From an uncultured Flavobacteriales bacterium (GTDB lineage Bacteria > Bacteroidota > Bacteroidia > Flavobacteriales_D > Crocinitomicaceae): DNA of 64,000 bases. The position numbers were made by a program, and so were the translations under genes. This document shows positions 1 through 64,000 of the stretch, piece by piece; position 1 is the stretch's first letter, and each line of letters begins with the position of its first letter. The stretch is from contig CALSTG010000001.1 of assembly GCA_943789205.1 (NCBI GenBank), positions 1,602,435-1,666,434 on the forward strand. The letters run 5' to 3'. The notes under the pieces were generated by a model. The model was not told where the DNA came from. It saw only the letters and a list, made by a program, of their open reading frames with translations, and made no database searches.

Positions 1-2
1 TA

Positions 3-125
3 GGTGGAATTGGTATTTTAATACCCAAAAAGAAATCTATGCTGGCTCAATTAGGATTATTAGCACTTGTTGGTGGTACGCTCGCCTGCATGTCTACTTC
101 CGTGTTAGCAGGTATGTTATTTTAG
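3..125 (+). CDS. C-terminal fragment of a concentrative nucleoside transporter (CNT/NupC family)
   Basis: The window opens inside this gene. Only the last 40 residues and the TAG stop are present. The fragment reads as a hydrophobic helix with the Gly-Gly-Thr-Leu-Ala and Ala-Gly-Met-Leu motifs that close CNT-type Na+ or H+ nucleoside symporters, preceded by a short Pro-Lys-Lys-Lys turn. In that family the C-terminal helices lie in the inner membrane and import nucleosides. Its last 9 bp overlap the 3' end of the convergent bshB1. The assignment rests on resemblance of a short tail, so it is moderate; another multi-spanning transporter is possible. Confidence 0.55.
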   Translation, partial: GGIGILIPKKKSMLAQLGLLALVGGTLACMSTSVLAGMLF

Positions 126-833
126 GGCAAATAAATCTTTCACACCTAAGGTTCTATTAATGGTGAATCCTTCCCCATATGTTACGCCGAGTTCTCTTCC
201 TAGGCTCAGCATTCTACCTTCTATATATTTAAAAAAAGCTTCGCCTGAAATTGGTGTTTCAGGTTCTTTAGAATTGAATTTAAAAAACTGACTGTCAAAG
301 CATTTAATAAGTTCAATCTTATCTTCACCGGTTGTGCTAACATCTAAAATAACATCCGGGTTAAGGTAAAAATCTTGAATATAATGAAGTAGAATTTTTG
401 GTCGATACGCCTCTTGAGCATTACCATTTATGGAAGTTTCTATTTTTCTAAGACCAGAAAGAAACGCTGCTTCTGAAACAAGATTAGCTCCTTTTGCATG
501 ATCAGGATGTCGGTCATGAGTAGCGTTTGCCAAAACCATTTCTGGTTGATACTTTCGAATACATTCGATTATTTTTATTTTATTTTCTTTAGAGTCTTGG
601 ATAAAACCGTCTCCCAGATTAAGGTTTTCACGTGTCTTCAGACCAATGAACTGCGAAGCCTTAGCAGCCTCATCGTATCTTTTCTCAATAGAGCCTCGTG
701 TACCTAATTCGCCTTCTGTCAAGTCAATAACCCCTATTTTTTTTCCCTCTCGAGCATATTTTAAAAGGGTTGCTCCTGCGGAGATTTCAACATCATCAGG
801 GTGTGCGCCAAAAGCAAGAATATCTAGTTTCAT
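117..833 (-). CDS. bshB1: Bacillithiol biosynthesis deacetylase BshB1
   Basis: 238-residue LmbE/PIG-L family zinc deacetylase. It removes the acetyl group from GlcNAc-malate, the second step of bacillithiol synthesis, in the cytosol. The zinc/catalytic motif HPDD lies at residues 11-14 and the second metal-binding motif HPDH at 109-112, both as expected for the family; length is also typical. The start codon sits immediately after the gcvP stop with no spacer, so the two are probably co-transcribed with bshB1 second. The 3' end overlaps the convergent nucleoside transporter gene. Bacillithiol is the known low-molecular-weight thiol of many Bacteroidota. No other bsh gene is in the window. Confidence 0.9.
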   Translation of the reverse strand: MKLDILAFGAHPDDVEISAGATLLKYAREGKKIGVIDLTEGELGTRGSIEKRYDEAAKASQFIGLKTRENLNLGDGFIQDSKENKIKIIECIRKYQPEMVLANATHDRHPDHAKGANLVSEAAFLSGLRKIETSINGNAQEAYRPKILLHYIQDFYLNPDVILDVSTTGEDKIELIKCFDSQFFKFNSKEPETPISGEAFFKYIEGRMLSLGRELGVTYGEGFTINRTLGVKDLFALK

Positions 834-3689
834 TTAGTCTAAATGTACGTAACTTTCAACGCTTGGACAAGCACATATTAAATTGCGGTCTCCAAACGCA
901 TTGTCCACACGACGTACAGGAACCCAATATTTATTTTCAATTAAATAAGGAAGTGGGTACGCTGCTTCTTGCGGCGAGTACGGGAAATTCCAATTTTTAT
1001 TGATGATACAATTTGCCGTATGCGGTGCATTTCTTAAAAGATTATTTTCTTTATCCGAATGACCATTTTCAATGTCCTTAATTTCTTCACGGATTTTAAC
1101 CATGGCTTCAATAAATCGATTGAGCTCATCTAAGTCTTCAGACTCAGTTGGTTCTATCATCAATGTTCCTGCAACAGGAAAAGATACTGTAGGAGCATGA
1201 AATCCAAAATCAATCAAACGTTTTGCAATATCTGCAACTTCGATTTCTGCTGTTTTTTTAAATGCTCGACAATCCAGAATCATTTCGTGCGCAACAGTTC
1301 CATTTTTTCCTTTGTAAAGAATAGGGTAGTGGTCCTCTAGTCTTTTTGCGATATAATTTGCATTGAGAATTGCAATCTCGGTGGATTCTGTTAATCCATT
1401 TGCTCCAAGCATTTTTATATAGGCATATGAGATCAAAAGAATTAGCGCACTACCATACGGTGTTGCTGAAATTGCATTAATTGCTTGCGAACCCCCTGAA
1501 GGAATTAAAACGCTACCGGGAAGGAATGGCTTTAAATGTGCAGCGACGCCAATTGGTCCCATTCCAGGTCCGCCACCACCATGCGGAATAGCAAAAGTTT
1601 TATGAAGATTTAGATGACAAACATCAGCGCCTATATTACCAGGGTTGGTAACACCGACTTGTGCATTCATATTTGCACCATCCATATATACTTGACCTCC
1701 ATTGTCATGAATAATTCCTGTAATTTCTTTAATAGCCTCTTCAAAAACGCCATGTGTAGATGGGTATGTAACCATTAACCCCCCTAAAATGTCTTTATTT
1801 TCTTCTGCTACTTTTTTGAGCTCGTCTACATTTATGTTACCGTTTTCATCGCAGCTCGTTACCACTACTTTAAAACCTGCCATCACTGCTGAAGCTGGAT
1901 TTGTACCGTGCGCAGATGAAGGTATAATCATTATTTTTCTTTGTAGGTCCCCTCTTGATTCGTGGTAAGCACGAATAACCATAAGTCCTGCATACTCGCC
2001 TTGAGCTCCAGAATTCGGTTGTAAAGACATCCCTGCAAACCCCGTACATTCACAAAGTGCATCACTGAGCTCTTTGAACATATCATGATAACCTTGAGCT
2101 TGATCTACAGGTGCAAACGGATGAAGATTGCTAAAAGCAGGATTTGTAATTGGCATCAATTCACTTGCTGCATTCAATTTCATAGTACAAGAACCAAGAG
2201 GTATCATGCTATGAACTAATGAAAGGTCTTTATTCTCCAATCGCTTGAGATAGCGCATCATCTTAGATTCTGAATGATAGCTATTAAAAATAGGTTGAGA
2301 CAGTATTGCGTCCGTTCGTTTTAGCTTCTGAGTAAGTTCAATTATTCCATCATAATCGCGCGTATCTTTTTCCCCTTTGAGCTCGGAGAATAGACCCAGA
2401 ATAACATTAATATCCTGTGACGTATGAGATTCGGCAAAACTTATGGTAACCTCTCTATCAGATTTGTAGAAGAAGTTCAGCTGATGTTTTTCAGCTAAGT
2501 CCTTTAACTTTTTACTTTCGACATTACGAATCCATACCGTATCAAAAAACGCCTCAGATCCCAATTCAAAGCCCATTTCCTTTAAACCTGAAGCGAGCTG
2601 CCCAGCCAATTTGTTCACATGCTTAGCAATTCCCTTAATTCCGTTAGGTCCATGGTATACTGCATACATACTTGCCATTACAGCAAGTAGGGCTTGTGCA
2701 GTACAAATATTTGATGTGGCTTTACCTCTTTTAATATGCTGCTCTCTCGTTTGTAATGCCATTCTGAGCGCTGTATTATTATCAGCATCTTTTGATATTC
2801 CAATGATGCGCCCTGGTATATTTCTTTTAAACGATTCTCGAGTAGCAAAATATGCAGCATGAGGCCCGCCGTATCCCATAGGAACACCAAAACGTTGCGA
2901 TGAACCTAGTACAACATCAGCCCCAAAATGACCTGGTGCTTTTAACAATGCGAGGCTCAATATATCGGCTGCAACAGCAACTTGAAGGTTGGTTTTTTTG
3001 AGTTTTTGAATTCTTGATTCTAGGTCGCAGATATGGCCATTTGCGTCTGGATATTGAATTAAAGCACCGAAAAAAGAATCGTCTACATTACATGCTTCAA
3101 TATTAGAAACAATCAATTCGATACCTAGATTTTTAGACCTGCCTTTTACGACATCAATGGTCTGAGGAAGTGCATTCTCGTCTATTAAGAACTTTAATTT
3201 ACCCGCTTTTACATCTGCTCTCGAGCGACTATTGTAGAACATCAGCATGGCTTCAGCAGCTGCAGTTGCTTCGTCGAGAAGAGAGGCATTCGCTATTTCC
3301 ATGCCCGTTAAATCAAGCACCATTGTCTGAAAATTCATTAAGGCCTCTAATCTTCCTTGTGAAATTTCGGCCTGATATGGAGTGTATGCCGTATACCATC
3401 CTGGGTTTTCGAGAACATTTCTAAGAATCACCGAGGGGGTAATTGTTTCGTGATATCCTAATCCAATAAAAGATTTAAAGACTTCATTCTTGGATGCTAA
3501 TTCTGACATGTGTGCCAAAAAATCATTTTCACTCATCGCATCAGAGATCCTCAATGATTGTTCTAAACGAATTTGTTCAGGAACGGTTTGGTGGATCAAT
3601 TCTTCTATAGTGGACACACCAATTGTGTGCATCATTTCTTCTTTCTCAGAGGGAGTGGGGCCAATATGACGGCTCGAAAATGGACTCAT
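834..3689 (-). CDS. gcvP: Glycine dehydrogenase (decarboxylating), P protein of the glycine cleavage system
   Basis: 951-residue fused (alpha-beta type) P protein. It decarboxylates glycine with pyridoxal phosphate and passes the aminomethyl group to the lipoyl H protein. The PLP lysine is K697, in the context HLNLHKTFAIPHGG, followed by the glycine-rich loop; the conserved start MSPFSSRHIG gives the usual RHIGP motif. An in-frame ATG nine codons upstream (3716) is open, but it falls inside a TATATTTG promoter box at 3714-3721, so 3689 is the better start. gcvT and gcvH are not in the window. The gene is directly followed by bshB1. No glycine riboswitch is seen; the leader is only about 25 nt. 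Confidence 0.95.
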   Translation of the reverse strand: MSPFSSRHIGPTPSEKEEMMHTIGVSTIEELIHQTVPEQIRLEQSLRISDAMSENDFLAHMSELASKNEVFKSFIGLGYHETITPSVILRNVLENPGWYTAYTPYQAEISQGRLEALMNFQTMVLDLTGMEIANASLLDEATAAAEAMLMFYNSRSRADVKAGKLKFLIDENALPQTIDVVKGRSKNLGIELIVSNIEACNVDDSFFGALIQYPDANGHICDLESRIQKLKKTNLQVAVAADILSLALLKAPGHFGADVVLGSSQRFGVPMGYGGPHAAYFATRESFKRNIPGRIIGISKDADNNTALRMALQTREQHIKRGKATSNICTAQALLAVMASMYAVYHGPNGIKGIAKHVNKLAGQLASGLKEMGFELGSEAFFDTVWIRNVESKKLKDLAEKHQLNFFYKSDREVTISFAESHTSQDINVILGLFSELKGEKDTRDYDGIIELTQKLKRTDAILSQPIFNSYHSESKMMRYLKRLENKDLSLVHSMIPLGSCTMKLNAASELMPITNPAFSNLHPFAPVDQAQGYHDMFKELSDALCECTGFAGMSLQPNSGAQGEYAGLMVIRAYHESRGDLQRKIMIIPSSAHGTNPASAVMAGFKVVVTSCDENGNINVDELKKVAEENKDILGGLMVTYPSTHGVFEEAIKEITGIIHDNGGQVYMDGANMNAQVGVTNPGNIGADVCHLNLHKTFAIPHGGGGPGMGPIGVAAHLKPFLPGSVLIPSGGSQAINAISATPYGSALILLISYAYIKMLGANGLTESTEIAILNANYIAKRLEDHYPILYKGKNGTVAHEMILDCRAFKKTAEIEVADIAKRLIDFGFHAPTVSFPVAGTLMIEPTESEDLDELNRFIEAMVKIREEIKDIENGHSDKENNLLRNAPHTANCIINKNWNFPYSPQEAAYPLPYLIENKYWVPVRRVDNAFGDRNLICACPSVESYVHLD

Positions 3690-3713
3690 GAAAATGTATT
3701 TTAAAACTTTTTG

Positions 3714-3721
3714 CAAATATA
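3714..3721 (-). promoter_or_regulatory. Bacteroidota -7 box (TATATTTG) for gcvP-bshB1
   Basis: On the minus strand TATATTTG matches the Bacteroidota sigma-ABfr -7 consensus TAnnTTTG exactly and lies 24 nt before the preferred gcvP start. A TTG lies 19 nt upstream at 3741-3743 and could serve as the -33 element. This is pattern recognition only. Confidence 0.5.
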
Positions 3722-3760
3722 CTTTAACTCACCAAAACAACAATTGGATTTCAAAAGAGT

Positions 3761-4747
3761 TTAGCGCTTTTCAGAAATTCTGTTTTCTTTTTCTCTATGG
3801 GCTCTAACACGGATTTTTGCATTGATTTGAATGTCCTTCCAAAATAGATTTACATCCCCTATATGGTAGTCATCTATGGTTAGTGCAAAGGAACGAAAGG
3901 GAACATGCGGTAGGCTGATCCAAATGGCTCCATCAACAAGATTTGTTTTGAATGCATTTTCATACATTTTGTTGTCCCAAAAAAGAAAGCCTTTGTGTTG
4001 CGCACGACTTGCAAATTTTTGCGCATTCCATGTCACAGGGTTTATTACTGCTTTGCCTTGATACCAGTTTTTATATTTTTTTGTTTTATACCTTCTTTTA
4101 AATGTATTCCACGTAACAAAGCCACCTGTTGCGTCAGGTTTTGAAAGTAAAGGAATGCTTTTAAAATCATCTGTAGTAAGTCCGATCCCTGGTAAATACG
4201 CACAGACCAATTGATTTTGTAGTTCTTTACCGTCGAAAAAATCCTTTAGAAGTAGCATGCCATGTGTTGAGCCTTGACTATGACCTGCGATGATGATTGG
4301 CCTACCATTATTATAATGTTCTAAATAGAAGCGAAAAGCAGCTTTTACATCTTTATATGCTTCCAACAATGCCTTTCTACCGCCAGATTCGAGTTCGGAG
4401 TAGCTTCGTAAATTTGCTTGAGAATAATATGGTACAAACATGCGGCCCGCCTCAGCCCATGCAGAACCTTGAAATTTAGTTACTCTTTTGACTTTTTCAC
4501 GTTGTTCAGTATCTTTAATTGAGATATTCCAACGCTCATTTTTTTTATCCGTAAAAACGGTTGGATATATATAGAACACATCTGAATATGATATGAGTAA
4601 CGAATCACCTATGTACTCCTTGTGAAGGTTGTTTTCTTTACTCGGTAGTATTACCCATGTCGAGGTATCTGAATAATCAGCAATTAATTGTGCATTAAAT
4701 TCAATTTGTTGAATAATAAAAACGAAAACAAGTAGCGCGCGTATCAC
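3761..4747 (-). CDS. DUF3089 alpha/beta-hydrolase-like secreted protein
   Basis: 328 residues with a short N-terminal hydrophobic segment (residues 2-20) ending near Ala-Gln, consistent with export. The nucleophile elbow GHSQG is at 155-159 (Ser157), the lipase/esterase signature found in the DUF3089 family. Substrate is unknown for this family. The gene is monocistronic by position: gcvP begins upstream on the same strand after its own promoter, and the DUF3078 gene diverges from its 5' end. The C-terminus is rich in Arg/Lys/Glu. The family call is good; any enzymatic role beyond hydrolase fold is inference. Confidence 0.75.
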   Translation of the reverse strand: MIRALLVFVFIIQQIEFNAQLIADYSDTSTWVILPSKENNLHKEYIGDSLLISYSDVFYIYPTVFTDKKNERWNISIKDTEQREKVKRVTKFQGSAWAEAGRMFVPYYSQANLRSYSELESGGRKALLEAYKDVKAAFRFYLEHYNNGRPIIIAGHSQGSTHGMLLLKDFFDGKELQNQLVCAYLPGIGLTTDDFKSIPLLSKPDATGGFVTWNTFKRRYKTKKYKNWYQGKAVINPVTWNAQKFASRAQHKGFLFWDNKMYENAFKTNLVDGAIWISLPHVPFRSFALTIDDYHIGDVNLFWKDIQINAKIRVRAHREKENRISEKR

Positions 4748-4754
4748 AAGGAAT

Positions 4755-4762
4755 TATTTTTG
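4755..4762 (+). promoter_or_regulatory. Candidate -7 box (TATTTTTG) for the DUF3078 gene
   Basis: TATTTTTG fits TAnnTTTG and ends 16 nt before the ATG at 4779, in the short divergent gap. No convincing TTTG -33 element is seen at 19-21 nt upstream. Confidence 0.35.
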
Positions 4763-4778
4763 TGTCAAAAATTAATTT

Positions 4779-5711
4779 ATGTTGGGCAAAACTATATCAT
4801 TTACAGCAATACTTTTCGTGTTTAACATTTTTTATATATCTGCGCAAGAGGTAGATACGATGAAGTTAGACACTGCTTTAGTAGACTCGCTACCCATAAA
4901 GAATTGGAAGCTGAAATCGTTGTATTCATTAAATGGAACACAAAGTTCTTTTGTGAACTGGAATTCAGGAGGAAGAAATAATATTTCATTAAATGCAACC
5001 GTTCGGGCTAGTGCAAATTTTAATAAAGCGAAATGGAATTGGTCCAATGACCTCTCACTTGCATTTGGCGGCATTAAATATCTAGATGAATCAGAATTGT
5101 TGACATTGCAGAAAACAGACGATATAATTGACCTGTCCTCTAAGTTTGGAGTTCGGGTCTCTGAAAAGCATTTAATTAGTCTTAATATAGGGTTTAAAAC
5201 ACAGTTTGCAGATGGGTTTACTTACCCTAATGATTCAATTGCGGTTTCAAAATTTATGGCTCCTGGTTATCTTAATTTAGCATTAGGAACTGATTATATT
5301 AAAGATCCTAATTTTTCTATTTTCGGATCTCCATTTGCCGCGAAAACAACTTTCGTTTTAGATGACTCTTTATCTCAAATAGGTGCTTTTGGGGTAGATG
5401 AGGGAGAACGTGTGCGTTATGAATTTGGTGCATTTGTCAAATTGAAATGGAATGCGGAACTGATGAAAAACATAGAAATGAAATCAAAGCTTGAGCTTTT
5501 TAGCAATTATCTGAACAATCCTCAAAACATTGATGTAAATGCGGAGCTTGTTTTTGTTTTTAGGGTAAATTCACTATTCTCGGCTACAGCACAATGGAAT
5601 TTGGTTTATGACGATGATATTCAAATTCGTGATAGAAATGGAAATGTTGGTCCAAGAACACAGTTTAAGTCTGTTTTAGGCATAGGCATCTCCTACAAGC
5701 TTGAGAATTAG
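4779..5711 (+). CDS. DUF3078 outer-envelope protein
   Basis: 310-residue protein with an N-terminal signal peptide (hydrophobic core about 8-20, cleavage likely after Ser-Ala-Gln). The mature part contains the DUF3078 signature around residues 43-90 (Trp-Lys...Gly-Thr-Gln-Ser-Ser-Phe-x-Asn-Trp-x-Ser-Gly-Gly) followed by alternating hydrophobic strands that look like an outer-membrane beta-barrel, ending in a typical aromatic/hydrophobic last strand. DUF3078 proteins are restricted mainly to Bacteroidota and have no established function. It is convergent with rlmF with a 12-bp gap and no obvious hairpin. Confidence 0.75.
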   Translation: MLGKTISFTAILFVFNIFYISAQEVDTMKLDTALVDSLPIKNWKLKSLYSLNGTQSSFVNWNSGGRNNISLNATVRASANFNKAKWNWSNDLSLAFGGIKYLDESELLTLQKTDDIIDLSSKFGVRVSEKHLISLNIGFKTQFADGFTYPNDSIAVSKFMAPGYLNLALGTDYIKDPNFSIFGSPFAAKTTFVLDDSLSQIGAFGVDEGERVRYEFGAFVKLKWNAELMKNIEMKSKLELFSNYLNNPQNIDVNAELVFVFRVNSLFSATAQWNLVYDDDIQIRDRNGNVGPRTQFKSVLGIGISYKLEN

Positions 5712-5723
5712 ATTGCCTCTGAA

Positions 5724-6563
5724 TCAGTTAAAACACCAGGCTAAAATCCTACTTTCTTTATTGCCGAGTATTAAAGGAATTATTTTCAATGCTTTTGGTT
5801 TCGTTTTTTTAATACGCTTTATCAATCGCTTCAGATGATCCTCATTTGCTATTAAAGTGGTAAACCAATTAATTTGTTTTTTATATAAAATACTTTCAGA
5901 TATTAGAGTTTCAATAAATTGCGATTCTCCTCCGGGGTACCATAGCTCATTTGCTACTCCAGAGAAATTCCTACCCTGTCTTGCTGACTTTAAGTGATTT
6001 GTTTTTCTTCTATTTTGTTTGGTCGCTTCAGCCTCATTTTTGAAAAAAGGTGGATTACATACCATCACATCAAAAGCATCTTTTTCTTTAACAATACCTT
6101 TTAAAATATAGTGTTTATTTTTTTGACTACGAATGTCAATTGAGCTTAGTTTTGAATTGTGTTTTATTATCTTTTTAGCATGCTCAATTGACGTTCTTTC
6201 TGTTTCACTACCTGTACATTTCCAGTTGAAGTGAGCAGTGCCTAGAACGGGGTAGATTAAACTTGCTCCAGTGCCAATATCTAAAAGCTGAACGTCTTTT
6301 TTTTGAACGAGGTCTGCTATATGAAGCAAGTATTCAAGCCTCCCAGGAATGGGAGGGCAAAGGTTTTCTTTTGGTAAATCCCAGTCCAAATTGTATTGTG
6401 ATTTTAACAATGCTTGATTTAAAGCTTTTACTGCTGAAGCATCAGAGAAATCAATCGTTGTATTTCCATATTTATTTGTATAGATGGCCTTTTTTAGAGT
6501 TGAATTTAATGTGGCTAAAATGGTCAAATCATACCCATTCTTAAAAGGATTTTGATCATGCAT
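5724..6563 (-). CDS. rlmF: 23S rRNA (adenine-1618-N6)-methyltransferase
   Basis: 279-residue SAM-dependent methyltransferase. It methylates N6 of A1618 of 23S rRNA. The N-terminal part carries the conserved NGYDL and the CPPIPGR segment (about residues 69-75) typical of RlmF; the SAM-binding loop is DIGTGA at 95-100 and the catalytic N6-adenine motif NPPF is at 170-173. It is slightly shorter than the enterobacterial enzyme. Its start lies 8 bp inside the 3' end of the upstream channel gene, so translation is probably coupled. Unrelated functions suggest a merely compact arrangement. Confidence 0.88.
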   Translation of the reverse strand: MHDQNPFKNGYDLTILATLNSTLKKAIYTNKYGNTTIDFSDASAVKALNQALLKSQYNLDWDLPKENLCPPIPGRLEYLLHIADLVQKKDVQLLDIGTGASLIYPVLGTAHFNWKCTGSETERTSIEHAKKIIKHNSKLSSIDIRSQKNKHYILKGIVKEKDAFDVMVCNPPFFKNEAEATKQNRRKTNHLKSARQGRNFSGVANELWYPGGESQFIETLISESILYKKQINWFTTLIANEDHLKRLIKRIKKTKPKALKIIPLILGNKESRILAWCFN

Positions 6564-7293
6564 CTTTCCCCGTCTTTAATTTCATTTCTTCCTTCTCCAT
6601 TGCTCTTGCTTCTGTAAGTGCAGATGAAATCATACCCGATGGGATGGCGATAATACCTAGCCCAATCATTAGGATTATAAATGTAAAGATCCTTCCTCCA
6701 ATGGTAATTGGAATAATATCTCCATATCCAACAGTGGTTAATGTCACGACGGACCACCAAAGGCTTGAGAAAATAGAGGAAAACGCTTCAGGTTGCACAC
6801 TGTTTTCAAAATAATAAATACCTACTGCAGATAAATAGAAGAGAATCAATGAGACAACACTAAACATAATGAGTTCTTGTTTGATCATAATAAAAGCATT
6901 TTGAAATCGACGAATCGCTTTGTTATAACGAATAAGTTTTATAATTCTAAATAATCGAAGAAACCTTAAAACACGTGCTGATCTTAAATCAAAACCAAGA
7001 GCTAAGTAAAAGGGAAGTATTGCTAAAAGATCTATGATGCCATAAAAACTAAATACAAAACGCATTTTACTCTTGGCTATATAGAGTCGGATTAAATATT
7101 CTAAAGAAAATATAACAATACACACGAGTTCAAATCTTTCCAAAAAATAAACAGTTTGAGGTTCTAAATCTGGAATTGTCTCAACGGTAAAGGAAGCGAT
7201 GGATAAGAGAATCAATACTTGAATGAAGTAGTCAAAGTAAAGGCCCGATTTGGATTCTCTTGTTTCTACAATTTTATCTATCTTTTCCTTCAT
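6556..7293 (-). CDS. Voltage-gated potassium channel (six-TM ion transporter family)
   Basis: 245 residues with the six-helix plan of Kv-type bacterial channels: hydrophobic segments about 24-40, 54-72, 78-100, an S4-like arginine ladder at 104-129 (Arg at roughly every third position), S5 at about 141-160, a pore helix, and the K+ selectivity filter TVGYGD at 187-192, then S6 at about 200-225. There is no cytoplasmic RCK domain; the C-terminus is a short charged tail. It probably sits in the inner membrane and conducts K+. It overlaps rlmF by 8 bp downstream. Confidence 0.88.
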   Translation of the reverse strand: MKEKIDKIVETRESKSGLYFDYFIQVLILLSIASFTVETIPDLEPQTVYFLERFELVCIVIFSLEYLIRLYIAKSKMRFVFSFYGIIDLLAILPFYLALGFDLRSARVLRFLRLFRIIKLIRYNKAIRRFQNAFIMIKQELIMFSVVSLILFYLSAVGIYYFENSVQPEAFSSIFSSLWWSVVTLTTVGYGDIIPITIGGRIFTFIILMIGLGIIAIPSGMISSALTEARAMEKEEMKLKTGKDA

Positions 7294-7399
7294 AGTTCAG
7301 TTTAGGACTAAATATAATAAAATGGTACACGCTAGTAAACGAATGTTATTATTTGGACGTACGGTTCTCCGATTTCTTACCTTACCATTTTAAATTTTA

Positions 7400-7407
7400 T
7401 AAATTTG
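7400..7407 (+). promoter_or_regulatory. Candidate -7 box (TAAATTTG) for the CotH lipoprotein gene
   Basis: TAAATTTG fits TAnnTTTG exactly and ends 21 nt before the ATG at 7429. The nearest upstream TTTG (7352-7355) is too distant, so the -33 element is unclear. Confidence 0.4.
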
Positions 7408-7428
7408 CGCTCTTATCGAGGCAAGCCA

Positions 7429-10362
7429 ATGAAAGCATTTATATATCTACTGTCTGCAGTCCTTTTATGTTCATGTTCAGACCAACATATCAAGATAGAG
7501 AAACACTTGCATGTTAATTGTGGTGCAGAGTCCGTTTCAGGAGACGAGTTTATTGAGGGGAAGGTTCGTTTGTCAAATGCCAATTGTCGAACGCAGCAAT
7601 ATAGTCGCTCGGGAGACTTTGCTTTTAAACTTAACAAAGAAAAGCAGTTTGGTCCTTCCTTGAAGTTAGATTCAATAAAAATGGGGGATGTGATTTATGC
7701 CTCAGTTTACCGTAAAAAGGGTCCGTCAAACGGCCATCTTGTTATAGCGGCATGTAATGAAGGTCAATACGAAAGCAATCAAATTTCACTGGAAGAAAAA
7801 GTAGCATGGGAGCAGTTAAAATGTACGTTTGTAGCGAAAAAAGATTATGATTTCGTGACCGTCTATCTCTGGAATCCAAATGAAGAAGATGTTTATTTTG
7901 ACGATTTAGTTATTGACTGTTACCGTGAAAATGAAAAACCAAAAGTTGTTCATGACAAAGATATCCTTAGGATTGAAATTCCTCAAGGTGCTTTAGATAG
8001 CCTTTCGGATTTCCGAGAAAAAGCGCTGAAACAAGAGGTGATCACCTCGGATCTTAAGCGTTATTTTAAAGCTTTTGTAATTTTAAATGGAGATAAAGTG
8101 CCCGTTTCTCTTAGGTTTAAGGGTGATTGGGTAGATCATTTGGATGGTGAAAAATGGTCCTATCGTATCAAATTCAAAGGTGCTAATGCCTATCAGGGCA
8201 TGAAGAAGTTCTCCATTCAAGACCCTCATACACGTTCATTCATGATGGAGTGGCTTGGTCATCGTCTATTTGAGAAAGAAGATATCCTGACCACGCGCTA
8301 TGAGTTCAAGGTAGTTTATATAAATGGAGTAAATAGAGGGGTTTATGCACTTGAGGAGCACTTTGACAAAAGGCTTCTAGAATACAGAAAACGAAGAGAG
8401 GGTCCTATTGTAAAGTTTGATGAAAGCGGTGTATGGCAGGGTTATTACGACCAGCAAAAGTACCAGCAAGGTTTCAAGAAATTTCCCTACCTGGAATCAG
8501 CAGAGATTTTACCATTTAGTAAAAAAAGAACTCGTAAAAATCCGGTTCTTTTGAATCAATTTGTTCTTGCTCAAAGTCATCTATCTAGATTCAGAGCTTT
8601 AGATTCAAAACTCGAGGAATATCTTGATGTTGATAAAATGGCAAGATTTATTGCGATGTGTGATGTTATGAACGCTACCCATGGATTAATTTGGCACAAT
8701 CAGAGGAGCTATCTAAATCCAGTTAATGGTGTTCTTGAGCCTGTTGCTTACGATTGTTTTTCAGGTAAGCTTTCCATCCATTATGAACTATTAGGTATGG
8801 CAGCAAGATGGCGCGAGACAAAAGACTTTACCAGTTTTGATGCACTATTTTTAAATGAAGCCTTCAATAAATTGTATATAAAATACCTGAAAAAGTATTC
8901 CTCAAAAGGTTATCTGATGGAAACATTTGCTGCATTAGAAGATGAGATCAAGCATTATCAGGGGCTATTGCAACATGAATACCCATTATATACATTGAAT
9001 AAAGATTATTTCTTTTTGAATCAGTACAATGTTCAAGAAAAGGTTCTAAAGTATGCGTCACTTGCTGAAAATAACCGAAAAGTTTCCAAAAAGAATCTAT
9101 ACCAAGAGACACCACAAAATGTAGTTTTTGATGAGGTTTCATTAAAGGTTTACACGAAAACATCAGATTCGCTATCTGGTGTTTTTCAGTTTGAAAATTA
9201 CTTGCTTTCACCAATAGAGGTTGTAGGATATTCGACAAAAGCGAATAAAAATCTTGTTTTTCAATTAGATAAAAAATTCTCTTTGGAGGCCTTCGTTAAT
9301 GAGAGCGTTAAAAAAGAAGTATCGTTTCCATTCAGACCTAGAAAGATTTTTTATAAAACTCAGATTACAGGGGATTCTTTACTTTCTGTTAAGGTAAGCC
9401 CATTTCCCCCTATTACCTATAAGTCTATAATGGATTTTGAGAACAGTCAATTTGTTTCAGACAATGATGAGATACGCTTTAAAGCCAATCAGGTGTATGC
9501 TTTTAAGGAAACTGTTTTTATTCCAAGAGATAAGAATTTAGTCATCGAAGAAGGAGTCAAAATCTCTCTGAGTAATGGAGCGCGTTTTGTTGCTTATGGC
9601 CCGGTTAAAATGCTTGGTTCAAATAATAAGCCCATTAAAATTGAAGGTAAGGGATCCAAAGGAGGCGGTGTTGTGCTTTTTCCAGAGGGTGGCAGCGTTC
9701 AAATGAGTCATGTAATTTGTGAAAATCTCACAGATGCCAATTCTAAAAGTTGGATACTTACCGGTGGTTTGACCATATATGAAGGAGATGTCAGTATTTT
9801 GAATTGCTCATTCCTCAATGCTAAAAGCGAGGATGCTTTGAACCTTATTCGATGTGATTTCAAAATTGATGGCATTACAGTAGATGGCACATATTCAGAC
9901 GGTTTTGATGCAGATTTCTGTTCTGGAATAATCATGAATTCAACCTTTCGATCAACAGGAAATGACTGTGTTGATTTCTCGGGGAGTACTATAGATATTG
10001 AAGATTGTACAATAATAGAATCTGGCGATAAAGGTATTTCAGGAGGGGAACATTCCATACTTAATGTTAGAAACTGTTTTATAACAAATGCCACGATCGG
10101 TATCGCTTCTAAGGATAAATCTATAGTTAATGTCAGCAATACGAAACTTGAATTTTGTGATTTTGCATTTGCTGCATATCGCAAGAAGGCTGAGTTTGGT
10201 CCGGCTCAAATCAAGGTCGAATCTGCAATGCTTAATAATATTTCAGTCCGTTATTTGATTGAGAAAGGTTCTGAAATAACCCACCTTGGAAAAACCAACA
10301 TTGGCAATAAAATGTTTGATATCGATTCGATGTATCAGCAGTTCACAAAGTCGGGTATTTAA
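7429..10362 (+). CDS. Large lipoprotein with CotH-kinase-like domain and C-terminal parallel beta-helix
   Basis: 977 residues. The ATG at 7429 gives a lipoprotein signal (MKAFIYLLSAVLLCSC), so the mature protein is probably lipid-anchored; an in-frame TTG at 7405 would spoil this signal and overlaps the promoter box. Residues about 20-170 look like a beta-sandwich ending in a Val-Tyr-Phe-Asp-Asp-Leu motif common to carbohydrate-binding modules. About 180-520 is a CotH-like domain with Gly-Val-Tyr-Ala-Leu-Glu-Glu-His-Phe-Asp-Lys and a later His-Asn-Gln-Arg-Ser-Tyr...Ala-Tyr-Asp element. About 670-930 is a right-handed beta-helix rich in short Asn/Asp/Gly/Cys turns. CotH proteins are atypical protein kinases in spore formers; function here is unknown. 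Confidence 0.7.
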   Translation: MKAFIYLLSAVLLCSCSDQHIKIEKHLHVNCGAESVSGDEFIEGKVRLSNANCRTQQYSRSGDFAFKLNKEKQFGPSLKLDSIKMGDVIYASVYRKKGPSNGHLVIAACNEGQYESNQISLEEKVAWEQLKCTFVAKKDYDFVTVYLWNPNEEDVYFDDLVIDCYRENEKPKVVHDKDILRIEIPQGALDSLSDFREKALKQEVITSDLKRYFKAFVILNGDKVPVSLRFKGDWVDHLDGEKWSYRIKFKGANAYQGMKKFSIQDPHTRSFMMEWLGHRLFEKEDILTTRYEFKVVYINGVNRGVYALEEHFDKRLLEYRKRREGPIVKFDESGVWQGYYDQQKYQQGFKKFPYLESAEILPFSKKRTRKNPVLLNQFVLAQSHLSRFRALDSKLEEYLDVDKMARFIAMCDVMNATHGLIWHNQRSYLNPVNGVLEPVAYDCFSGKLSIHYELLGMAARWRETKDFTSFDALFLNEAFNKLYIKYLKKYSSKGYLMETFAALEDEIKHYQGLLQHEYPLYTLNKDYFFLNQYNVQEKVLKYASLAENNRKVSKKNLYQETPQNVVFDEVSLKVYTKTSDSLSGVFQFENYLLSPIEVVGYSTKANKNLVFQLDKKFSLEAFVNESVKKEVSFPFRPRKIFYKTQITGDSLLSVKVSPFPPITYKSIMDFENSQFVSDNDEIRFKANQVYAFKETVFIPRDKNLVIEEGVKISLSNGARFVAYGPVKMLGSNNKPIKIEGKGSKGGGVVLFPEGGSVQMSHVICENLTDANSKSWILTGGLTIYEGDVSILNCSFLNAKSEDALNLIRCDFKIDGITVDGTYSDGFDADFCSGIIMNSTFRSTGNDCVDFSGSTIDIEDCTIIESGDKGISGGEHSILNVRNCFITNATIGIASKDKSIVNVSNTKLEFCDFAFAAYRKKAEFGPAQIKVESAMLNNISVRYLIEKGSEITHLGKTNIGNKMFDIDSMYQQFTKSGI

Positions 10363-10670
10363 GAGAACCAGACGTCGTTAATCACCTCTTTTTTCATAAA
10401 CTGATTTACCCGTTCAATAATTACTTGTTTGCCTGAGTGCAATTCTTCCCTCATTACTGCAGAATCAATTTGAAGATGTAAGGTTTTATTTTTGATTTTA
10501 ATGCTTTTTGTTCGGTGTGCAACGGCTTTCCCCATCAGCTCTGGCCAAGCTTCATTGAGGTCGTATTCTTTCATTTTATCATCAAGTTTGTAGGCTTTCA
10601 TGAGTTTTTCAATGACATCACCTAAAGGTTGCTCTTTTTTAGATCTTCGATTGTCCGGATTGTACACCAT
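10359..10670 (-). CDS. DUF721 (DciA-like) protein
   Basis: 103 residues from the ATG at 10670; another ATG 11 codons upstream (10703) would overlap recF by 23 bp and adds a stretch that does not look conserved. The core contains the DUF721 pattern: an N-terminal Arg-Arg-Ser, a Leu-Gly-Asp-Val-Ile helix, then Ala-Trp-Pro-Glu-Leu-Met-Gly and a C-terminal KH-like strand-helix with Leu-His-Leu-Gln-Ile-Asp-Ser. DUF721 includes DciA, the helicase-loading factor of bacteria without DnaC; whether this short form does that job is inference. It sits just after recF, an arrangement common in Bacteroidota. The 3' end overlaps the CotH gene by 4 bp. Confidence 0.8.
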   Translation of the reverse strand: MVYNPDNRRSKKEQPLGDVIEKLMKAYKLDDKMKEYDLNEAWPELMGKAVAHRTKSIKIKNKTLHLQIDSAVMREELHSGKQVIIERVNQFMKKEVINDVWFS

Positions 10671-10680
10671 AACGCTAAAA

Positions 10681-11790
10681 TTAACGAGAAATTTCTTTAA
10701 CATCTCCCATGATTACCTCAAATAGTTTTGAGGAGACATCTACGCTATCTAGCAAGTTTTCCATTCTTGTCCTATCTGTATCAGACAATATTACTTGGCC
10801 AAAGTAATCCTGAGTTACGAGTTGTACCAATTTTTGAACCCTTTCAGCGTCAAGCTTATCAAAAATATCATCTAGTAATAAGATTGGATTTGTTTTCTTT
10901 TGTTCTTTCAGCCAATCGAATTGCGCAAGCCTTAGTGCGATGACAAAGGACTTTTGCTGTCCCTGAGATCCGAATTTCTTTATAGGATGTCCTTTGATAG
11001 TAAATATCAAATCATCCTTATGGACTCCAACATTCGAGTACTGGCTATAACTGTCTTTTTTATGATTTTTCAAAAGCAAGTTAGAGAAATCCTCACCTGT
11101 AAGTTGCGATTTATAGGTAATATTACTTTGTTCTGCTGAAACACCTATCTCTGAATAGAACTTTTGAAAAACAGGAATGAACGAGTCTAAAAATGTTGTC
11201 CTTTTTTTATGAATTAAGACACCCAATTTTGACATTTGAGCATCCCATACTTCTATGGATTCGAGATCAAATAAACGATGCTCTGCCATGTTTTTCAGTA
11301 AGGCATTTCGTTGGGATAGGACTTTATGATAGGCTTGAAGTGTGTTTAAATAAATTGGATCTACTTGTGATATGATGCCATCCATCCATTTTCTTCTTAG
11401 CTCGCTGCCTTCATTTATTAAATCACCATCGTAAGGCGAGATAAAAACTACTGGAAATTTACCTATGTGTTCCGCTAATTTATCGTACTCCTTTTTATTA
11501 AGTTTTATTTTCTTTTTTGCGCCGAGTTTATAGGAGCAGGCAACCTGAAAAGTTTTTTCCTCTATATTCCAAATTCCGTTAATATGGAAAAAGCTTTGGT
11601 TAAACATGACATTTTGTTTGTCAATAGGATTCAAGTAACTTTTGCACATACTCATGTAATGTATAGCGTCAAGTACATTAGTTTTTCCACTCCCGTTTTT
11701 CCCAATAAATGCATTGAGTCCATTATTAAGCTCAATTTCCGTGCTTTGATGATTTTTGAATTGAATCAGTTGTATTCGAGATAAGAACAT
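10681..11790 (-). CDS. recF: DNA replication and repair protein RecF
   Basis: 369-residue SMC-like ATPase that helps load RecA at ssDNA gaps together with RecO and RecR. The Walker A loop GKNGSGKT spans residues 30-37, the ABC signature-like region Gly-Ser-Gln-Gly-Gln-Gln-Lys-Ser lies near residue 280, and the Walker B Leu-Leu-Leu-Asp-Asp-Ile-Phe-Asp follows near 308. Length is normal for the family. A DUF721 gene follows with a 10-bp gap and is probably co-transcribed. The upstream side is the 302-bp divergent spacer before the large surface protein. Confidence 0.93.
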   Translation of the reverse strand: MFLSRIQLIQFKNHQSTEIELNNGLNAFIGKNGSGKTNVLDAIHYMSMCKSYLNPIDKQNVMFNQSFFHINGIWNIEEKTFQVACSYKLGAKKKIKLNKKEYDKLAEHIGKFPVVFISPYDGDLINEGSELRRKWMDGIISQVDPIYLNTLQAYHKVLSQRNALLKNMAEHRLFDLESIEVWDAQMSKLGVLIHKKRTTFLDSFIPVFQKFYSEIGVSAEQSNITYKSQLTGEDFSNLLLKNHKKDSYSQYSNVGVHKDDLIFTIKGHPIKKFGSQGQQKSFVIALRLAQFDWLKEQKKTNPILLLDDIFDKLDAERVQKLVQLVTQDYFGQVILSDTDRTRMENLLDSVDVSSKLFEVIMGDVKEISR

Positions 11791-12092
11791 TTTTTAAAAT
11801 TAGCTAATTGATTTCGTTTATGATAGTCTGAGCAATGTATTTTATCTTCCTTAATTATGTTTATATTTAGATTGGTAATCAATAAAAGTGCTTTGACTTT
11901 TATTTACACTTTTATCGTATAAGTTGTCATAAATTTTGTGGCTGAGACCGTCAAGATTATTTCGAAATTTATGCCATGCTTTAAGCGGTTATAAAATACT
12001 TTAAGCTCAAGACGTTTTGTTTCTTCAAAAGAGTTTTAAAATTTGTTTTTTAAGAAGCAACTTGTGAGGATTAAATTTAGTCTTAATACTGT
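11791..12092. other. 302-bp AT-rich divergent spacer
   Basis: This is the only gene-free stretch near 300 bp. It must hold the promoters of recF (leftward) and of the surface-protein gene (rightward). I see no exact TAnnTTTG box, only a one-mismatch version (TAAATTTA) about 20 nt before the ATG at 12093. There are no ORFs, tRNA-like folds or clear repeats. Confidence 0.5.
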
Positions 12093-15000
12093 ATGAAACG
12101 TAAAATTCTTGTTTCCTTTTTGGCTTCATTGTGTGTCATTTTTTACTCGAAAAATACACATGCTCAGTTGATTATTGAGAATCAAGGCGCAACCGCAGAG
12201 GTCGTAGTCAATTCTATAATAAGCGGTGGTCTTACGATAACAAATGCCACCATGAATTGTCCAAACAATGCCTATGGTACTTTTACCAATGGTGCAACAA
12301 CCGATATTGGTATTCCAACTGGTCTTGTAATGACCACTGGAAATGTTGCTGATATTAATGCTCCCGGAGCGAATTTTATGAGCACGGATAATGGAACCAA
12401 TTGTAACGATCCCCAGTTAAACGCGCTTGAGCCATTAGCAAATAATGATTGCTGCATTTTAGAGTTCGATGTAGTTCCAACATGCGATGAGCTTCAAATA
12501 CGATTCGTATTTGGTTCTGAAGAATACCCAGAATGGGTTTCGTCGGGTTACAACGATGCTTTTGGATTTTTTATTTCAGGTCCTGATCCAAATGGTGGAA
12601 ATTATAATAATGAAAATGTAGCCGTATTACCTGACGGTAATACGATTGTGAGTATTGACAATGTCAATGCAAATTTAAATCAAGCTTTTTATGTAGATAA
12701 TGCTCTAGGAACCACGAATGTTTTTGATGCTTTTACAACCGTTTTAATCTCAGATGTTTCTGTAGTTCCTTGCCAAAGTTACCATTTTAAGTTGGCCATA
12801 GCAGACGCAGGTGATCCATTTTGGGATTCAGGCGTGTTTGTTGATTTTTTAGAATGCTCTACTGCCTTAGAAACTACAGTTTCATCATCACCAGTTTCAT
12901 GTGCTGGTTCGGATGGCACAGCTTCAGTGAATGCGTCAGGAGGCTTCCCAGGTTACACCTATTCTTGGAATACAACTCCTCCACAAACAACGGCAACGGC
13001 AACAGGGCTTGATCCCGGTATTTATGAGGTATCCGTCGATGATGCTGGTGGTTGTACGGAACCCATAATTGAGACTGTTGAGGTAGTTGCAAACGCTGTT
13101 GTTCCAACCTTATCAATCAATTCAGGAACAATTTGTGCAGGTGATTTTATAACACTAACGGCATCCCCGTCTATTGCGGGTGGGTCTTTTTTGTGGAATA
13201 CAGGTGAGACGACAGCCTCTATCAATGTTTCACCAATTACGAGCACTAGCTATAGATGTGATTATGATCTAGCAGGTTGTATTGCAATCACAAACGCGAC
13301 TGTAACTGTAAACCCATTATTAGAAAGTACAACCAATCTAAATATTTGTGAAACTGAGCTTCCGTATCCTATGGAATGGAATGTCATTAAACACCTCAGG
13401 TACGCATCAAATTGTGTTGCCTGGTTCGCAAACTGGATGTGATTCAACAGCTACAATTGAATTAGCAGTAGCTCCGACTTTAACGAGTACGACAAATTTA
13501 ACCATCTGCGAGGATCAACTTCCCTTTGTTTGGAATGGATTGAATTTTTTAACTTCGGGCAACCAAACAGTTTCACTAACAAGTGTTATTTCTGGCTGTG
13601 ACTCTTTAGCAACGTTAAGCTTGACAGTTCAATCGCCGACATTAGGAATGAATTCTGAAGTTATTTGCGAAGGTTCAAGTGTGATTTTAACAGCTGTTCC
13701 CTCGATAATTGGTGGTTCTTATTCCTGGAGTAATGGTGAGACAGGTGTTGAATTCATAGAAGTCTCGCCTACTGAAACAACGAGCTACACCTGTGATTAT
13801 GACATAGCAGGCTGTATGGCTCAAGCATCAGGGACTGTAACTGTTAATCCTATTCTTGAAAGTTCTATTTCTTTTGACATATGCGAAAGTGAGCTGCCTT
13901 ATCAATGGAACGGTTTATCATTTGCCAATGCAGGTATTCAGACAGCAATATTAACAAGTATAGTTTCGGGTTGTGATTCTTTGGTTACACTTGATTTATC
14001 CGTCATCTCCTCTCGGCAGCGAGCGAAAGTTTTGAAACAATCTGTGATTCAGAATTACCGTATTTGTGGAACGGTCTGTTTTTTGGGGCCGGAGGTACGC
14101 AAACAGTAACGCTACAAAGTTTGGAGACTGGGTGTGATTCTTTGGCGACCTTAACATTAACTGTAACACCTTCTCAAGTTCCAGATTTTGATCAGCTGGG
14201 GCCTTATTGTCAAGATGATCCAGCAGATGCGCTACCTAATATTTCTATTGATGGTATTACAGGCGTTTGGGGTCCTCCCGGTATTAATACAAATGCCGTT
14301 GGCCCTACAATATATGCTTTTGTTGTTGATCCAAATCAATGCGCATTGAATTATCAAATGGTTATCCAGGTAAATGAAACACCGGATTTATCTATTATTG
14401 GGACAGATGAAATATGTGAAGGTCAGGACGCTACACTTACCGCTTTATCGGGTCTTGCCAATGGTGATTTCTACTGGTTGCCTAATGGTGAAACGACAAA
14501 CGAAATTACCGTTAGTCCGACCCAAACTACCCAGTACACTGCAACCTACAGCGTTGGTGGGTGCCCAAGTCCTGTAGTTGACTTCACGGTAATCGTAAAT
14601 CCCAACATACCAGTGTATGCTGGGGATGATGTTACCTTATGTCTTGGTGAAAGTGTTGCGCTTAACGGAAGTAATGGTATAAACTATTCCTGGTCTGGTG
14701 GTGTTGAGGACGGTGTTGATTTTGTCCCGTCGGAGACAAATGTTTATACTTTGACTGGTTTTAGCGCTGATGGATGTGAAACTCAAGATGATGTTTTGGT
14801 AGAGGTCTTACCATTGCCAGTCATTGATCCAGGTCTTCCTCTAAGTGTTTGTGAAGGAGAACTCGTTGTGTTATCCGCCAGTGGTTTGGGTATAGGTGGA
14901 ACATACAATTGGGATAATGGAGCTAGTGATTTGGTGCCATTTAATTTAAATAATACTACAACATTTACGGTAACAGGAATTGATGAAAATGGTTGCCAAG

Positions 15001-15569
15001 GCAGTGCTTCAGTTACCTTAACTGCTGAGCCAAATCCCATTGCTTTATTTCAAGCGAATCCTGTTTCGGGAGCTATTCCATTGAATGTAGATTTTATAAA
15101 CCAAAGCTCAAATGCCACACAGTATAGTTGGGATTTTGGAAATGGAGATGAATTAAATTATTTCGAGCCATCGAATCCTGAGATTTCAACAATTTATGAG
15201 TCTGAAGGTTTTTTTAATGTACAACTGATTGCTCAGAACGATTTATGTAGCGATACTTTTTCATTAGCAATAAATGTTTTAGAAATAGCAGACCCTATAA
15301 TTTTTGTACCTAATGTCTTTAGTCCGAATCAAGATGGTACAAATGAGTTATTTCTCATTGATACTGAAAATATAGCAACAATAGAATTAATTATTCTGAA
15401 CAGATGGGGTAATATCATGGCTCGTATTGAGTCCTTGGACGGTGGTTGGGATGGCAGGTCGTCAAATGGGAATGATGCTGAAGAGGGGGTTTACTTTTAC
15501 AAGTATACCGCTACGGGTATGAATGGATCGGACTTATCGGGTCATGGTTTTTTAACCCTTGTCCGATAA
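12093..15569 (+). CDS. T9SS-exported repeat adhesin (choice-of-anchor L, PKD, CHU_C sorting domain); frameshifted twice as written
   Basis: One gene of about 1,158 residues interrupted by two compensating single-base shifts: an extra C at 13368/13369 and a missing C near 14014. After correction the reading frame is continuous. Order: signal peptide (cleaved after His-Ala-Gln), choice-of-anchor L domain (about residues 30-255, with Phe-Gly-Ser-Glu-Glu-Tyr), a Ser-Pro-Val-Ser-Cys repeat, alternating Ig-like and ELPY-WNG repeats, more Ig-like units, a PKD domain (Ser-Trp-Asp-Phe-Gly-Asn-Gly), and the gliding-motility C-terminal domain (Phe-Val-Pro-Asn-Val-Phe-Ser-Pro-Asn-x-Asp-Gly; Trp-Asp-Gly; Gly-Val-Tyr-Phe-Tyr). 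The last directs type IX secretion and surface attachment. Likely an adhesin; ligand unknown. Confidence 0.85.
13321..14170 (+). repeat. Degenerate intragenic repeats (four ELPYxWNG units) in the adhesin
   Basis: Four copies of a ~45-residue unit are visible at about 13340-13470, 13490-13630, 13860-14005 and 14040-14165. Each has Ile-Cys-x(2-3)-x-Leu-Pro-Tyr/Phe-x-Trp-Asn-Gly, then Gly-x-Gln-Thr, then Gly-Cys-Asp-Ser-x-Ala/Val-Thr. An Ig-like unit ending in Cys-Asp-Tyr-Asp-x-Ala-Gly-Cys separates copies 2 and 3 and another precedes copy 1. Both frameshifts fall within or beside these units. Confidence 0.75.
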
Positions 15570-16742
15570 CGAGTTCTTAAAAAACAAGACAACAACAATT
15601 GGTATAAATAAGAAAATTAAGTAGCTGTACCATGGCCAAGTCGATATGGAACCACGATTTACTGTTACCGAAGATTTTATGTTTCTTAGTTTTCTTTGTT
15701 CTGCCAAAATTAATTTCTGATTGCCTTTTAGCTTCCTGACCTCGTCCTTTAATTCTTGAGATTTATCGAATTCCATTCTAGTCTCTAGCGCTTCTATGTG
15801 ATTTGTTATTAGCTTATTATTTTTGGCTAAAAATATTGAGGAGTCAAGATACATATTACCAACTTCAACATCTTTGTTTTCTATATATAAACTACCAATG
15901 TTTAAATAGGCATCACACAAATAAGGAATAACACCTTGCTCCTTTCTTTCCTCTAAAACCTCTTTAAATAGAGATAGGGCATGCTCAGGTTCTCCTTTAA
16001 AGAAAAGAGAGATTGCAAGATTGTTTTTTGCTCTTGAAATCGTAAAAGGTGATTGTGTTTTCTCAGCGAACTCTGCTTGCTTTTCGAAATAATTCATGGC
16101 CAAATTATTTTTCTTTTGATCTAGTGCAATTTGACCTAAAAAAGAATTTGCATTTGCGGCAGATTCATATTTTTCATTTTTTAGAGCTAGTGTTAAATAG
16201 CTCTTTGCATAGAGCTGAGCCGAGATTGTATCGCCGCTCAAATAATGGCATTGTGCAAGGTTAATGAGTGCCATAAACTTCAAGGTCTTGTCTTGTGCAT
16301 CATCACCGAATTTAATTGAAGCGTTAAAATTATCTTTCGCTTTTTGAAAATCACTGAGAAGCAAATAACATAAACCTGTTTGGTTGAAGGCTTTTGAGAT
16401 TAGCGCATTATCTCCTTGATTTAAGAAAAATGACCTTGATAATTCTAGCATTTTTAAGCCATCTTCAACAAACCCTTTTTTCATATCGAAACCACCTAAT
16501 AAACTTTGATAAACAGCTTTAACAAAAGGGTCGTTTTCAAGAGCATATATTTCTTTCAATGCAACACCAATAATGTTTAGTGAGTCTACAGAAAACCTAT
16601 GGTAATGCTCACTAAGATCTAAGGCAATTATGGCTTTTTCTTTTACGCTAGTGGTTTCAATAAAACTTTTATAACTGATAGGATTTTGAGTTTTTACATT
16701 AAAAGAGAGTAGCAAGATAAAAAGGAGGAGGATTCTGTTCAT
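15552..16742 (-). CDS. Secreted/membrane TPR protein
   Basis: 396 residues from the ATG at 16742, which places a clean signal peptide at the N-terminus (Met-Asn-Arg then a Leu-rich core, ending near Val-Lys-Thr-Gln). Residues about 60-310 are helical TPR repeats with the usual Ala/Gly/Tyr pattern (for example Asn-Gln-Thr-Gly-Leu-Cys-Tyr and Ala-Tyr-Leu-Asn-Ile-Gly). A single C-terminal transmembrane helix at about 370-388 is followed by a short basic tail. This plan resembles the periplasmic sensor half of TPR-containing LuxR or histidine-kinase proteins, but no output domain is present. The 3' end overlaps the convergent adhesin gene by 18 bp. Confidence 0.7.
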   Translation of the reverse strand: MNRILLLFILLLSFNVKTQNPISYKSFIETTSVKEKAIIALDLSEHYHRFSVDSLNIIGVALKEIYALENDPFVKAVYQSLLGGFDMKKGFVEDGLKMLELSRSFFLNQGDNALISKAFNQTGLCYLLLSDFQKAKDNFNASIKFGDDAQDKTLKFMALINLAQCHYLSGDTISAQLYAKSYLTLALKNEKYESAANANSFLGQIALDQKKNNLAMNYFEKQAEFAEKTQSPFTISRAKNNLAISLFFKGEPEHALSLFKEVLEERKEQGVIPYLCDAYLNIGSLYIENKDVEVGNMYLDSSIFLAKNNKLITNHIEALETRMEFDKSQELKDEVRKLKGNQKLILAEQRKLRNIKSSVTVNRGSISTWPWYSYLIFLFIPIVVVLFFKNSLSDKG

Positions 16743-16756
16743 ACAATTGGACTTTT

Positions 16757-16788
16757 TTTGCAATGATACTCAAGTATTGTTAAGTTTG
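16757..16788 (+). promoter_or_regulatory. Complete Bacteroidota promoter for pruA (TTTG-N20-TAAGTTTG)
   Basis: TTTG at 16757-16760 and TAAGTTTG at 16781-16788 are separated by exactly 20 nt. This matches the published Bacteroidota pattern TTTG-N19-21-TAnnTTTG. The -7 box ends 16 nt before the pruA ATG. It is the best promoter match in the window. Confidence 0.7.
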
Positions 16789-16804
16789 CAACAAAAAATA
16801 TATT

Positions 16805-18433
16805 ATGTCAAATGCCTTTTATTCAGTACCGGTTGCTATTAATGAACCCGTAAAATCATACGCTCCAGGAAGTATTGAACGTGAAACACTTCTTAAAGAA
16901 TACTCTAGAATGTATAACGGCCACGTTGATGTACCTATGTATATTGGAGACAAGCAGATTTTTACAGATAACAAGAAAAAATTAAGCCCACCTCATGACC
17001 ACGCTCATTCGATAGGAACATCAAATTATGGAACTGAAAAAGAGGTTCGACAGGCTATAGATGCTGCTATGGAGGCGAGAAAAAAATGGGCAAACATGAG
17101 CTGGGAGCATAGAGCTTCAATATTTTTGAAGGCGGCTGATCTTCTTGCAGGACCTTTTCGTGCAAAATTGAATGCAGCAACAATGCTGGCTCAAAGTAAA
17201 AATGTGATGCAGGCTGAAATTGATGCCGCATGTGAATTGATAGATTTTTTCAGATTCAATGTTCAATACATGAGTCAATTATACAAAGAGCAGCCTGAGT
17301 CTCTGCCGGGTATGTGGAACCGCCTTGAGCACAGACCACTTGAAGGTTTTATTTTTGCGCTTACACCTTTTAATTTCACTTCGATTTGTGCAAATTTATG
17401 TGCAGCCCCTGCTATGATGGGTAATGTCGTAATCTGGAAACCTGCTGAAACTCAAATATATTCTGCTCAGGTTATTATGGAGCTCTTTGAAGCAGCTGGG
17501 CTACCGAAAGGCGTTATCAATATGGTGACGGTTAGCGGAAGGGAAATTTCAAATGTTGTTTTTGAAGATAAAAACTTTGCAGGATTACATTTTACAGGAA
17601 GTACAGACGTATTCCGAACTCTATGGAAGGGTATTGGTAATAATATTGAAAAATATAAATCCTACCCTAGGATTGTTGGAGAAACTGGAGGGAAAGATTT
17701 TATTGTGGCCCATAAATCTGCCGTAGCAGCAGAGGTTGCGACGGCAATTTCACGTGGTGCATTTGAGTTTCAAGGTCAAAAATGTTCTGCTGCATCACGG
17801 GCATACATTCCTAATAATCTTTGGCAAGATGTGAAATCTCAGATCATTTCTGATACTAAATCGTTCAAGATGGGAACTCCTGAAGATCCTACAAATTTCA
17901 TCAATGCTGTTATTTCGGAAAAGGCTTTTGATAGTATTGCTTCATATATCGATTATGCTAAAAATGCACCGGAAGCTGAAATTATTGCCGGAGGAAATTA
18001 TGATAAATCTAAAGGTTATTTTGTTGAACCTACTATAATTGTCACTTCAGATCCAAAGTTCAAAACAATGGTTGAAGAGATTTTCGGTCCAGTGATGACT
18101 ATATTTGTTTATGATGAAGATAAGTGGGAAGAAACACTAACCCTTGTCGATGAGACCTCTGAGTATGCATTAACTGGCGCAATATTGTCTGTTGATCGCT
18201 ATGCGGCCGAGTATGCTACTAAAGCACTTGAAAATGCTGCGGGTAACTTCTACATAAACGACAAGCCAACCGGCGCCGTTGTTGGTCAGCAGCCTTTTGG
18301 TGGTGCGCGGGGATCTGGCACGAATGATAAAGCAGGATCTATTTTAAATCTTTTGAGATGGGTGTCGCCAAGAACGATTAAAGAGACCTTTGTTCCAGCT
18401 ACGGATTACAAGTACCCCTTTCTCGAAAAATAG
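16805..18433 (+). CDS. pruA: L-glutamate gamma-semialdehyde (1-pyrroline-5-carboxylate) dehydrogenase
   Basis: 542-residue aldehyde dehydrogenase of the stand-alone P5CDH type. It oxidises glutamate semialdehyde to glutamate with NAD+, completing proline catabolism. The general base is E293 (Val-Gly-Glu-Thr-Gly-Gly-Lys) and the nucleophile is C327 (Gly-Gln-Lys-Cys-Ser-Ala-Ala). The C-terminal Pro-Phe-Gly-Gly-Ala-Arg-Gly-Ser-Gly is also family-typical. Length matches the Bacteroidota and mitochondrial enzymes. A full promoter lies just upstream. Proline dehydrogenase is not in the window, so the pathway partner is elsewhere. Confidence 0.93.
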   Translation: MSNAFYSVPVAINEPVKSYAPGSIERETLLKEYSRMYNGHVDVPMYIGDKQIFTDNKKKLSPPHDHAHSIGTSNYGTEKEVRQAIDAAMEARKKWANMSWEHRASIFLKAADLLAGPFRAKLNAATMLAQSKNVMQAEIDAACELIDFFRFNVQYMSQLYKEQPESLPGMWNRLEHRPLEGFIFALTPFNFTSICANLCAAPAMMGNVVIWKPAETQIYSAQVIMELFEAAGLPKGVINMVTVSGREISNVVFEDKNFAGLHFTGSTDVFRTLWKGIGNNIEKYKSYPRIVGETGGKDFIVAHKSAVAAEVATAISRGAFEFQGQKCSAASRAYIPNNLWQDVKSQIISDTKSFKMGTPEDPTNFINAVISEKAFDSIASYIDYAKNAPEAEIIAGGNYDKSKGYFVEPTIIVTSDPKFKTMVEEIFGPVMTIFVYDEDKWEETLTLVDETSEYALTGAILSVDRYAAEYATKALENAAGNFYINDKPTGAVVGQQPFGGARGSGTNDKAGSILNLLRWVSPRTIKETFVPATDYKYPFLEK

Positions 18434-18478
18434 AATCGTCTCGTATTTCCGCTAAAAAATTATTATTTTGGGTAACCT

Positions 18479-19276
18479 ATGACCCAAACTAAGCTGAGCG
18501 ATGGTACTCCAGTTTTTTGTTTAAGAAAACCAGAAGCCAAAATGTTAGACCACCATGTTGAAGGTTATCTTCAAAATGGAATTAAAATTGAAACAGGAGA
18601 TATTGTTTTTGATGTTGGTGCTAACGTCGGAGTCTTTGGTCTTAGAGCTACTCAAAAAGCCGATGATGTTCAAGCCTATTGCTTTGAGCCTATTCCGGAT
18701 ATTTATGAGGTATTAAAAAAGAATGCCATAACATACGGAAATGGCAAAATACATACCTTTCAAATGGGCGTATCCGATTCATCGTCTAGAGCATCTTTCA
18801 CTTATTTTCCGAATACACCAGCACTTAGTACTTTACATCCAGAAGAATGGGATAAAGATCCTAAAGCATTCTCGAGAGCTGTCAAAGGAACGATGCGAAA
18901 TCCTCCGGAAGGTATGAAATGGATGCGTTTGATACCCCCTTTCCTTTCTGGTGTCATTGCATTCTTTTTAGTCAGAGGTAAAAAACAAGTTGATTGTAAT
19001 TTAGATACCCTTTCATCAATTATTGAAGCTCACAAGGTTTCTAAAATTGATTTATTAAAAATTGATTGTGAAGGCGCTGAATGGTCTGTTTTAAATGGAA
19101 TTAATGACGAGCATTGGCCTCGCATAAAAACGATTGTAATCGAGGTGCATGATATAGACAATCGTTTAGACAAGATTAAGAAATTATTAGGTGAAAAAGG
19201 ATTTAAAAAACTTCATCACGAACGCGAGCTTGGATTAGAGGACTCGGTTATGTTTAACTTATTTGCACTGAGATGA
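18479..19276 (+). CDS. FkbM-family SAM-dependent methyltransferase
   Basis: 265 residues. The SAM-binding motif Asp-Val-Gly-Ala-Asn-Val-Gly is at about 42-48, and Lys-Ile-Asp-Cys-Glu-Gly-Ala-Glu near 197 is the FkbM signature. FkbM enzymes mostly O-methylate sugars or polyketides. A hydrophobic insertion at about 145-165 (Leu-Ile-Pro-Pro-Phe-Leu-Ser-Gly-Val-Ile) is unusual and may contact the membrane. It overlaps the following fatty acid hydroxylase gene by 4 bp, so the two are translationally coupled. The substrate is unknown; the neighbours suggest a lipid, which is inference. Confidence 0.82.
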   Translation: MTQTKLSDGTPVFCLRKPEAKMLDHHVEGYLQNGIKIETGDIVFDVGANVGVFGLRATQKADDVQAYCFEPIPDIYEVLKKNAITYGNGKIHTFQMGVSDSSSRASFTYFPNTPALSTLHPEEWDKDPKAFSRAVKGTMRNPPEGMKWMRLIPPFLSGVIAFFLVRGKKQVDCNLDTLSSIIEAHKVSKIDLLKIDCEGAEWSVLNGINDEHWPRIKTIVIEVHDIDNRLDKIKKLLGEKGFKKLHHERELGLEDSVMFNLFALR

Positions 19277-19968
19277 CAAGAGAATGGGTCGCAATCGGAA
19301 CGGTTTTGGTGCTATTAGCATCTAATTTTTTTGGTTTAATTTATAGTATCCTGGTATTAAAAACGAAAATTTTCAAATCATTTAGAATCCAAACTAAAAG
19401 CTATGAAACTGCTGTTTTTGTTAAAAGAATGCCTTTGTTTATTTTTAATTTCTTAATTCTTTTGAGTGTTGCTGGATTTGGATCATATCTATTATATGAA
19501 AGTCTTGAAACAGACATGCAGCCTTTTTGGTTAATTGGATTGCAGATACTTTTTGCTTTTATTATTGATGATGTTTGGTTTTATTTTTTTCATAGGTGGT
19601 TACATGAAAATAAGTATATGCTGAAGAATGTTCATTCTATACATCATAGAGCAACCACACCATTCCCATTGGAATACCTTTATGCCCATCCATTGGAGTG
19701 GATGCTCGGCATGATTGGTGTAGTTATTGCTTTCGCATTAATTCTATTAGTAATGCCAATAAGTGTATATGCCTTATGGGGATTTGGATTACTGAGAAAC
19801 CTTCATGAAATTCACATCCACTCAGATCTAGAGCTTCCAATTCTCAGTAAGCTCCCATTTTTAAGTAAAACAAAGCATCATGATGATCATCACTCTAAAT
19901 TGACAGGTAATTATGCTTCAACTTTCAATTGGATGGACAAAATTTTTAAATCAACATTTAAAGAATGA
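19273..19968 (+). CDS. Sterol desaturase / fatty acid hydroxylase superfamily protein
   Basis: 231-residue integral membrane di-iron enzyme. The histidine clusters expected for the superfamily are present: HRWLHE at 107-112, HSIHH at 121-125, HEIHIH at 178-183 and HHDDHH at 202-207. Hydrophobic helices occupy about 7-30, 54-75, 86-104 and 143-168. Members hydroxylate or desaturate sterols, fatty acids or carotenoids. It overlaps both neighbours by 4 bp (FkbM methyltransferase upstream, DUF2141 downstream), so all three form one operon. Which lipid is modified cannot be read from the sequence. Confidence 0.85.
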   Translation: MTREWVAIGTVLVLLASNFFGLIYSILVLKTKIFKSFRIQTKSYETAVFVKRMPLFIFNFLILLSVAGFGSYLLYESLETDMQPFWLIGLQILFAFIIDDVWFYFFHRWLHENKYMLKNVHSIHHRATTPFPLEYLYAHPLEWMLGMIGVVIAFALILLVMPISVYALWGFGLLRNLHEIHIHSDLELPILSKLPFLSKTKHHDDHHSKLTGNYASTFNWMDKIFKSTFKE

Positions 19969-20387
19969 AACAAATATTATTTTTTGTTTACTTTTTCTTT
20001 ATGAGTTTGCTTCACGCACAAACCCATAATGATTTAACTGTTCGAGTAACAAATTTGAATAACAATAAGGGGGTCGTGCAGCTTGGTCTCTACAATGTGG
20101 CCTCTAAATTTCCAAAAGTGGGAAAGACCTATAAAATGGTTAGGTTAAAAACAAAAGGTTCACAAGGGGTATACACCTTTAAAGATTTACCTCAAGGTCG
20201 ATACGCATTGGCAATTTATCACGATGAGAACGCAAATAGAAATTGTGATACTAACTTTTTTGGTATACCAACGGAGGCATATGCGTTTTCGAATAATGTT
20301 AGGCCTAGATTTTCTGCGCCTAGCTTCCAATCTTGTTCGTTTTGGTTAAGTCATGATAAAGAAGTGAAAATCAGAATGGTTTATTAA
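19965..20387 (+). CDS. DUF2141 secreted protein
   Basis: 140 residues with an N-terminal signal peptide (Phe/Leu-rich, cleavage after Leu-His-Ala-Gln). The mature part is a small Ig-like beta-sandwich of the DUF2141 family, with the characteristic Gly-x-Val-Gln-Leu-Gly-Leu-Tyr near residue 40, Leu-Pro-Gln-Gly-Arg-Tyr-Ala near 84 and His-Asp-Glu-Asn-Ala-Asn near 97 (a likely metal or ligand loop). Function is unknown. It closes the three-gene operon with a 4-bp overlap. The 3' end overlaps the restored coaE by 17 bp. Confidence 0.8.
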   Translation: MKQILFFVYFFFMSLLHAQTHNDLTVRVTNLNNNKGVVQLGLYNVASKFPKVGKTYKMVRLKTKGSQGVYTFKDLPQGRYALAIYHDENANRNCDTNFFGIPTEAYAFSNNVRPRFSAPSFQSCSFWLSHDKEVKIRMVY

Positions 20388-20959
20388 TCTTTGTGATAAT
20401 TAAATCAATTTGGTCCTGGATGGATAATATGCCGTCATTACAAATGTGGAAAGGTGTAAGCTTTTTCTTTCTTGTTATCTGACCATTGTGCATTGATCTT
20501 GCGCTGTATATTTTCTAGACTTAGTCCATCTCTTTTTTGAATTCTTTCAATGCGAAGATCTTTTGGTGCATAAACCAATATTAAGGCATCGTAAAATTTT
20601 TGCCCACCTGTCTCAAAAAGAATTGCAGCCTCATTAAAGATAAGTTTTGAGCTTGTATGTTGATTTTTCCATTCTTCAAAATCATTTCTAACTGCGGGAT
20701 GCACAATCTCATTTACTTTTTTCCGAAGTGTATTATCATTAAAAATCCTTGATGAAACATAAGTTTTATTCAGTTTTTGATTTGAATATGCCTTAGGTCC
20801 TAAAAGTGAAATTAGTGCATTCTTAACATTATGATTTGTATCCATAATGTTTTTAGCCCTATTGTCGGCGTAATAAACAGGATAGCCTCTTTCTTCTATA
20901 AGCGCGCAAACGTAGCTTTTTCCACTGCCTATTCCTCCTGTTACACCAATTGTTTTCAT
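20371..20959 (-). CDS. coaE: Dephospho-CoA kinase; frameshifted near its C-terminus as written
   Basis: Phosphorylates the 3'-OH of dephospho-CoA, the last step of CoA synthesis. The P-loop GGIGSGKS is at residues 8-15 and the Ala-Asp-Asn-Arg-Ala substrate loop follows. As written the frame stops at 20438 after 173 residues, right after the conserved Lys-Ile-Asn-Ala-Gln-Trp-Ser-Asp. Removing one base near 20455 restores a tail containing Cys-Asn-Asp-Gly-Ile-Leu-Ser-Ile, and the protein becomes 195 residues, the family norm. As CoA synthesis is essential, a sequence error is likelier than a real mutation. Confidence 0.88.
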
Positions 20960-21031
20960 CTTCTCAAATTTAGGATTTTTTGGCGATCCTATCTTTTCTA
21001 TTTTTTACCTCAATTGTTGTAAATTCGCGAA

Positions 21032-21763
21032 ATGCAAAAGAAAGAATGGTTTGCTGAATGGTTTGATACAACATATTATCATATTCTTTACAAGAGTAGA
21101 GACAATCATGAAGCAAGAGTATTTATTAAGTCATTGGTGGGCCTCCTTCAATTACCAGAGGCTTCTTCAGTATTAGATTTAGCTTGCGGTAAAGGGAGAC
21201 ATTCGATAACTTTAAATGAATTCGGCTATAAAGTTCTTGGTGTGGATCTTTCTGCACAGAGTATCGCCCATGCAAATCAGTTCTCAAATTCTTCACTATC
21301 ATTTGCAGTTCAAGATATGAGAGAACCCATTCAATCGAAGAGATTTGATGCAGTTTTTAATCTTTTTACAAGTTTTGGTTATTTCTCGTCAAAACATGAA
21401 AATGAAAAGGTATGTCAAGCGATCGCTCAAATGCTCAATGCGGGTGGTAAATTGGTTATTGATTTTATGAATTCGCAAAAGGTTATTCAGAATTTAGTCC
21501 CTTCAGAATTAAAAAAGGTACAAGATATAGAGTTCGATATTAAACGAATATATTCAGGAACACATATCATTAAACAAATTTCTTTTCAAGACAAAGGACA
21601 GAAATTTGAATTTCAAGAACAAGTTCAGGCTATTGATTTATCAATGTTTAAGGAGCTTTTAGCACCTTATTTTACCATTGATTCTGTTTTTGGGTCCTTT
21701 GAATTGAACGAATATATTGCATCGGAATCAGATCGATTGATTATTATTGCAACGCGAAAATAA
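21032..21763 (+). CDS. Class I SAM-dependent methyltransferase
   Basis: 243 residues with a standard Rossmann methyltransferase core: motif I Leu-Asp-Leu-Ala-Cys-Gly-Lys-Gly-Arg-His near residues 48-57, an acidic Gly-Val-Asp-Leu-Ser near 70, and Asp-Ala-Val-Phe-Asn-Leu-Phe-Thr-Ser-Phe-Gly-Tyr near 105. This resembles a broadly conserved Bacteroidota family of small-molecule methyltransferases with unknown substrate. Its stop overlaps the ATG of the following ZIP transporter gene in a TAATG junction, so the two are coupled. It lies divergent from coaE with a 72-bp gap. Confidence 0.78.
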   Translation: MQKKEWFAEWFDTTYYHILYKSRDNHEARVFIKSLVGLLQLPEASSVLDLACGKGRHSITLNEFGYKVLGVDLSAQSIAHANQFSNSSLSFAVQDMREPIQSKRFDAVFNLFTSFGYFSSKHENEKVCQAIAQMLNAGGKLVIDFMNSQKVIQNLVPSELKKVQDIEFDIKRIYSGTHIIKQISFQDKGQKFEFQEQVQAIDLSMFKELLAPYFTIDSVFGSFELNEYIASESDRLIIIATRK

Positions 21764-22488
21764 TGAGTTTTTTAATCATACAAGTTTCCTTAATATTATC
21801 TGTCTTGCTCGGGGGCTTGATGGTTACTTATTTAAAATCTCAGCAAAAAGCACAGACCATAAAACTGACACTTGCATTTAGTGGTGGTTTTTTATTGGCA
21901 ATAATTTTTCAGCATTTACTTCCCGATTTATACCAACACGATTTTCATCAAGCTGGAATATACATCTTGATTGGGTTTTTGGTTCAATTAATCCTTGAGT
22001 ATTTTTCAGGTGGAATTGAACATGGTCATACGCATTCTTTGGCGGGGAACAGGGTGCCTATGACATTATTTGTTGCTTTATCGATACATTCTGTCATAGA
22101 GGGATTTCCTTTAGGTAATTCACATGGAGGACACTTTGCCCACGAAGGGCACAATCACGAATCCTTGTTTTGGGGAATTGTTTTTCATCAAATTCCTGTT
22201 TCAATAGCATTGATGTCTTTATTTGTCAATTCAACCATGGGTTTATTCAAGTCTTGGGTGTTTTTGATAACTTTTGCCTTGACAACGCCTTTAGGAGCAG
22301 TAATGGGCACACAGGTCAATCTAGAAGATTTAGGTCTGAATGTCCATGTGATTTTAGCAGTAGTTGTTGGTATGTTTCTTCATATATCTACAACAATTAT
22401 CTTTGAAACATCAGAGAACCATCGAGTAAATTTATTGAAGTTAATTTGCATTCTTTTGGGAGCAGGCTTAGCTATGTTGTTATCCTAG
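21763..22488 (+). CDS. ZIP-family divalent metal transporter
   Basis: 241 residues with about seven to eight hydrophobic helices. Helix IV carries His-Ser-Val-Ile-Glu-Gly-Phe (near 108-114) and helix V carries His-Gln-Ile-Pro (near 146-149), the paired metal-site motifs of ZIP transporters. Histidine-rich loops (His-Gly-His-Thr-His near 87 and Gly-Gly-His-Phe-Ala-His-Glu-Gly-His-Asn-His near 120) are typical metal-binding loops. It would import Zn2+ or Fe2+ across the inner membrane; the metal cannot be told from sequence. It begins in a TAATG junction with the upstream methyltransferase gene. Confidence 0.87.
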   Translation: MSFLIIQVSLILSVLLGGLMVTYLKSQQKAQTIKLTLAFSGGFLLAIIFQHLLPDLYQHDFHQAGIYILIGFLVQLILEYFSGGIEHGHTHSLAGNRVPMTLFVALSIHSVIEGFPLGNSHGGHFAHEGHNHESLFWGIVFHQIPVSIALMSLFVNSTMGLFKSWVFLITFALTTPLGAVMGTQVNLEDLGLNVHVILAVVVGMFLHISTTIIFETSENHRVNLLKLICILLGAGLAMLLS

Positions 22489-22536
22489 ATTAGCTTATTT
22501 CTTTTTATATTACAAGTGATTAAACAAACTTTTACG

Positions 22537-24023
22537 ATGACATCTTCTTTATTAAACCTCTTTTTATATAATTCTGATCTGATACTGGCATTCGGTTCAG
22601 TGACAATATCTGTTATAATTTATTTTCTATTGTTGCCTTTAATTCAATCACTCATTTTATATGATAAGAAAAAGTGGTTGGAGAAGCAATTCTCTAGTTT
22701 GGCGCAAGACCAAATTTCTTCAGATGATTTGAAACAACATTTACTTTCAGCTGCGGAACCTGAGCATGCTTACCCCATTTATAAATACTTAAAATTTTCT
22801 TTTGCTACATTTGGTATTCTGTGCTTTTTCGGGGGTATTTTGCTATTAATTTGGCCTGATCAGTTTACTTCTGATACTTATGACAAATTAGTTTTTCTGC
22901 CCTTGTTAATAGGTTTGGCCGTATATTTTGTTTGTCAAACGGTCTATGAACACCATGGTCTTTGGCGTGAGATTTCAGCTTTATTTCTTTATGTAGGAGC
23001 TTCCGCAACACTTCTGATGGCATATGAAAACTTTGATTTGGTCGATTGGTTCAGAATGGATTTTCTTTGTTTTGGAATCTTGGTATTGGGCTTGTTTCTT
23101 GTACATTATCTTAATTCGATAATCGCCTCGTATATTTATTTGATTTTTATTGCTGTGTTTTCATTTTTTTTATCAATTGTAATAGAAGACAATTGGCTCT
23201 CATTTATGCCTCAAGTGTTATGGGTTTTTATGGGCTTGATTCTATATTATTGGCTTCCAAAGTTAAAGGTTGCTAAGGATATTGGTCCTCGAGAGTCCAT
23301 CTTCGGTATTTTATGTATTGTAGCTATTTTGTCACTAGCTATGTTTCAATTGTCTGGCTCAAGTGGCCTTGTATATACCTATAATAGCGGTTGTCTTTCC
23401 GGGCTTATATCTCTTTTCAAGAGCTTACTTTTCAAAGTCATCGTCTATTTTTGGCAGGCCTGTAGAGATTTTATCAATTTTATTTATTGTTGCTCTTGGT
23501 TTCCTTTTCTCTAATGATGAAATATTTACCATTGGTCAAGATTCTATTGCCTTATTCGAGGGCTATTCTTTTGCTAAACAGATATCCTATTTCATTTTAG
23601 TAGGCTTGGTTCTTAGCACGTTTTATTTATTCAGTGAAGAAATCGAAGTAAATGAAGTTTCAGTGAATCATAAACTATTATGGTTTCCTTTATTTGTATT
23701 CCTCGTAGCTTACATCATGCCTGTTTCTATTGGCGCATATCTTGTATGGTTTTACTTACTTTGGCTGGGTTATGACTATGTACAGTTCTGCGCTTAAATC
23801 TCATTCCGAACTAGGTCTATTTCTTGGGATTTCCATACTTAACGGTGCATTCTTTTTCCGATTCTTTGATTTCTTTGGAGAGGATATGGTTGGTGATGAA
23901 ACGGTTTCAGGTATTTCTTTAATCTTTTGGGGAGTCCTATACATTGGTTTGGTTGTATATCTGCGAGAGCGATGGATGGTTACTGGTCCGTATAGAGGAG
24001 GAGAATACAACGGACGCAGGTGA
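22537..24023 (+). CDS. Multi-spanning membrane protein (DUF2157/DUF4401-like); frameshifted twice as written
   Basis: Three consecutive reading frames together give about 494 residues once one extra base is removed near 23361 and one near 23786. The ATG at 22537 follows an in-frame GTG at 22516. A first hydrophobic helix leads into a charged linker (about 45-80), then at least ten further transmembrane helices. The last part has Phe-Arg-Phe-Phe-Asp-Phe-Phe followed by a helix and a basic tail ending Gly-Gly-Glu-Tyr, which recalls DUF2157/DUF4401 proteins. Function is unknown. Family assignment is tentative; the joined gene itself is well supported because the hydrophobic pattern continues across both junctions. 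Confidence 0.65.
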
Positions 24024-24048
24024 GATATTGTAAATAACCCTTCATTTT

Positions 24049-24078
24049 CTATTTACAGAGCTTCAAATAGTTTTTTTT
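24049..24078 (+). terminator. Possible weak intrinsic terminator after the membrane-protein gene
   Basis: CTATTT (24049-24054) pairs with AAATAG (24065-24070) around a 10-nt loop and is followed by eight T residues. The stem is all but AT-only, so its strength is doubtful. Confidence 0.35.
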
Positions 24079-24187
24079 AAAATATCAGCTTAGAATTACT
24101 ACTATTTCTAAATTTTATTTGAACCAAAATAGAATTGGGCTCGTTATATCACTAACTTTAATTAGTGCGTTACTCATAAAAGATATA

Positions 24188-25274
24188 ATGAAAGAGGCTC
24201 TTGTAAATAGAATAAAAAATCAAGAAGGTGTTTTTGTGATCGCTGGTCCATGCAGCGCTGAAACAGAGACGCAGGTATCATCGATAACGCAGAGACATAG
24301 TAGCTACCCAAAAAGTAAATATGTTGCGTGCAGGTATTTGGAAGCCGCGAACGCATCCGAACAGTTTTGAAGGTCTTGGTGAAGAGGCTCTACCATGGTT
24401 GGTAGGTGCTGGAAAAAGATTAAATACTCCAACGTGCACGGAGGTGGCAAATAAGTCACACGTTGAGGCCGCGCTTAAGGCAGGTGTGGATGCTTTATGG
24501 ATTGGTGCAAGAACCACTGTGAATCCTTTCGCAGTGCAAGAGATCGCTGATGCTGTAAAAGGAACCACAACACCTATCTTAATAAAGAACCCGATAAATC
24601 CTGATTTAGAATTATGGCTTGGTGCATTTGAACGTTTCAACAATGCTGGACTTGAAGATTTAATTGCAATACACAGAGGTTTTTCAATTTATAATCATGT
24701 GAAATATCGAAATGTCCCGAGTTGGGAAATACCAATTGCTTTTAAAGAAAAACGCTCAGATGTGCCTATGATTTGTGACCCGAGTCATATTACTGGTAAT
24801 CGACAGCTACTTATGGAGGTAAGTCAATATGCTTTAGATTTGAATTTTGATGGTTTGATGATAGAGACGCATCCCAATCCTGATGATGCATGGTCAGATG
24901 CTCAACAACAGATAAATGCGAAAGAACTCAATGAGCTGCTGAAGAAGTTAATATTGCGTCAACCTGATTTTTCGCAAGATGTTGCCGCAATGATTGATGA
25001 AATTCGAGCTAAAGTATCTGTTTTAGATGATGAACTTTTTAATTTGTTAAGCGATCGAATGCAATTGAGTGAGGAGGTTGGAATTTTAAAACGAGAAAAC
25101 AATATAACGATCTTACAGCAACAGCATTGGAGTAGGTTAATATCTAAACGATTGAATCAAAGTGAAAATTATCATTTGACACCTCAGTTTGTTCGCACTT
25201 TGATGGATGCAATACATCAAGAGTCTATTCGCCATCAAACCCGAATTATGAATCCCAAGACAAGTAAATCGTAA
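24188..25274 (+). CDS. Bifunctional 3-deoxy-7-phosphoheptulonate synthase / chorismate mutase; frameshifted as written
   Basis: Fusion typical of Bacteroidota: N-terminal DAHP synthase (first shikimate step, from PEP and erythrose 4-phosphate) and C-terminal chorismate mutase (towards prephenate). The ATG at 24188 begins just before the conserved Ile-Ala-Gly-Pro-Cys-Ser-Ala-Glu motif. One extra base near 24291 splits the frame; removal joins it to Val-Asn-Met-Leu-Arg-Ala-Gly-Ile-Trp-Lys-Pro-Arg-Thr. Further marks are Asp-Pro-Ser-His (near 196) and a helical mutase domain (about 275-361). The restored length is 361. It is followed by aroA in a TAATG junction, making a small aromatic amino acid operon. 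Confidence 0.88.
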
Positions 25275-26534
25275 TGATTCAACATATTTTACCTGGACAA
25301 AGATTGGGCGTCATTAATGTACCTGCCTCAAAGAGTGATGCACAACGTGCCATTTTAGTTGCAGCGCTTGTTCCTGATATCTCAAGGGTATACAATTATG
25401 GTTCCAGTGATGATGTAAAAGCTATGATTTCATGTATTCAAGAGCTCGGTGCTCATTGTTCCTTAGGTGAGGAGTTTATAGAAATTCAAGGTGTAAATAT
25501 ATTCCCAGAGAAGGTTTGTTTCAATTGTGGAGAGAGTGGGTTAACATTTCGATTGCTTGCTGCGTTATCAATGGTATTGAAGGGGGATTTTGAATTAAAT
25601 GGTCGAGATTCCTTGTCGAGCAGAGATCATAGCTTTATTGAAGCTTTTGGAATGGGACGAAATATTCAGATTCACTCGAATAATGGACATATACCTTATA
25701 GAATTCAAGGTAGAATTGAGGATGAAATTTATACAATTGATGCGGGTATTACTTCTCAGTTTTTATCTGGTTTGCTCATTGCGCTGCCTCTTCAAGGGAG
25801 ACAAATAAAAATTTTTGCAGATAAAATAACAAGTCATCCTTATTTGTTAATGACCTTAAAAACAGTTGCGGAATTTGGTGTAAATATAGATTTTGATGGT
25901 ATTGGTAAATTTAAAATCCCGGCGGTTCCTAAGTATAAGAGAACTGATTATTTTGTAGAGGGTGATTGGAGTGCAGCTAGTTACTGGATTGTAGCTTGTC
26001 TTTTAGGGCATGAAATAACAATAAACGGACTGTCTCATGTTTCTTTTCAGGCAGATAGAAGTTTCACAGAACTATTATTGACTTTGGGCATTGAATATAG
26101 TTTGAACTGATGGTTACTTTTCACCCCCTAAAGCGCCCTTATTAGGTTTTGATTTTGACGCTACTCAATGTCCAGATTTATTTCCCGCATTAACTGCTCT
26201 TGCCGTAAATTGCAAAGGTACATCGAGGATTAGAGGAGTCCATAGATTGATTAATAAAGAAACAGACCGATCCAAAGCACTTGTTTCAGAATTTAAAAAG
26301 CTTGGTGCAAAGATTTACATTGAGGATGATGTGCTTTGGATTAAAAGCTGCGATCTCAAAGGTGGTGTAACAGTTGATTCTCATGGAGATCATAGAATTG
26401 CCATGTGCTTAGCTATAGCAGCGCTGAATCTGGATGAAGAGTTGATTATTAATGAGGCGGATGTCGTATCTAAAAGCTATCCCATGTTTTGGCGGGATTT
26501 GAATAATTTGAAACGCAAAAAAAAAGGGGCCTAA
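25274..26534 (+). CDS. aroA: 3-phosphoshikimate 1-carboxyvinyltransferase (EPSP synthase); frameshifted as written
   Basis: Transfers the enolpyruvyl group of PEP to shikimate 3-phosphate. The N-terminal Pro-Ala-Ser-Lys-Ser-Asp-Ala-Gln-Arg-Ala matches the substrate-binding SKS motif, and Asn-Cys-Gly-Glu-Ser-Gly-Leu-Thr-Phe-Arg corresponds to the usual NAGTAMR loop in its Bacteroidota form. Gly-Asp-Trp-Ser-Ala-Ala-Ser-Tyr-Trp is also typical. As written the frame ends in a stop at 26108-26110; taking out one base at about 26107 continues into Asp-Gly-Tyr-Phe and then Asp-Leu-Phe-Pro-Ala, Lys-Glu-Thr-Asp-Arg and Asp-His-Arg-Ile-Ala-Met. The restored length is 419, normal for AroA. The stop codon lies in the loop of a terminator. 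Confidence 0.9.
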
Positions 26535-26551
26535 GCCCCAATTTTCAATTT
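26517..26551. terminator. Bidirectional intrinsic terminator between aroA and the DUF3127 gene
   Basis: GGGGC (26526-26530) and GCCCC (26535-26539) form a five-pair GC stem around CTAA. An A-tract lies on the left and a T-rich run on the right, so it can act in both directions. The aroA TAA (26532-26534) is in the loop. Confidence 0.75.
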
Positions 26552-26563
26552 TATTTCTGAACC

Positions 26564-26947
26564 CTAAAAAGGCAGGTCGTCTTTTTCTCCTGAGCCCTCA
26601 GCTGAAGCTGATGGTTGGGCATCTAAGGACATGTCAGAAGGCCCTGCGGCAGGAATTCCTCCGCCTTGACCCATTTTCTCGATTCTCCATGCATCGAGGG
26701 TATTAAAGTACTTTACAACGCCGTCTGGACTTGTCCATTCACGTCCTCTTAAATTAAAAGATACTTCAACTTGATCTTCAACAGCATAGCCGTTTAGCAT
26801 ATCGCACTTGTCCTGAACTGACTGAAACATCACATCTTGCGGGTACATAGAGGAAGTATCTGTAACAACAAACTCTCTTTTTTTGAATTTTTCGCTAATG
26901 ACCTGTGTCTCGTTAATCACCTTAATTTTTCCTTGAAATTTGAACAT
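26564..26947 (-). CDS. DUF3127 protein with SSB-like acidic tail
   Basis: 127 residues. Residues 1-95 are a compact beta-rich domain with the DUF3127 features (Ile-Lys-Val-Ile-Asn-Glu-Thr-Gln-Val-Ile, then Phe-Lys-Lys-Arg-Glu-Phe-Val-Val, then Val-Ser-Phe-Asn-Leu-Arg-Gly-Arg-Glu-Trp), suggestive of an OB fold. A Gly/Pro/Ser-rich linker of about 25 residues leads to the C-terminal tip EKDDLPF, which strongly resembles the protein-binding tip of single-stranded DNA-binding proteins (DDDIPF). Function is not established; a nucleic-acid-binding role is inference. It precedes the terminator shared with aroA and follows a flavin reductase gene by 14 bp. Confidence 0.8.
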   Translation of the reverse strand: MFKFQGKIKVINETQVISEKFKKREFVVTDTSSMYPQDVMFQSVQDKCDMLNGYAVEDQVEVSFNLRGREWTSPDGVVKYFNTLDAWRIEKMGQGGGIPAAGPSDMSLDAQPSASAEGSGEKDDLPF

Positions 26948-26961
26948 TTTTTATATTGTAT

Positions 26962-27855
26962 TTAGTTGTTAAAAGAAAGAAGTGTCAACCACGCCTCTTC
27001 CAAATCATTTTTTTCTAATAGTAATTTCGCCCTCTTGTGAATTTCAATTTCTAGCTGAGTGGCATCCTCCTCCAAAGATAAAAACAATTCACTTAATTCT
27101 ATGAGTTTGTATTCATTTACATCAGTCTCATTAGGGATTGATTCGATCCCTGCTAATTGACCTAAATTATTGGCAGTCAAGACATCACTGTTTTTAATGT
27201 CTTCAGGTAATTCATCGTATCCAATTCCGCAAGTTGTAATCGGTTTTGGTATTTCAAACATAGAGTTTTCATCCGCCCGACAATACCAATTACCTCCCAT
27301 TCTAGATACAAGATCAATTTTTTGTTGATCAATCATTTGCTGCTCATCTAGGATGGCTTCATCTATATGTATCCTCAATACTTCACAGATGATTAGGTTT
27401 CCAGCACCACCTTGATCTCCGAGTTCTATAACTTCATTGACTTTACACTCAAATTGAACGGGAGATTCTTTTATTCTAAAAGGTTGAACGCATTCCGAAG
27501 CCACAGGAGTAAGACCACTTTTTACGAACTCATCCACGCTTGAAGGATATGGAGAGCTTGCAAGACTCATTTGGTGTACCAATTCAAAATTCACAACGTT
27601 GATCACAACCTCTGGAAGTATTTTAACATTGTTATATGTGTCTTTAGTGGTATTAGTTCTTCCCGACCTTGCCGGTGAAAAAACAAGTATTGGCGGATTT
27701 GCACTAAATGCATTGAAAAAACTAAAAGGTGCAAGATTTGCTACACCATCTTTATCTATAGTGGATGCAAACGCAATAGGCCGTGGGCCAACAGCCCCTA
27801 AAAGATACCTGTGTAACTTAGGTATTTCAATGTTTTTTGGATTTATTGTTTTCAT
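26962..27855 (-). CDS. Flavin reductase family protein
   Basis: 297 residues. The N-terminal two thirds match the FMN-binding split-barrel flavin reductase-like family: Val-Gly-Pro-Arg-Pro-Ile-Ala-Phe-Ala-Ser-Thr near 22-32, Asn-Leu-Ala-Pro-Phe-Ser-Phe-Phe-Asn near 40-48, and Ile-Asn-Val-Val-Asn near 85. Such enzymes use NAD(P)H to reduce flavin or act as flavin-dependent oxidoreductases. The C-terminal roughly 90 residues are an extra helical extension rich in Glu/Leu. Cytosolic; substrate unknown. A TAATTTTG box lies 14 nt before the start. Confidence 0.83.
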   Translation of the reverse strand: MKTINPKNIEIPKLHRYLLGAVGPRPIAFASTIDKDGVANLAPFSFFNAFSANPPILVFSPARSGRTNTTKDTYNNVKILPEVVINVVNFELVHQMSLASSPYPSSVDEFVKSGLTPVASECVQPFRIKESPVQFECKVNEVIELGDQGGAGNLIICEVLRIHIDEAILDEQQMIDQQKIDLVSRMGGNWYCRADENSMFEIPKPITTCGIGYDELPEDIKNSDVLTANNLGQLAGIESIPNETDVNEYKLIELSELFLSLEEDATQLEIEIHKRAKLLLEKNDLEEAWLTLLSFNN

Positions 27856-27869
27856 AACTATTTGAGTTA

Positions 27870-27877
27870 CAAAATTA
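27870..27877 (-). promoter_or_regulatory. Candidate -7 box (TAATTTTG) for the flavin reductase gene
   Basis: An exact TAnnTTTG match on the minus strand, 14 nt before the ATG at 27855. The -33 element is not clear. Confidence 0.4.
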
Positions 27878-27972
27878 ATTAGAACTAGAAGTTATTGCTC
27901 TTGATTCCATCTTTTTTATTCACAATTCTTATTCTTTTCTTTTAAAGTCATTGAGATTTGTATTTTAGTCAT

Positions 27973-28816
27973 ATGAAACAGAATGCTTTGTTTTTATTCT
28001 TTATAAGTTTTCTTTGTCTTCACTCTGGCATGGCTCAGAATGTCATGGATCAAAATGGCAGAAAGACCGGGAAATGGGTTTTTAAAGGAAAAGACCATCC
28101 TTCATCAACTTATCAAGATGATTTAAAAACTGAGGAAGGAAACTTTATTAATGGAAGAAAGGAAGGGATTTGGATCCGCTATCATCGCGACGGTAAAACC
28201 CCAAAATTGAAAGGTAATTACCGTAATAATCGCCCTGAGGGGTTTTATATTAGATACCACCGAAACACAAAAAAAATGGAGGAAGCAACCTTCATTCAAA
28301 ATAAGTATAAGGGCGCATGTGTGCGTTATTTTAATAATGGTAAGATTGCATACAAAGGTAACTATAACAACAGCGGTCAAGAGTCAGGAACAATACAGGT
28401 ATTTCTTCAAGAACGGTGAGTTACAGTTAGAATATTCCGCAAAAAATGGTAAGCCTTTCGGAACAATAAAACATTACTATAAAAACGGATCGTTAAAATA
28501 TGAAGTTATTTTAAACGATGCAGGAAACAAGAAATCTGTCAAGACTTACCAACCATCGATTCAAAAGCCTGTGACTGTTGTTAGGAATAATTCTTCTCGA
28601 CCACCTCGTATAACCAAACCTAATACGCGCGGGGTTCAGTTTGAAGAATTTGGTTACAATAAGGTCTATAATAAAAATGATGAAATTTGGATGGATGGAA
28701 CGTTTAGAAACGGGTCTTTATGGGATGGTAAGGTTTATGAGTATGATGCAGATGGTATTATTATGAAGGTAAAAGTTTATAAAAACGGAAAGTACCATTC
28801 AGATGGACAGTTTTAA
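27973..28816 (+). CDS. Secreted MORN/YwqK-like repeat protein; frameshifted as written
   Basis: After removal of one base near 28396 the gene encodes about 280 residues. The ATG at 27973 gives a signal peptide ending near Gly-Met-Ala-Gln. The rest consists of short tandem MORN-like beta-hairpin repeats of the YwqK type, each about 20-23 residues with Gly-Asn-Tyr/Phe, Gly and Tyr at regular spacing (Gly-Lys-Trp-Val-Phe, Gly-Ile-Trp-Ile-Arg-Tyr, Gly-Phe-Tyr-Ile-Arg-Tyr, Tyr-Phe-Phe-Lys-Asn-Gly-Glu). These are often labelled YwqK-family antitoxins, but in Bacteroidota they are mostly exported and no toxin gene is adjacent. Function unknown. Confidence 0.75.
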
Positions 28817-28833
28817 TATTCTAATAGTTCTTT

Positions 28834-28841
28834 TACTTTTG
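28834..28841 (+). promoter_or_regulatory. Candidate -7 box (TACTTTTG) for fabD
   Basis: TACTTTTG fits TAnnTTTG and ends 16 nt before the fabD ATG. A TTTT at 28811-28814, 19 nt upstream, could be a one-mismatch -33 element overlapping the previous stop codon. Confidence 0.45.
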
Positions 28842-28857
28842 TGACAAAAAAAGAAAT

Positions 28858-29745
28858 ATGAAAGCTTATGTTTTTCCTGGTCAAGGTGCTCAATTTTCCG
28901 GAATGGGCAAGGACCTATATGAATCCTCTACGCAGGCAAAAGATATGTTTGACGCAGCAAATGATATTTTGGGTTTCGACATTCAAAAAGTAATGTTTGA
29001 AGGGACTGCAGAAGAGCTAAAACAAACAAAAGTTACACAACCAGCCATTTTTTTACATTCCACAATATTAGCTACATGTTTAGGTGATGTATTTCAACCA
29101 GACATGGTCGCGGGGCATTCATTGGGTGAATTTTCGGCTCTTGTTGCTAACAAATCATTAAGTTTTGAGGACGGATTGTCTTTAGTGTCTAAACGAGCAA
29201 TGGCGATGCAAAGAGCGTGTGAAAAGGAACCGTCAACTATGGCAGCTATATTAGGTCTTGATGATGCTTTAGTTGAAAGTATTTGTGCTGAGGTAGATGG
29301 AGTTGTTGTTCCGGCAAATTACAATTGCCCAGGACAATTAGTGATCTCAGGTGCAATACCTGCTGTTGAAGAGGCTTGTGAAAAGCTCAATTCGGCTGGG
29401 GCAAGAAGAGCTATGCTTCTTCCAGTTGGAGGAGCATTTCATTCTCCATTAATGGAGCCTGCTCGTGAGGAATTGGCTGCAGCTATTGAAGCAACAAGTT
29501 TTAACAATCCAATCTGTCCAGTCTATCAAAATGTGAATGCTCAACCTGTATCGGATTCAGCGTTAATCAAAAATAATTTGGTGTTGCAGCTTACAGGTGC
29601 TGTCAAATGGACTCAAATAATGGAGCAAATGTTAGCAGATGGCGCAGGGCATATTATTGAGGTTGGTCCTGGGCGTGTACTTCAAGGTCTATTTAAAAAG
29701 GTCAATCGCGAGGTCTTGACAGAAGGTGCTAGTTTAGCGCAATAG
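28858..29745 (+). CDS. fabD: ACP S-malonyltransferase
   Basis: 295-residue malonyl-CoA:ACP transacylase of type II fatty acid synthesis. The nucleophile Ser88 sits in GHSLG (86-90), the catalytic histidine is H195 in Gly-Ala-Phe-His-Ser-Pro-Leu-Met, and the N-terminal Phe-Pro-Gly-Gln-Gly oxyanion loop is at 6-10. Length and motifs are standard. It acts in the cytosol, loading malonate onto ACP. It stands alone here, away from acpP/fabF. The 3' end overlaps the convergent truA by 17 bp. Confidence 0.95.
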   Translation: MKAYVFPGQGAQFSGMGKDLYESSTQAKDMFDAANDILGFDIQKVMFEGTAEELKQTKVTQPAIFLHSTILATCLGDVFQPDMVAGHSLGEFSALVANKSLSFEDGLSLVSKRAMAMQRACEKEPSTMAAILGLDDALVESICAEVDGVVVPANYNCPGQLVISGAIPAVEEACEKLNSAGARRAMLLPVGGAFHSPLMEPAREELAAAIEATSFNNPICPVYQNVNAQPVSDSALIKNNLVLQLTGAVKWTQIMEQMLADGAGHIIEVGPGRVLQGLFKKVNREVLTEGASLAQ

Positions 29746-30475
29746 GGTAGACGACATCCCAAAGATATAATCCGTCTGCTGGAGCAGAAGCTGCCGCTTT
29801 TTGTCTGTCTTTTGAAGCAATGATATTTTTAAAATCTTCCAAACTCAATTTATTTAGACCGACTTCGACAAGTGTACCGACAATTGCACGAACCATGTTC
29901 CTCAGGAACCGATTTGCCGAAATTTCAAATACAATCTCATTATCAAAAACACTAATAGATGCATTTGAAACTTTACAGATGTGGTTTTTAACATCGGTAT
30001 GTTTTTTGGAAAAGGCCTCAAAATCTTTACCTCCAATCAAAAGATTAGCTGCTTCTTGCATCTTATTTGTATCTAATGATTGTGAAATCATCCAAGAGAA
30101 TGATTTTTTAAAAGGATCTTTTTTTGAATGAATAAAATATCTGTAGGTTCTAAGTTCAGCATTAAATCTTGCGTGCAATTTTGGATCTACCTCTTGAATG
30201 TTCTGTACAGCAATACTTTTGGGGAGCACAGCGTTCAATTTATAGATGAAGTCTTTTGGGCTCATTTTTAGATTTAAGTCAGCATGAAAAAAGTATTTTT
30301 TTGCATGAACACCCGTATCTGTTCTTCCGCAGCCCACGATAGGAACTTGCTTTAAAGAGCAAAGGTTATATAAAGCATTTTCAATGGTGTCTTGAACTGT
30401 TGGTTCGTTAGGTTGAGATTGCCAGCCAAAGAAATCTTTACCATCATAGGAAATTTCAAAAAAATAACGGTTCAT
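29729..30475 (-). CDS. truA: tRNA pseudouridine(38-40) synthase TruA
   Basis: 248 residues from the ATG at 30475, chosen because Arg-Tyr-Phe-Phe-Glu-Ile-Ser-Tyr-Asp-Gly is the normal family N-terminus; an upstream in-frame ATG at 30493 adds six residues. The catalytic aspartate is D53 in Gly-Arg-Thr-Asp-Thr-Gly-Val-His. Downstream motifs include Arg-Tyr-Phe-Ile near 115 and Asn-Arg-Phe-Leu-Arg-Asn-Met-Val-Arg near 190. It isomerises uridines 38-40 in tRNA anticodon arms. It may be co-transcribed with the PD40 gene upstream, 31 bp away. Confidence 0.93.
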   Translation of the reverse strand: MNRYFFEISYDGKDFFGWQSQPNEPTVQDTIENALYNLCSLKQVPIVGCGRTDTGVHAKKYFFHADLNLKMSPKDFIYKLNAVLPKSIAVQNIQEVDPKLHARFNAELRTYRYFIHSKKDPFKKSFSWMISQSLDTNKMQEAANLLIGGKDFEAFSKKHTDVKNHICKVSNASISVFDNEIVFEISANRFLRNMVRAIVGTLVEVGLNKLSLEDFKNIIASKDRQKAAASAPADGLYLWDVVYPIALN

Positions 30476-30506
30476 ATCATAATACTCATGCAATAAATAG
30501 AAAATT

Positions 30507-31871
30507 CTATTTTAGAAAAGGGAAATTTGAATTTGATAGATCAAATTGAAATATATCATAGCTAAAGTAGCCATCATAATCTGTAATCGCTGAAACGGTT
30601 CCCATCTTAAATTCTGGGAAATATTGAAAATGTGTGTCGTCGTTTACCGTATTAATAGCAGCACCCATATTTACAGGTTTCCCCCATTTGTTGTTGTCCC
30701 ATTTGCAGTAATAAACATCATATCCTCCCATTCCAGGAAGCGCATCACTACTAAAAAAGAGAAAATTACCATCTGCAGTTATAAAGGGTGTTGTTTCCCG
30801 ACCTGTAGTATTAATTTCTTTTAGTGAGGTTACTTCTCCCCATTTATCATCAATACGTTGCACAGAATACAAGTCAGTTAAGCTTTTTTCAGCATTTCTA
30901 TCACTTACAAAAATCATTGTCTGTGTTGCCGTTTCGTCTTCATCAAAGCTGGTATCTGTAATCGTTGCTGCCCCTTCAAAATAACTTGTATTAATAGATT
31001 CAGATTTAATAGGGTCAATATACCAAGAGCTGTCTTCTTCGTCAGTTTCAAACTCATATAATTCTGAACTTTGGGTTGATTTTTCTATAGTTGCAGAAGT
31101 ATTAATTGTGAGAAGACCATAATTACCATCTCTAGAAATAAAATTTAAAGCATCAAAACCCTCGGTATTGTAATCTTCCATTTCCGAAATATTGATAACC
31201 CAATTCTTTTTTTCCGTGTTCCAATCTGCGCGATAGATGTCTTCATAAAACTTCTGGTCACCATAATTGATGTTATTTCCAGTTGTTTCGGGTTGTCTTG
31301 CCGTAAAGTACAGTCTTTGCTTATCATAAATAAGAATCGCACCATATTCGTCGTACTTCGAGTTTACAGCACGCGAAAAAGGTTTGCAGATATATTTAAC
31401 ATTATTTTTTAATTCTTTCTGGACAAAATCACATTGCTGAATAAGAATGTCAAGATCATAGTCTTTTGATATCCTCGGACCTAATTTCTCTTGAGCCATA
31501 TTATAAAAAGATCGAGCTGAATCCGTTTCGTTAACAGAATGATAAATTCTACCTAAGTAGTAATAGTATTCACCATCTTTTTTCTTTTCAATTAATTTTT
31601 GAGCGGCAATTGCATTTTCATGTGAGTCATAAAAACTTCGAAGTTCAAATTCAGCAACACTCAGCTGATAACAAGCTTCTCCTGATAAAGGATTTTTAAG
31701 TTTTGCTCTTTTGTACGTAAGCATGGCTTCACTAATCCGTCCTGCATAGAATAATTCATTTCCTTCGCCAATTAGTTTTTTTGCGGTCAATTTGTCAAAA
31801 AATGAAACTTTTTGCCCTAATAAATTAAGGGAGCATACTAAGATGAGTAAAAAGGAAACGATTTTGCGCAT
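30507..31871 (-). CDS. Exported TPR plus PD40 (WD40-like) repeat protein
   Basis: 454 residues. A signal peptide (about 1-19, cleavage after Leu-Gly-Gln) is followed by TPR-like helices at about 30-130 (Gly-Asn-Glu-Leu-Phe-Tyr-Ala-Gly-Arg-Ile, Tyr-Tyr-Leu-Gly-Arg-Ile-Tyr). From about 170 to the end are TolB/PD40-like beta-propeller blades with Leu-Tyr-Phe-Thr-Ala-Arg, Met-Ile-Phe-Val-Ser-Asp-Arg and Leu-Phe-Phe-Ser-Ser-Asp. The plan matches the N-terminal half of the TPR-PD40-OmpA proteins of Bacteroidota, which include the T9SS component PorE, but the OmpA domain is absent. A role at the cell envelope is inference. Confidence 0.7.
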   Translation of the reverse strand: MRKIVSFLLILVCSLNLLGQKVSFFDKLTAKKLIGEGNELFYAGRISEAMLTYKRAKLKNPLSGEACYQLSVAEFELRSFYDSHENAIAAQKLIEKKKDGEYYYYLGRIYHSVNETDSARSFYNMAQEKLGPRISKDYDLDILIQQCDFVQKELKNNVKYICKPFSRAVNSKYDEYGAILIYDKQRLYFTARQPETTGNNINYGDQKFYEDIYRADWNTEKKNWVINISEMEDYNTEGFDALNFISRDGNYGLLTINTSATIEKSTQSSELYEFETDEEDSSWYIDPIKSESINTSYFEGAATITDTSFDEDETATQTMIFVSDRNAEKSLTDLYSVQRIDDKWGEVTSLKEINTTGRETTPFITADGNFLFFSSDALPGMGGYDVYYCKWDNNKWGKPVNMGAAINTVNDDTHFQYFPEFKMGTVSAITDYDGYFSYDIFQFDLSNSNFPFLK

Positions 31872-31969
31872 AGCTGATTTTAAATATACAAGTCTTGGTC
31901 CAATGTAAAAATATTACTTTTTCTGTATTTAAGCTTGATTCATGTTTTATGATTCTAAAAAGTGTAAAA

Positions 31970-31997
31970 TGAAAAAAGGACCCGCAGGTCCTTTTCA
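31970..31997. terminator. Bidirectional intrinsic terminator downstream of metK
   Basis: GGACC (31978-31982) and GGTCC (31987-31991) pair around CGCA, extended by flanking A and T runs. It lies 18 bp past the metK stop on the minus strand. Confidence 0.8.
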
Positions 31998-32015
31998 TTT
32001 TTATTTCAATTCTTT

Positions 32016-33269
32016 TTACAGGCTAAAATCGACCTTAATATTTTCAACGAAGTTTAATTCTTCCCATGGAAATAATTTTACGTTCATTTTTTTAATTGTT
32101 CCTGAAGCATCTTTAAAAACTTTCTCTACTTCAGTGCATTCTCGACCCATGTGACCGTATGCTGCAGATTCGGAATAAATCGGAGTTCTTAAGTTGAATC
32201 TTGTTTCTATAGCAAACGGACGCATGTCAAAGAGGTTCTCTAGTTTTCTTGCAATTTCTCCATCTGTAAGATTCACCTTAGCTGTTCCGTAGGTGTCGAC
32301 ATATAAACCCATAGGCTTTGCGACACCGATAGCATAGGCTACCTGAACCAAAATTTCATCACTTAACCCTGCTGCAACCGCATTTTTTGCAATATGTCTT
32401 GTTGCGTATGCTGCAGATCGGTCAACTTTTGAAGGGTCTTTACCTGAAAAAGCTCCTCCTCCGTGTGCTCCTTTGCCACCGTATGTATCCACTATTATCT
32501 TTCTTCCTGTAAGCCCGGTATCTCCATGAGGTCCACCAATCACGAAAACTCCTGTTGGGTTGACATGGTAAGTTATATTTTCCGTAAATAATGCCTGTGT
32601 TTCCATTGGTAAAAGGGCTTTAACACGAGGGATTAGTATTTCGATAACATCTTTTTTAATTTTTGCCAGCATTTCAGACTCACCAGCAAAATCATCATGC
32701 TGGGTAGAAATTACAATTGCATCGATTCGAATTGGTTTATTGTCGTCTGAATATTCTATGGTTACCTGTGATTTTGAATCGGGTCTTAAATAGGTAATTT
32801 CATTATTTTCCCTTCTGAGTGCCGCCAATTCTTTCAATAATAGATGTGAAATTTCCAATGGTAGGGGCATATAGCTTTCAGTTTCGTTTGTTGCATAACC
32901 AAACATCATTCCTTGGTCACCAGCACCTTGCTCTTCTTTAATTGCTCGCTCAACACCTTGGTTTATATCAGAGGACTGCTCGTGAATAGCAGAAAATACA
33001 CCACAAGAATTACCATCAAACATATATTCGCTTTTTGTGTAACCAATTTTATTGATTACATCTCGAGCAATTTTTTGGACATCTAAGTAGGTGTTCGATT
33101 TCACCTCTCCTGCCAATACAACTTGACCTGTAGTCACTAAAGTTTCACAAGCAACTTTTGAATCTGGGTCAAAAGCTAAAAAATTGTCTATTAAGGCATC
33201 AGAAATTTGATCTGCTACCTTGTCTGGATGTCCTTCAGAGACAGACTCTGAGGTAAATAAATAGGCCAT
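32016..33269 (-). CDS. metK: S-adenosylmethionine synthetase
   Basis: 417 residues. Forms SAM from methionine and ATP. The N-terminal [12 protein letters not shown] and the glycine-rich loops [11 protein letters not shown] and Gly-Gly-His-Gly-type [12 protein letters not shown] are the family signatures. Length is slightly above the E. coli enzyme, as usual in Bacteroidota. Transcription is probably from the TATCTTTG box at 33290-33297 and ends at the hairpin after the gene. The 5' leader is only about 20-28 nt, too short for a SAM riboswitch. Confidence 0.96.
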
Positions 33270-33289
33270 AGTATATTTATATTAGGGTG

Positions 33290-33297
33290 CAAAGATA
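33290..33297 (-). promoter_or_regulatory. Candidate -7 box (TATCTTTG) for metK
   Basis: An exact TAnnTTTG match on the minus strand, 20 nt before the metK ATG and just before the 3' end of the upstream dehydrogenase gene. Confidence 0.5.
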
Positions 33298-33303
33298 CTA
33301 AAA

Positions 33304-34467
33304 TCAGCTAAAAAATTTCTTATTTCCTTTTACCATTGTTCGAAGTAATGGGTTGGGTCGGTATCTATCTTCTCCGTAATAATCAAATAAGTCTTGGAGC
33401 CTATTTAAAATAACTTCAAGCCCTATTTCATCTCCCCACTGTAAAAGTCCTTTTGGATAATTTACACCTTTTGTCATTGCTAAATCAACATCCTTGGGAG
33501 TAGCTACTCCCATAAAGACAGCATCCACAGCCTCATTAATCAATAAGCATAATATACGATCTAAAATAGTTCGTCCAAGTTTCTCATCTTTATTGGCCTC
33601 CTTGTTTAGGGCTACATTTTCATAATGGTAGTAGCCTCGTCCAGATTTACGACCGTAAAAGCCAGCTTCGGCGTATCTTTTTTGAGTAAATGAAGGTTTA
33701 AATCGTGGGTCATAAAAGAAGGCTTGAAACACGGATTCTGTCACGGCAAAATTTACATCATTTCCGATATAATCCATTAATGTAAAGGGACCCATTTTAA
33801 ACCCCCCCAAATCTTTAAGTGCCCAATCGATTGTTGCAAAATCTGCTAAACCTTCTTCATAGATACGAAGGGCCTCACCGTAAAATGGGCGCGCAACTCG
33901 ATTTACAATGAAACCGGGCGTGTCTTTACATAACACGACAGTTTTACCCCATTCGGTTATTAGAGATTTTGAAATTTCAATTGTCTCTTTTGTAGTTTGA
34001 ATCGATGGAATGATTTCAACCAAAGGCATCAGCGGAGCAGGGTTGAAAAAATGAATACCAATAATTCTTTCAGCATTATGAAGTGCAGCACCTATAGATG
34101 CAATTGAAAGTGAGGAAGTATTTGAGGCAAGTATACAGTGTTCTGAAACAATGTCTTCAAGTTTTTTAAAAACTTCGTGCTTAATTTTTATATTTTCCAC
34201 AATGGCTTCAACCACAAGACCACATGGCCATAAGTCACCTATGTTTGTTGTAAACAGAATACGATCATTTATTTTCTTCCTTTCAGAATCAGAAATTCGT
34301 TCTTTTTCTACAAGCCTTTTCAGAACTTTATCAAGTCCTTCCTTTGCTTTAGATAGTTGGTTTTCGTTATGATCATGCACCACCACTTGGTGCTTATTTT
34401 GTGCCGCTATTTGAGCAATCCCAATGCCCATTGTGCCAGAACCAACTACGCCAATTGTTTCAATCAT
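33304..34467 (-). CDS. 3-hydroxyacyl-CoA dehydrogenase (PaaH-like)
   Basis: 387 residues. The NAD-binding loop Gly-Ser-Gly-Thr-Met-Gly is at about residues 8-13, followed by His-Phe-Phe-Asn-Pro-Ala-Pro-Leu-Met and Gly-Phe-Ile-Val-Asn-Arg of the family. A second C-terminal 3HCDH domain (about 290-380, Asn-Glu-Ala and Met-Thr-Lys-Gly-Val-Asn-Tyr-Pro) is present. It oxidises 3-hydroxyacyl-CoA to 3-ketoacyl-CoA. It overlaps the PaaG-like gene by 4 bp (ATGA), so the pair is coupled. In phenylacetate degradation PaaH acts on 3-hydroxyadipyl-CoA; that specific role is inferred from its partner. Confidence 0.85.
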   Translation of the reverse strand: MIETIGVVGSGTMGIGIAQIAAQNKHQVVVHDHNENQLSKAKEGLDKVLKRLVEKERISDSERKKINDRILFTTNIGDLWPCGLVVEAIVENIKIKHEVFKKLEDIVSEHCILASNTSSLSIASIGAALHNAERIIGIHFFNPAPLMPLVEIIPSIQTTKETIEISKSLITEWGKTVVLCKDTPGFIVNRVARPFYGEALRIYEEGLADFATIDWALKDLGGFKMGPFTLMDYIGNDVNFAVTESVFQAFFYDPRFKPSFTQKRYAEAGFYGRKSGRGYYHYENVALNKEANKDEKLGRTILDRILCLLINEAVDAVFMGVATPKDVDLAMTKGVNYPKGLLQWGDEIGLEVILNRLQDLFDYYGEDRYRPNPLLRTMVKGNKKFFS

Positions 34468-35237
34468 TTTCCTATGAATTTTGCAGGTCTTTTTTCGAGA
34501 AAAGCCTCGACTCCCTCATTAAAGTCTTGGGTTTGTCCTGCTTCATTTTGAAGCATCTCCTCAAGATTTAATTGGTTTTCTAATGTATTTGATAAACTTT
34601 CATTCACTGCTTTTTTAGTAAGCCCAAGAGCCCTTGTTGGCATTTTTGCAATTTTCTCCGAAAATGCAACCACAGTTTCAGTAAAGACTTCATCTTCAAC
34701 AGCTTTGTAAATCATTTGCATTTCTTCAGCTTCAGTTGCGCTTACCTTATCACCTGTCATCATAAGAGCCATTGCCTTCTGTGTTCCAATAATTCTTGGA
34801 AGAAAATAGGTGCCTCCTGAATCTGGAATTAATCCAATTTTAGAAAATGCCTGAATAAACGAGGCACTCTTTTTTGCAAAAACGATATCACAGGCTAATG
34901 CAATATTGGCTCCAGCTCCAGCAGCAACGCCATTGACAGCAGCAATGATAGGTTTTTGTATATTTCGGATGCGTTGAATTATAGGATTGTAATGCTCACC
35001 TACAATACTTTTTAATGCAGGACCTTCAGGGTCAATAACCTCGGCAAGATCCTGACCTGCGCAAAAAGCCCTACCATCACCTTGCAATACGATAGCTCTG
35101 ACCTCTGCGCTTTTTTCACATGCATCTAGGGCACTTTGAACGGCCATTGCCATTGTTTTATTGAAAGAATTAAAAACTTTTGGCCTATTAAAAGTTATGA
35201 AGAATACCCCATTTTTTTGTTCAGTAATGATTTCCAT
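34464..35237 (-). CDS. Enoyl-CoA hydratase/isomerase family protein, PaaG-like
   Basis: 257-residue crotonase-fold protein. The motifs Phe-Asn-Arg-Pro-Lys near 15, Gly-Arg-Ala-Phe-Cys-Ala-Gly-Gln-Asp-Leu near 55-64 and Gly-Val-Ala-Ala-Gly-Ala-Gly near 103 (oxyanion hole) are those of PaaG, the isomerase that opens the ring epoxide of phenylacetyl-CoA towards the oxepin. The C-terminal Phe-Leu-Glu-Lys-Arg-Pro also fits. A general enoyl-CoA hydratase role cannot be excluded. It lies first in a two-gene operon with the 3-hydroxyacyl-CoA dehydrogenase, 40 bp after the WYL regulator gene. No paaABCDE or paaK is in the window. Confidence 0.8.
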   Translation of the reverse strand: MEIITEQKNGVFFITFNRPKVFNSFNKTMAMAVQSALDACEKSAEVRAIVLQGDGRAFCAGQDLAEVIDPEGPALKSIVGEHYNPIIQRIRNIQKPIIAAVNGVAAGAGANIALACDIVFAKKSASFIQAFSKIGLIPDSGGTYFLPRIIGTQKAMALMMTGDKVSATEAEEMQMIYKAVEDEVFTETVVAFSEKIAKMPTRALGLTKKAVNESLSNTLENQLNLEEMLQNEAGQTQDFNEGVEAFLEKRPAKFIGK

Positions 35238-35277
35238 ATCTCGTTTCTTACGACTGTAAAAGTAACAATAAGTTGAA

Positions 35278-36294
35278 TTATTTATTTAAGGCATAAACCT
35301 TTTGCATAGACTTGATTCTGTGCACAATTAATTGTTTTAGTTCCTTAGGTTCTATAATTTCAATTTCACCACCATAGCTCAGCAATGTTCTGATTAATTC
35401 TTCGGACAATAAAAGCTTAAGGCTAAAAAAAGTTTCGCCTTTATCTGTTTCCTCAATGATTTCTTGAGATCTATGAATAGGTTGGCTTTTCAAGTACTTA
35501 GATGCAACTTCGCCTGCTCTAAGCTTTATTAAATGTGCATCGCCCTTGTAGCTCGTTATGCCCATTGCGTTTTTAAAATATTCTTCTGGATTAAAGTCCT
35601 GAGGTATATCTTGATGCTCATCTAATATTTTGGGTTCTTCCATTCTATCCAGAGCATAGGTACGAATATCTTTTCTATTGGAGTCATAGGAAATGAGGTA
35701 CCAACGTTTTTGGTATTCCTTAAGAAATAAAGGGGAAACTTTTCTAGGCTTACCAGCTCCTTTTAAAAAGCTTGTGTAAATAAACCAAACTTTGTTTTTT
35801 CTTTGAATCGCCTCAAGAAGTGTAGGTAGAAATTCATTACCTCCTACAGAAGCAGCTGCTTCGAACTGAATGTATTTAGACATCTCATTTTTCTCATCTC
35901 CAACTGAAACACGATCTACGATTTTATCAATGGCATTCCCAAACTCCTTAAAAAAAGGTGTCTCTTTGAACTGATGTAAGGTATCGACAGCATATTTTAT
36001 AGAACTCAATTCATCTTCAGTCAAAGGTATATCATTAATACTGTAGTCCGGGTTTTCATAATAATAACCTCTTTCTTTTTTGCTGTATTTAATGGGAGCA
36101 TCGTGCTCCATCTTCATATTGAAGAGATCTTTCTCAATAGTACTATTGCAAATATGAGCGCCATCAATTGAACCATATAATGATTCTTCGCAAGCTTCTC
36201 TGAGCTCTTGTTTTGACGGAAATGATTTGTATTTATTTCGAATCATTTTATCGATAATCCGAAAGCGAAGCAATGCATTCTTAATATGCGGCAT
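35278..36294 (-). CDS. WYL-domain transcriptional regulator
   Basis: 338 residues. An N-terminal winged-helix region (about 1-65, with Arg-Ile-Ile-Asp-Lys-Met-Ile and Ser-Lys-Gln-Glu-Leu) is followed by a WYL domain at about 170-225 (Trp-Tyr-Leu-Ile-Ser-Tyr-Asp and Tyr-Ala-Leu-Asp-Arg-Met) and a C-terminal WCX-like part. WYL domains sense nucleic acids or other ligands and often control defence or DNA-damage genes. Its ATG shares a TAATG junction with the upstream 472-residue protein gene, so it is translated with that operon and may regulate it. The ligand is unknown. Confidence 0.85.
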   Translation of the reverse strand: MPHIKNALLRFRIIDKMIRNKYKSFPSKQELREACEESLYGSIDGAHICNSTIEKDLFNMKMEHDAPIKYSKKERGYYYENPDYSINDIPLTEDELSSIKYAVDTLHQFKETPFFKEFGNAIDKIVDRVSVGDEKNEMSKYIQFEAAASVGGNEFLPTLLEAIQRKNKVWFIYTSFLKGAGKPRKVSPLFLKEYQKRWYLISYDSNRKDIRTYALDRMEEPKILDEHQDIPQDFNPEEYFKNAMGITSYKGDAHLIKLRAGEVASKYLKSQPIHRSQEIIEETDKGETFFSLKLLLSEELIRTLLSYGGEIEIIEPKELKQLIVHRIKSMQKVYALNK

Positions 36295-37712
36295 TATATT
36301 TTAAGTTCTTTTTTTTGGTAGCCAAACAATTCAAATGCTTTGATTGCCTTAGCAACTGATTCTGGAACATCCTCTTCCCAGCTTGACGCCCCCGCTCTGA
36401 TTTTGGAGAGTACATCATCTGACATGATATGAAGCAGTTTAGGGTTAAATTCTAAAATAGGCTTCATTTTATCATTTTCCCTCATGTATTCCAAAAGGCC
36501 TTTGAGGTTTGGTGCAATTTCAATATTATTTAGATCATAGATTTCACCATCTTCAACATTTAAGGCAGGATATACGTATAGTTTCATATTCGGACCAAAA
36601 CCGCGACCAAACGCCTCAAGTAAACCACCAGGGAGGTTGTCGTAATAACGTTCATCAAAAATGGTATTTAAATTATATACCCCGAGAATGACACCAATTA
36701 AATTCCCTCTTGAAATAGGAGCGAGGTACTCAACCATTTTATAATGCTTGAGATAATTTGATACCATTACCGTATAACCTAATGAAGAAAGGAGGTCTGC
36801 TCGGTCTAAAAAGTCTTGGACTGATATTTTGCCATCAGCAGTAAGATCTTTTAACGTCAACTCAAATACTACAGCCACGTTATCTTCTTTAACGTCATTT
36901 TCAGCGGAGAATGCTTTTCTTCCATTCTCAATCATATCTATGTGTACCTTTGTAACGGGTCGAAACCTTCCTCTTGTTAGTAAAATATTCTTTTTGTATA
37001 ACGCATTTGTTGGCTGAAGTACATTTTGAGCTAGGTCAAACATTGTTGCATCTGTAATTCCTCGTTTCACCAGGTTCAAAGCAATTACACGATTGTCAAT
37101 ATTACTAAAATCTGGTCCAGTGATACTTAGCATATCGATTTCGATACGATCTCTAGGAATTCTTTTTGTTAAGCCATCAAGGAATTCATCAATATCATTA
37201 TTTCTGTGATAGCAAGAGTGTATTAAATTTACCCCAAGAATCCCAAGAGCTTCTTGTTGCCCCTTGTGGCTATTGTCATGCATTTTTACATGCAAAACCA
37301 CGGTGTTAGGCTCTGCCTCTGGTTGGAGCTGAAAACGAATTCCAATCCAGCCCTTTCCTTGATTTGTTTTGTGGTAATTCAATGATTCTACGGTATTACA
37401 AAAAGCAAAGAATTTAGACTCCTTGTATTTATCAGGAAGTGTTTCTTTGAGATTTGTAAATTCCGTGTCGAGCATTATTTGAAGGCGCTCTTCACAAACA
37501 TATCGCTTCGTTTTTCCATACATGGAATCCGAAACTTTCATGTCGTATGCCGAATGACTAAAAGCTATAGTTCCGGAACTACCACCCGCCTTAAAAAAAT
37601 TAGCAGCAACCTCTTGTCCAGCACCGATTTCAGCAAAACAACCGTAAATATCAGATTGTAGATTTATTTTTAGTGCCTTTTCTTCTGTCGTTAGATGTCT
37701 TGTAGCTGGCAT
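36294..37712 (-). CDS. Conserved uncharacterised protein, often mislabelled as a TonB receptor or nucleotidyltransferase
   Basis: 472 residues, soluble and without a signal peptide. Conserved blocks include Ile-Tyr-Gly-Cys-Phe-Ala-Glu-Ile-Gly-Ala-Gly-Gln-Glu-Val-Ala near 23-37, Phe-Phe-Lys-Ala-Gly-Gly-Ser-Ser-Gly-Thr near 40-49, Leu-Gly-Val-Asn-Leu-Ile-His-Ser near 160 and Arg-Gly-Arg-Phe-Arg-Pro-Val-Thr near 248. I recall this as a widespread family with unreliable names in databases; nothing here looks like a beta-barrel or plug domain. The gene starts 2 bp after the MauG-like gene ends and its stop overlaps the WYL gene start, so it is the third gene of a four-gene operon. Function unknown. 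Confidence 0.7.
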   Translation of the reverse strand: MPATRHLTTEEKALKINLQSDIYGCFAEIGAGQEVAANFFKAGGSSGTIAFSHSAYDMKVSDSMYGKTKRYVCEERLQIMLDTEFTNLKETLPDKYKESKFFAFCNTVESLNYHKTNQGKGWIGIRFQLQPEAEPNTVVLHVKMHDNSHKGQQEALGILGVNLIHSCYHRNNDIDEFLDGLTKRIPRDRIEIDMLSITGPDFSNIDNRVIALNLVKRGITDATMFDLAQNVLQPTNALYKKNILLTRGRFRPVTKVHIDMIENGRKAFSAENDVKEDNVAVVFELTLKDLTADGKISVQDFLDRADLLSSLGYTVMVSNYLKHYKMVEYLAPISRGNLIGVILGVYNLNTIFDERYYDNLPGGLLEAFGRGFGPNMKLYVYPALNVEDGEIYDLNNIEIAPNLKGLLEYMRENDKMKPILEFNPKLLHIMSDDVLSKIRAGASSWEEDVPESVAKAIKAFELFGYQKKELKI

Positions 37713-37714
37713 GA

Positions 37715-38794
37715 TTAATTGAATGGATCTTTAAAATTAGGATTATTAATGAAAATGGTATCGTTTAAGGCCAGTAAGAATTGTTTTAACCACTCTTTTT
37801 CTAACTCATCGAGTTGCACGCCGCCTTGAGCGCCAAACTCTATCATTGGGTCTAGTGTTGCGCTCATTTGAATACCTGTTGAGTAATGCTCAATTACCTC
37901 CTCAAGTGAATTGAAACGTCCATCGTGCATGTAAGGTCCAGTACTTGACAGGTTGCGTAAAGAAGGTACTTTGAACTTGCCCAAATCAAGATCATTTTCA
38001 GTTACAAGGGCACGCCCAGCATCGCTAAAGGAGAGGTCTAAACCGTTATTACTAAATTTTTTGACCCGCATCAGCGGTCCATTATGACAGTGGAAACAGT
38101 CTGCACCATTCAGGCTCTTAAAAAGGTCATATCCGGCCCATGTTTCTGCCTCTATATTTTGAAGCACCTCATTTTCGCTATTGGAAAGAGAAAGTCCATT
38201 TTCATATTTATACATCACATCAAAGGTGGAAGAGCCAGATACAATAGTTCTGATAAACTGCCCTATGGCCTTTGCTACTTTCAAGGAGTCGATACCTTCC
38301 TCTCCAAAAGCGCTAAAGAATCTGTTTCGATAAGCCACATCTAGCTGTAATCGATTGACTGCTTCCTTCCATTCAAGGTGCATTTCAATTGGATTGGGGA
38401 CAGGTTCCAATATTTGAGCTTCAAGTGTTGACTTGCGTCCATCCCATGTGAAGAATTCATCCCAACCCATATTAAATAAAGGCATAGAGTTTCTTGTGCC
38501 TGGAATACCGTCTATTCCAACTGGAACTGCAACATTATCGGCGAACCCGCTTCCTATTTGATGGCAACTTGCACAGCTCATTGTTCCATCACCACTTAAC
38601 TTTGTTTCGTAAAACAAATGTCTCCCCAATTCCACACCTTCTTCAGTCATAGGGTTGTCTTGAGGGATTGTCATTTGAGGAAAATGCGAAGGGATATCTA
38701 TGGTATAGGGAGTTGGTAGAAAAGTGACCTTTTCTTTTCGACAAGCCGAAAATAAGATAATACTTACTATTAAAAAGAAAATCTTATGCATCAT
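37715..38794 (-). CDS. Dihaem cytochrome c peroxidase / MauG family lipoprotein (MbnH-like)
   Basis: 359 residues. The lipoprotein signal ends Leu-Phe-Ser-Ala-Cys near 14-18. Two c-type haem sites are present: CASCH at 74-78 and CFHCH at 233-237. A later Gly-Pro-Tyr-Met-His-Asp-Gly-Arg-Phe is the distal-ligand region of MauG/CCP enzymes; the Tyr may be the axial ligand as in MauG, but this needs alignment. MbnH, a member of this superfamily, converts a tryptophan of its partner MbnP to kynurenine. The MbnP-like gene directly upstream, with a 4-bp overlap, makes this the natural reading. A classical peroxidase role remains possible. Confidence 0.85.
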   Translation of the reverse strand: MMHKIFFLIVSIILFSACRKEKVTFLPTPYTIDIPSHFPQMTIPQDNPMTEEGVELGRHLFYETKLSGDGTMSCASCHQIGSGFADNVAVPVGIDGIPGTRNSMPLFNMGWDEFFTWDGRKSTLEAQILEPVPNPIEMHLEWKEAVNRLQLDVAYRNRFFSAFGEEGIDSLKVAKAIGQFIRTIVSGSSTFDVMYKYENGLSLSNSENEVLQNIEAETWAGYDLFKSLNGADCFHCHNGPLMRVKKFSNNGLDLSFSDAGRALVTENDLDLGKFKVPSLRNLSSTGPYMHDGRFNSLEEVIEHYSTGIQMSATLDPMIEFGAQGGVQLDELEKEWLKQFLLALNDTIFINNPNFKDPFN

Positions 38795-39585
38795 GGGACA
38801 CTGAGCGCATTAATGAAATTGGCCACTACCTTATCAGAAAGCATCTGTTGGCTATTATTGGAGTGTGTTAAAAATTCATCTTTGAGGTCTATAGAATTAC
38901 CTGCGGCAGCTAAAAAACTAGACAAATCTAATTGTAGGTTTAGGGTGTGTTCATTTTCTCCAGTTTGTTCCCAAGAAAGGTTTTCAAAGAAGCATGTTTG
39001 AAGCAAAGCATCTGTGCCAATATGAAAACTAAAATTATGGTTAAACACCTCGTTTGACAAGGTATCCACTTTACCTTCGATATTAATGAATATATAGCCT
39101 GTATTCCAACTCCAATGCATCGTTCCTGCATTTTCAATGTTTAAGTCACTTCCTGTGTCGAAAGCTGAGGGGTCACTATGGTTGTTAAAGGGGTCAACAC
39201 CTACGAGACCCTGTAGCTCAGTAAATGTATTGTAATCTTTAGCCGCACCTAGTAAAAATGTTCCCTTTTCTCTAAAGTCATATATTGAAGCCACATTGAT
39301 GGTGTCTTCTTGATTGTTTAATTGACTCAAAAAAAAGCTGATAGTTGTAAATTTCACACCGTATCCCTCAATAGTATTATAAACGGAATCTAAATATAAA
39401 TCCGTACCGTTGTAAATAGGAGTAATAAGAATTTTAATTGAATCAATTGCGCTGTAAGTGCAACTGCCATCGTTATGCGTTGCATTTGCATTATAGTTTT
39501 CAGCAGATTCATCTGTACAGCCCTTTTTTTTACATCCGCACAAGGTGCTAAAAACGATTAAAACAAGAAAAATATTCTTCATCAT
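38791..39585 (-). CDS. MbnP-like lipoprotein
   Basis: 264 residues. Lipoprotein signal with Thr-Leu-Cys-Gly-Cys near 14-18. Residues about 23-43 form a Cys-Thr-Asp...Asp-Gly-Ser-Cys motif common in marine Bacteroidota surface proteins. The MbnP-like domain runs from about 50 to the end: Phe-Leu-Ser-Gln-Leu near 85, then Met-His-Trp-Ser-Trp-Asn-Thr-Gly-Tyr (W158 and W160), and Phe-Ser-Phe-His-Ile-Gly (His188). MbnP proteins bind copper through a kynurenine made from tryptophan by MbnH; the two tryptophans here are candidates. It heads the operon with the MauG-like gene. The start could also be the second Met (39582). Confidence 0.8.
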   Translation of the reverse strand: MMKNIFLVLIVFSTLCGCKKKGCTDESAENYNANATHNDGSCTYSAIDSIKILITPIYNGTDLYLDSVYNTIEGYGVKFTTISFFLSQLNNQEDTINVASIYDFREKGTFLLGAAKDYNTFTELQGLVGVDPFNNHSDPSAFDTGSDLNIENAGTMHWSWNTGYIFINIEGKVDTLSNEVFNHNFSFHIGTDALLQTCFFENLSWEQTGENEHTLNLQLDLSSFLAAAGNSIDLKDEFLTHSNNSQQMLSDKVVANFINALSVP

Positions 39586-39592
39586 ATTACAT

Positions 39593-39600
39593 CAAAATTA
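39593..39600 (-). promoter_or_regulatory. Candidate -7 box (TAATTTTG) for the mbnP-mauG operon
   Basis: An exact TAnnTTTG match on the minus strand, only 7 nt before the first ATG at 39585 (10 nt before the second). If real, the transcript would be nearly leaderless. No -33 match was found. Confidence 0.35.
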
Positions 39601-39654
39601 AGCTAAAATAATCGGTTTTTCCTATTTTTAAGCCTACAGAAATTTCAGAATGTC

Positions 39655-42600
39655 ATGCTCTCAACTATAGATAGAAAAAAGACACCCTTGTGCGTTTTAA
39701 GTGCTTCTGCAGGAAGTGGTAAAACCTTTCAGCTTGTTTTAGAGTACCTGTCTATCTTATTAGCTCCTAAAAGTGCTGCCAAATACAAAGGTATCGTTGC
39801 TATTACGTTTACAAATAAGGCATCAACTGAAATGAAAACAAGGATTATCGATGCTTTGTTTAATATTGCAAAATATGACCCATCTGAAAACGATACTAAA
39901 ACTGAATCAATTGTATCTGAGCTTGAAAAAATCATAAAATTAAAAGCACCTGAGCTTCGTCATAGAGCATCCAGTGCTTTGAAAGCTATTCTTCATGGAT
40001 ATGAAAACTTCAATGTCTCCACAATAGATAAATTCAACCTGAGATTGATTAAGTCATTTTCAAATGACCTCAACTTACCTGCAGAATTTGAAATTTCTTT
40101 AAATGAGAAAGAGGTTCTTGACGAAGTTATAGAGCTCATGTTGAGCAGCGTGGGCTCTGTGGATAACTTAAAACTCACGAAACTTGTAAAAAACTATGCA
40201 AAATCAAATTTTCAAGACGGAAGTCAATGGAATTTTAAAAGACATTTATTGGCATTTGCAGCAGCATTGAACAATGAAAAAAACAAGCCCTACATTGCAC
40301 TTCTTGAAACTTTTGATTTTGATGAAAAAGAGTTTGGATTAATTTTCAATGAACTTAAAGAGATTAATGCTAAGTTCTTGGAATTACATGATAAGCTAAA
40401 GGTTTATGTCGATGGTTTAAATCTGAACCCTGAAGACCTTCCAGGAAAGTCAAACACCACAAAATCACTGAATAAAATTCTGAGTTATCGAAAGTTTCCA
40501 ACTTTTAAAAGAGATGCTTCATTATTGACTCCTACTTTCTTTACGCTTTGCGAAAAGCCGGGTGATTCGAAGTCATTTACCTCTGAGCTCAAGCAACAAC
40601 TTTTAGCTCTAAATGCATTTCATGAGAATTATGCTCAGCGATACATGATGCTGTCAAAATACAAAGCCAATTTTTACAATATGGCTTTGCTAAAGTATGT
40701 TTCGGACGCTTTAAAAGACCTCAGAATTAAAACAAAAGTCATACGGATTTCCGAATTTAATGAATTGATAGGCTCGTTAGTTCAACAAGAAGATGCGCCT
40801 TATATTTATGAACGTTTCGGAACGCGGTATGAGCATTTTTTATTAGATGAATTTCAAGATACTTCTCGCCTTCAATGGCTGAATTTATTGCCTTTATTGC
40901 GTGAATCCATCTCTAATGGGAAACAAAATTTAATTGTTGGCGACCCAAAACAGTCTATATATAGATTTAATAATGGCTTGGCGGAGCAGTTTGTTGCCTT
41001 GCCATCCATATATAATCCAGAGTCGGATCCAAAAATTGAAAACCATTCAGAGTACTTTAGTCAGATGGGTGTTAAAAAGCCTCTTGAAATGAATTATCGA
41101 TCTTCTCCAGAGATTGTTAATTTCAATAATAGTTTTTTTAAAAATTTCAAGACCTCCTTACCATCAAAATTTGAGCCTTTTTATGATGCGGTGTCCCAAT
41201 TGCCTGCGGCAAATAAAATCGGCTTTGTTAAGATTGTTTCTGAAAAAAGAAAGCCTGAATCTGATGAAATGATTGAGGAGATTTATTCAATTATTAACGA
41301 ATCATTAGAGGATTCCTATGACCTTGGTGATATCTGTATATTAACGGATAAGAATGATCTTGGTGTTAAAATTGCAAATAAATTAACCAAGAAGGGAATT
41401 ACTGTATTTTCTCAAGAATCACTTTTAATTTCTAGAAACATGGAGGTGCGTCTGCTCATTGCTTTTCTGAAATGGAGAATGAAACCGACTGTGGACTTAA
41501 TGAAACGACAATTTGCTGAGCTTTATTTTAGAATGAATCAAACAGTAAATGACCCTTATTTTAATTACATAAAACCAGTAATCAATAAATCAGGAAAAAC
41601 CATAAAGATTTTTGACGATGATCAATTTTTAAGTGATTATTTTGGTGGTACTAAAAAGTTCTTTAAACCCTTTGAGAATTTGGTACAACTTGTTCAAGAA
41701 TTCATAAGATTAATGGGTTGGAAAGAGGTAGAAAATCCTTATTTACATCAATTTTCAGATTTAGTTTTTCAATTCCAATGCAATCGTCAATCTGATTTAT
41801 CTAAGTTCATTGAGTATTTCGAGGACAATAAGTCAAAGTTTGCATTGAAGATGCCTGAAAGTAAAGATGCTGTTCAAATAATGACAATTCATAAATCAAA
41901 GGGGTTAGAATTCCCGATTGTTATTATTCCAAAAGTTGATTTCAGTTTAAGTATTCATAATGAGTCTAAGTTTTTTGTTGAGTCTGACGGAAAGGTATTA
42001 TATACTTCGTTAAGCAAGTCAAATATTTTAGATGAAATACATGAGAAGGCTTTAGAAGAAGAAAATTTGATTCTGCTAGATAAATTGAATTTGCTTTATG
42101 TGGGGTTAACCAGACCCGAAAGACGATTGTATGTGTTTAATAGATTTAATAGAGCCTCTAATTTGGGCCATCGTTTTCATGATATTCTGATGCAAACCTT
42201 TGAATTAACCGAACAAGATGGAATATGTAATTATCAAATAGGCGAGCGCTCAAAGAAACTATCAAGCGGCGAGGATATGGGTGATTTTTATATTCCGAAA
42301 GAGGTGGTCAATGAGTCTTCAGTATTTCAAATTGCTTTTAAAGAGAGGTTAAAAGAGGATCATAGTTCACAAGAAGAACGATTATTTGGTGTTTATTTCC
42401 ATCTTCTAATGGCTAAAGTAGATACTTTTGAAACCATTGAGGGTGCGTTAGATGTTCTTATCGAGAATGGACTTGTTCAAATTTCAATGAAAGGGCAGTT
42501 GATTGATACTGCTCATGCTTTCTTTAAAGTTGCCTCAGAGAACAAGCTTTATATCGGGGTTGAGAAAGTACTAAATGAGCACCCAATACTTTTACCGACA

Positions 42601-42795
42601 GGTAAGATATTTATTCCAGATAAGGTGATCGTTCGTTCATCTGATATAATTGTGCTTGATTTTAAGACAGGAAAAGAAGAGTCAAAACATCAAAAGCAGA
42701 TTCTTAATTATAAACGTAAACTTGAGGATATATATAAGAAAAAAATCATTCCTATGCTTTACTATACTCAGTCTAATTACCTCAAGCAGGTTTAG
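39655..42795 (+). CDS. UvrD/RecB-like helicase-nuclease (AddA-type)
   Basis: 1,046 residues. Walker A Ser-Ala-Gly-Ser-Gly-Lys-Thr (K23) opens an SF1 helicase; Asp-Glu-Phe-Gln-Asp-Thr near 397-402 is the Walker B/motif II, Val-Gly-Asp-Pro-Lys-Gln-Ser-Ile-Tyr-Arg-Phe near 425 is motif III, and Thr-Ile-His-Lys-Ser-Lys-Gly-Leu-Glu-Phe and Leu-Tyr-Val-Gly-Leu-Thr-Arg are motifs V and VI. The C-terminal Ile-Pro-Asp-Lys...Val-Leu-Asp-Phe-Lys-Thr-Gly and following Gln-Ile-Leu-Asn-Tyr match a RecB-type PD-(D/E)XK nuclease. It is likely the helicase-nuclease subunit of a RecBCD/AddAB-type recombination complex. The usual AddB-like partner is not adjacent. Confidence 0.87.
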   Translation: MLSTIDRKKTPLCVLSASAGSGKTFQLVLEYLSILLAPKSAAKYKGIVAITFTNKASTEMKTRIIDALFNIAKYDPSENDTKTESIVSELEKIIKLKAPELRHRASSALKAILHGYENFNVSTIDKFNLRLIKSFSNDLNLPAEFEISLNEKEVLDEVIELMLSSVGSVDNLKLTKLVKNYAKSNFQDGSQWNFKRHLLAFAAALNNEKNKPYIALLETFDFDEKEFGLIFNELKEINAKFLELHDKLKVYVDGLNLNPEDLPGKSNTTKSLNKILSYRKFPTFKRDASLLTPTFFTLCEKPGDSKSFTSELKQQLLALNAFHENYAQRYMMLSKYKANFYNMALLKYVSDALKDLRIKTKVIRISEFNELIGSLVQQEDAPYIYERFGTRYEHFLLDEFQDTSRLQWLNLLPLLRESISNGKQNLIVGDPKQSIYRFNNGLAEQFVALPSIYNPESDPKIENHSEYFSQMGVKKPLEMNYRSSPEIVNFNNSFFKNFKTSLPSKFEPFYDAVSQLPAANKIGFVKIVSEKRKPESDEMIEEIYSIINESLEDSYDLGDICILTDKNDLGVKIANKLTKKGITVFSQESLLISRNMEVRLLIAFLKWRMKPTVDLMKRQFAELYFRMNQTVNDPYFNYIKPVINKSGKTIKIFDDDQFLSDYFGGTKKFFKPFENLVQLVQEFIRLMGWKEVENPYLHQFSDLVFQFQCNRQSDLSKFIEYFEDNKSKFALKMPESKDAVQIMTIHKSKGLEFPIVIIPKVDFSLSIHNESKFFVESDGKVLYTSLSKSNILDEIHEKALEEENLILLDKLNLLYVGLTRPERRLYVFNRFNRASNLGHRFHDILMQTFELTEQDGICNYQIGERSKKLSSGEDMGDFYIPKEVVNESSVFQIAFKERLKEDHSSQEERLFGVYFHLLMAKVDTFETIEGALDVLIENGLVQISMKGQLIDTAHAFFKVASENKLYIGVEKVLNEHPILLPTGKIFIPDKVIVRSSDIIVLDFKTGKEESKHQKQILNYKRKLEDIYKKKIIPMLYYTQSNYLKQV

Positions 42796-43468
42796 TCTTT
42801 TGTGCTACAGCCATCTTTAAAAAAGTATAAATGATGGGGTGGGGAATGTCTCTAGTAGAAGATATTTGAGGGCAGAAAGCACAGCTGATAAAGAATACGT
42901 GTTTTTTTAAGCTTATGATTTCCGGATCTTCAAATTGATTGATAGCTTCGATATCAATAAAGTTTGTTTTTAGCTGCTTTGTTAATTGCGGATAGATACT
43001 ATATCGAGATGACGTCAGTTCAATATTTGAAAAGTTTTCATAAAGCTTTTTAAATGCCTTGCTCTGAGGGGAAACAGTTAAACGCTCAAAGCTATTACCA
43101 GCAATTAAATTTTCAGATATCAGTTTTTCTTGGAAGGAGGTAAGCTGGTTAAAGGTAATTAGATATTCCAGAAAGAGCTTAAATCCCTCACCTGTGATAA
43201 GCACCGGTACTTTATTCTCCGTCAACTTTTTAAAAATTCCTGAAAGATAAAATGGATTTTGTATCGGGCCGGGAGCAATCCAAATACCGTCATACTGATC
43301 GAAATAAGTTGCTTTGTGTTTTAAGGCATCCGCTATTTTAATCCAATAATAATTAAGCTCTAATTCGAGGAAGTCTGCTGAGTGGTCTAATGATAAATTT
43401 GTCGCATGGTGGGCATTATAGGTGAAATTATAATCTCCGATAATGGCTATTTTGAGCGTGTCACTCAT
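42782..43468 (-). CDS. Glutamine-amidotransferase-like protein lacking the catalytic cysteine
   Basis: 228 residues resembling the free-standing proteins related to the CTP synthase C-terminal (class I amidotransferase) domain: Tyr-Asp-Gly-Ile-Trp-Ile-Ala-Pro-Gly near 59-67, Pro-Val-Leu-Ile-Thr-Gly-Glu-Gly-Phe near 88-96 and a C-terminal Pro-His-Pro-Ile-Ile. At the position of the catalytic cysteine (Gly-Thr-Cys-Gly-Gly in active members) there is Gly93, so glutaminase activity is unlikely. The C-terminal catalytic His is present in Pro-His-Pro. It probably acts as a binding or regulatory pseudoenzyme. It overlaps the 3' end of the helicase gene by 14 bp. Confidence 0.65.
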   Translation of the reverse strand: MSDTLKIAIIGDYNFTYNAHHATNLSLDHSADFLELELNYYWIKIADALKHKATYFDQYDGIWIAPGPIQNPFYLSGIFKKLTENKVPVLITGEGFKLFLEYLITFNQLTSFQEKLISENLIAGNSFERLTVSPQSKAFKKLYENFSNIELTSSRYSIYPQLTKQLKTNFIDIEAINQFEDPEIISLKKHVFFISCAFCPQISSTRDIPHPIIYTFLKMAVAQKTKPA

Positions 43469-43486
43469 ACAACTAAAATTAGTTTT

Positions 43487-44119
43487 CTATTTCTTAAACC
43501 ACGATGTGATAATACCATTTTCGATATTTATGGATTCATCTGCGGCAGTTTGTGCGTTGTATCTCCAAACCAAACATGTAAAGGTACATTTGAAGAATGA
43601 ATAGTCACCGGTATTGTCAGACTGAGAACCTGTAAATTCGAATGTTGCGGATTGGTTGGGGTCGGTATCACGAGAGACCCATGTAACGCCATTATTATCT
43701 GTATACTCAACTTCTATTCCTGCTAATCCTTGGTTAGAAAAAGGGACAGGAGTGTTTGAATAGAGATTTAACCATTCGTTAAACATACTTACAGTTGGAT
43801 ATGCGTTTTGTGCCACATCCCATTCTTGAGCACCAAATTTCACTCGAATTGCTTGTGGGTTGTATATCGATTGGATTCTTGTACCGTATGTCATTTTCGA
43901 TAATGTTGGAGAGGGATTGATGTCCTCAGCGTTTTCCGAAACAGCACCGTATCCAAGAACATTTTGAGTAAATTCTATTTGGGTACCATTGACAAACCCA
44001 ATAAAAGCAGCATTAAGATCCACAGTATTTACGGGAGGAGGAATTACTTCATGCTCAATACATGAAAAAAATGTCATGCTTAGTGCTAAAAAAAGGCTTA
44101 TAGTTTTAAGAGTTTTCAT
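43487..44119 (-). CDS. Hypothetical lipoprotein
   Basis: 210 residues. The N-terminus is a lipoprotein signal (Met-Lys-Thr-Leu-Lys, hydrophobic core, Thr-Phe-Phe-Ser-Cys near 16-20). The mature part is predicted beta-rich, with Trp-Val-Ser-Arg-Asp-Thr-Asp and Cys-Thr-Phe-Thr-Cys-Leu-Val-Trp near the C-terminus. I do not recognise a family. It lies between the amidotransferase-like gene (18 bp) and the DUF6495-like gene (75 bp) on the same strand. It is likely anchored in the outer membrane; function unknown. Confidence 0.65.
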   Translation of the reverse strand: MKTLKTISLFLALSMTFFSCIEHEVIPPPVNTVDLNAAFIGFVNGTQIEFTQNVLGYGAVSENAEDINPSPTLSKMTYGTRIQSIYNPQAIRVKFGAQEWDVAQNAYPTVSMFNEWLNLYSNTPVPFSNQGLAGIEVEYTDNNGVTWVSRDTDPNQSATFEFTGSQSDNTGDYSFFKCTFTCLVWRYNAQTAADESINIENGIITSWFKK

Positions 44120-44194
44120 TGTTGTCTAAATTATATAACAGTCAGTAAATATACTTTAAAAACGAAAATTCTCCTAAAAAGATGCTTAATTGAC

Positions 44195-44668
44195 CTAGTT
44201 TTTATGATAACGTTCGAAATGCATCCATAGCTCTTGTTCTGCAACTAGGCAACCTTGCTCGGTTAAACGATGTATTTCATCAAGTATTTTTTCGCCTAAT
44301 TCACGAGTTGCACTCATTACCTCATAAGGTACAGCAGTTTTTGATGTGCTGATTTCAACCACATGTTGAAGATCTTTGAATGCGCCATTGGAGGCTTTGT
44401 TTTTCAAAACAACAGCATGCATTGTGCCTCCGTCTATTTTAAAAACAGAAAAAATTTGTTCAGAAATAAAACTCAGATAACGGACCTTGGAATAAACCTT
44501 CTCTAAAACGGTATCACTAAATAACGCTACAAGTTCAATAGCTTTTTCAGGATTTTTCTGATTCATTTCACGCCATAAGTCATCATCAATGCCTTGAACT
44601 ACAAGAAATTGCACAAGTTCTTCAGAAAGCGCTTCTAATTCTGTTTTGTTAAGATTTCTAAATCTCAT
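44195..44668 (-). CDS. DUF6495-like conserved protein
   Basis: 157-residue soluble, mostly helical protein. The start Met-Arg-Phe-Arg-Asn-Leu-Asn-Lys-Thr-Glu-Leu-Glu-Ala-Leu and later Leu-Phe-Ser-Asp-Thr-Val-Leu-Glu-Lys-Val resemble a small Bacteroidota family I know as DUF6495, usually located near gldH and ricT. It begins 5 bp after gldH ends, so it belongs to the holB-ricT-gldH transcription unit. Function unknown; the family name is from memory. Confidence 0.6.
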   Translation of the reverse strand: MRFRNLNKTELEALSEELVQFLVVQGIDDDLWREMNQKNPEKAIELVALFSDTVLEKVYSKVRYLSFISEQIFSVFKIDGGTMHAVVLKNKASNGAFKDLQHVVEISTSKTAVPYEVMSATRELGEKILDEIHRLTEQGCLVAEQELWMHFERYHKN

Positions 44669-44673
44669 AGAAT

Positions 44674-45159
44674 TTAGTAGGTTGGTTTTACTTCAATAGT
44701 CACATCTGATATGTTTTGCATCTCCTTCATGGTAATACCTTGTTCGAGCTTAAAGGTATAGGTGCCTTTGCAAAATTTACTTCTAATGTAGTAGAGTTTG
44801 TTTTCGATGAATGTTCCAGACTTTTGACCCAGCCATTCTCCGTTAGGTTTAGCAATTTTAAGTTCTTTGGCTTTCCTCCCAAAAAAAGCTGTATTATCGC
44901 CAATAGATGGACACATTGGTCCGGCAGTTGTCAGATAGATCCATAAATTGTTGTAAGCATAATCTGTGGAGGTTCTGAAAGTAAATATAACATCGTAAGA
45001 GCTGGTATCTCCTTCAAAATTCACTTTAAATTCTGGCATTGTATTTTGAGTCCATTTTTGCCCATCGAATGAAATTGTTTCCATAAAATAAGGCTGGTCC
45101 CCACAAGATATTGTTGCGGCAAGAATTAATACTAAAGCGCACAATTTAAGATAGCTCAT
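44674..45159 (-). CDS. gldH: Gliding motility lipoprotein GldH
   Basis: 161 residues. The lipoprotein signal ends Ala-Thr-Ile-Ser-Cys near 15-19. The mature part has the GldH pattern: Phe-Asp-Gly-Gln-Lys-Trp near 30, Tyr-Ala-Tyr-Asn-Asn-Leu-Trp-Ile-Tyr near 67-75, and Gly-Glu-Trp-Leu-Gly-Gln near 106. GldH is required for gliding and chitin use in Flavobacterium johnsoniae, where it is an envelope lipoprotein. It follows ricT with no gap, the order common to the phylum. Confidence 0.88.
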   Translation of the reverse strand: MSYLKLCALVLILAATISCGDQPYFMETISFDGQKWTQNTMPEFKVNFEGDTSSYDVIFTFRTSTDYAYNNLWIYLTTAGPMCPSIGDNTAFFGRKAKELKIAKPNGEWLGQKSGTFIENKLYYIRSKFCKGTYTFKLEQGITMKEMQNISDVTIEVKPTY

Positions 45160-46311
45160 TTATTCCTTGTTCTTATTGGGTCTTTTTTTTCTTTTGAAGT
45201 TTTTCTTTTTTGGCTTTTTAAATGATTTTTCAAAACGGCTCACACTGTCTTGTCCAACTACATTTGAATAGCCTACTTCCTCTTCTACAACAGTTTCTTG
45301 AATTTGATAATCTTTAAGGTCACTTGGTTTTTTCCCATTTTTATTTGACTCGATAATCTCTTTTACACGCTTAGGAGTCATTGGATATAATTCGCTCTCA
45401 CCTCGAAAAGCATACCACATTGTTCCTTTAAAAACATCAGTTTTCACATGGTAAGCGTCACCCTTTAGTGTTTTTAATTTAATTTCTTTTTTTGGAAAGG
45501 TTTTTAGGCTTTCTAGGTAAGCGTCCAATTCAAAATTCAAGCAACATTTTAATTTTCCACATTGTCCAGCAAGTTTTTGAGGATTCAATGAAAGCTGCTG
45601 GTAACGGGCAGCGGATGTAGAGACGCTTCGGAAGTCAGTCAACCAGGTGGAGCAGCACAACTCTCTTCCACAAGAACCAATCCCGCCGAGTCTAGAAGAC
45701 TCCTGGCGAGAACCAATTTGTTTCATTTCAATTCGAATTCTAAATTCACCAGCCATATCCTTGATGAGTTGTCTAAAGTCTACGCGACCTTCTGCCGTAT
45801 AGTAAAAAATTGCTTTAGACATATCACCTTGATATTCAACATCTGAAATTTTCATTTCTAGACCGATATTTAATGCTAAGGTTCTAGCCTTATACATCAA
45901 TTCTTTTTCTTTAGAACGCGCTTTAATCCATAGATCAATGTCTTTTTGATCTGCGATTCTCAATATTTTTCTAGCTTCTAAAGGTTTGAAATCATTTTTC
46001 TTTTTAGAGACTTGTATTTTCGCAAGTTCTCCAACAATTGAAACGACCCCAACATCAAATCCCGAGGAGGCATCAATCACCACAATATCGCCTACTTGAA
46101 TGTTTAATTTTTGGGCATTTCTGAAAAAATCTTTTCTCGAGTTCTTAAAGCGTACTTCTAAAATGTCGTATGCTTGTTGTCCTCCGGGTAAGTCAATGTT
46201 TGCAAGCCAGTCATAGACCTCAAGTTTATTACAGCCACTCGTACTGCAAGTGCCATTCGTTTGACATCCATTTGGTTTTCCACCTCCACTACTACACGTC
46301 TTACAACCCAT
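45160..46311 (-). CDS. ricT: PSP1 / RicT-family iron-sulfur complex subunit
   Basis: 383 residues. N-terminal Cys-rich segment (Cys at 3, 6 and others) followed by the PSP1/RicT core; conserved cysteine groups Cys-Gly-Arg-Glu-Leu-Cys-Cys near 214 and Cys-Gly-Lys-Leu-Lys-Cys-Cys near 250 are typical of RicT proteins that share Fe-S clusters in a complex with RicA and RicF in Bacillus. The C-terminus is a Lys/Arg-rich tail. In Bacteroidota it sits between holB and gldH as here. Whether it has the RNA-processing role known in Bacillus is inference. Confidence 0.82.
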   Translation of the reverse strand: MGCKTCSSGGGKPNGCQTNGTCSTSGCNKLEVYDWLANIDLPGGQQAYDILEVRFKNSRKDFFRNAQKLNIQVGDIVVIDASSGFDVGVVSIVGELAKIQVSKKKNDFKPLEARKILRIADQKDIDLWIKARSKEKELMYKARTLALNIGLEMKISDVEYQGDMSKAIFYYTAEGRVDFRQLIKDMAGEFRIRIEMKQIGSRQESSRLGGIGSCGRELCCSTWLTDFRSVSTSAARYQQLSLNPQKLAGQCGKLKCCLNFELDAYLESLKTFPKKEIKLKTLKGDAYHVKTDVFKGTMWYAFRGESELYPMTPKRVKEIIESNKNGKKPSDLKDYQIQETVVEEEVGYSNVVGQDSVSRFEKSFKKPKKKNFKRKKRPNKNKE

Positions 46312-46344
46312 ATTTTAACTTTAAAATTATATAATTTAAAACAA

Positions 46345-47463
46345 TCAATGCTTGTGTAATAAACGCATCGATTGAAAACACAACAAGGTAAATAGAATCT
46401 TGGGATTTGCATTCCTTTCAAGCTGGTAAAATGCTTCATCAAAAGTTTTCATAAATTCTCGAATGTTGTTACCTGAAACAAATGGAGAAAATCTTTCGAT
46501 AAATGCACCTTCCTCATTTGATACCTGAACTAGCTTTTCTCCCATATAGTTTTTCACAATACATTGCCTTAGCATATGAAGGGTATATTTTAGGAATATT
46601 TTTTGTCGTTCTCTTCCTTTTTTGGACATCAACTCCGCCCAGTCCATCATTTCAATTACATTTTTTTTATAGCTTGATCGCATCATAGCCATAAAAGCAT
46701 CTTTGAGAGCATCTTCATCTTCATTCGAAGAGGCAATCTCATAAGCTCTTAATAAGTCCCCTTGAGAAAAAGAAGTAATTGATTGGCATTTTTCTTTATC
46801 TATATTAAATTTTCTGGCGATTTCCTCAGAAATAAGCGCACTATCAATACGCTGTAACTGTATAATTTGGCATCTTGAACGAATCGTGTCAAGAAGTCCA
46901 TCCGCATTGGCGGAAACCAAAAGAAAAAGTGTTTTTTCAGGAGGTTCTTCAAGAGTCTTTAATATTTTATTCGCACATGCAGCATTCATCGTTTCAGGTA
47001 GCCACATAATTAAAACTTTGTAACCTCCTTGATAGGATTTGAGCCTCAGCTTTCTTTGAATTTCTGAACTTTCAAAAACAGAGATGATAGGTTTCGATTC
47101 CTTAGGATCAATGCGTTTAATCCAATCAAATGCTGAAAAGTATGCCTGTTCTTTTATTTGTTTTCTCCAATCTGATAGCAGTCCATCTGAGGTTTTGCTG
47201 ATCGATTGAACGGTTGGGAAGCTAAAATGAAGGTCGGGATGCTGCAGCTCGTTCACTTGTTTGCATGAGGGACAAATGCCGCAACTGTCTTCCTCTGTTC
47301 TGTTTTCACAAAAAAGATATTGGGCAAAACCTAATGCCATAGGTAGCGCACCAAATCCAGGTTCGCCTAAAAACATTTGTGCATGGCTTATTTTTTCATT
47401 TAAAACCTCTTTAGTTAGTTTTGATTTTAAATTATTTTGGCCAATTATATTTTTAAAGCGCAT
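46345..47463 (-). CDS. holB: DNA polymerase III subunit delta prime (HolB)
   Basis: 372 residues, AAA+ clamp-loader fold. The zinc-binding cysteines are C52, C61, C64 and C67. The P-loop position (Gly-Glu-Pro-Gly-Phe-Gly-Ala-Leu) lacks the Lys and so cannot bind ATP, as expected for delta prime. The sensor region Asn-Lys-Ile-Leu-Lys-Thr-Leu-Glu-Glu-Pro-Pro near 162-172 is diagnostic. It heads the holB-ricT-gldH group; the gap to ricT is 33 bp. A TAATTTTG box lies very close to the ATG. Confidence 0.9.
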   Translation of the reverse strand: MRFKNIIGQNNLKSKLTKEVLNEKISHAQMFLGEPGFGALPMALGFAQYLFCENRTEEDSCGICPSCKQVNELQHPDLHFSFPTVQSISKTSDGLLSDWRKQIKEQAYFSAFDWIKRIDPKESKPIISVFESSEIQRKLRLKSYQGGYKVLIMWLPETMNAACANKILKTLEEPPEKTLFLLVSANADGLLDTIRSRCQIIQLQRIDSALISEEIARKFNIDKEKCQSITSFSQGDLLRAYEIASSNEDEDALKDAFMAMMRSSYKKNVIEMMDWAELMSKKGRERQKIFLKYTLHMLRQCIVKNYMGEKLVQVSNEEGAFIERFSPFVSGNNIREFMKTFDEAFYQLERNANPKILFTLLCFQSMRLLHKH

Positions 47464-47467
47464 AATT

Positions 47468-47475
47468 CAAAATTA
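47468..47475 (-). promoter_or_regulatory. Candidate -7 box (TAATTTTG) for holB
   Basis: An exact TAnnTTTG match on the minus strand, 4 nt before the ATG at 47463; a TTTG lies 22 nt upstream (47498-47501). If used, holB mRNA would be leaderless. Confidence 0.3.
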
Positions 47476-47528
47476 CGAATGTTTTCATTTCTCTATCCAA
47501 AAAGAAGTTTAAATTAGTAGTAAAAAAA

Positions 47529-48191
47529 ATGAAGACACTTTGCCTAATCATATCACTATTTATCTCAATAACATTAGTAGCCCAGACTATTAAAGTAAAA
47601 GAAAAAAATGCCGATTTTTCTATTGCTCAAAATGTAAATGCGTTAAACGTTGATATTCCTTATGCTTCTCAAGATTATGTAGATGGAAAGTTAAAAAAGT
47701 TTTTCAAAGGTCTGGGAAAGCACAAAGAATCAAAGAACGAACACAGTGCCTTAATGGTAGAGCTCAAAGAAATGGGTAAAATACCATTTAATGCCTATGG
47801 ATATGCACTTAGCTCGAATAATAATATCGTTACTGTTACTTTTGGTTTCGATTTAGGTGGTGCTTATCTCAATAGCAAAGACCATCCTGAAAAATTTAAA
47901 GTAATTGAATCAATGCTGGAGAATTTCGCCTCTAATACGGTCAATAATTGGGTAGAAGGAGTTGTTCGAGACGAGAAAAAAGTCTTGAGTGATCTTGAAA
48001 AACAACAAAAAGACTTGGTAAAGAGGAAAGAACAGTTAGAAAAAGAGATTAAGGACTTTGAAAAGAAAATCGAAAAGAATAAATCTGAAATTAAAGAGAA
48101 TCTTGAAAATCAATCTCTTAAGAAAGCTGAAGTTGAAACACAAAAGAAAACTGTTAGTCTAGTAGAGAAACAACTCAAAGAGCTCCGTTAA
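47529..48191 (+). CDS. Hypothetical exported protein with C-terminal coiled coil
   Basis: 220 residues. Signal peptide at 1-19 (cleavage after Leu-Val-Ala-Gln). Residues about 25-150 form a globular region with Tyr-Ala-Ser-Gln-Asp-Tyr-Val near 45 and Val-Thr-Phe-Gly-Phe-Asp-Leu-Gly-Gly-Ala-Tyr near 109. From about 155 to the end is a Lys/Glu-rich heptad coiled coil. I do not recognise the family. It is divergent from holB and overlaps rsmI by 4 bp at its 3' end. A periplasmic structural role is only a guess. Confidence 0.7.
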   Translation: MKTLCLIISLFISITLVAQTIKVKEKNADFSIAQNVNALNVDIPYASQDYVDGKLKKFFKGLGKHKESKNEHSALMVELKEMGKIPFNAYGYALSSNNNIVTVTFGFDLGGAYLNSKDHPEKFKVIESMLENFASNTVNNWVEGVVRDEKKVLSDLEKQQKDLVKRKEQLEKEIKDFEKKIEKNKSEIKENLENQSLKKAEVETQKKTVSLVEKQLKELR

Positions 48192-48859
48192 GATTTTCCT
48201 TCAATTATTAAAACAATTTCTCCTTTTGGCTTATTTTGCGTGAAATAATCTATTAAGTCAGAAAATGTCCCATGATGGTAGGTTTCATATAGTTTTGATA
48301 TTTCCCGAACGACGCAAGCTTTTCTGTTTTCTTCTAAAACCTTCAGTAATTGAGTCAAGGTCTTAACGATCCTATGTGGTGATTCGTAATATATTATTGT
48401 ACAGGTCAATTCTGAAATACTTTGGATTCTCGTTTCTCTGCCTTTTTTATGTGGTAAAAAACCTTCAAAGTGAAAACGCTCACTTGGGAAACCAGATCCC
48501 ACTAGAGCAGGTATAATTGCAGTTGGACCCGGAAGACATTCAATTGGGATATTATTTTTAATGCATTCACGAATCAATAAATATCCCGGGTCTGAAATCC
48601 CTGGTGTACCTGCATCAGATACCAAGACAGTTGTGTCATTGGTCTCAATAGTTTCAATACATTTATCTAGAATTCGGTGCTCGTTGTGTGCATGGAATGC
48701 TACAATACGGTTGTCAATTTCTAGATGGCTTAAAAGTCTACGAGTGACCCGTGTATCTTCTGCATAAATTAGGTCGCAAGTTTTAAGGTGTCTTATGGAC
48801 CGAAGCGTAATGTCTTCTAAATTACCAATAGGTGTAGGAACGATGATTAGTTTTCCCAT
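48188..48859 (-). CDS. rsmI: 16S rRNA (cytidine-1402-2'-O)-methyltransferase
   Basis: 223-residue tetrapyrrole-methylase-fold enzyme. Pro-Thr-Pro-Ile-Gly-Asn-Leu-Glu-Asp-Ile-Thr near 8-18 and Ser-Asp-Ala-Gly-Thr-Pro-Gly-Ile-Ser-Asp-Pro-Gly near 80-91 are RsmI signatures; Tyr-Glu-Ser-Pro-His-Arg follows near 153. It 2'-O-methylates C1402 of 16S rRNA in the decoding centre. It lacks the C-terminal extension of the longest family members. It follows radA by 9 bp and is probably co-transcribed. Confidence 0.93.
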   Translation of the reverse strand: MGKLIIVPTPIGNLEDITLRSIRHLKTCDLIYAEDTRVTRRLLSHLEIDNRIVAFHAHNEHRILDKCIETIETNDTTVLVSDAGTPGISDPGYLLIRECIKNNIPIECLPGPTAIIPALVGSGFPSERFHFEGFLPHKKGRETRIQSISELTCTIIYYESPHRIVKTLTQLLKVLEENRKACVVREISKLYETYHHGTFSDLIDYFTQNKPKGEIVLIIEGKS

Positions 48860-48868
48860 TTTTTAGTT

Positions 48869-50225
48869 TTAAGCAAACACAGCCTTAACGACTTGATCAA
48901 TTTTTGAACATTGAATCACTTCAATTTTATAGTTTTTGGTGTCAAAACCTTTACTGTTTTTGGAAATAATGATTTTTTTGTAGCCTAATTTTTCAACTTC
49001 CGCAATGCGCTGATCAATTCTGTTAACAGGTCGAATTTCACCTGAAAGACCTACCTCAGCTGAGAAAGCAATACCTGGCGGAATAGGAAGGTTTGCATTT
49101 GATGATAAAACAGCCATAGTTACGGCTAAATCAACACCAGGATCATCTACCTTTATACCTCCCGCAATATTTAAAAAGACATCTTTAGCTCCTAGCTTGA
49201 AACCACATCTTTTTTCTAAAACAGCGAGTAACATATTGAGTCGCTTCGCGTCGAAGCCCGTTGAACTTCGTTGAGGTGTTCCATATGCCGCAGAACTAAC
49301 TAATGCTTGTATTTCGATTAGAAAAGGTCTTAACCCCTCAAGTGTAGATGAAATTGCAATACCGCTCAATTCAGGATCTGTATTTGTAACTAGTATCTCT
49401 GAAGGATTGTCTACCGCCCTTAATCCTGCTCCGGACATCTCGTAAATTCCAATCTCATTCGTTGAGCCAAAACGATTTTTACTTGTTCTAAGCAGTCGAT
49501 AAACATAGTTTCTATCGCCCTCGAATTGCAAAACGGTATCCACCATATGTTCCAATACTTTTGGACCAGCAATTGAACCATCTTTGGTGATATGACCAAT
49601 TAAAAATGTAGGTATATGAGATTCTTTTGCAAGTCGTAGTAGACTTGCGGTGCATTCTCTAACTTGAGATACGCTGCCTGCTGCACTTTCTATTTGCGTA
49701 CTGTGTAGTGTTTGAATAGAATCAATAATTAAGACTTCAGGCGCTACTTGATTTGCATGAGTTAGAATAGACTCTAGATTGGTTTCGGTTAGTATATGGC
49801 AGCTATCATTAAATATACCAATGCGTTCCGCTCTCATTTTGATTTGATGTTCACTTTCTTCTCCTGAAACATATAACACTTTCAGGTTTTCTTTTATTGC
49901 GAGCTGAAGCATTAAGGTTGATTTTCCGATTCCAGGATCACCACCTACAAGAATTAATGAACCAAGAACAACACCGCCTCCGAGCACACGATTTAGCTCC
50001 TTGTCTTGTAATTCCTTCTTCTGCTGTATATTTTCTTCGATATTCTTGAAGTGCAACGGGTTTGGCATCTGTTGAATTTTTCGAAAAAGGTGCAGTACTT
50101 CCTTTTTTTTGTTTGATTTCTTCAACAAAAGTATTCCAATTTGAACAGCCTGGGCATTTGCCTAACCACTTTGGTGCTTCATAACCGCAGCTTTGACAAA
50201 AAAAAGCAGACTTTAACTTAGACAT
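48869..50225 (-). CDS. radA: DNA repair protein RadA; frameshifted as written
   Basis: Zinc-finger ATPase that drives branch migration in recombination. From the ATG at 50225 the N-terminal C4 finger (Cys-Gln-Ser-Cys and Cys-Pro-Gly-Cys, about residues 10-28) is read, then the frame is lost at an extra base at about 50045. Removing it rejoins Lys-Pro-Val-Ala-Leu-Gln to Asn-Ile-Glu-Glu-Asn and the protein becomes 451 residues, normal for RadA. Walker A Gly-Gly-Asp-Pro-Gly-Ile-Gly-Lys-Ser-Thr and the RadA KNRFG motif are intact, as is the C-terminal Lon-like domain. A shift in such a conserved gene again suggests sequence error. Confidence 0.9.
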
Positions 50226-50240
50226 TTTTGAATAACAAGA

Positions 50241-50834
50241 TTAAAGAACATAGACTAATTTAAAGCCCAGCCCAAAGTGTAAAAAATAATTAGAAATAGG
50301 AGCACTACTCACCACCTGAAATTCTTTTTCGAACGCTAAGCCAAGATTGGCAGAAACATCTAATAAAAAATGCTGGTCAAAATAGAAATGGTAACCGAGT
50401 CCAATTCTAGGGATAATGCGTTGGTTGTATTCAATGTCTTCTTCAAGACCTCCGTCTATACTATATTGCTCATAGGCCTCACGGTAACGTCTATATTTAA
50501 TGGCTGCTGAACAATAAATCAAATCCCCTTTACGATAAGGATAATAACGCGCGGAAAGAGAAAATGCAGGTCCTTTTTTTTGTATCCGAGATTGGGCATA
50601 GTTCGTTTCTTGCACAAAATCCATTAGGTAGTTTTCAGTTACAAATCCGACCCCAATTTCAGCGGAAATTTTTGAATTGAAAATATATTCATAATAAGGC
50701 ATGAACTCCCCAACAAAGATAGGCGCAGCATCAAACTTTATGAGGTGCTTTGGGCCTTTTGCCTTTTGAGCATGAAGACTGCCTCCAATGAACAAGCTGG
50801 CTACGCATAAAAAAAGATAAAGCTGTATCCTCAT
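50241..50834 (-). CDS. Hypothetical outer-membrane beta-barrel protein
   Basis: 197 residues from the ATG at 50834, which begins a signal peptide (Met-Arg-Ile-Gln-Leu, core to about 20, cleavage after Leu-His-Ala-Gln). An in-frame upstream ATG at 50852 adds six residues. The mature part alternates hydrophobic strands with Tyr/Gly-rich turns (Tyr-Glu-Tyr-Ile-Phe, Ala-Arg-Tyr-Tyr-Pro-Tyr-Arg-Lys-Gly-Asp, Gly-Leu-Gly-Tyr-His-Phe-Tyr-Phe) and ends in a hydrophobic aromatic strand, the pattern of small OmpW/OmpX-like barrels. No specific family recognised. It precedes radA by 15 bp on the same strand. Confidence 0.65.
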   Translation of the reverse strand: MRIQLYLFLCVASLFIGGSLHAQKAKGPKHLIKFDAAPIFVGEFMPYYEYIFNSKISAEIGVGFVTENYLMDFVQETNYAQSRIQKKGPAFSLSARYYPYRKGDLIYCSAAIKYRRYREAYEQYSIDGGLEEDIEYNQRIIPRIGLGYHFYFDQHFLLDVSANLGLAFEKEFQVVSSAPISNYFLHFGLGFKLVYVL

Positions 50835-50950
50835 AATATTACTTTCTTTCACGTTAAAGGTACTGAGTTTTCACTTGATTCTATTAAGTGCATTTACAAT
50901 TTCTTTTTATTCTACGAGAATTTTTTCAAAATGATACTATTTCTTTTACT

Positions 50951-50958
50951 TATCTTTG
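50951..50958 (+). promoter_or_regulatory. Candidate -7 box (TATCTTTG) for the deoC operon
   Basis: TATCTTTG fits TAnnTTTG exactly and ends 15 nt before the deoC ATG at 50974. The -33 region is a T-rich tract (50921-50926) without an exact TTTG. Confidence 0.5.
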
Positions 50959-50973
50959 ATTAGAACCAATAAT

Positions 50974-51885
50974 ATGCTGAAAGCTTATAATATTAACGAT
51001 TTACCTTCATCACCTTCAGTTGATAAGGTTGGTGTTGAAGAACGAGTGGCTAGATTTCAATCTAGAAGCATCAAAAACCAAGCTAAAATGCAGGGTTTGA
51101 AAATGGTTTTAAGTATGATTGATCTAACAACCTTAGAAGGGAAGGATACACCAGGGAAAGTGCGACAAATGTGTTTTAAAGCAGCTCACCTTCATGATGC
51201 ATACCCAAATTTACCTAGTGTTGCTGCAGTTTGTGTATACCCGTCAATGGTTAATCTTGCAAAGTCTATAGTTGGAGTACATGGAATTAATGTAGCCTCC
51301 GTATCAACCGCTTTCCCTTCAGGTCAAGCACCTTTGGAGGTTAAATTGGCTGATACAAAATTCGCTGTTGAAAATGGTGCTGATGAAATTGATATGGTGA
51401 TTTCAAGAGGTAAGTTTTTAGGGGGTGAATATGCTTTTGTTTTTGATGAAATTGCTGCCATAAAGGAGGTTTGTGGTAGGTCTAGATTAAAGGTTATTCT
51501 CGAGACTGGCGAGTTGACAACCTTAGACAATGTTCGTAAAGCCAGTGATATTGCAATATACGCAGGAGCAGATTTCATTAAAACATCTACCGGGAAGATT
51601 CAGCCTGCAGCTACTATGCAGGTTACTTATACGATGCTTCAAGCAATTAGAGATTACTATGATGAAACTGGCAAAATGGTAGGTATGAAGCCCGCAGGGG
51701 GTATTTCTAATGCTAAATTAGCATTACACAACTTGGTTATGGTTAAAGAAGTATTGGGTCAAGAATGGCTAAACAATGAATGGTTTAGGTTTGGAGCCAG
51801 TAGTTTGGCAAATGATGTTTTAATGCAGATTTTAAAAACAGATTCTGGAGTCTACCAATCTAGCAATTATTTTACCTTGGATTAA
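50974..51885 (+). CDS. deoC: Deoxyribose-phosphate aldolase
   Basis: 303 residues from the ATG at 50974; an in-frame TTG at 50956 falls in the promoter box. Class I aldolase cleaving 2-deoxyribose 5-phosphate to glyceraldehyde 3-phosphate and acetaldehyde. The Schiff-base lysine is K203 in Phe-Ile-Lys-Thr-Ser-Thr-Gly-Lys, and the second active-site lysine is in Met-Lys-Pro-Ala-Gly-Gly-Ile. Asp-Glu-Ile-Asp-Met-Val is also conserved. The N-terminus is longer than in E. coli DeoC. It is followed after 2 bp by an aldehyde dehydrogenase, suggesting the acetaldehyde or a related aldehyde is oxidised next. Confidence 0.93.
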   Translation: MLKAYNINDLPSSPSVDKVGVEERVARFQSRSIKNQAKMQGLKMVLSMIDLTTLEGKDTPGKVRQMCFKAAHLHDAYPNLPSVAAVCVYPSMVNLAKSIVGVHGINVASVSTAFPSGQAPLEVKLADTKFAVENGADEIDMVISRGKFLGGEYAFVFDEIAAIKEVCGRSRLKVILETGELTTLDNVRKASDIAIYAGADFIKTSTGKIQPAATMQVTYTMLQAIRDYYDETGKMVGMKPAGGISNAKLALHNLVMVKEVLGQEWLNNEWFRFGASSLANDVLMQILKTDSGVYQSSNYFTLD

Positions 51886-51887
51886 TT

Positions 51888-53333
51888 ATGAGTACGGAAA
51901 ATAAAAATTGGGAATATGCGGATGCTGTCGAAGGTACAGGTCATATTAAGCTAAAAGAAAAATATGGCTTATACATTAATGGAGAGTGGGTTGCGCCTCG
52001 TTCCAAAACTTATTTTTCTTCAACAAATCCACATGATGAAGCACATTTAGCTGAGGTTGCGCAGGCAAATAAGCAGGATGTGGATGCAGCCGTTATTGCT
52101 GCTGAAAGGGCCTATCATGATGTTTGGTCTAAAATCACACCTGCCGAGCGTGGAAAATATATTTTTCGAATTGCAAGATTAATGCAAGAACAAGCGAAAG
52201 AATTGGCAGTCATAGAATCATTAGATTCTGGAAAGCCCATTAGAGAGGCTCGCGACATTGATATCCCATTGGCCTGCAACCATCTCTTTTATTATGCAGG
52301 CTGGGCAGATAAACTAGATTATGCTTTTCCCAATCAAAAGAAAGAACCATTGGGTGTGGCAGGTCAAATTATACCATGGAATTTTCCACTACTCATGGCG
52401 GCATGGAAAATTGCTCCTGCGCTTGCAACAGGTAATACAGTTGTGTTGAAGCCAGCAGAAACCACATCATTAACGGCTTTGAAGCTTGCCGAGATTATTG
52501 ATGAGGCAGGATTGCCTCCAGGAGTTGTAAATATAGTAACTGGTTTTGGAGATACGGGTGCCGCAATTGTAGCACATCCAAAGGTCTCAAAAGTTGCCTT
52601 CACGGGTTCAACCGCAGTGGGTAAACTTATTCAAAAGACAATTGCGGGTACAGATAAAAAAGCCACGTTGGAATTAGGTGGCAAATCTGCAAATATCATA
52701 TTTGATGACGCGCCTTTAGACCAGGCTGTTGAGGGTATTATTAATGGTATATTCTTTAATCAGGGTCATGTTTGTTGTGCGGGTTCTAGGTTATTTGTTC
52801 AGGAAAACATTGCAGATAAAGTTATTAGAAAGCTAAAGCATAGAATGCAATCGCTTCAAATAGGCAATCCACTAGATAAGAATACAGATATTGGCGCCAT
52901 TAATTCATCAGAACAACTCAAAACCATTAACAAGTACATTGATATTGGACGGAAAGAAGGTTCAGAGTGTTTTCAAGTTGACTGCGCACTTCCCAACAAA
53001 GGATATTATTGTAAACCAACTCTTTTTATCAATGTTGCTCAATCAAGTGTTTTGGCGCAAGAGGAGATTTTTGGTCCAGTATTGACCATTCAAACGTTTA
53101 GAACAATAGATGAGGTGATCCAAAAAGCAAACAATTCTCCCTATGGATTGGCTGCTGGTGTTTGGACAGACAAAGGCTCAAAAATATTTAATCTTACTTC
53201 CAAACTTAAAGCAGGAGTTGTATGGGCCAATACATATAATAAATTTGACCCAGCCTCTCCATTTGGAGGATATAAGGAAAGCGGTTTTGGTCGAGAAGGA
53301 GGATTACACGGTCTAGGGGCATATTTAAAATAA
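51888..53333 (+). CDS. Aldehyde dehydrogenase (deoC-linked)
   Basis: 481 residues, full-length NAD(P)-dependent ALDH. Trp-Asn-Phe-Pro near 164 binds the cofactor, E262 (Leu-Glu-Leu-Gly-Gly-Lys) is the general base, and C296 (Asn-Gln-Gly-His-Val-Cys-Cys) is the likely nucleophile. The C-terminal Glu-Ser-Gly-Phe-Gly-Arg-Glu-Gly-Gly is standard. It lies between deoC (2 bp) and a half-length ALDH (8 bp), so the three form an operon. Oxidation of acetaldehyde to acetate from deoxynucleoside breakdown is the reasonable role, by inference from position. Cytosolic. Confidence 0.9.
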   Translation: MSTENKNWEYADAVEGTGHIKLKEKYGLYINGEWVAPRSKTYFSSTNPHDEAHLAEVAQANKQDVDAAVIAAERAYHDVWSKITPAERGKYIFRIARLMQEQAKELAVIESLDSGKPIREARDIDIPLACNHLFYYAGWADKLDYAFPNQKKEPLGVAGQIIPWNFPLLMAAWKIAPALATGNTVVLKPAETTSLTALKLAEIIDEAGLPPGVVNIVTGFGDTGAAIVAHPKVSKVAFTGSTAVGKLIQKTIAGTDKKATLELGGKSANIIFDDAPLDQAVEGIINGIFFNQGHVCCAGSRLFVQENIADKVIRKLKHRMQSLQIGNPLDKNTDIGAINSSEQLKTINKYIDIGRKEGSECFQVDCALPNKGYYCKPTLFINVAQSSVLAQEEIFGPVLTIQTFRTIDEVIQKANNSPYGLAAGVWTDKGSKIFNLTSKLKAGVVWANTYNKFDPASPFGGYKESGFGREGGLHGLGAYLK

Positions 53334-53341
53334 TTTGAAAG

Positions 53342-54208
53342 ATGAGTAGATTAGAGGTGTTAAAAACATACAAGATCTTTATTGGCGGTAAATTCCCTAG
53401 AACGGAATCTGGCAGGTATTATAAAGCTGTAAATTCCAAAGGAGTTCCTGTTGCAAATATTTGCTTAAGCTCAAGAAAGGACGTTAGAAATGCAGTGCAA
53501 ATTGCTAGAAAAGCTCAAGGTCCATGGCAAGAACGATCAGCCTTCAATCGAGGTCAGATTTTATATAGAATTGCAGAAATCCTGGAAGGAAGAAGTAGTC
53601 AATTTGTTGAGGAACTCATGCTTCAGGATTACTCCAAAATTAATGCTACAAAAGAGGTGGAAGCCGCAATTGATAGAATTGTATATTATGCAGGGTGGTG
53701 CGATAAATTCAATCAAGTTTCAAGTTCCGTAAACCCTGTAAGTTCCTCTCATTTTAATTTTTCAACAAATGAGCCCGTTGGCCTTGTTGGATTGCTTTTG
53801 CCTGAATCTTCCTCATTGCTGACCTTAGTTTCTTATTTGATGCCAATTATTGCGGGTGGGAATTCATGTGTTTTAATTGCTTCAGAGAGATTCCCTTTAA
53901 CTGCAATAACATTTGCAGAAGTATTAAATACCTCAGATGTTCCAGGGGGAGTAGTTAATATTTTGACAGGTGCTGTTGCTGAGCTTTGGTCACCTTTATC
54001 AACTCATATGGATGTTAATGCGCTATCTGTTGATTTAAAAAGTCCATATCTAAAGGATATTCAATTGGCAGCTGTTGAAAATTTAAAACGCGTTATGTGC
54101 ATGCATTCAGCAGATGAACAAGGTTTGGTAAACATTACAGATTTTCAAGAGCTGAAGACGACTTGGCACCCAATAGAAAATATTGGAGGCGCATCAAACT
54201 CTTACTAA
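53342..54208 (+). CDS. Half-length aldehyde dehydrogenase homologue without catalytic residues
   Basis: 288 residues aligning only with the N-terminal, cofactor-binding half of ALDH: Ile-Phe-Ile-Gly-Gly-Lys-Phe near 12-18, Trp-Gln-Glu-Arg-Ser-Ala near 62, Tyr-Tyr-Ala-Gly-Trp-Cys-Asp-Lys near 114, Gly-Gly-Asn-Ser near 170 and Pro-Gly-Gly-Val-Val-Asn near 200. The catalytic Cys and Glu and the whole C-terminal catalytic domain are missing. The frame is clean, with a normal composition and a proper stop, so it looks like a maintained short protein rather than a fragment. It could form mixed oligomers with the full ALDH. It overlaps the next gene by 4 bp. Confidence 0.8.
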   Translation: MSRLEVLKTYKIFIGGKFPRTESGRYYKAVNSKGVPVANICLSSRKDVRNAVQIARKAQGPWQERSAFNRGQILYRIAEILEGRSSQFVEELMLQDYSKINATKEVEAAIDRIVYYAGWCDKFNQVSSSVNPVSSSHFNFSTNEPVGLVGLLLPESSSLLTLVSYLMPIIAGGNSCVLIASERFPLTAITFAEVLNTSDVPGGVVNILTGAVAELWSPLSTHMDVNALSVDLKSPYLKDIQLAAVENLKRVMCMHSADEQGLVNITDFQELKTTWHPIENIGGASNSY

Positions 54209-54675
54209 AAGTAGGGTGCAGTCGTGATCTTTAGAAGCCAGTTTTCTCTCAGCTGTTCTAATCGCTCTACACGTGGGTTAAAAACGGATTTTCCCTTATA
54301 TTTTTCTAGATCGTTGTAGGAGATAAGTTTGTTGGTCGAGCCATCATTGACAAGCACATTCATTCTGTTAAAAAAATCAGCGCTAATTTTTTCTTGAAGT
54401 GTTTTCATGAAATGAACAGAGGCATCAATGGAGCATCCTGTAATTTCAGCAGCAGACTCATCTACAGCAAAAACAATATACTGATCAAAAATAATATTTG
54501 CAGACGCATTGAGCTGTTTTTGATGTGCCTTCCATGATTTTGTAAATAGATTTAGCTCCAATTGAATCTCATTAACCTCTTTAGAGGATAACGCTCTATT
54601 GCATAAATAGGTCCACACCCGGCTACTTCCTGGCAGATTAGGGAATAGGTCTTTAAAGCTCTGCTGCATTTGCAA
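54205..54675 (-). CDS. Conserved hypothetical protein (commonly misnamed ABC transporter ATPase)
   Basis: 156 soluble residues with no Walker motif. Conserved features are Leu-Pro-Gly-Ser-Ser-Arg-Val-Trp near 14-21 and Ala-Val-Asp-Glu-Ser-Ala...Thr-Gly-Cys-Ser-Ile-Asp-Ala-Ser near 70-86. Bacteroidota databases often call it an ABC transporter ATPase, which the sequence does not support. Its start lies 23 bp inside the 3' end of the Fe-S protein gene, so it is translationally coupled to the Hdr-like operon. Function unknown. Confidence 0.7.
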   Translation of the reverse strand: MQMQQSFKDLFPNLPGSSRVWTYLCNRALSSKEVNEIQLELNLFTKSWKAHQKQLNASANIIFDQYIVFAVDESAAEITGCSIDASVHFMKTLQEKISADFFNRMNVLVNDGSTNKLISYNDLEKYKGKSVFNPRVERLEQLRENWLLKITTAPYF

Positions 54676-55441
54676 TAAGTTCTGCTACATCAAGAACTTT
54701 AACAGTTCCCTCTTTTTCTGCATTTTTTATACCGTCTGTCATCATAGTATTACAAAAAGGACATCCGGTCGCAATAACTTCTGCGTTTGTAGCCGTCGCG
54801 TCTTCCGTTCTTTCAATATTGATTTCTTTATTTCCCTTTTCAGCCTCTTTAAACATTTGAGCACCACCTGCTCCACAACAAAGGCCTTTGGATTTACATC
54901 GTTTCATCTCGACAAGTTCTGCATCTAGTTTAGCTATAAGTTGTCTAGGGGCCTCATAAACATCATTAGCGCGCCCTAAATAACAAGGATCGTGGAATGT
55001 TATTTTTTTTCCTTTAAAAGTACCTGCAGAGGCTAAAGTTAGCTTACCTGTATTGATGAGGTCCTGAATGAGCTGTGTATGATGAATCACTTCATAATCT
55101 CCGCCTAATTCGGGATATTCATTTTTTAGGGTATTAAAACAGTGTGGACATGCGGTTACAATTTTTTTAATGTCATAGCCGTTGAGTACTTCGATATTCA
55201 TCATAGCTTGCATTTGATAGGTGAACTCATTTCCTGCGCGTTTTGCAGGGTCACCTGAGCAGCTTTCTTCGCTTCCGAGAACAGCAAAGGATACTTTGCA
55301 TTTATTAAGGATTTTAACCAATGCTTTTGTTATCTTCTTAGCTCTGTCGTCAAAACTACCTGAACATCCAACCCAAAATAAAATATCTGGCTGTTCACCT
55401 TTTGCCACCATTTCGGCCATTGTTGGTACTTGCATACTCAT
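54653..55441 (-). CDS. CCG-domain Fe-S protein (HdrB/GlpC-like)
   Basis: 262 residues with two cysteine-rich CCG domains. Conserved groups include Val-Gly-Cys-Ser-Gly near 23-27, Cys-Ser-Gly-Asp-Pro-Ala-Lys-Arg near 61, Cys-Pro-His-Cys-Phe-Asn near 99, Asp-Pro-Cys-Tyr-Leu-Gly-Arg near 150 and Cys-Cys-Gly-Ala-Gly-Gly near 193. Such proteins hold a non-cubane 4Fe-4S cluster in heterodisulfide reductase and glycolate or glycerol-3-phosphate dehydrogenase complexes. Together with the membrane Fe-S protein in the same operon it probably moves electrons to or from a disulfide or quinone. The actual substrate is unknown. Confidence 0.83.
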   Translation of the reverse strand: MSMQVPTMAEMVAKGEQPDILFWVGCSGSFDDRAKKITKALVKILNKCKVSFAVLGSEESCSGDPAKRAGNEFTYQMQAMMNIEVLNGYDIKKIVTACPHCFNTLKNEYPELGGDYEVIHHTQLIQDLINTGKLTLASAGTFKGKKITFHDPCYLGRANDVYEAPRQLIAKLDAELVEMKRCKSKGLCCGAGGAQMFKEAEKGNKEINIERTEDATATNAEVIATGCPFCNTMMTDGIKNAEKEGTVKVLDVAELIANAAEL

Positions 55442-55444
55442 CTT

Positions 55445-55879
55445 TTATTCTTTAAAAACTTGAATGTTTGCACTTTTTTCCACTAGGTTCGTGAACTTGC
55501 CTGTAAATCGCGTTGCTCTTACAATATGATTGTCTATCCAGTGGTAATTTCCACCACGTGGTTTGCCCATCAGTAAACCGTGGTAATTGAATCCATTATC
55601 TTTTAACCAATCCTCTGTTACTTGCCTATGCTCTTCAATTCTCGATGTAAAGAAGGTGATAATATGGCCTTGATCATACCATGTGTTTATCGTTTCCAGC
55701 GCATCATTATATAATCCCGCAGTTGCCATTCTTTCGGGCTCTTCGTTCGGTATATCATCACATATTGTTCCATCAATATCAATCATATAATTTTTTATCT
55801 CATCAGGGAGTACTGGTGATATAGTCTTTCCACCCTCAACAGCATCAATTAATTTTAACTCTCCTTGTTTATTCTTCAT
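55445..55879 (-). CDS. HAD-superfamily phosphatase-like protein (often called phosphoheptose isomerase)
   Basis: 144 residues. The HAD nucleophile motif is Ile-Asp-Ile-Asp-Gly-Thr-Ile-Cys-Asp near 33-41, motif II is Phe-Phe-Thr-Ser-Arg near 75-79, and the Lys/Asp-rich motifs follow near Gly-Lys-Pro-Arg-Gly-Gly and Trp-Ile-Asp-Asn. It is a compact phosphatase or nucleotidase fold with no isomerase domain, so the common database name is doubtful. It lies between the two Fe-S proteins: its start overlaps the membrane protein's 3' end by 11 bp and its end is 3 bp before the CCG protein. Substrate unknown. Confidence 0.75.
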   Translation of the reverse strand: MKNKQGELKLIDAVEGGKTISPVLPDEIKNYMIDIDGTICDDIPNEEPERMATAGLYNDALETINTWYDQGHIITFFTSRIEEHRQVTEDWLKDNGFNYHGLLMGKPRGGNYHWIDNHIVRATRFTGKFTNLVEKSANIQVFKE

Positions 55880-57206
55880 TTGCCCAGTTTAATCTATCAT
55901 TTTGTGAAAATTGCCAAGGTGCCCCATTGTTCTCGATATTTGTGAGCATCCCTGTTAATTCATTTGGTATTTTTGATTCCTCCATCACTAAAAACCTTCT
56001 TAAATCAATTATAATCGATAAAGGATCAATATTAACGGGGCATTCATCTACACAAGCATTGCATGAGGTACATGCCCAAAGCTCTTCTTCTGAAATATAA
56101 TCACCAAGTAGGGCTTTTCCATCCTCAAAATCCTTACCATTTTTTCTTTTTGCTTCACCAACCTCAACCAAACGATCTCTGGTATCCATCATTATTTTTC
56201 TCGGAGATAATAACTTTCCAGTTATGTTCGCTGGACAAGAAGATGTGCAGCGACCACATTCTGTGCACGTATAGGCATCCATTAGGTTTTTCCAACTTAA
56301 GTCCGTAACATCTTTAGCTCCAAAACGGGATGGAGGAGGTGTACCTGGATCTGGAGCGGCATACGGATCTGCTGTTGGATCCATCATAAGTTTGACTTCC
56401 TTAGTAACACTATCCATGTTAGAGAATTTACCTTTCGCCTCAAGATTGGAGTAGTATGTATTCGGGAACGCTAAGAGAATATGGAAGTGTTTAGAGTAGG
56501 GTAGGTAATTTAAAAAACCGAGTACCATTATTAAGTGACCCCACCAACCAACGCGTTCTGCAATATGAAGTGAGTCAGTGGATAGTCCATCGAATAAAAT
56601 CGGGCCAAGTATTGAAGAAACGCTAAATCCAAAACTACCATTAGTTCCCATTTCAGCATGAGAGGCCCCTCGTTGAAATAGTACTTCATCCGCACCGTTC
56701 ATGGTAAAGATGCAAATCAGTAGAATCAGCTCGAATATTAGAATGAGATTTGCATCTTTTGTTGGCCAACCTATCATTTCTTTCATCTTCAAACGCGGAA
56801 GTTTGAGTAGGTTTCTTCTAGCAAGAAAAACAATTGTAGCTATAAATGCCGAAACGGATAGTATTTCTATGAAGCTAATGGTAAATGTGTATAAACCACC
56901 GAGACTGCTTCTGAAAAATCGATGTTCATCAAGCACTCCATCAGTGAATATTTCAAACAGCTCTATTTGAGTGATGACAAAGGCAACGTAAAGACAAAGA
57001 TGAAGGAGTGCAGGGATAGGTCTTGAAAACATCTTTTTTTGGCCGAAGGCAACAAGTAGCATTGTTTTCAACCTTGCACCTTTTTGATCGGACCTTTCTT
57101 CAGGAAGACCTAAACCAATATTGAACTTGATTTTCCAAATATTATAGGCGAAAAAGGATACCCCAATAATTGCAATTATGACGAAAAGAAGCACACTGAT
57201 ATTCAT
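55869..57206 (-). CDS. Membrane Fe-S electron-transfer protein (HdrC/NarI-like fusion)
   Basis: 445 residues. About six transmembrane helices occupy residues 1-250 (starts near 3, 65, 105, 155, 225) like the cytochrome b or NarI-type half of Hdr-related complexes. The C-terminal soluble part has two 4Fe-4S motifs: Cys-Thr-Glu-Cys-Gly-Arg-Cys...Cys-Pro near 320 and Cys-Thr-Ser-Cys-Asn-Ala-Cys...Cys-Pro near 380. It likely anchors the CCG-domain protein to the inner membrane and exchanges electrons with the quinone pool. A TATATTTG box sits 18 nt before the ATG. It is the first gene of the operon. Confidence 0.85.
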   Translation of the reverse strand: MNISVLLFVIIAIIGVSFFAYNIWKIKFNIGLGLPEERSDQKGARLKTMLLVAFGQKKMFSRPIPALLHLCLYVAFVITQIELFEIFTDGVLDEHRFFRSSLGGLYTFTISFIEILSVSAFIATIVFLARRNLLKLPRLKMKEMIGWPTKDANLILIFELILLICIFTMNGADEVLFQRGASHAEMGTNGSFGFSVSSILGPILFDGLSTDSLHIAERVGWWGHLIMVLGFLNYLPYSKHFHILLAFPNTYYSNLEAKGKFSNMDSVTKEVKLMMDPTADPYAAPDPGTPPPSRFGAKDVTDLSWKNLMDAYTCTECGRCTSSCPANITGKLLSPRKIMMDTRDRLVEVGEAKRKNGKDFEDGKALLGDYISEEELWACTSCNACVDECPVNIDPLSIIIDLRRFLVMEESKIPNELTGMLTNIENNGAPWQFSQNDRLNWANEE

Positions 57207-57224
57207 ACCATTTATTTATCTATT

Positions 57225-57232
57225 CAAATATA
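57225..57232 (-). promoter_or_regulatory. Candidate -7 box (TATATTTG) for the Fe-S operon
   Basis: An exact TAnnTTTG match on the minus strand, 18 nt before the ATG at 57206, within the 179-bp gap after the MlaD gene. No matching -33 TTTG was found. Confidence 0.45.
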
Positions 57233-57385
57233 GCTAAACTTATTTTACTATGCACGCATAACAACTTAGAATTGTTGATGAAATTTACAATTCAATAAGC
57301 TTAATAAAGGTAATTATTGTTGCGTAAATGCAGCACATTATAAAAGAAACAAAACGATTTTTATCAAATTATAAGGAAATCTGGA

Positions 57386-58423
57386 TTAATCCTGAATGGT
57401 ATCCAGTACTTTTCGAAGTTTTCTCTCCTCTTTCGGACTTAAGGTTGTTCCTTTCGTCTTAGAACCTAGAAGGGAAAAATGAATATACCTTTCTGGATGA
57501 AGCGTAAGGTCTTCCACAAGATCTTGAAGTTTTTTATTTGACATAACAAGTTCATTATAAAGGGCCTCATCGTACAATAATTTGCTCATTGAACCTGTGC
57601 CATTTTCAACTTCGTTTAGAACGGCGTTTATCTTCTGAATCGAGGTGTTGGCATCTAATATAATTCCTTTAAAATCTGCAGATACTAAATCGTCGGATAT
57701 CTTTTTTGTATTACCGATAATCTGAGATACTTCATCATTACTCTTTTTAAGATTTACAGTTATACTCTCAACGTTGGACATAATCCTTGAAAATTGAAGT
57801 CTTTCTTGTGCCACAAATAATTCAATTTCTTCAGCTGCGTTTCCTAATTTATCTATGGTAGTTTTTACACGGTTAAAGCTTCCTTCTATTTCTGATGTCG
57901 CTGTGGAGTCCCAGAAAGCTGATAATGAATTGACCATGTTATCAACGGAGATCATCATGCTTTGGAGCTTTTGAGTAATCGGATCGGCATATTCTTTTAC
58001 TTGATATGCTAAGTCAAGGCTGGATTTGATACCGGGTATTTCGGCACCTTTTTTATATTCTTCTTTATTCGATGGATTTGTTTTTAAAATCAGACCTTTC
58101 GAGAAGAAATCTGGCGAACCAATTTCAACAGTACTTCCTTTCGTGATTTTAACATTTCCATTTTGCACGTTAAACGTTATCTTAACCCTTCGATTGGGTT
58201 TGTTTTCAGGAAGGATCTCAACATTTACAACCTTTCCGATAACAACACCATTCAAGATTACATCACTCGAAACCATAAGTTGATTTGAGTTTTCAAAATA
58301 AGAATGATAAACTAAATCACCACCAAAGAAGCTGTATCCTTTCAAGAAATTTATTCCAAAGATTAATATGAGAATCGCTAGGATTGCAACAAGGCCGGCT
58401 TTTATTTCTTTCTGGAATTTCAA
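57386..58423 (-). CDS. MlaD/MCE-family protein
   Basis: 345 residues. A single N-terminal transmembrane helix (about 8-28) is followed by an MCE domain at about 35-120 (Val-Ser-Ser-Asp-Val-Ile-Leu-Asn-Gly-Val-Val-Ile-Gly-Lys-Val) and a long helical C-terminus (130-345). MCE proteins bind and pass phospholipids between the inner and outer membranes. It lies 3 bp after the amidase gene in the same direction; LptD diverges just beyond. This envelope cluster is typical of Bacteroidota. The permease and ATPase partners of an Mla system are not here. Confidence 0.88.
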   Translation of the reverse strand: MKFQKEIKAGLVAILAILILIFGINFLKGYSFFGGDLVYHSYFENSNQLMVSSDVILNGVVIGKVVNVEILPENKPNRRVKITFNVQNGNVKITKGSTVEIGSPDFFSKGLILKTNPSNKEEYKKGAEIPGIKSSLDLAYQVKEYADPITQKLQSMMISVDNMVNSLSAFWDSTATSEIEGSFNRVKTTIDKLGNAAEEIELFVAQERLQFSRIMSNVESITVNLKKSNDEVSQIIGNTKKISDDLVSADFKGIILDANTSIQKINAVLNEVENGTGSMSKLLYDEALYNELVMSNKKLQDLVEDLTLHPERYIHFSLLGSKTKGTTLSPKEERKLRKVLDTIQD

Positions 58424-58426
58424 AAC

Positions 58427-59626
58427 TTAATTTTCTACTAATTTAAGTGCTTTTTCGATACTAATGCGTTCTCCGTTCAAGAAAGCAACGACAAATGCGC
58501 CTTTAAACCCTTTTTCTCTCATTTTTACCTTATATCTCACTGCAGCTTTTATATCGTTGCTAAATCCTTTTGTGCAGTATTTGAAGAGTCCGCCTTGTCG
58601 ATATTCATAAGTGCCTGCCTCACCTTTTAATCGAGGAGAATCTGAAGGTATTTTTGTATTTAAGCTAAGGATTTGAACACGAAAAAGTAGTCCGTTATTT
58701 TTTTGTTCTTGATTTACTTTGTCAATAAAACTTGGTTCCGAAGCAACTTCAGGTTTCTCACTTTTCGGATTAGGTGCAGGTTGTTTAGGAGCAGTCGTCT
58801 TGGTTGGATTATCGACGATTTCTGTGCCTTCGATTGACGCTTTGTATTTATCGAATGCCATTAGCATTGCATTTGCCATTTTATTTTGCCCACCCTCTTT
58901 TCCAATGAAACTTTCTTCATTTGGGTTTGTTAAAAATCCAGTTTCAATCAACACACTAGGCATGGTCGTTCTGTAAAGCACCATGAACCCAGCTTGTTTA
59001 ACTCCTCTATCTCGTCGGCCTAGTTTTTTGAATTCCGCTTGCAGAAATTGTGCGAAGGTTATGGCATGGTCAAGAAATACAGAAAGTTGTAGCCGTTTGG
59101 CAATGATCGCGTCAGGTGAGAGGTCAAAATTTTCATATTGTGCGCCTCCATCTTCTTCTAAGGCAATAATTGAATTTTCGCGTGAGGCTACTTTTTGTTG
59201 TGCCTCCGATCTATGTAAACCAAGGACATATGTTTCTGTTCCATAGGCTGCAGGTGATGCGGCATTCGCATGAATACAGATGAATAGATCTGCTTTTGCC
59301 CGGTTTGCAATATTCGCGCGTTCTCCTAGTTCAACAAAAACATCTTTATCTCTTGTGTAAACGATTTTAAGATCAGGATACTTTTCTTTGATTAGCTTAC
59401 CTAACTTGAGGGCCATCGAAAGACAAACATGTTTCTCTTTAGAGAATTTACCGTGGCAACCGGGATCATGTCCACCATGCCCTGCATCAATAACAATGGT
59501 TTCAATAGATTTTTGGCTCCAAATTGTGTTGAAACCACAAAAAATAGCAATCACAAATAAAAAGGTTCGGGTTGCGTTACCTTTATACAATCGTAAAATT
59601 GGTAGTTTTGTCCTATCGACTTGCAT
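58427..59626 (-). CDS. N-acetylmuramoyl-L-alanine amidase
   Basis: 399 residues, N-terminal membrane/signal helix (about 20-38) then an AmiC-type amidase_3 domain: Ile-Asp-Ala-Gly-His-Gly-Gly-His-Asp-Pro-Gly near 46-56 (Zn His), and Glu-Thr-Gly-Phe-Leu-Thr-Asn near 234 (catalytic Glu). A Pro/Lys-rich linker (about 270-300) leads to a C-terminal SPOR-like domain (Phe-Arg-Val-Gln-Ile-Leu near 318). It cleaves the lactyl-peptide bond of peptidoglycan in the periplasm. The TAAATTTG box lies 5 nt from the ATG. MlaD follows after 3 bp. Confidence 0.9.
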   Translation of the reverse strand: MQVDRTKLPILRLYKGNATRTFLFVIAIFCGFNTIWSQKSIETIVIDAGHGGHDPGCHGKFSKEKHVCLSMALKLGKLIKEKYPDLKIVYTRDKDVFVELGERANIANRAKADLFICIHANAASPAAYGTETYVLGLHRSEAQQKVASRENSIIALEEDGGAQYENFDLSPDAIIAKRLQLSVFLDHAITFAQFLQAEFKKLGRRDRGVKQAGFMVLYRTTMPSVLIETGFLTNPNEESFIGKEGGQNKMANAMLMAFDKYKASIEGTEIVDNPTKTTAPKQPAPNPKSEKPEVASEPSFIDKVNQEQKNNGLLFRVQILSLNTKIPSDSPRLKGEAGTYEYRQGGLFKYCTKGFSNDIKAAVRYKVKMREKGFKGAFVVAFLNGERISIEKALKLVEN

Positions 59627-59631
59627 ATAAA

Positions 59632-59639
59632 CAAATTTA
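59632..59639 (-). promoter_or_regulatory. Candidate -7 box (TAAATTTG) for the amidase-MlaD operon
   Basis: An exact TAnnTTTG match on the minus strand, 5 nt before the amidase ATG. As with holB, use of this box would give an almost leaderless transcript. Confidence 0.35.
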
Positions 59640-59650
59640 GTGCACTCCTA

Positions 59651-62185
59651 TTGAGCAAACTTCATTCCATAGTATATTTTATACCCTTTGCTTTGTTAAT
59701 AATGCATTTTGGCAATACGGTTACTGCTCAGGTTAAGCCACGTGATACCTTATATGTTTATGAATCTGAATTAGATGATGTTATATCCTATAGTGCGCGT
59801 GACTCTATATACAGTGATCTCAAAAACAAGTTAGTATTTTTATACGGTGGTGCACGCGTTGATATGGGGACGATTTCCTTGACGGCAGGATACATTGAAG
59901 TCAATTTAGAGCTCAATGAAGTCACTGCAAAATTTATATTAGATTCAGTTGGTGCGCCCACTGAGTTTCCTGAATTTCAGGATGGGCAAGAAAAGATGCA
60001 GTGCGAGGAGATGCGCTACAATATCAAAACAAAAAAGGGCTTTATTAAAGAACTGTCCTTAAAGCAAGATGAGTTTTATTTTAAAATGGGCACTGCAAAA
60101 AGGCATCCAACAGATGAGATTCATTTGTTAAAAGGCCGGTTAACAACTTGTGACCAAAAAAACCCACATTATCATTTTCAGCTATCAAAAGGTGTTATTG
60201 TACCTGAAAAGCGAATTGCTACGGGACCCATGAACTTATGGATTAATGGAATACCAACCCCTTTTGGTCTTCCTTTCGCTTTAATACCAAATCAAAAGGA
60301 ACGTTCTCATGGTATTTTATTCCCTGAGCTTGTACCTGGTTCTGCTTACGGATTTGGTTTTCAAAACCTTGGTTATTACATTCCTATAAATGAGCGTTTT
60401 CAGACATCCGTTTATGCAAATTTATATAGCAGAGGAAGCTGGGGTTTACGAAATGATCTTGACTACGCGAAACGATATGCTTTTTCAGGTAAATTATCAT
60501 TAGGATTCCAGCAATATCGGACAGGTTTTCCTTCCAATGAAACAAATAATAAGGCAACTATCTTTTGGTCTCATCGAAAAGCACGAAAGTCAAATCCAAA
60601 TTGGTCATTTTCCTCGAATGTTAATTTTATTTCCGACAATGAAACTAAAAATAATTTAGACCCTATAAATCCTACATACTTCAGTAATTCATTTAACTCA
60701 GACATTAATCTAAATCGGAGCTTTCCGGGGAAACCATTGAATATGGGGCTAAAGGTTTCTTTGAGGCAAAATTCTTTAGCCGAGTCAATATCCTTGGTTA
60801 GTCCAATTTTGACAGCAAATATGACGCGGGTATTTCCTTTTAAGCGTTTTATAAAACGATCGAATTCAGAATGGAAAAAAATCATTGAAAGAATTGGTTT
60901 CTCTTATAATTTTGATGGACAAAATAGATCTAATTTTTCAGATTCTTTGCTAACGCAAGGTGACTTGAGTCGTATTGGTCAGCAATTCATGTATGGTGCA
61001 AAGCAATCTATGAGCATACAGACTACAGGGGGCTTATTTAAGAACGTTCTCAAGTTGACCCCTAGTGCCAATTATGCGACAAAATTGAATTTTCAGCGTA
61101 TTGAAAAATCCTATGATGCAATTAATAATAATACAAGTATTGATACACTAGAGTCTGCAGATCTCGCACATGAATTTAATCTTAATATTAGTGCGACGAC
61201 CATGTTGTATTCTTATTACAACTTTCTTGGGAAAAACCAAGCTAAAATGCGTCATATTATGACCCCAAAATTGAGTTATCGTTATGTGCCGTTAATCAAC
61301 CCTTTGATTTCAGGAAATTTTGGAGTAGATCAGGCTACATTGAATTATTCCCAATATGAAAGAAGTCTCTATTCAGTGGGTAATTCTGTTGAATCTTCGT
61401 TTTTGACATTTGCACTGAACAATACTTTTGAGTTGAAGCGAAAATCGGATAAAGACACGATTACAGGTTTTAAGAAGATTAGAATTATTGACCAGTTGTC
61501 TTTTTCTGGGAATTATGATTTCTTAAGGGATTCAATGAAGCTTTCGAATATTAGTATGAATATGCGTGTGAGTCCAAGAAATTGGTTGAATATTGTGACT
61601 AATGCCCAGTTTAGCCCTTATTCTTGGGACAGTCTTGGCGGGCAGACGATGTCTAGCTATGCATTAGAAGACAATCAAGGATTAGGTCGTTTTTTAACCG
61701 TTAATTTTTCTACAACTATGGTTTTTGCACCCAAAAAAGATCGTGAAAAAATTAAAGATGAAACAGCCAAATTGAATGATGAATGGAATGCAGACTATAA
61801 TTATTTCGCGCTGCATCCAGAGCACATGGTATTTTTTGATATTCCCTGGAAAATGAACCTTTCACATATCTATAGTATACGGGCAAATCAAAATATCACA
61901 GCGAGCAACCCGGATCCATATACCTTCGTTCAGTCTTTGAGTATTCGGGGAGATTTAAGTTTTACCAAACGCTGGAATTTATCGGGTAATCTAAATTTTA
62001 ATGTTGTTGATCAGACACTTACCAATGCAAACTTTTCATTAAATAGAAATATGCATTGTTGGGCTTTATCGATATATTGGACTCCTGTGGGAGGTAATAA
62101 GAGTTTTTTGGTTAGCATCAGAAATACCTCAGCAATTTTCAGAGATGCTAAAATAGAATTTCGAAAACCTCCTGCATTTCTTTAA
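59651..62185 (+). CDS. lptD: LPS-assembly outer-membrane protein LptD (OstA-like)
   Basis: About 844 residues. I chose the TTG at 59651 because it gives a signal peptide (Met-Ser-Lys-Leu-His...Leu-Leu-Ile-Met...Val-Thr-Ala-Gln) and avoids overlapping the divergent amidase start; a TTG at 59621 and an ATG at 59702 are alternatives. Residues about 40-180 form the OstA/LptA-like beta-jellyroll (Lys-Leu-Val-Phe-Leu-Tyr-Gly-Gly-Ala). From about 200 to the end is a large beta-barrel, with Arg-Ser-His-Gly-Ile-Leu-Phe-Pro near 226. It would insert lipopolysaccharide into the outer membrane. Confidence 0.87.
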   Translation: MSKLHSIVYFIPFALLIMHFGNTVTAQVKPRDTLYVYESELDDVISYSARDSIYSDLKNKLVFLYGGARVDMGTISLTAGYIEVNLELNEVTAKFILDSVGAPTEFPEFQDGQEKMQCEEMRYNIKTKKGFIKELSLKQDEFYFKMGTAKRHPTDEIHLLKGRLTTCDQKNPHYHFQLSKGVIVPEKRIATGPMNLWINGIPTPFGLPFALIPNQKERSHGILFPELVPGSAYGFGFQNLGYYIPINERFQTSVYANLYSRGSWGLRNDLDYAKRYAFSGKLSLGFQQYRTGFPSNETNNKATIFWSHRKARKSNPNWSFSSNVNFISDNETKNNLDPINPTYFSNSFNSDINLNRSFPGKPLNMGLKVSLRQNSLAESISLVSPILTANMTRVFPFKRFIKRSNSEWKKIIERIGFSYNFDGQNRSNFSDSLLTQGDLSRIGQQFMYGAKQSMSIQTTGGLFKNVLKLTPSANYATKLNFQRIEKSYDAINNNTSIDTLESADLAHEFNLNISATTMLYSYYNFLGKNQAKMRHIMTPKLSYRYVPLINPLISGNFGVDQATLNYSQYERSLYSVGNSVESSFLTFALNNTFELKRKSDKDTITGFKKIRIIDQLSFSGNYDFLRDSMKLSNISMNMRVSPRNWLNIVTNAQFSPYSWDSLGGQTMSSYALEDNQGLGRFLTVNFSTTMVFAPKKDREKIKDETAKLNDEWNADYNYFALHPEHMVFFDIPWKMNLSHIYSIRANQNITASNPDPYTFVQSLSIRGDLSFTKRWNLSGNLNFNVVDQTLTNANFSLNRNMHCWALSIYWTPVGGNKSFLVSIRNTSAIFRDAKIEFRKPPAFL

Positions 62186-62210
62186 TAAAAGTTTGCTCTT
62201 TTTTGAAACA

Positions 62211-62684
62211 TTATTTGTGTTTTATCGGAATCCAAATTTCTTCCGCTGCATTGGTGATATTATAATTCAAGCCAATTAGCTCAAAGTGAGGTCGATCGTC
62301 AATGCAATATTTAGAATTCGGAATCCATTGATTAAAGATGTAATGAAATACAGGTGTAATTTCTGAAGGCTTTCCTTTATAATTAAATACAGCATATTGT
62401 CCAGCCCTCAGTATAAGTGAGTCAAGTCCCGACGGAATATTTTCAAAACCAACGACTTCAACTGCAGCCCATTTCACGAAATTATGAGAAGGGTGGAACT
62501 TTTGATGGTATTCAGGCGGGTATATTTGAAGCGAGATTCTATCATTAGAGACTCTATTGTTGAGTTCTTTTATTCTGGGTCCAAATTCTTTCCACAATTC
62601 AACGGTTCTATCCTCTGAGAGACTCATTTCTAGCTGACAACCCACAAGTTTCTTTTCTGCTAACAATTCAATCCTTGGCGTCAT
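62211..62684 (-). CDS. GyrI-like / AraC effector-binding-domain protein
   Basis: 157 residues, a stand-alone SOUL/GyrI-like small-molecule-binding fold. Features are Lys-Lys-Leu-Val-Gly near 11, Leu-Trp-Lys-Glu-Phe near 30, Gly-Gln-Tyr-Ala-Val-Phe near 94 and Ile-Asn-related Trp-Ile-Pro-Asn-Ser near 117. There is no DNA-binding domain. Such proteins bind hydrophobic ligands or modulate AraC-type regulators. It follows the OmpA gene by 8 bp on the same strand and lies 25 bp from the convergent LptD end. Ligand unknown. Confidence 0.78.
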   Translation of the reverse strand: MTPRIELLAEKKLVGCQLEMSLSEDRTVELWKEFGPRIKELNNRVSNDRISLQIYPPEYHQKFHPSHNFVKWAAVEVVGFENIPSGLDSLILRAGQYAVFNYKGKPSEITPVFHYIFNQWIPNSKYCIDDRPHFELIGLNYNITNAAEEIWIPIKHK

Positions 62685-62692
62685 GCAAAAGG

Positions 62693-63613
62693 TTAATTAT
62701 AGAGTAATATTTTTGGGCCAAGTACCATACTTACTCGGCTAATTCTTCGTTCCGGATTGTTTTTTTGAGCTTGACTTTTCTCAAGATTAGGCGGAAGTGT
62801 TTCCCCACGTCCATTAATTTCTACATCAATAATTAAATCCATTTTAGTCTTATAAGCATTAAATTGCTTCATTAACTCATTCGCAACAGACTGTGCTCTC
62901 TTTTCTGAAAGAATCTTGTTTTTATTTTTTCTATCAGACTCAGAACCTGATCCTTGTTCATCTGCATATCCATTTACAACAATCATTAAACGATAAATAG
63001 AATCATTAAACACATCTGCATTGTGGTCTTTTAGATATTCACTCCACATCTCCAAATCTTTATCCATGGAACCGACTAGCTTTGAGATTTCCTTTTTACC
63101 AGCTTTGTTCAGAACAGAGCTACCTGCATCGAAACTGATGTCTCCGCCAATTTTTCTTACTTCCTTATTTGAAGCAATCATTTTTTTAAGTGGTTCAATA
63201 TAATTTTGAAGTAAGTTATTCAGCTCTTTCGCAAGTTCAAGTGTTCTTTCGTGACCGTTCATCGAATAGGGTGAGGTGGTATTTAATTCGGCAATAATCA
63301 CCTCAGTGCGTTCATAGATTTTAACCAATGCCATTTCAATATCATCTACGCGTTCCGTCGAATCAATAGAATTCATTTCAGCTTGCTGCTGCTCCACAAT
63401 TCGTTTTGCTGCATCTGCTTTTTCCATCGCTAGAAAGAGGTCCTTTTCGCGCGAAGCTCTATTTTTGTTTATGTTGGTGACTTCTTTCTCACCAGTCTGA
63501 CCTTTGTATGTGGTTGTGTTGAATATTGGTTTTCTAAGGCTATTATTTGTAGCACAGCTTGTGAACATAAAAATAAGAGCAGATAGGGTGACTGAACTAA
63601 TTGAAACTTTCAT
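62693..63613 (-). CDS. OmpA-family lipoprotein
   Basis: 306 residues from the ATG at 63613 (an upstream ATG at 63622 adds three residues). The lipoprotein signal ends Phe-Thr-Ser-Cys near 17-20. Residues about 50-150 are a Glu/Ala-rich helical coiled coil. The C-terminal OmpA-like domain (about 155-300) carries Val-Val-Asn-Gly-Tyr-Ala-Asp near 214 and Leu-Ser-Glu-Lys-Arg-Ala-Gln-Ser-Val near 240, the peptidoglycan-binding signature with the expected Asp and Arg; a 17-residue loop separates them. It would tether the outer membrane to peptidoglycan. Confidence 0.82.
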   Translation of the reverse strand: MKVSISSVTLSALIFMFTSCATNNSLRKPIFNTTTYKGQTGEKEVTNINKNRASREKDLFLAMEKADAAKRIVEQQQAEMNSIDSTERVDDIEMALVKIYERTEVIIAELNTTSPYSMNGHERTLELAKELNNLLQNYIEPLKKMIASNKEVRKIGGDISFDAGSSVLNKAGKKEISKLVGSMDKDLEMWSEYLKDHNADVFNDSIYRLMIVVNGYADEQGSGSESDRKNKNKILSEKRAQSVANELMKQFNAYKTKMDLIIDVEINGRGETLPPNLEKSQAQKNNPERRISRVSMVLGPKILLYN

Positions 63614-63695
63614 TTGAAACATTTTGTTAAATGTACCGAATTGAATTTATAAATATAAATCATCGGTCTATCTTTTATTCATATGTGATTGTGCA

Positions 63696-63998
63696 TCAGT
63701 TTTTTTTCTGCTTTCTTGAGATATTGATTTGTACGTTTGCTTTGAAGGGTTCAATACTTGAAAGAATAATTAATTCTTGATTAGGACCAGAAAAATAATT
63801 AAGGTACTGTGTTCCTAAAAAAATAAAATAATCAAAAGTCAAAGCAAGCGTTCCTCCTTCAGCTACTTGATATTCATCAGGTCTAAATCTAACTTTTAAC
63901 CCATCTTTATTTACTTGATTAACAATTCCTAAGAGTTTAGCATTTCCTAAATGATTGAGTTGGTAATAGGCATTGTAAGGTGTTTTTCTTGGACTTAG
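63696..63998 (-). CDS. C-terminal fragment of an unrecognised protein running off the window edge
   Basis: An open frame of about 100 codons enters from the right edge and ends in TGA at 63696-63698. The fragment is beta-rich with Gly-Leu-Lys-Val-Arg-Phe-Arg-Pro near 36, Phe-Asp-Tyr-Phe-Ile-Phe-Leu-Gly near 58, and a basic tail of Arg-Lys-Gln-Lys-Lys. It looks like real coding sequence, with no stops and a normal amino acid mix, but I recognise no family from this part. Confidence 0.55.
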   Translation of the reverse strand, partial: LSPRKTPYNAYYQLNHLGNAKLLGIVNQVNKDGLKVRFRPDEYQVAEGGTLALTFDYFIFLGTQYLNYFSGPNQELIILSSIEPFKANVQINISRKQKKN

Positions 63999-64000
63999 TT

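Follow-up and report, generated by a model that had tools for sequence, protein, structure and literature searches.

An MbnP/MbnH-type lipoprotein pair in a Crocinitomicaceae genome, its inherited gene neighbourhood and a predicted PncC-like/NadD-like fusion protein

Described systems and the pair of this locus

In MbnP, kynurenine is made from the first tryptophan and one Cu(I) is bound. The MbnP/MbnH pair of M. trichosporium OB3b (structures 7l6g and 6e1c, the latter of which we take to be MbnH) has reportedly been described in papers of 2021 in PNAS and 2019 in JBC. MopE/SACCP and CorA/CorB of methanotrophs also use a tryptophan-derived kynurenine as a Cu(I) ligand and have a di-haem partner, as does the locus presented here, where the kynurenine is predicted; the copper ligands of CorA are Kyn62, H64 and H114 (PMC3912023), the residue two past the modified tryptophan being His in CorA, but W160 here. 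That MbnP/MbnH pairs also occur away from methanobactin operons has been published since 2013 (PMC3621798), and MbnP is present in 58/60 genomes of the family and in 31/118 of the phylum sample; the stand-alone status of the pair, free of methanobactin, to which an earlier note on this DNA had pointed, is thus not supported as a peculiarity.

The window, the whole stretch of 64,000 nucleotides that was analysed, carries four consecutive open reading frames on the minus strand, of which the MbnP- and MauG-like ones overlap by 4 bp, followed by a 2-bp gap and then a 1-bp overlap. The features of the pair are as follows.

38791..39585, minus strand: MbnP-like lipoprotein, 264 aa, by PF20243 profile and model match to 7l6g_D
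39532..39543, minus strand: MbnP lipobox L15-C16-G17-C18, from the sequence
39454..39522, minus strand: linker GCTDxxAxNYNxxATxxDGSC past the lipobox, from the sequence
39106..39114, minus strand: WxW motif W158-S159-W160, W158 being the predicted kynurenine, by conservation and alignment to WNW of 7l6g (weak, E 0.64)
39022..39024, minus strand: H188, candidate copper ligand, H in 116/122 aligned MbnPs
38863..38865, minus strand: H241, candidate copper ligand, H in 87/122 and M in 19/122 aligned MbnPs
37715..38794, minus strand: MbnH/MauG-family di-haem lipoprotein, 359 aa, by CCP_MauG profile and best PDB match 6e1c
38561..38575, minus strand: first haem motif CASCH (74-78), with C74, C77 and H78 in 92/92 paired MbnHs
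38444..38446, minus strand: W117, aligned with Trp of 6e1c and other bCcP chains, W in 71/92
38084..38098, minus strand: second haem motif CFHCH (233-237), with C233, C236 and H237 in 92/92 paired MbnHs
37883..37885, minus strand: Y304, where the distal haem ligand is predicted, paired with a Tyr of 6e1c in the alignment, Y in 88/92 paired MbnHs

The MbnP-like protein scores over the gathering cut-off of Pfam PF20243 (74.2 bits, cut-off 27, E 1.6e-20), and its predicted model (pLDDT 88) superimposes on 7l6g_D with Z 16.7 and rmsd 2.8 over 196 aligned residues, the runner-up entry reaching Z 3.8 among 1000 chains compared and all six Foldseek matches at E <= 0.001 being the six chains of 7l6g; chains of MopE or CorA are not among the matches listed in either comparison, though a relation to them may still exist. 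Searches of solved structures with the single protein (phmmer) and with a profile of its locus-type relatives returned chance matches only, and a mixed MbnP profile found 7l6g as its sole and weak match (E 0.64), so that the mapping of residues to the modified tryptophan rests on motif and fold. The assignment as MbnP is firm by profile and by fold, and the comparison of the predicted fold decided where the sequence searches of solved structures had not. The protein possesses tryptophans at 158, 160 and 205; W158 occurs in 118/122 and W160 in 114/122 aligned MbnPs (one of 123 was removed by a length filter), and no variation is seen at W158, W160 or H188 when the locus type is aligned together with canonical MbnPs. 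Since the WxW motif aligns at W158/W160, W158 is the predicted kynurenine, while H188 and H241 are guessed to be copper ligands from their conservation.

Like the OB3b pair, the pair of this locus combines the MbnP fold and WxW with an adjacent di-haem enzyme that has Tyr at the same aligned position. Unlike the OB3b pair, it is predicted to be lipid-anchored, with signal peptides of the lipoprotein type and C18 as the lipoprotein-type cysteine in both proteins (for MbnP, 90% or more of 30 relatives share it), and it lies in a genome without a methanobactin locus, the MbnB family (PF05114) giving no match at E <= 0.001 in this 94.85% complete assembly. Linker-like stretches past the lipobox also occur in a few MbnP relatives (L094, L106, L118). 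Identity to OB3b MbnP is 18% over the aligned part, and the four-Cys motif found in the molecule name of 7l6g and formerly that of the family is absent, cysteines occurring only at 16, 18, 23, 42 and 198 and one of them within the MbnP domain. In contrast to the OB3b pair, both proteins also stay below the curated NCBIfam cut-offs, MbnP with 30.4 bits against 140 for TIGR04052 (MbnP_like_WxW, equivalog) and MbnH with 233.2 bits against 362.85 for its best NCBIfam model TIGR04039 (hypoth_equivalog), which marks the pair as a divergent variant.

The di-haem enzyme matches Pfam CCP_MauG with 167.3 bits (cut-off 25.6, E 4.7e-49), and its best PDB match is 6e1c ('Di-heme enzyme', E 5e-44). It is very improbable that we are dealing with a standard di-haem cytochrome c peroxidase placed beside the lipoprotein by coincidence: although it matches bCcPs such as 3o5c and 1iqc at E 1e-36 or better, its top match is 6e1c, the position aligned to Y304, presumably that of the distal haem ligand, is Tyr in 6e1c but M in 3o5c, and coupling to MbnP and strong co-divergence, detailed below, speak for a partnership. 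The earlier note had correctly recognized the four minus-strand genes with their 4-bp overlap, an MbnP-like and a MauG-family lipoprotein, the latter with CASCH and CFHCH, the lack of methanobactin genes nearby and a WYL regulator; of the points that it had raised for checking, a Tyr does lie at the predicted distal ligand position, and the residue to be modified would by the alignment be W158 and not W160.

Co-divergence and the proposed copper site

MbnH is located downstream of MbnP in 96/123 cases, and WxW occupies the motif columns in 92/95 paired versus 18/27 unpaired MbnPs. Three MbnP matches that are broken or lie at the end of a contig (G018 C5, G055 C87, G036 C176) were not retrieved individually. 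Across paralogues, distances between MbnPs correlate with those between their MbnHs with r 0.80 in the 91 pairs left after gap, length and handle filters, a value that 0/1000 within-genome partner shuffles reach (mean 0.16, maximum 0.36). The co-diverging MbnP subtypes are the type of this locus (245-273 aa), the canonical type and a longer type (315-339 aa). Other Bacteroidota pairs, including a second pair in the genome of this locus (L001), have both genes in this order as well, and it is in these subtypes that the pairs differ; what looked like a type IX secretion tail in the MbnP of the second pair was discarded, as neither NCBIfam nor Pfam yields such a tail at E <= 0.001. Within-genome co-divergence of this kind predicts the assignment of enzyme to substrate between paralogous pairs.

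We consider it rather probable that the pair consists of a dedicated substrate and enzyme of the MbnP/MbnH type, the substrate holding copper at the envelope, and that it is the core of the locus, the 472-residue protein and the WYL regulator being inherited neighbours. Both proteins would leave the cytoplasm and be held in the outer membrane by lipid anchors, where the di-haem enzyme would reach a high-valent state and oxidise W158 of MbnP to kynurenine, which together with H188 and probably H241 would form a Cu(I) site, and with such a site the lipoprotein would capture or buffer copper at the cell envelope. The genes for the 472-residue protein and WYL may share a transcript with the pair, which would not require them.

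Alternatively, W158 may be oxidised for a purpose other than copper binding, its oxidation product being used in redox signalling, in the defence against peroxide or with another metal. This seems unlikely, as the fold is that of the copper-binding MbnP, W158 and H188 are conserved and the co-divergence with the enzyme suggests a dedicated substrate, although the enzyme belongs to the bCcP/MauG superfamily, both proteins score well under the equivalog cut-offs and a Pfam scan of 56 of the 63 window ORFs of >= 110 aa revealed no copper gene. The only metal transporter among those scanned is a ZIP-family protein at 21763-22488. Features of the locus that fit a copper-binding pair less well are the missed equivalog cut-offs, the missing four-Cys motif, W117 with its 71/92, Met in place of H241 in 19/122 and the lack of a copper gene among the ORFs scanned. 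As a predicted lipid-anchored variant in a genome without an MbnB-family match and with a paralogue present, the pair would make it easy to model copper sites that depend on kynurenine in bacteria other than methanotrophs.

An inherited family-level gene block

The genes surrounding the pair are listed here; Rfam models have no match within the window.

39655..42795, plus strand: RecB/AddA-like helicase, divergent, at the left end of the inherited block (UvrD-helicase E 5.2e-35)
36294..37712, minus strand: 472-residue protein, putative CinA-C/PncC-like and NadD-like fusion by predicted model and fold comparison
35278..36294, minus strand: WYL-domain regulator, 338 aa (WYL 64.8 bits and WCX 42.2 bits)
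34464..35237, minus strand: enoyl-CoA hydratase, 40 bp past WYL and after WYL in relatives too (ECH_1 E 3.3e-68)
33304..34467, minus strand: 3-hydroxyacyl-CoA dehydrogenase, overlapping the enoyl-CoA hydratase gene by 4 bp (3HCDH_N E 2.3e-60)

The tight spacing up to WYL which the earlier note had described as a gapless operon is found, but the same-strand run goes on past WYL into the hydratase and dehydrogenase genes, which makes the right-hand boundary of that operon arbitrary. On the other side, the helicase gene directly precedes MbnP in 18/22 family loci.

The earlier note had also tentatively placed the 472-residue protein and WYL in one functional unit with the pair and under its own control. 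Such a copper-handling or protein-oxidation module, in which WYL regulates and the 472-residue protein supplies a cytoplasmic function, would be in line with the close spacing in the window and with the order MbnP-MbnH-472-WYL, repeated across many genera of the family, MbnH lying upstream of the 472-residue gene in 24/51 informative family loci, and a WYL gene following at a distance of up to 3 kb in 34/52. The associations of MbnH and WYL with the 472-residue gene are, however, independent of each other, WYL being found within 200 bp in 11/24 loci with MbnH versus 9/26 without (Fisher p 0.56) and within 3 kb in 15/24 versus 17/26 (Fisher p 1.0). Furthermore, L115 and L116 hold MbnP-MbnH-WYL in genomes that lack the 472-residue gene, 0/65 more distant loci outside the family have an MbnH or WYL relative beside that gene, and WYL is tracked by the enoyl-CoA hydratase (21/34 loci with WYL versus 0/15 without), while the canonical relatives of the 472-residue protein belong to NAD metabolism, not copper. 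One set of loci that was used comprises 80 of at least 582 confirmed ones, several with short flanks. A single module is hence distinctly improbable, and the idea that the four genes form a system under their own control finds no support. The gene order is an inherited family-level block that also holds the helicase and enoyl-CoA hydratase genes; a purely accidental grouping of the genes, which the earlier note had named as a refutation of its reading, does not fully apply either, as the order recurs in the form of this block. The 472-residue protein is probably an unrelated neighbour of the copper pair, although from its adjacency to MbnH in 24/51 informative loci some functional link may exist.

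The predicted two-domain structure of the 472-residue protein

No Pfam or NCBIfam family matches the 472-residue protein at E <= 0.001, in agreement with its earlier description as a protein of unknown function; in its predicted model, on the other hand, a CinA-C/PncC (NMN deamidase) fold looks to be fused to an NMN/NaMN adenylyltransferase fold.

37188..37700, minus strand: residues 5-175, predicted CinA-C/PncC fold (6l19_A Z 16.4, rmsd 2.6, 152/164 residues aligned)
37614..37631, minus strand: EIGAGQ (28-33), where PncC has ESCTGG, in 48/48 sequences, the register coming from a weak alignment
36942..36971, minus strand: GRFRPVTKVH (248-257), where NadD has GxFxPxHxGH, by alignment and conservation
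36315..36998, minus strand: residues 239-466, predicted NMN/NaMN adenylyltransferase fold (1nup_A Z 16.4, rmsd 3.6, 201/213 aligned)

It is the predicted model that supports the shared folds, and the register of residues comes from weak alignments: profile-profile comparison gives E 0.0059 and Probab 6 against NadD for the whole protein, E 0.0032 and Probab 10 for its C-terminal part, a weak E 0.054 and Probab 1 against CinA-C and no sensible match to whole CinA, and TIGR00482 has no match at this place in the genome. The protein would thus resemble CinA-C/PncC and NadD in carrying both folds on a single chain and in keeping the PncC pocket residues Glu, Gly, Ser and Tyr. Unlike them, it appears to have its catalytic residues replaced in both domains, several by invariant ones, since PncC Ser31, Cys32, Thr33 and the general base Lys63 correspond to I29, G30, A31 and S61 (48/48, in the weak-alignment register), HxGH of NadD to TxVH/N, and SSxxxR is lost with no Arg. 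We discarded the reading that the protein itself acts as NadD or PncC of the cell, as canonical NadD occurs in 29/30 and CinA/PncC in 30/30 family genomes and its own genome already carries canonical copies of both.

The known PncC fusions have COG1058 as partner (PMC3680494, PMC3855486), and no published description of a PncC-NadD fusion was recognised in the limited set of literature searched. Tentatively, and with less than even confidence, the protein may be a hitherto undescribed Bacteroidia protein with two domains resembling those of NAD metabolism, fused in pathway order, the active sites of which, re-made and held invariant, would point to a sensor of pyridine nucleotides (NMN/NaMN/NAD) or to an enzyme that carries out novel nucleotide chemistry and not to either known enzyme. 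Unannotated in many Bacteroidia genomes, it gains a concrete structural hypothesis that is testable with purified nucleotides. No relatives were found among plasmid or phage records, and the gene is conserved and single-copy, occurring in 20/29 sampled Bacteroidia genomes.

The MbnP/MbnH pair, a divergent variant within known families

The four genes all lie on the minus strand, exactly where the earlier note had placed them:

38791-39585, minus strand, MbnP-like ORF, overlapping the MauG-like gene by 4 bp
37715-38794, minus strand, MauG-like ORF (MbnH, the di-haem enzyme), followed after a 2-bp gap by the P472 gene
36294-37712, minus strand, ORF of the 472-residue protein P472, overlapping the WYL gene by 1 bp
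35278-36294, minus strand, ORF of the WYL-domain regulator

MbnP scores above the Pfam cut-off for PF20243 (74.2 versus 27 bits), and the sole Foldseek matches of its structure model (AlphaFold2, 12 sequences, mean pLDDT 87.9) at E <= 0.001 are the six chains of 7l6g, the MbnP of Methylosinus trichosporium (PDB entry). In a second fold comparison against 1000 chains, 7l6g_D came first with Z 16.7 over 196 residues at rmsd 2.8; the runner-up had Z 3.8. The enzyme's top solved relative is 6e1c (entry title 'Di-heme enzyme', E 5e-44), which we take to be the MbnH structure. By profile score, fold match and best solved relative, the proposed MbnP/MbnH-like pair is real. Both proteins miss the curated NCBIfam cut-offs, MbnP with 30.4 bits for TIGR04052 (cut-off 140) and the enzyme with 233.2 bits for TIGR04039 (cut-off 362.85), so we class the pair as a divergent variant within PF20243 and the MauG superfamily rather than as NCBI equivalogs; in the alignments of proteins of the window's locus type, 27 of 30 MbnPs and 28 of 28 enzymes matched TIGR04052 and TIGR04039, respectively, at E <= 0.001. 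The pair belongs firmly, if in divergent form, to a known kind.

That methanobactin genes are lacking nearby was confirmed, as the genome holds no MbnB-family match, yet a stand-alone pair, which the earlier note had singled out, proved ordinary: MbnP is present in 58 of 60 family genomes, a sample of 118 genomes from the phylum has it in 31, and passages of PMC3621798 describe conservation of the pair far outside methanobactin producers. MbnPH-like genes also occur in other copper-related operons, according to a portion of PMC9426467. The window has 63 ORFs of at least 110 aa, and a scan of 56 of them named no copper gene; the sole metal transporter named there is of the ZIP family (21763-22488). 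The same genome carries a second MbnP/MbnH pair (L001:1441-3365, contig C1 near 1312126) with the motif WGW. Its MbnP runs on C-terminally past the MbnP domain, and this extension has no match among the models of Pfam or NCBIfam.

Conserved residues and co-divergence of substrate and enzyme

Among 122 aligned family MbnPs, W158 is Trp in 118, W160 is Trp in 114 and H188 is His in 116; at position 241, 87 have His and 19 have Met. A mixed profile of canonical and locus-type MbnPs found 7l6g as its sole PDB match, a weak one (E 0.64), and in this alignment the WNW of 7l6g falls on W158-S-W160. In strain OB3b, the first Trp of WxW was reportedly found in a 2021 PNAS study to be converted to kynurenine. 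Both CxxCH motifs are invariant in 92 paired enzymes, 88 of which have Tyr at position 304, presumably a haem ligand, and 71 Trp at position 117; Y304 aligns with the Tyr of 6e1c, and the same place is Met in 3o5c. At a relative's locus, L094:8926-12809, MbnP and MbnH each occur twice, in tandem, ahead of the P472 gene, and one of the two enzymes has Leu for Tyr.

An enzyme gene lies downstream within 1500 bp for 96 of 123 distinct MbnPs, with tight spacing (mostly within about 15 bp); three of the 27 MbnPs without one are at contig edges. WxW occupies the motif columns in 92/95 paired versus 18/27 unpaired MbnPs, so motif loss is commoner in the unpaired. The second Trp is missing in 9/27 MbnPs without adjacent MbnH (loci L118, L210, L225 (WSSP form), L215, L259, L260, L261 and others) versus 3/95 paired. 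MbnP and enzyme distances correlate with r 0.80 (91 pairs, 49 genomes). When partners were shuffled 1000 times within the genomes having at least two pairs (28 genomes, 70 pairs), mean r was 0.16, the maximum was 0.36 and the observed value was reached in 0/1000; such shuffling removes the species tree and indicates that each MbnP has its own enzyme.

In the mechanism that we consider most likely, both proteins would be exported as lipoproteins, the di-haem enzyme would oxidise W158 to kynurenine, and Kyn158, H188 and probably H241 would bind Cu(I). The family membership, fold, motif and co-divergence of the pair were observed, whereas its export, chemistry, ligands and copper binding are inferred. 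CorA, as portrayed in passages of PMC3912023, is a model for such a site of Kyn plus two His, but the Kyn-x-His pattern described there is absent from the window MbnP.

The gene order around P472

The earlier note had suggested that the operon may be one four-gene system with its own control, a claim that fails a direct test. In a survey of 53 family loci around P472 other than the window's own, MbnH lies at most 1 kb upstream of P472 in 24 of 51 informative loci, and in 34 of 52 the WYL relative follows P472 within 3 kb. Gaps between MbnH and P472 range from -1 to 535 bp, in contrast to the tight MbnP-MbnH spacing. WYL is within 200 bp of P472 in 11/24 loci with MbnH versus 9/26 without (Fisher p 0.56), and within 3 kb in 15/24 versus 17/26 (p 1.0); MbnH and WYL beside P472 are independent of each other. 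A divergent helicase gene immediately precedes MbnP in 18 of 22 loci and stands directly upstream of P472 in five loci without MbnPH. In the window, the same-strand run continues past WYL with an enoyl-CoA hydratase gene, which begins 40 bp further and overlaps a 3-hydroxyacyl-CoA dehydrogenase gene by 4 bp; the hydratase, an enzyme of fatty-acid oxidation, follows WYL in 21/34 loci with WYL versus 0/15 informative loci without. Two loci, L115:6399-9296 and L116:6257-9121, have contiguous MbnP-MbnH-WYL in genomes from which P472 is absent.

The comparison also took in the best 80 named loci out of at least 582 confirmed P472 loci. Fifteen of the 80 are at least 61% identical, and in 12 of these MbnH adjoins P472; none of the other 65 has MbnH or the WYL relative within the stretch retrieved around P472, and at one of them, L160, an MbnP lies about 3.6 kb away. 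Twelve genomes that belong to the class but not to the family have both P472 and MbnP, with a nearest spacing of about 12 kb (G138, from the wider sample), and in the rest, compared by hand, the genes are far apart or on separate contigs. The order MbnP-MbnH-P472-WYL is thus an inherited family-level block; the nearest named relatives of the genome's family are Crocinitomicaceae, Fluviicola and Brumimicrobium. A functional link of P472 or WYL with the pair is possible but not indicated.

Elsewhere in the window, the stretch 51888-54208 encodes a full-length aldehyde dehydrogenase and, after it, a second, truncated one of 288 aa that covers profile positions 15-233 of 461, next to a DeoC-type aldolase, and a 228-aa protein (42782-43468) resembles the CTP synthase C-terminal region at 94.7 bits, below the NCBI cut-off of 260.

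P472, a predicted domain fusion

For a specialist, the most attractive lead would be the predicted domain fusion concealed in P472. The protein has no match in Pfam or NCBIfam, and sequence search found no solved relative. Its structure model (pLDDT 89.3) suggests two folds, with weak sequence-level support for the assignments:

P472 residues 5-175, predicted CinA-C/PncC fold (6l19_A, Z 16.4, rmsd 2.6, 152/164)
P472 residues 239-466, predicted NMN/NaMN adenylyltransferase fold (1nup_A, Z 16.4, rmsd 3.6, 201/213)

The PncC active site, given in passages of PMC5384747, PMC3855486 and PMC4246079 as Glu30, Ser31, Cys32, Thr33, Gly46, Ser48, Tyr58 and Lys63, corresponds in a weak alignment to E28, I29, G30, A31, G44, S46, Y56 and S61, in that order; the phosphate-side residues are the same, whereas the catalytic ones are replaced by residues invariant in 48/48. 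Compared with NadD, HxGH has become TxVH (His 16/48, Asn 27/48) and the Arg of SSxxxR is lost. P472 is thus predicted to be a fusion of both folds with catalytic residues replaced, and canonical NadD and CinA coexist with it. As the two folds represent consecutive steps from NMN to NaAD, our reading is that P472 may sense nucleotides or be an enzyme turned to a new purpose.

P472 is strongly conserved, its identity across the family being 62-75% (one partial copy: 64%). It occurs in 20 of the 118 phylum-sample genomes, all 20 from its own class, to which 29 of the sampled genomes belong; this count assigns unlisted negatives to other classes, in keeping with the sorted list. Two of the best 80 named loci (L191, L193) are Planctomycetota. 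Near P472 in 17 of these 80 (among L157-L201) lies a divergent gene of one family, metallo-beta-lactamase-like by eye.
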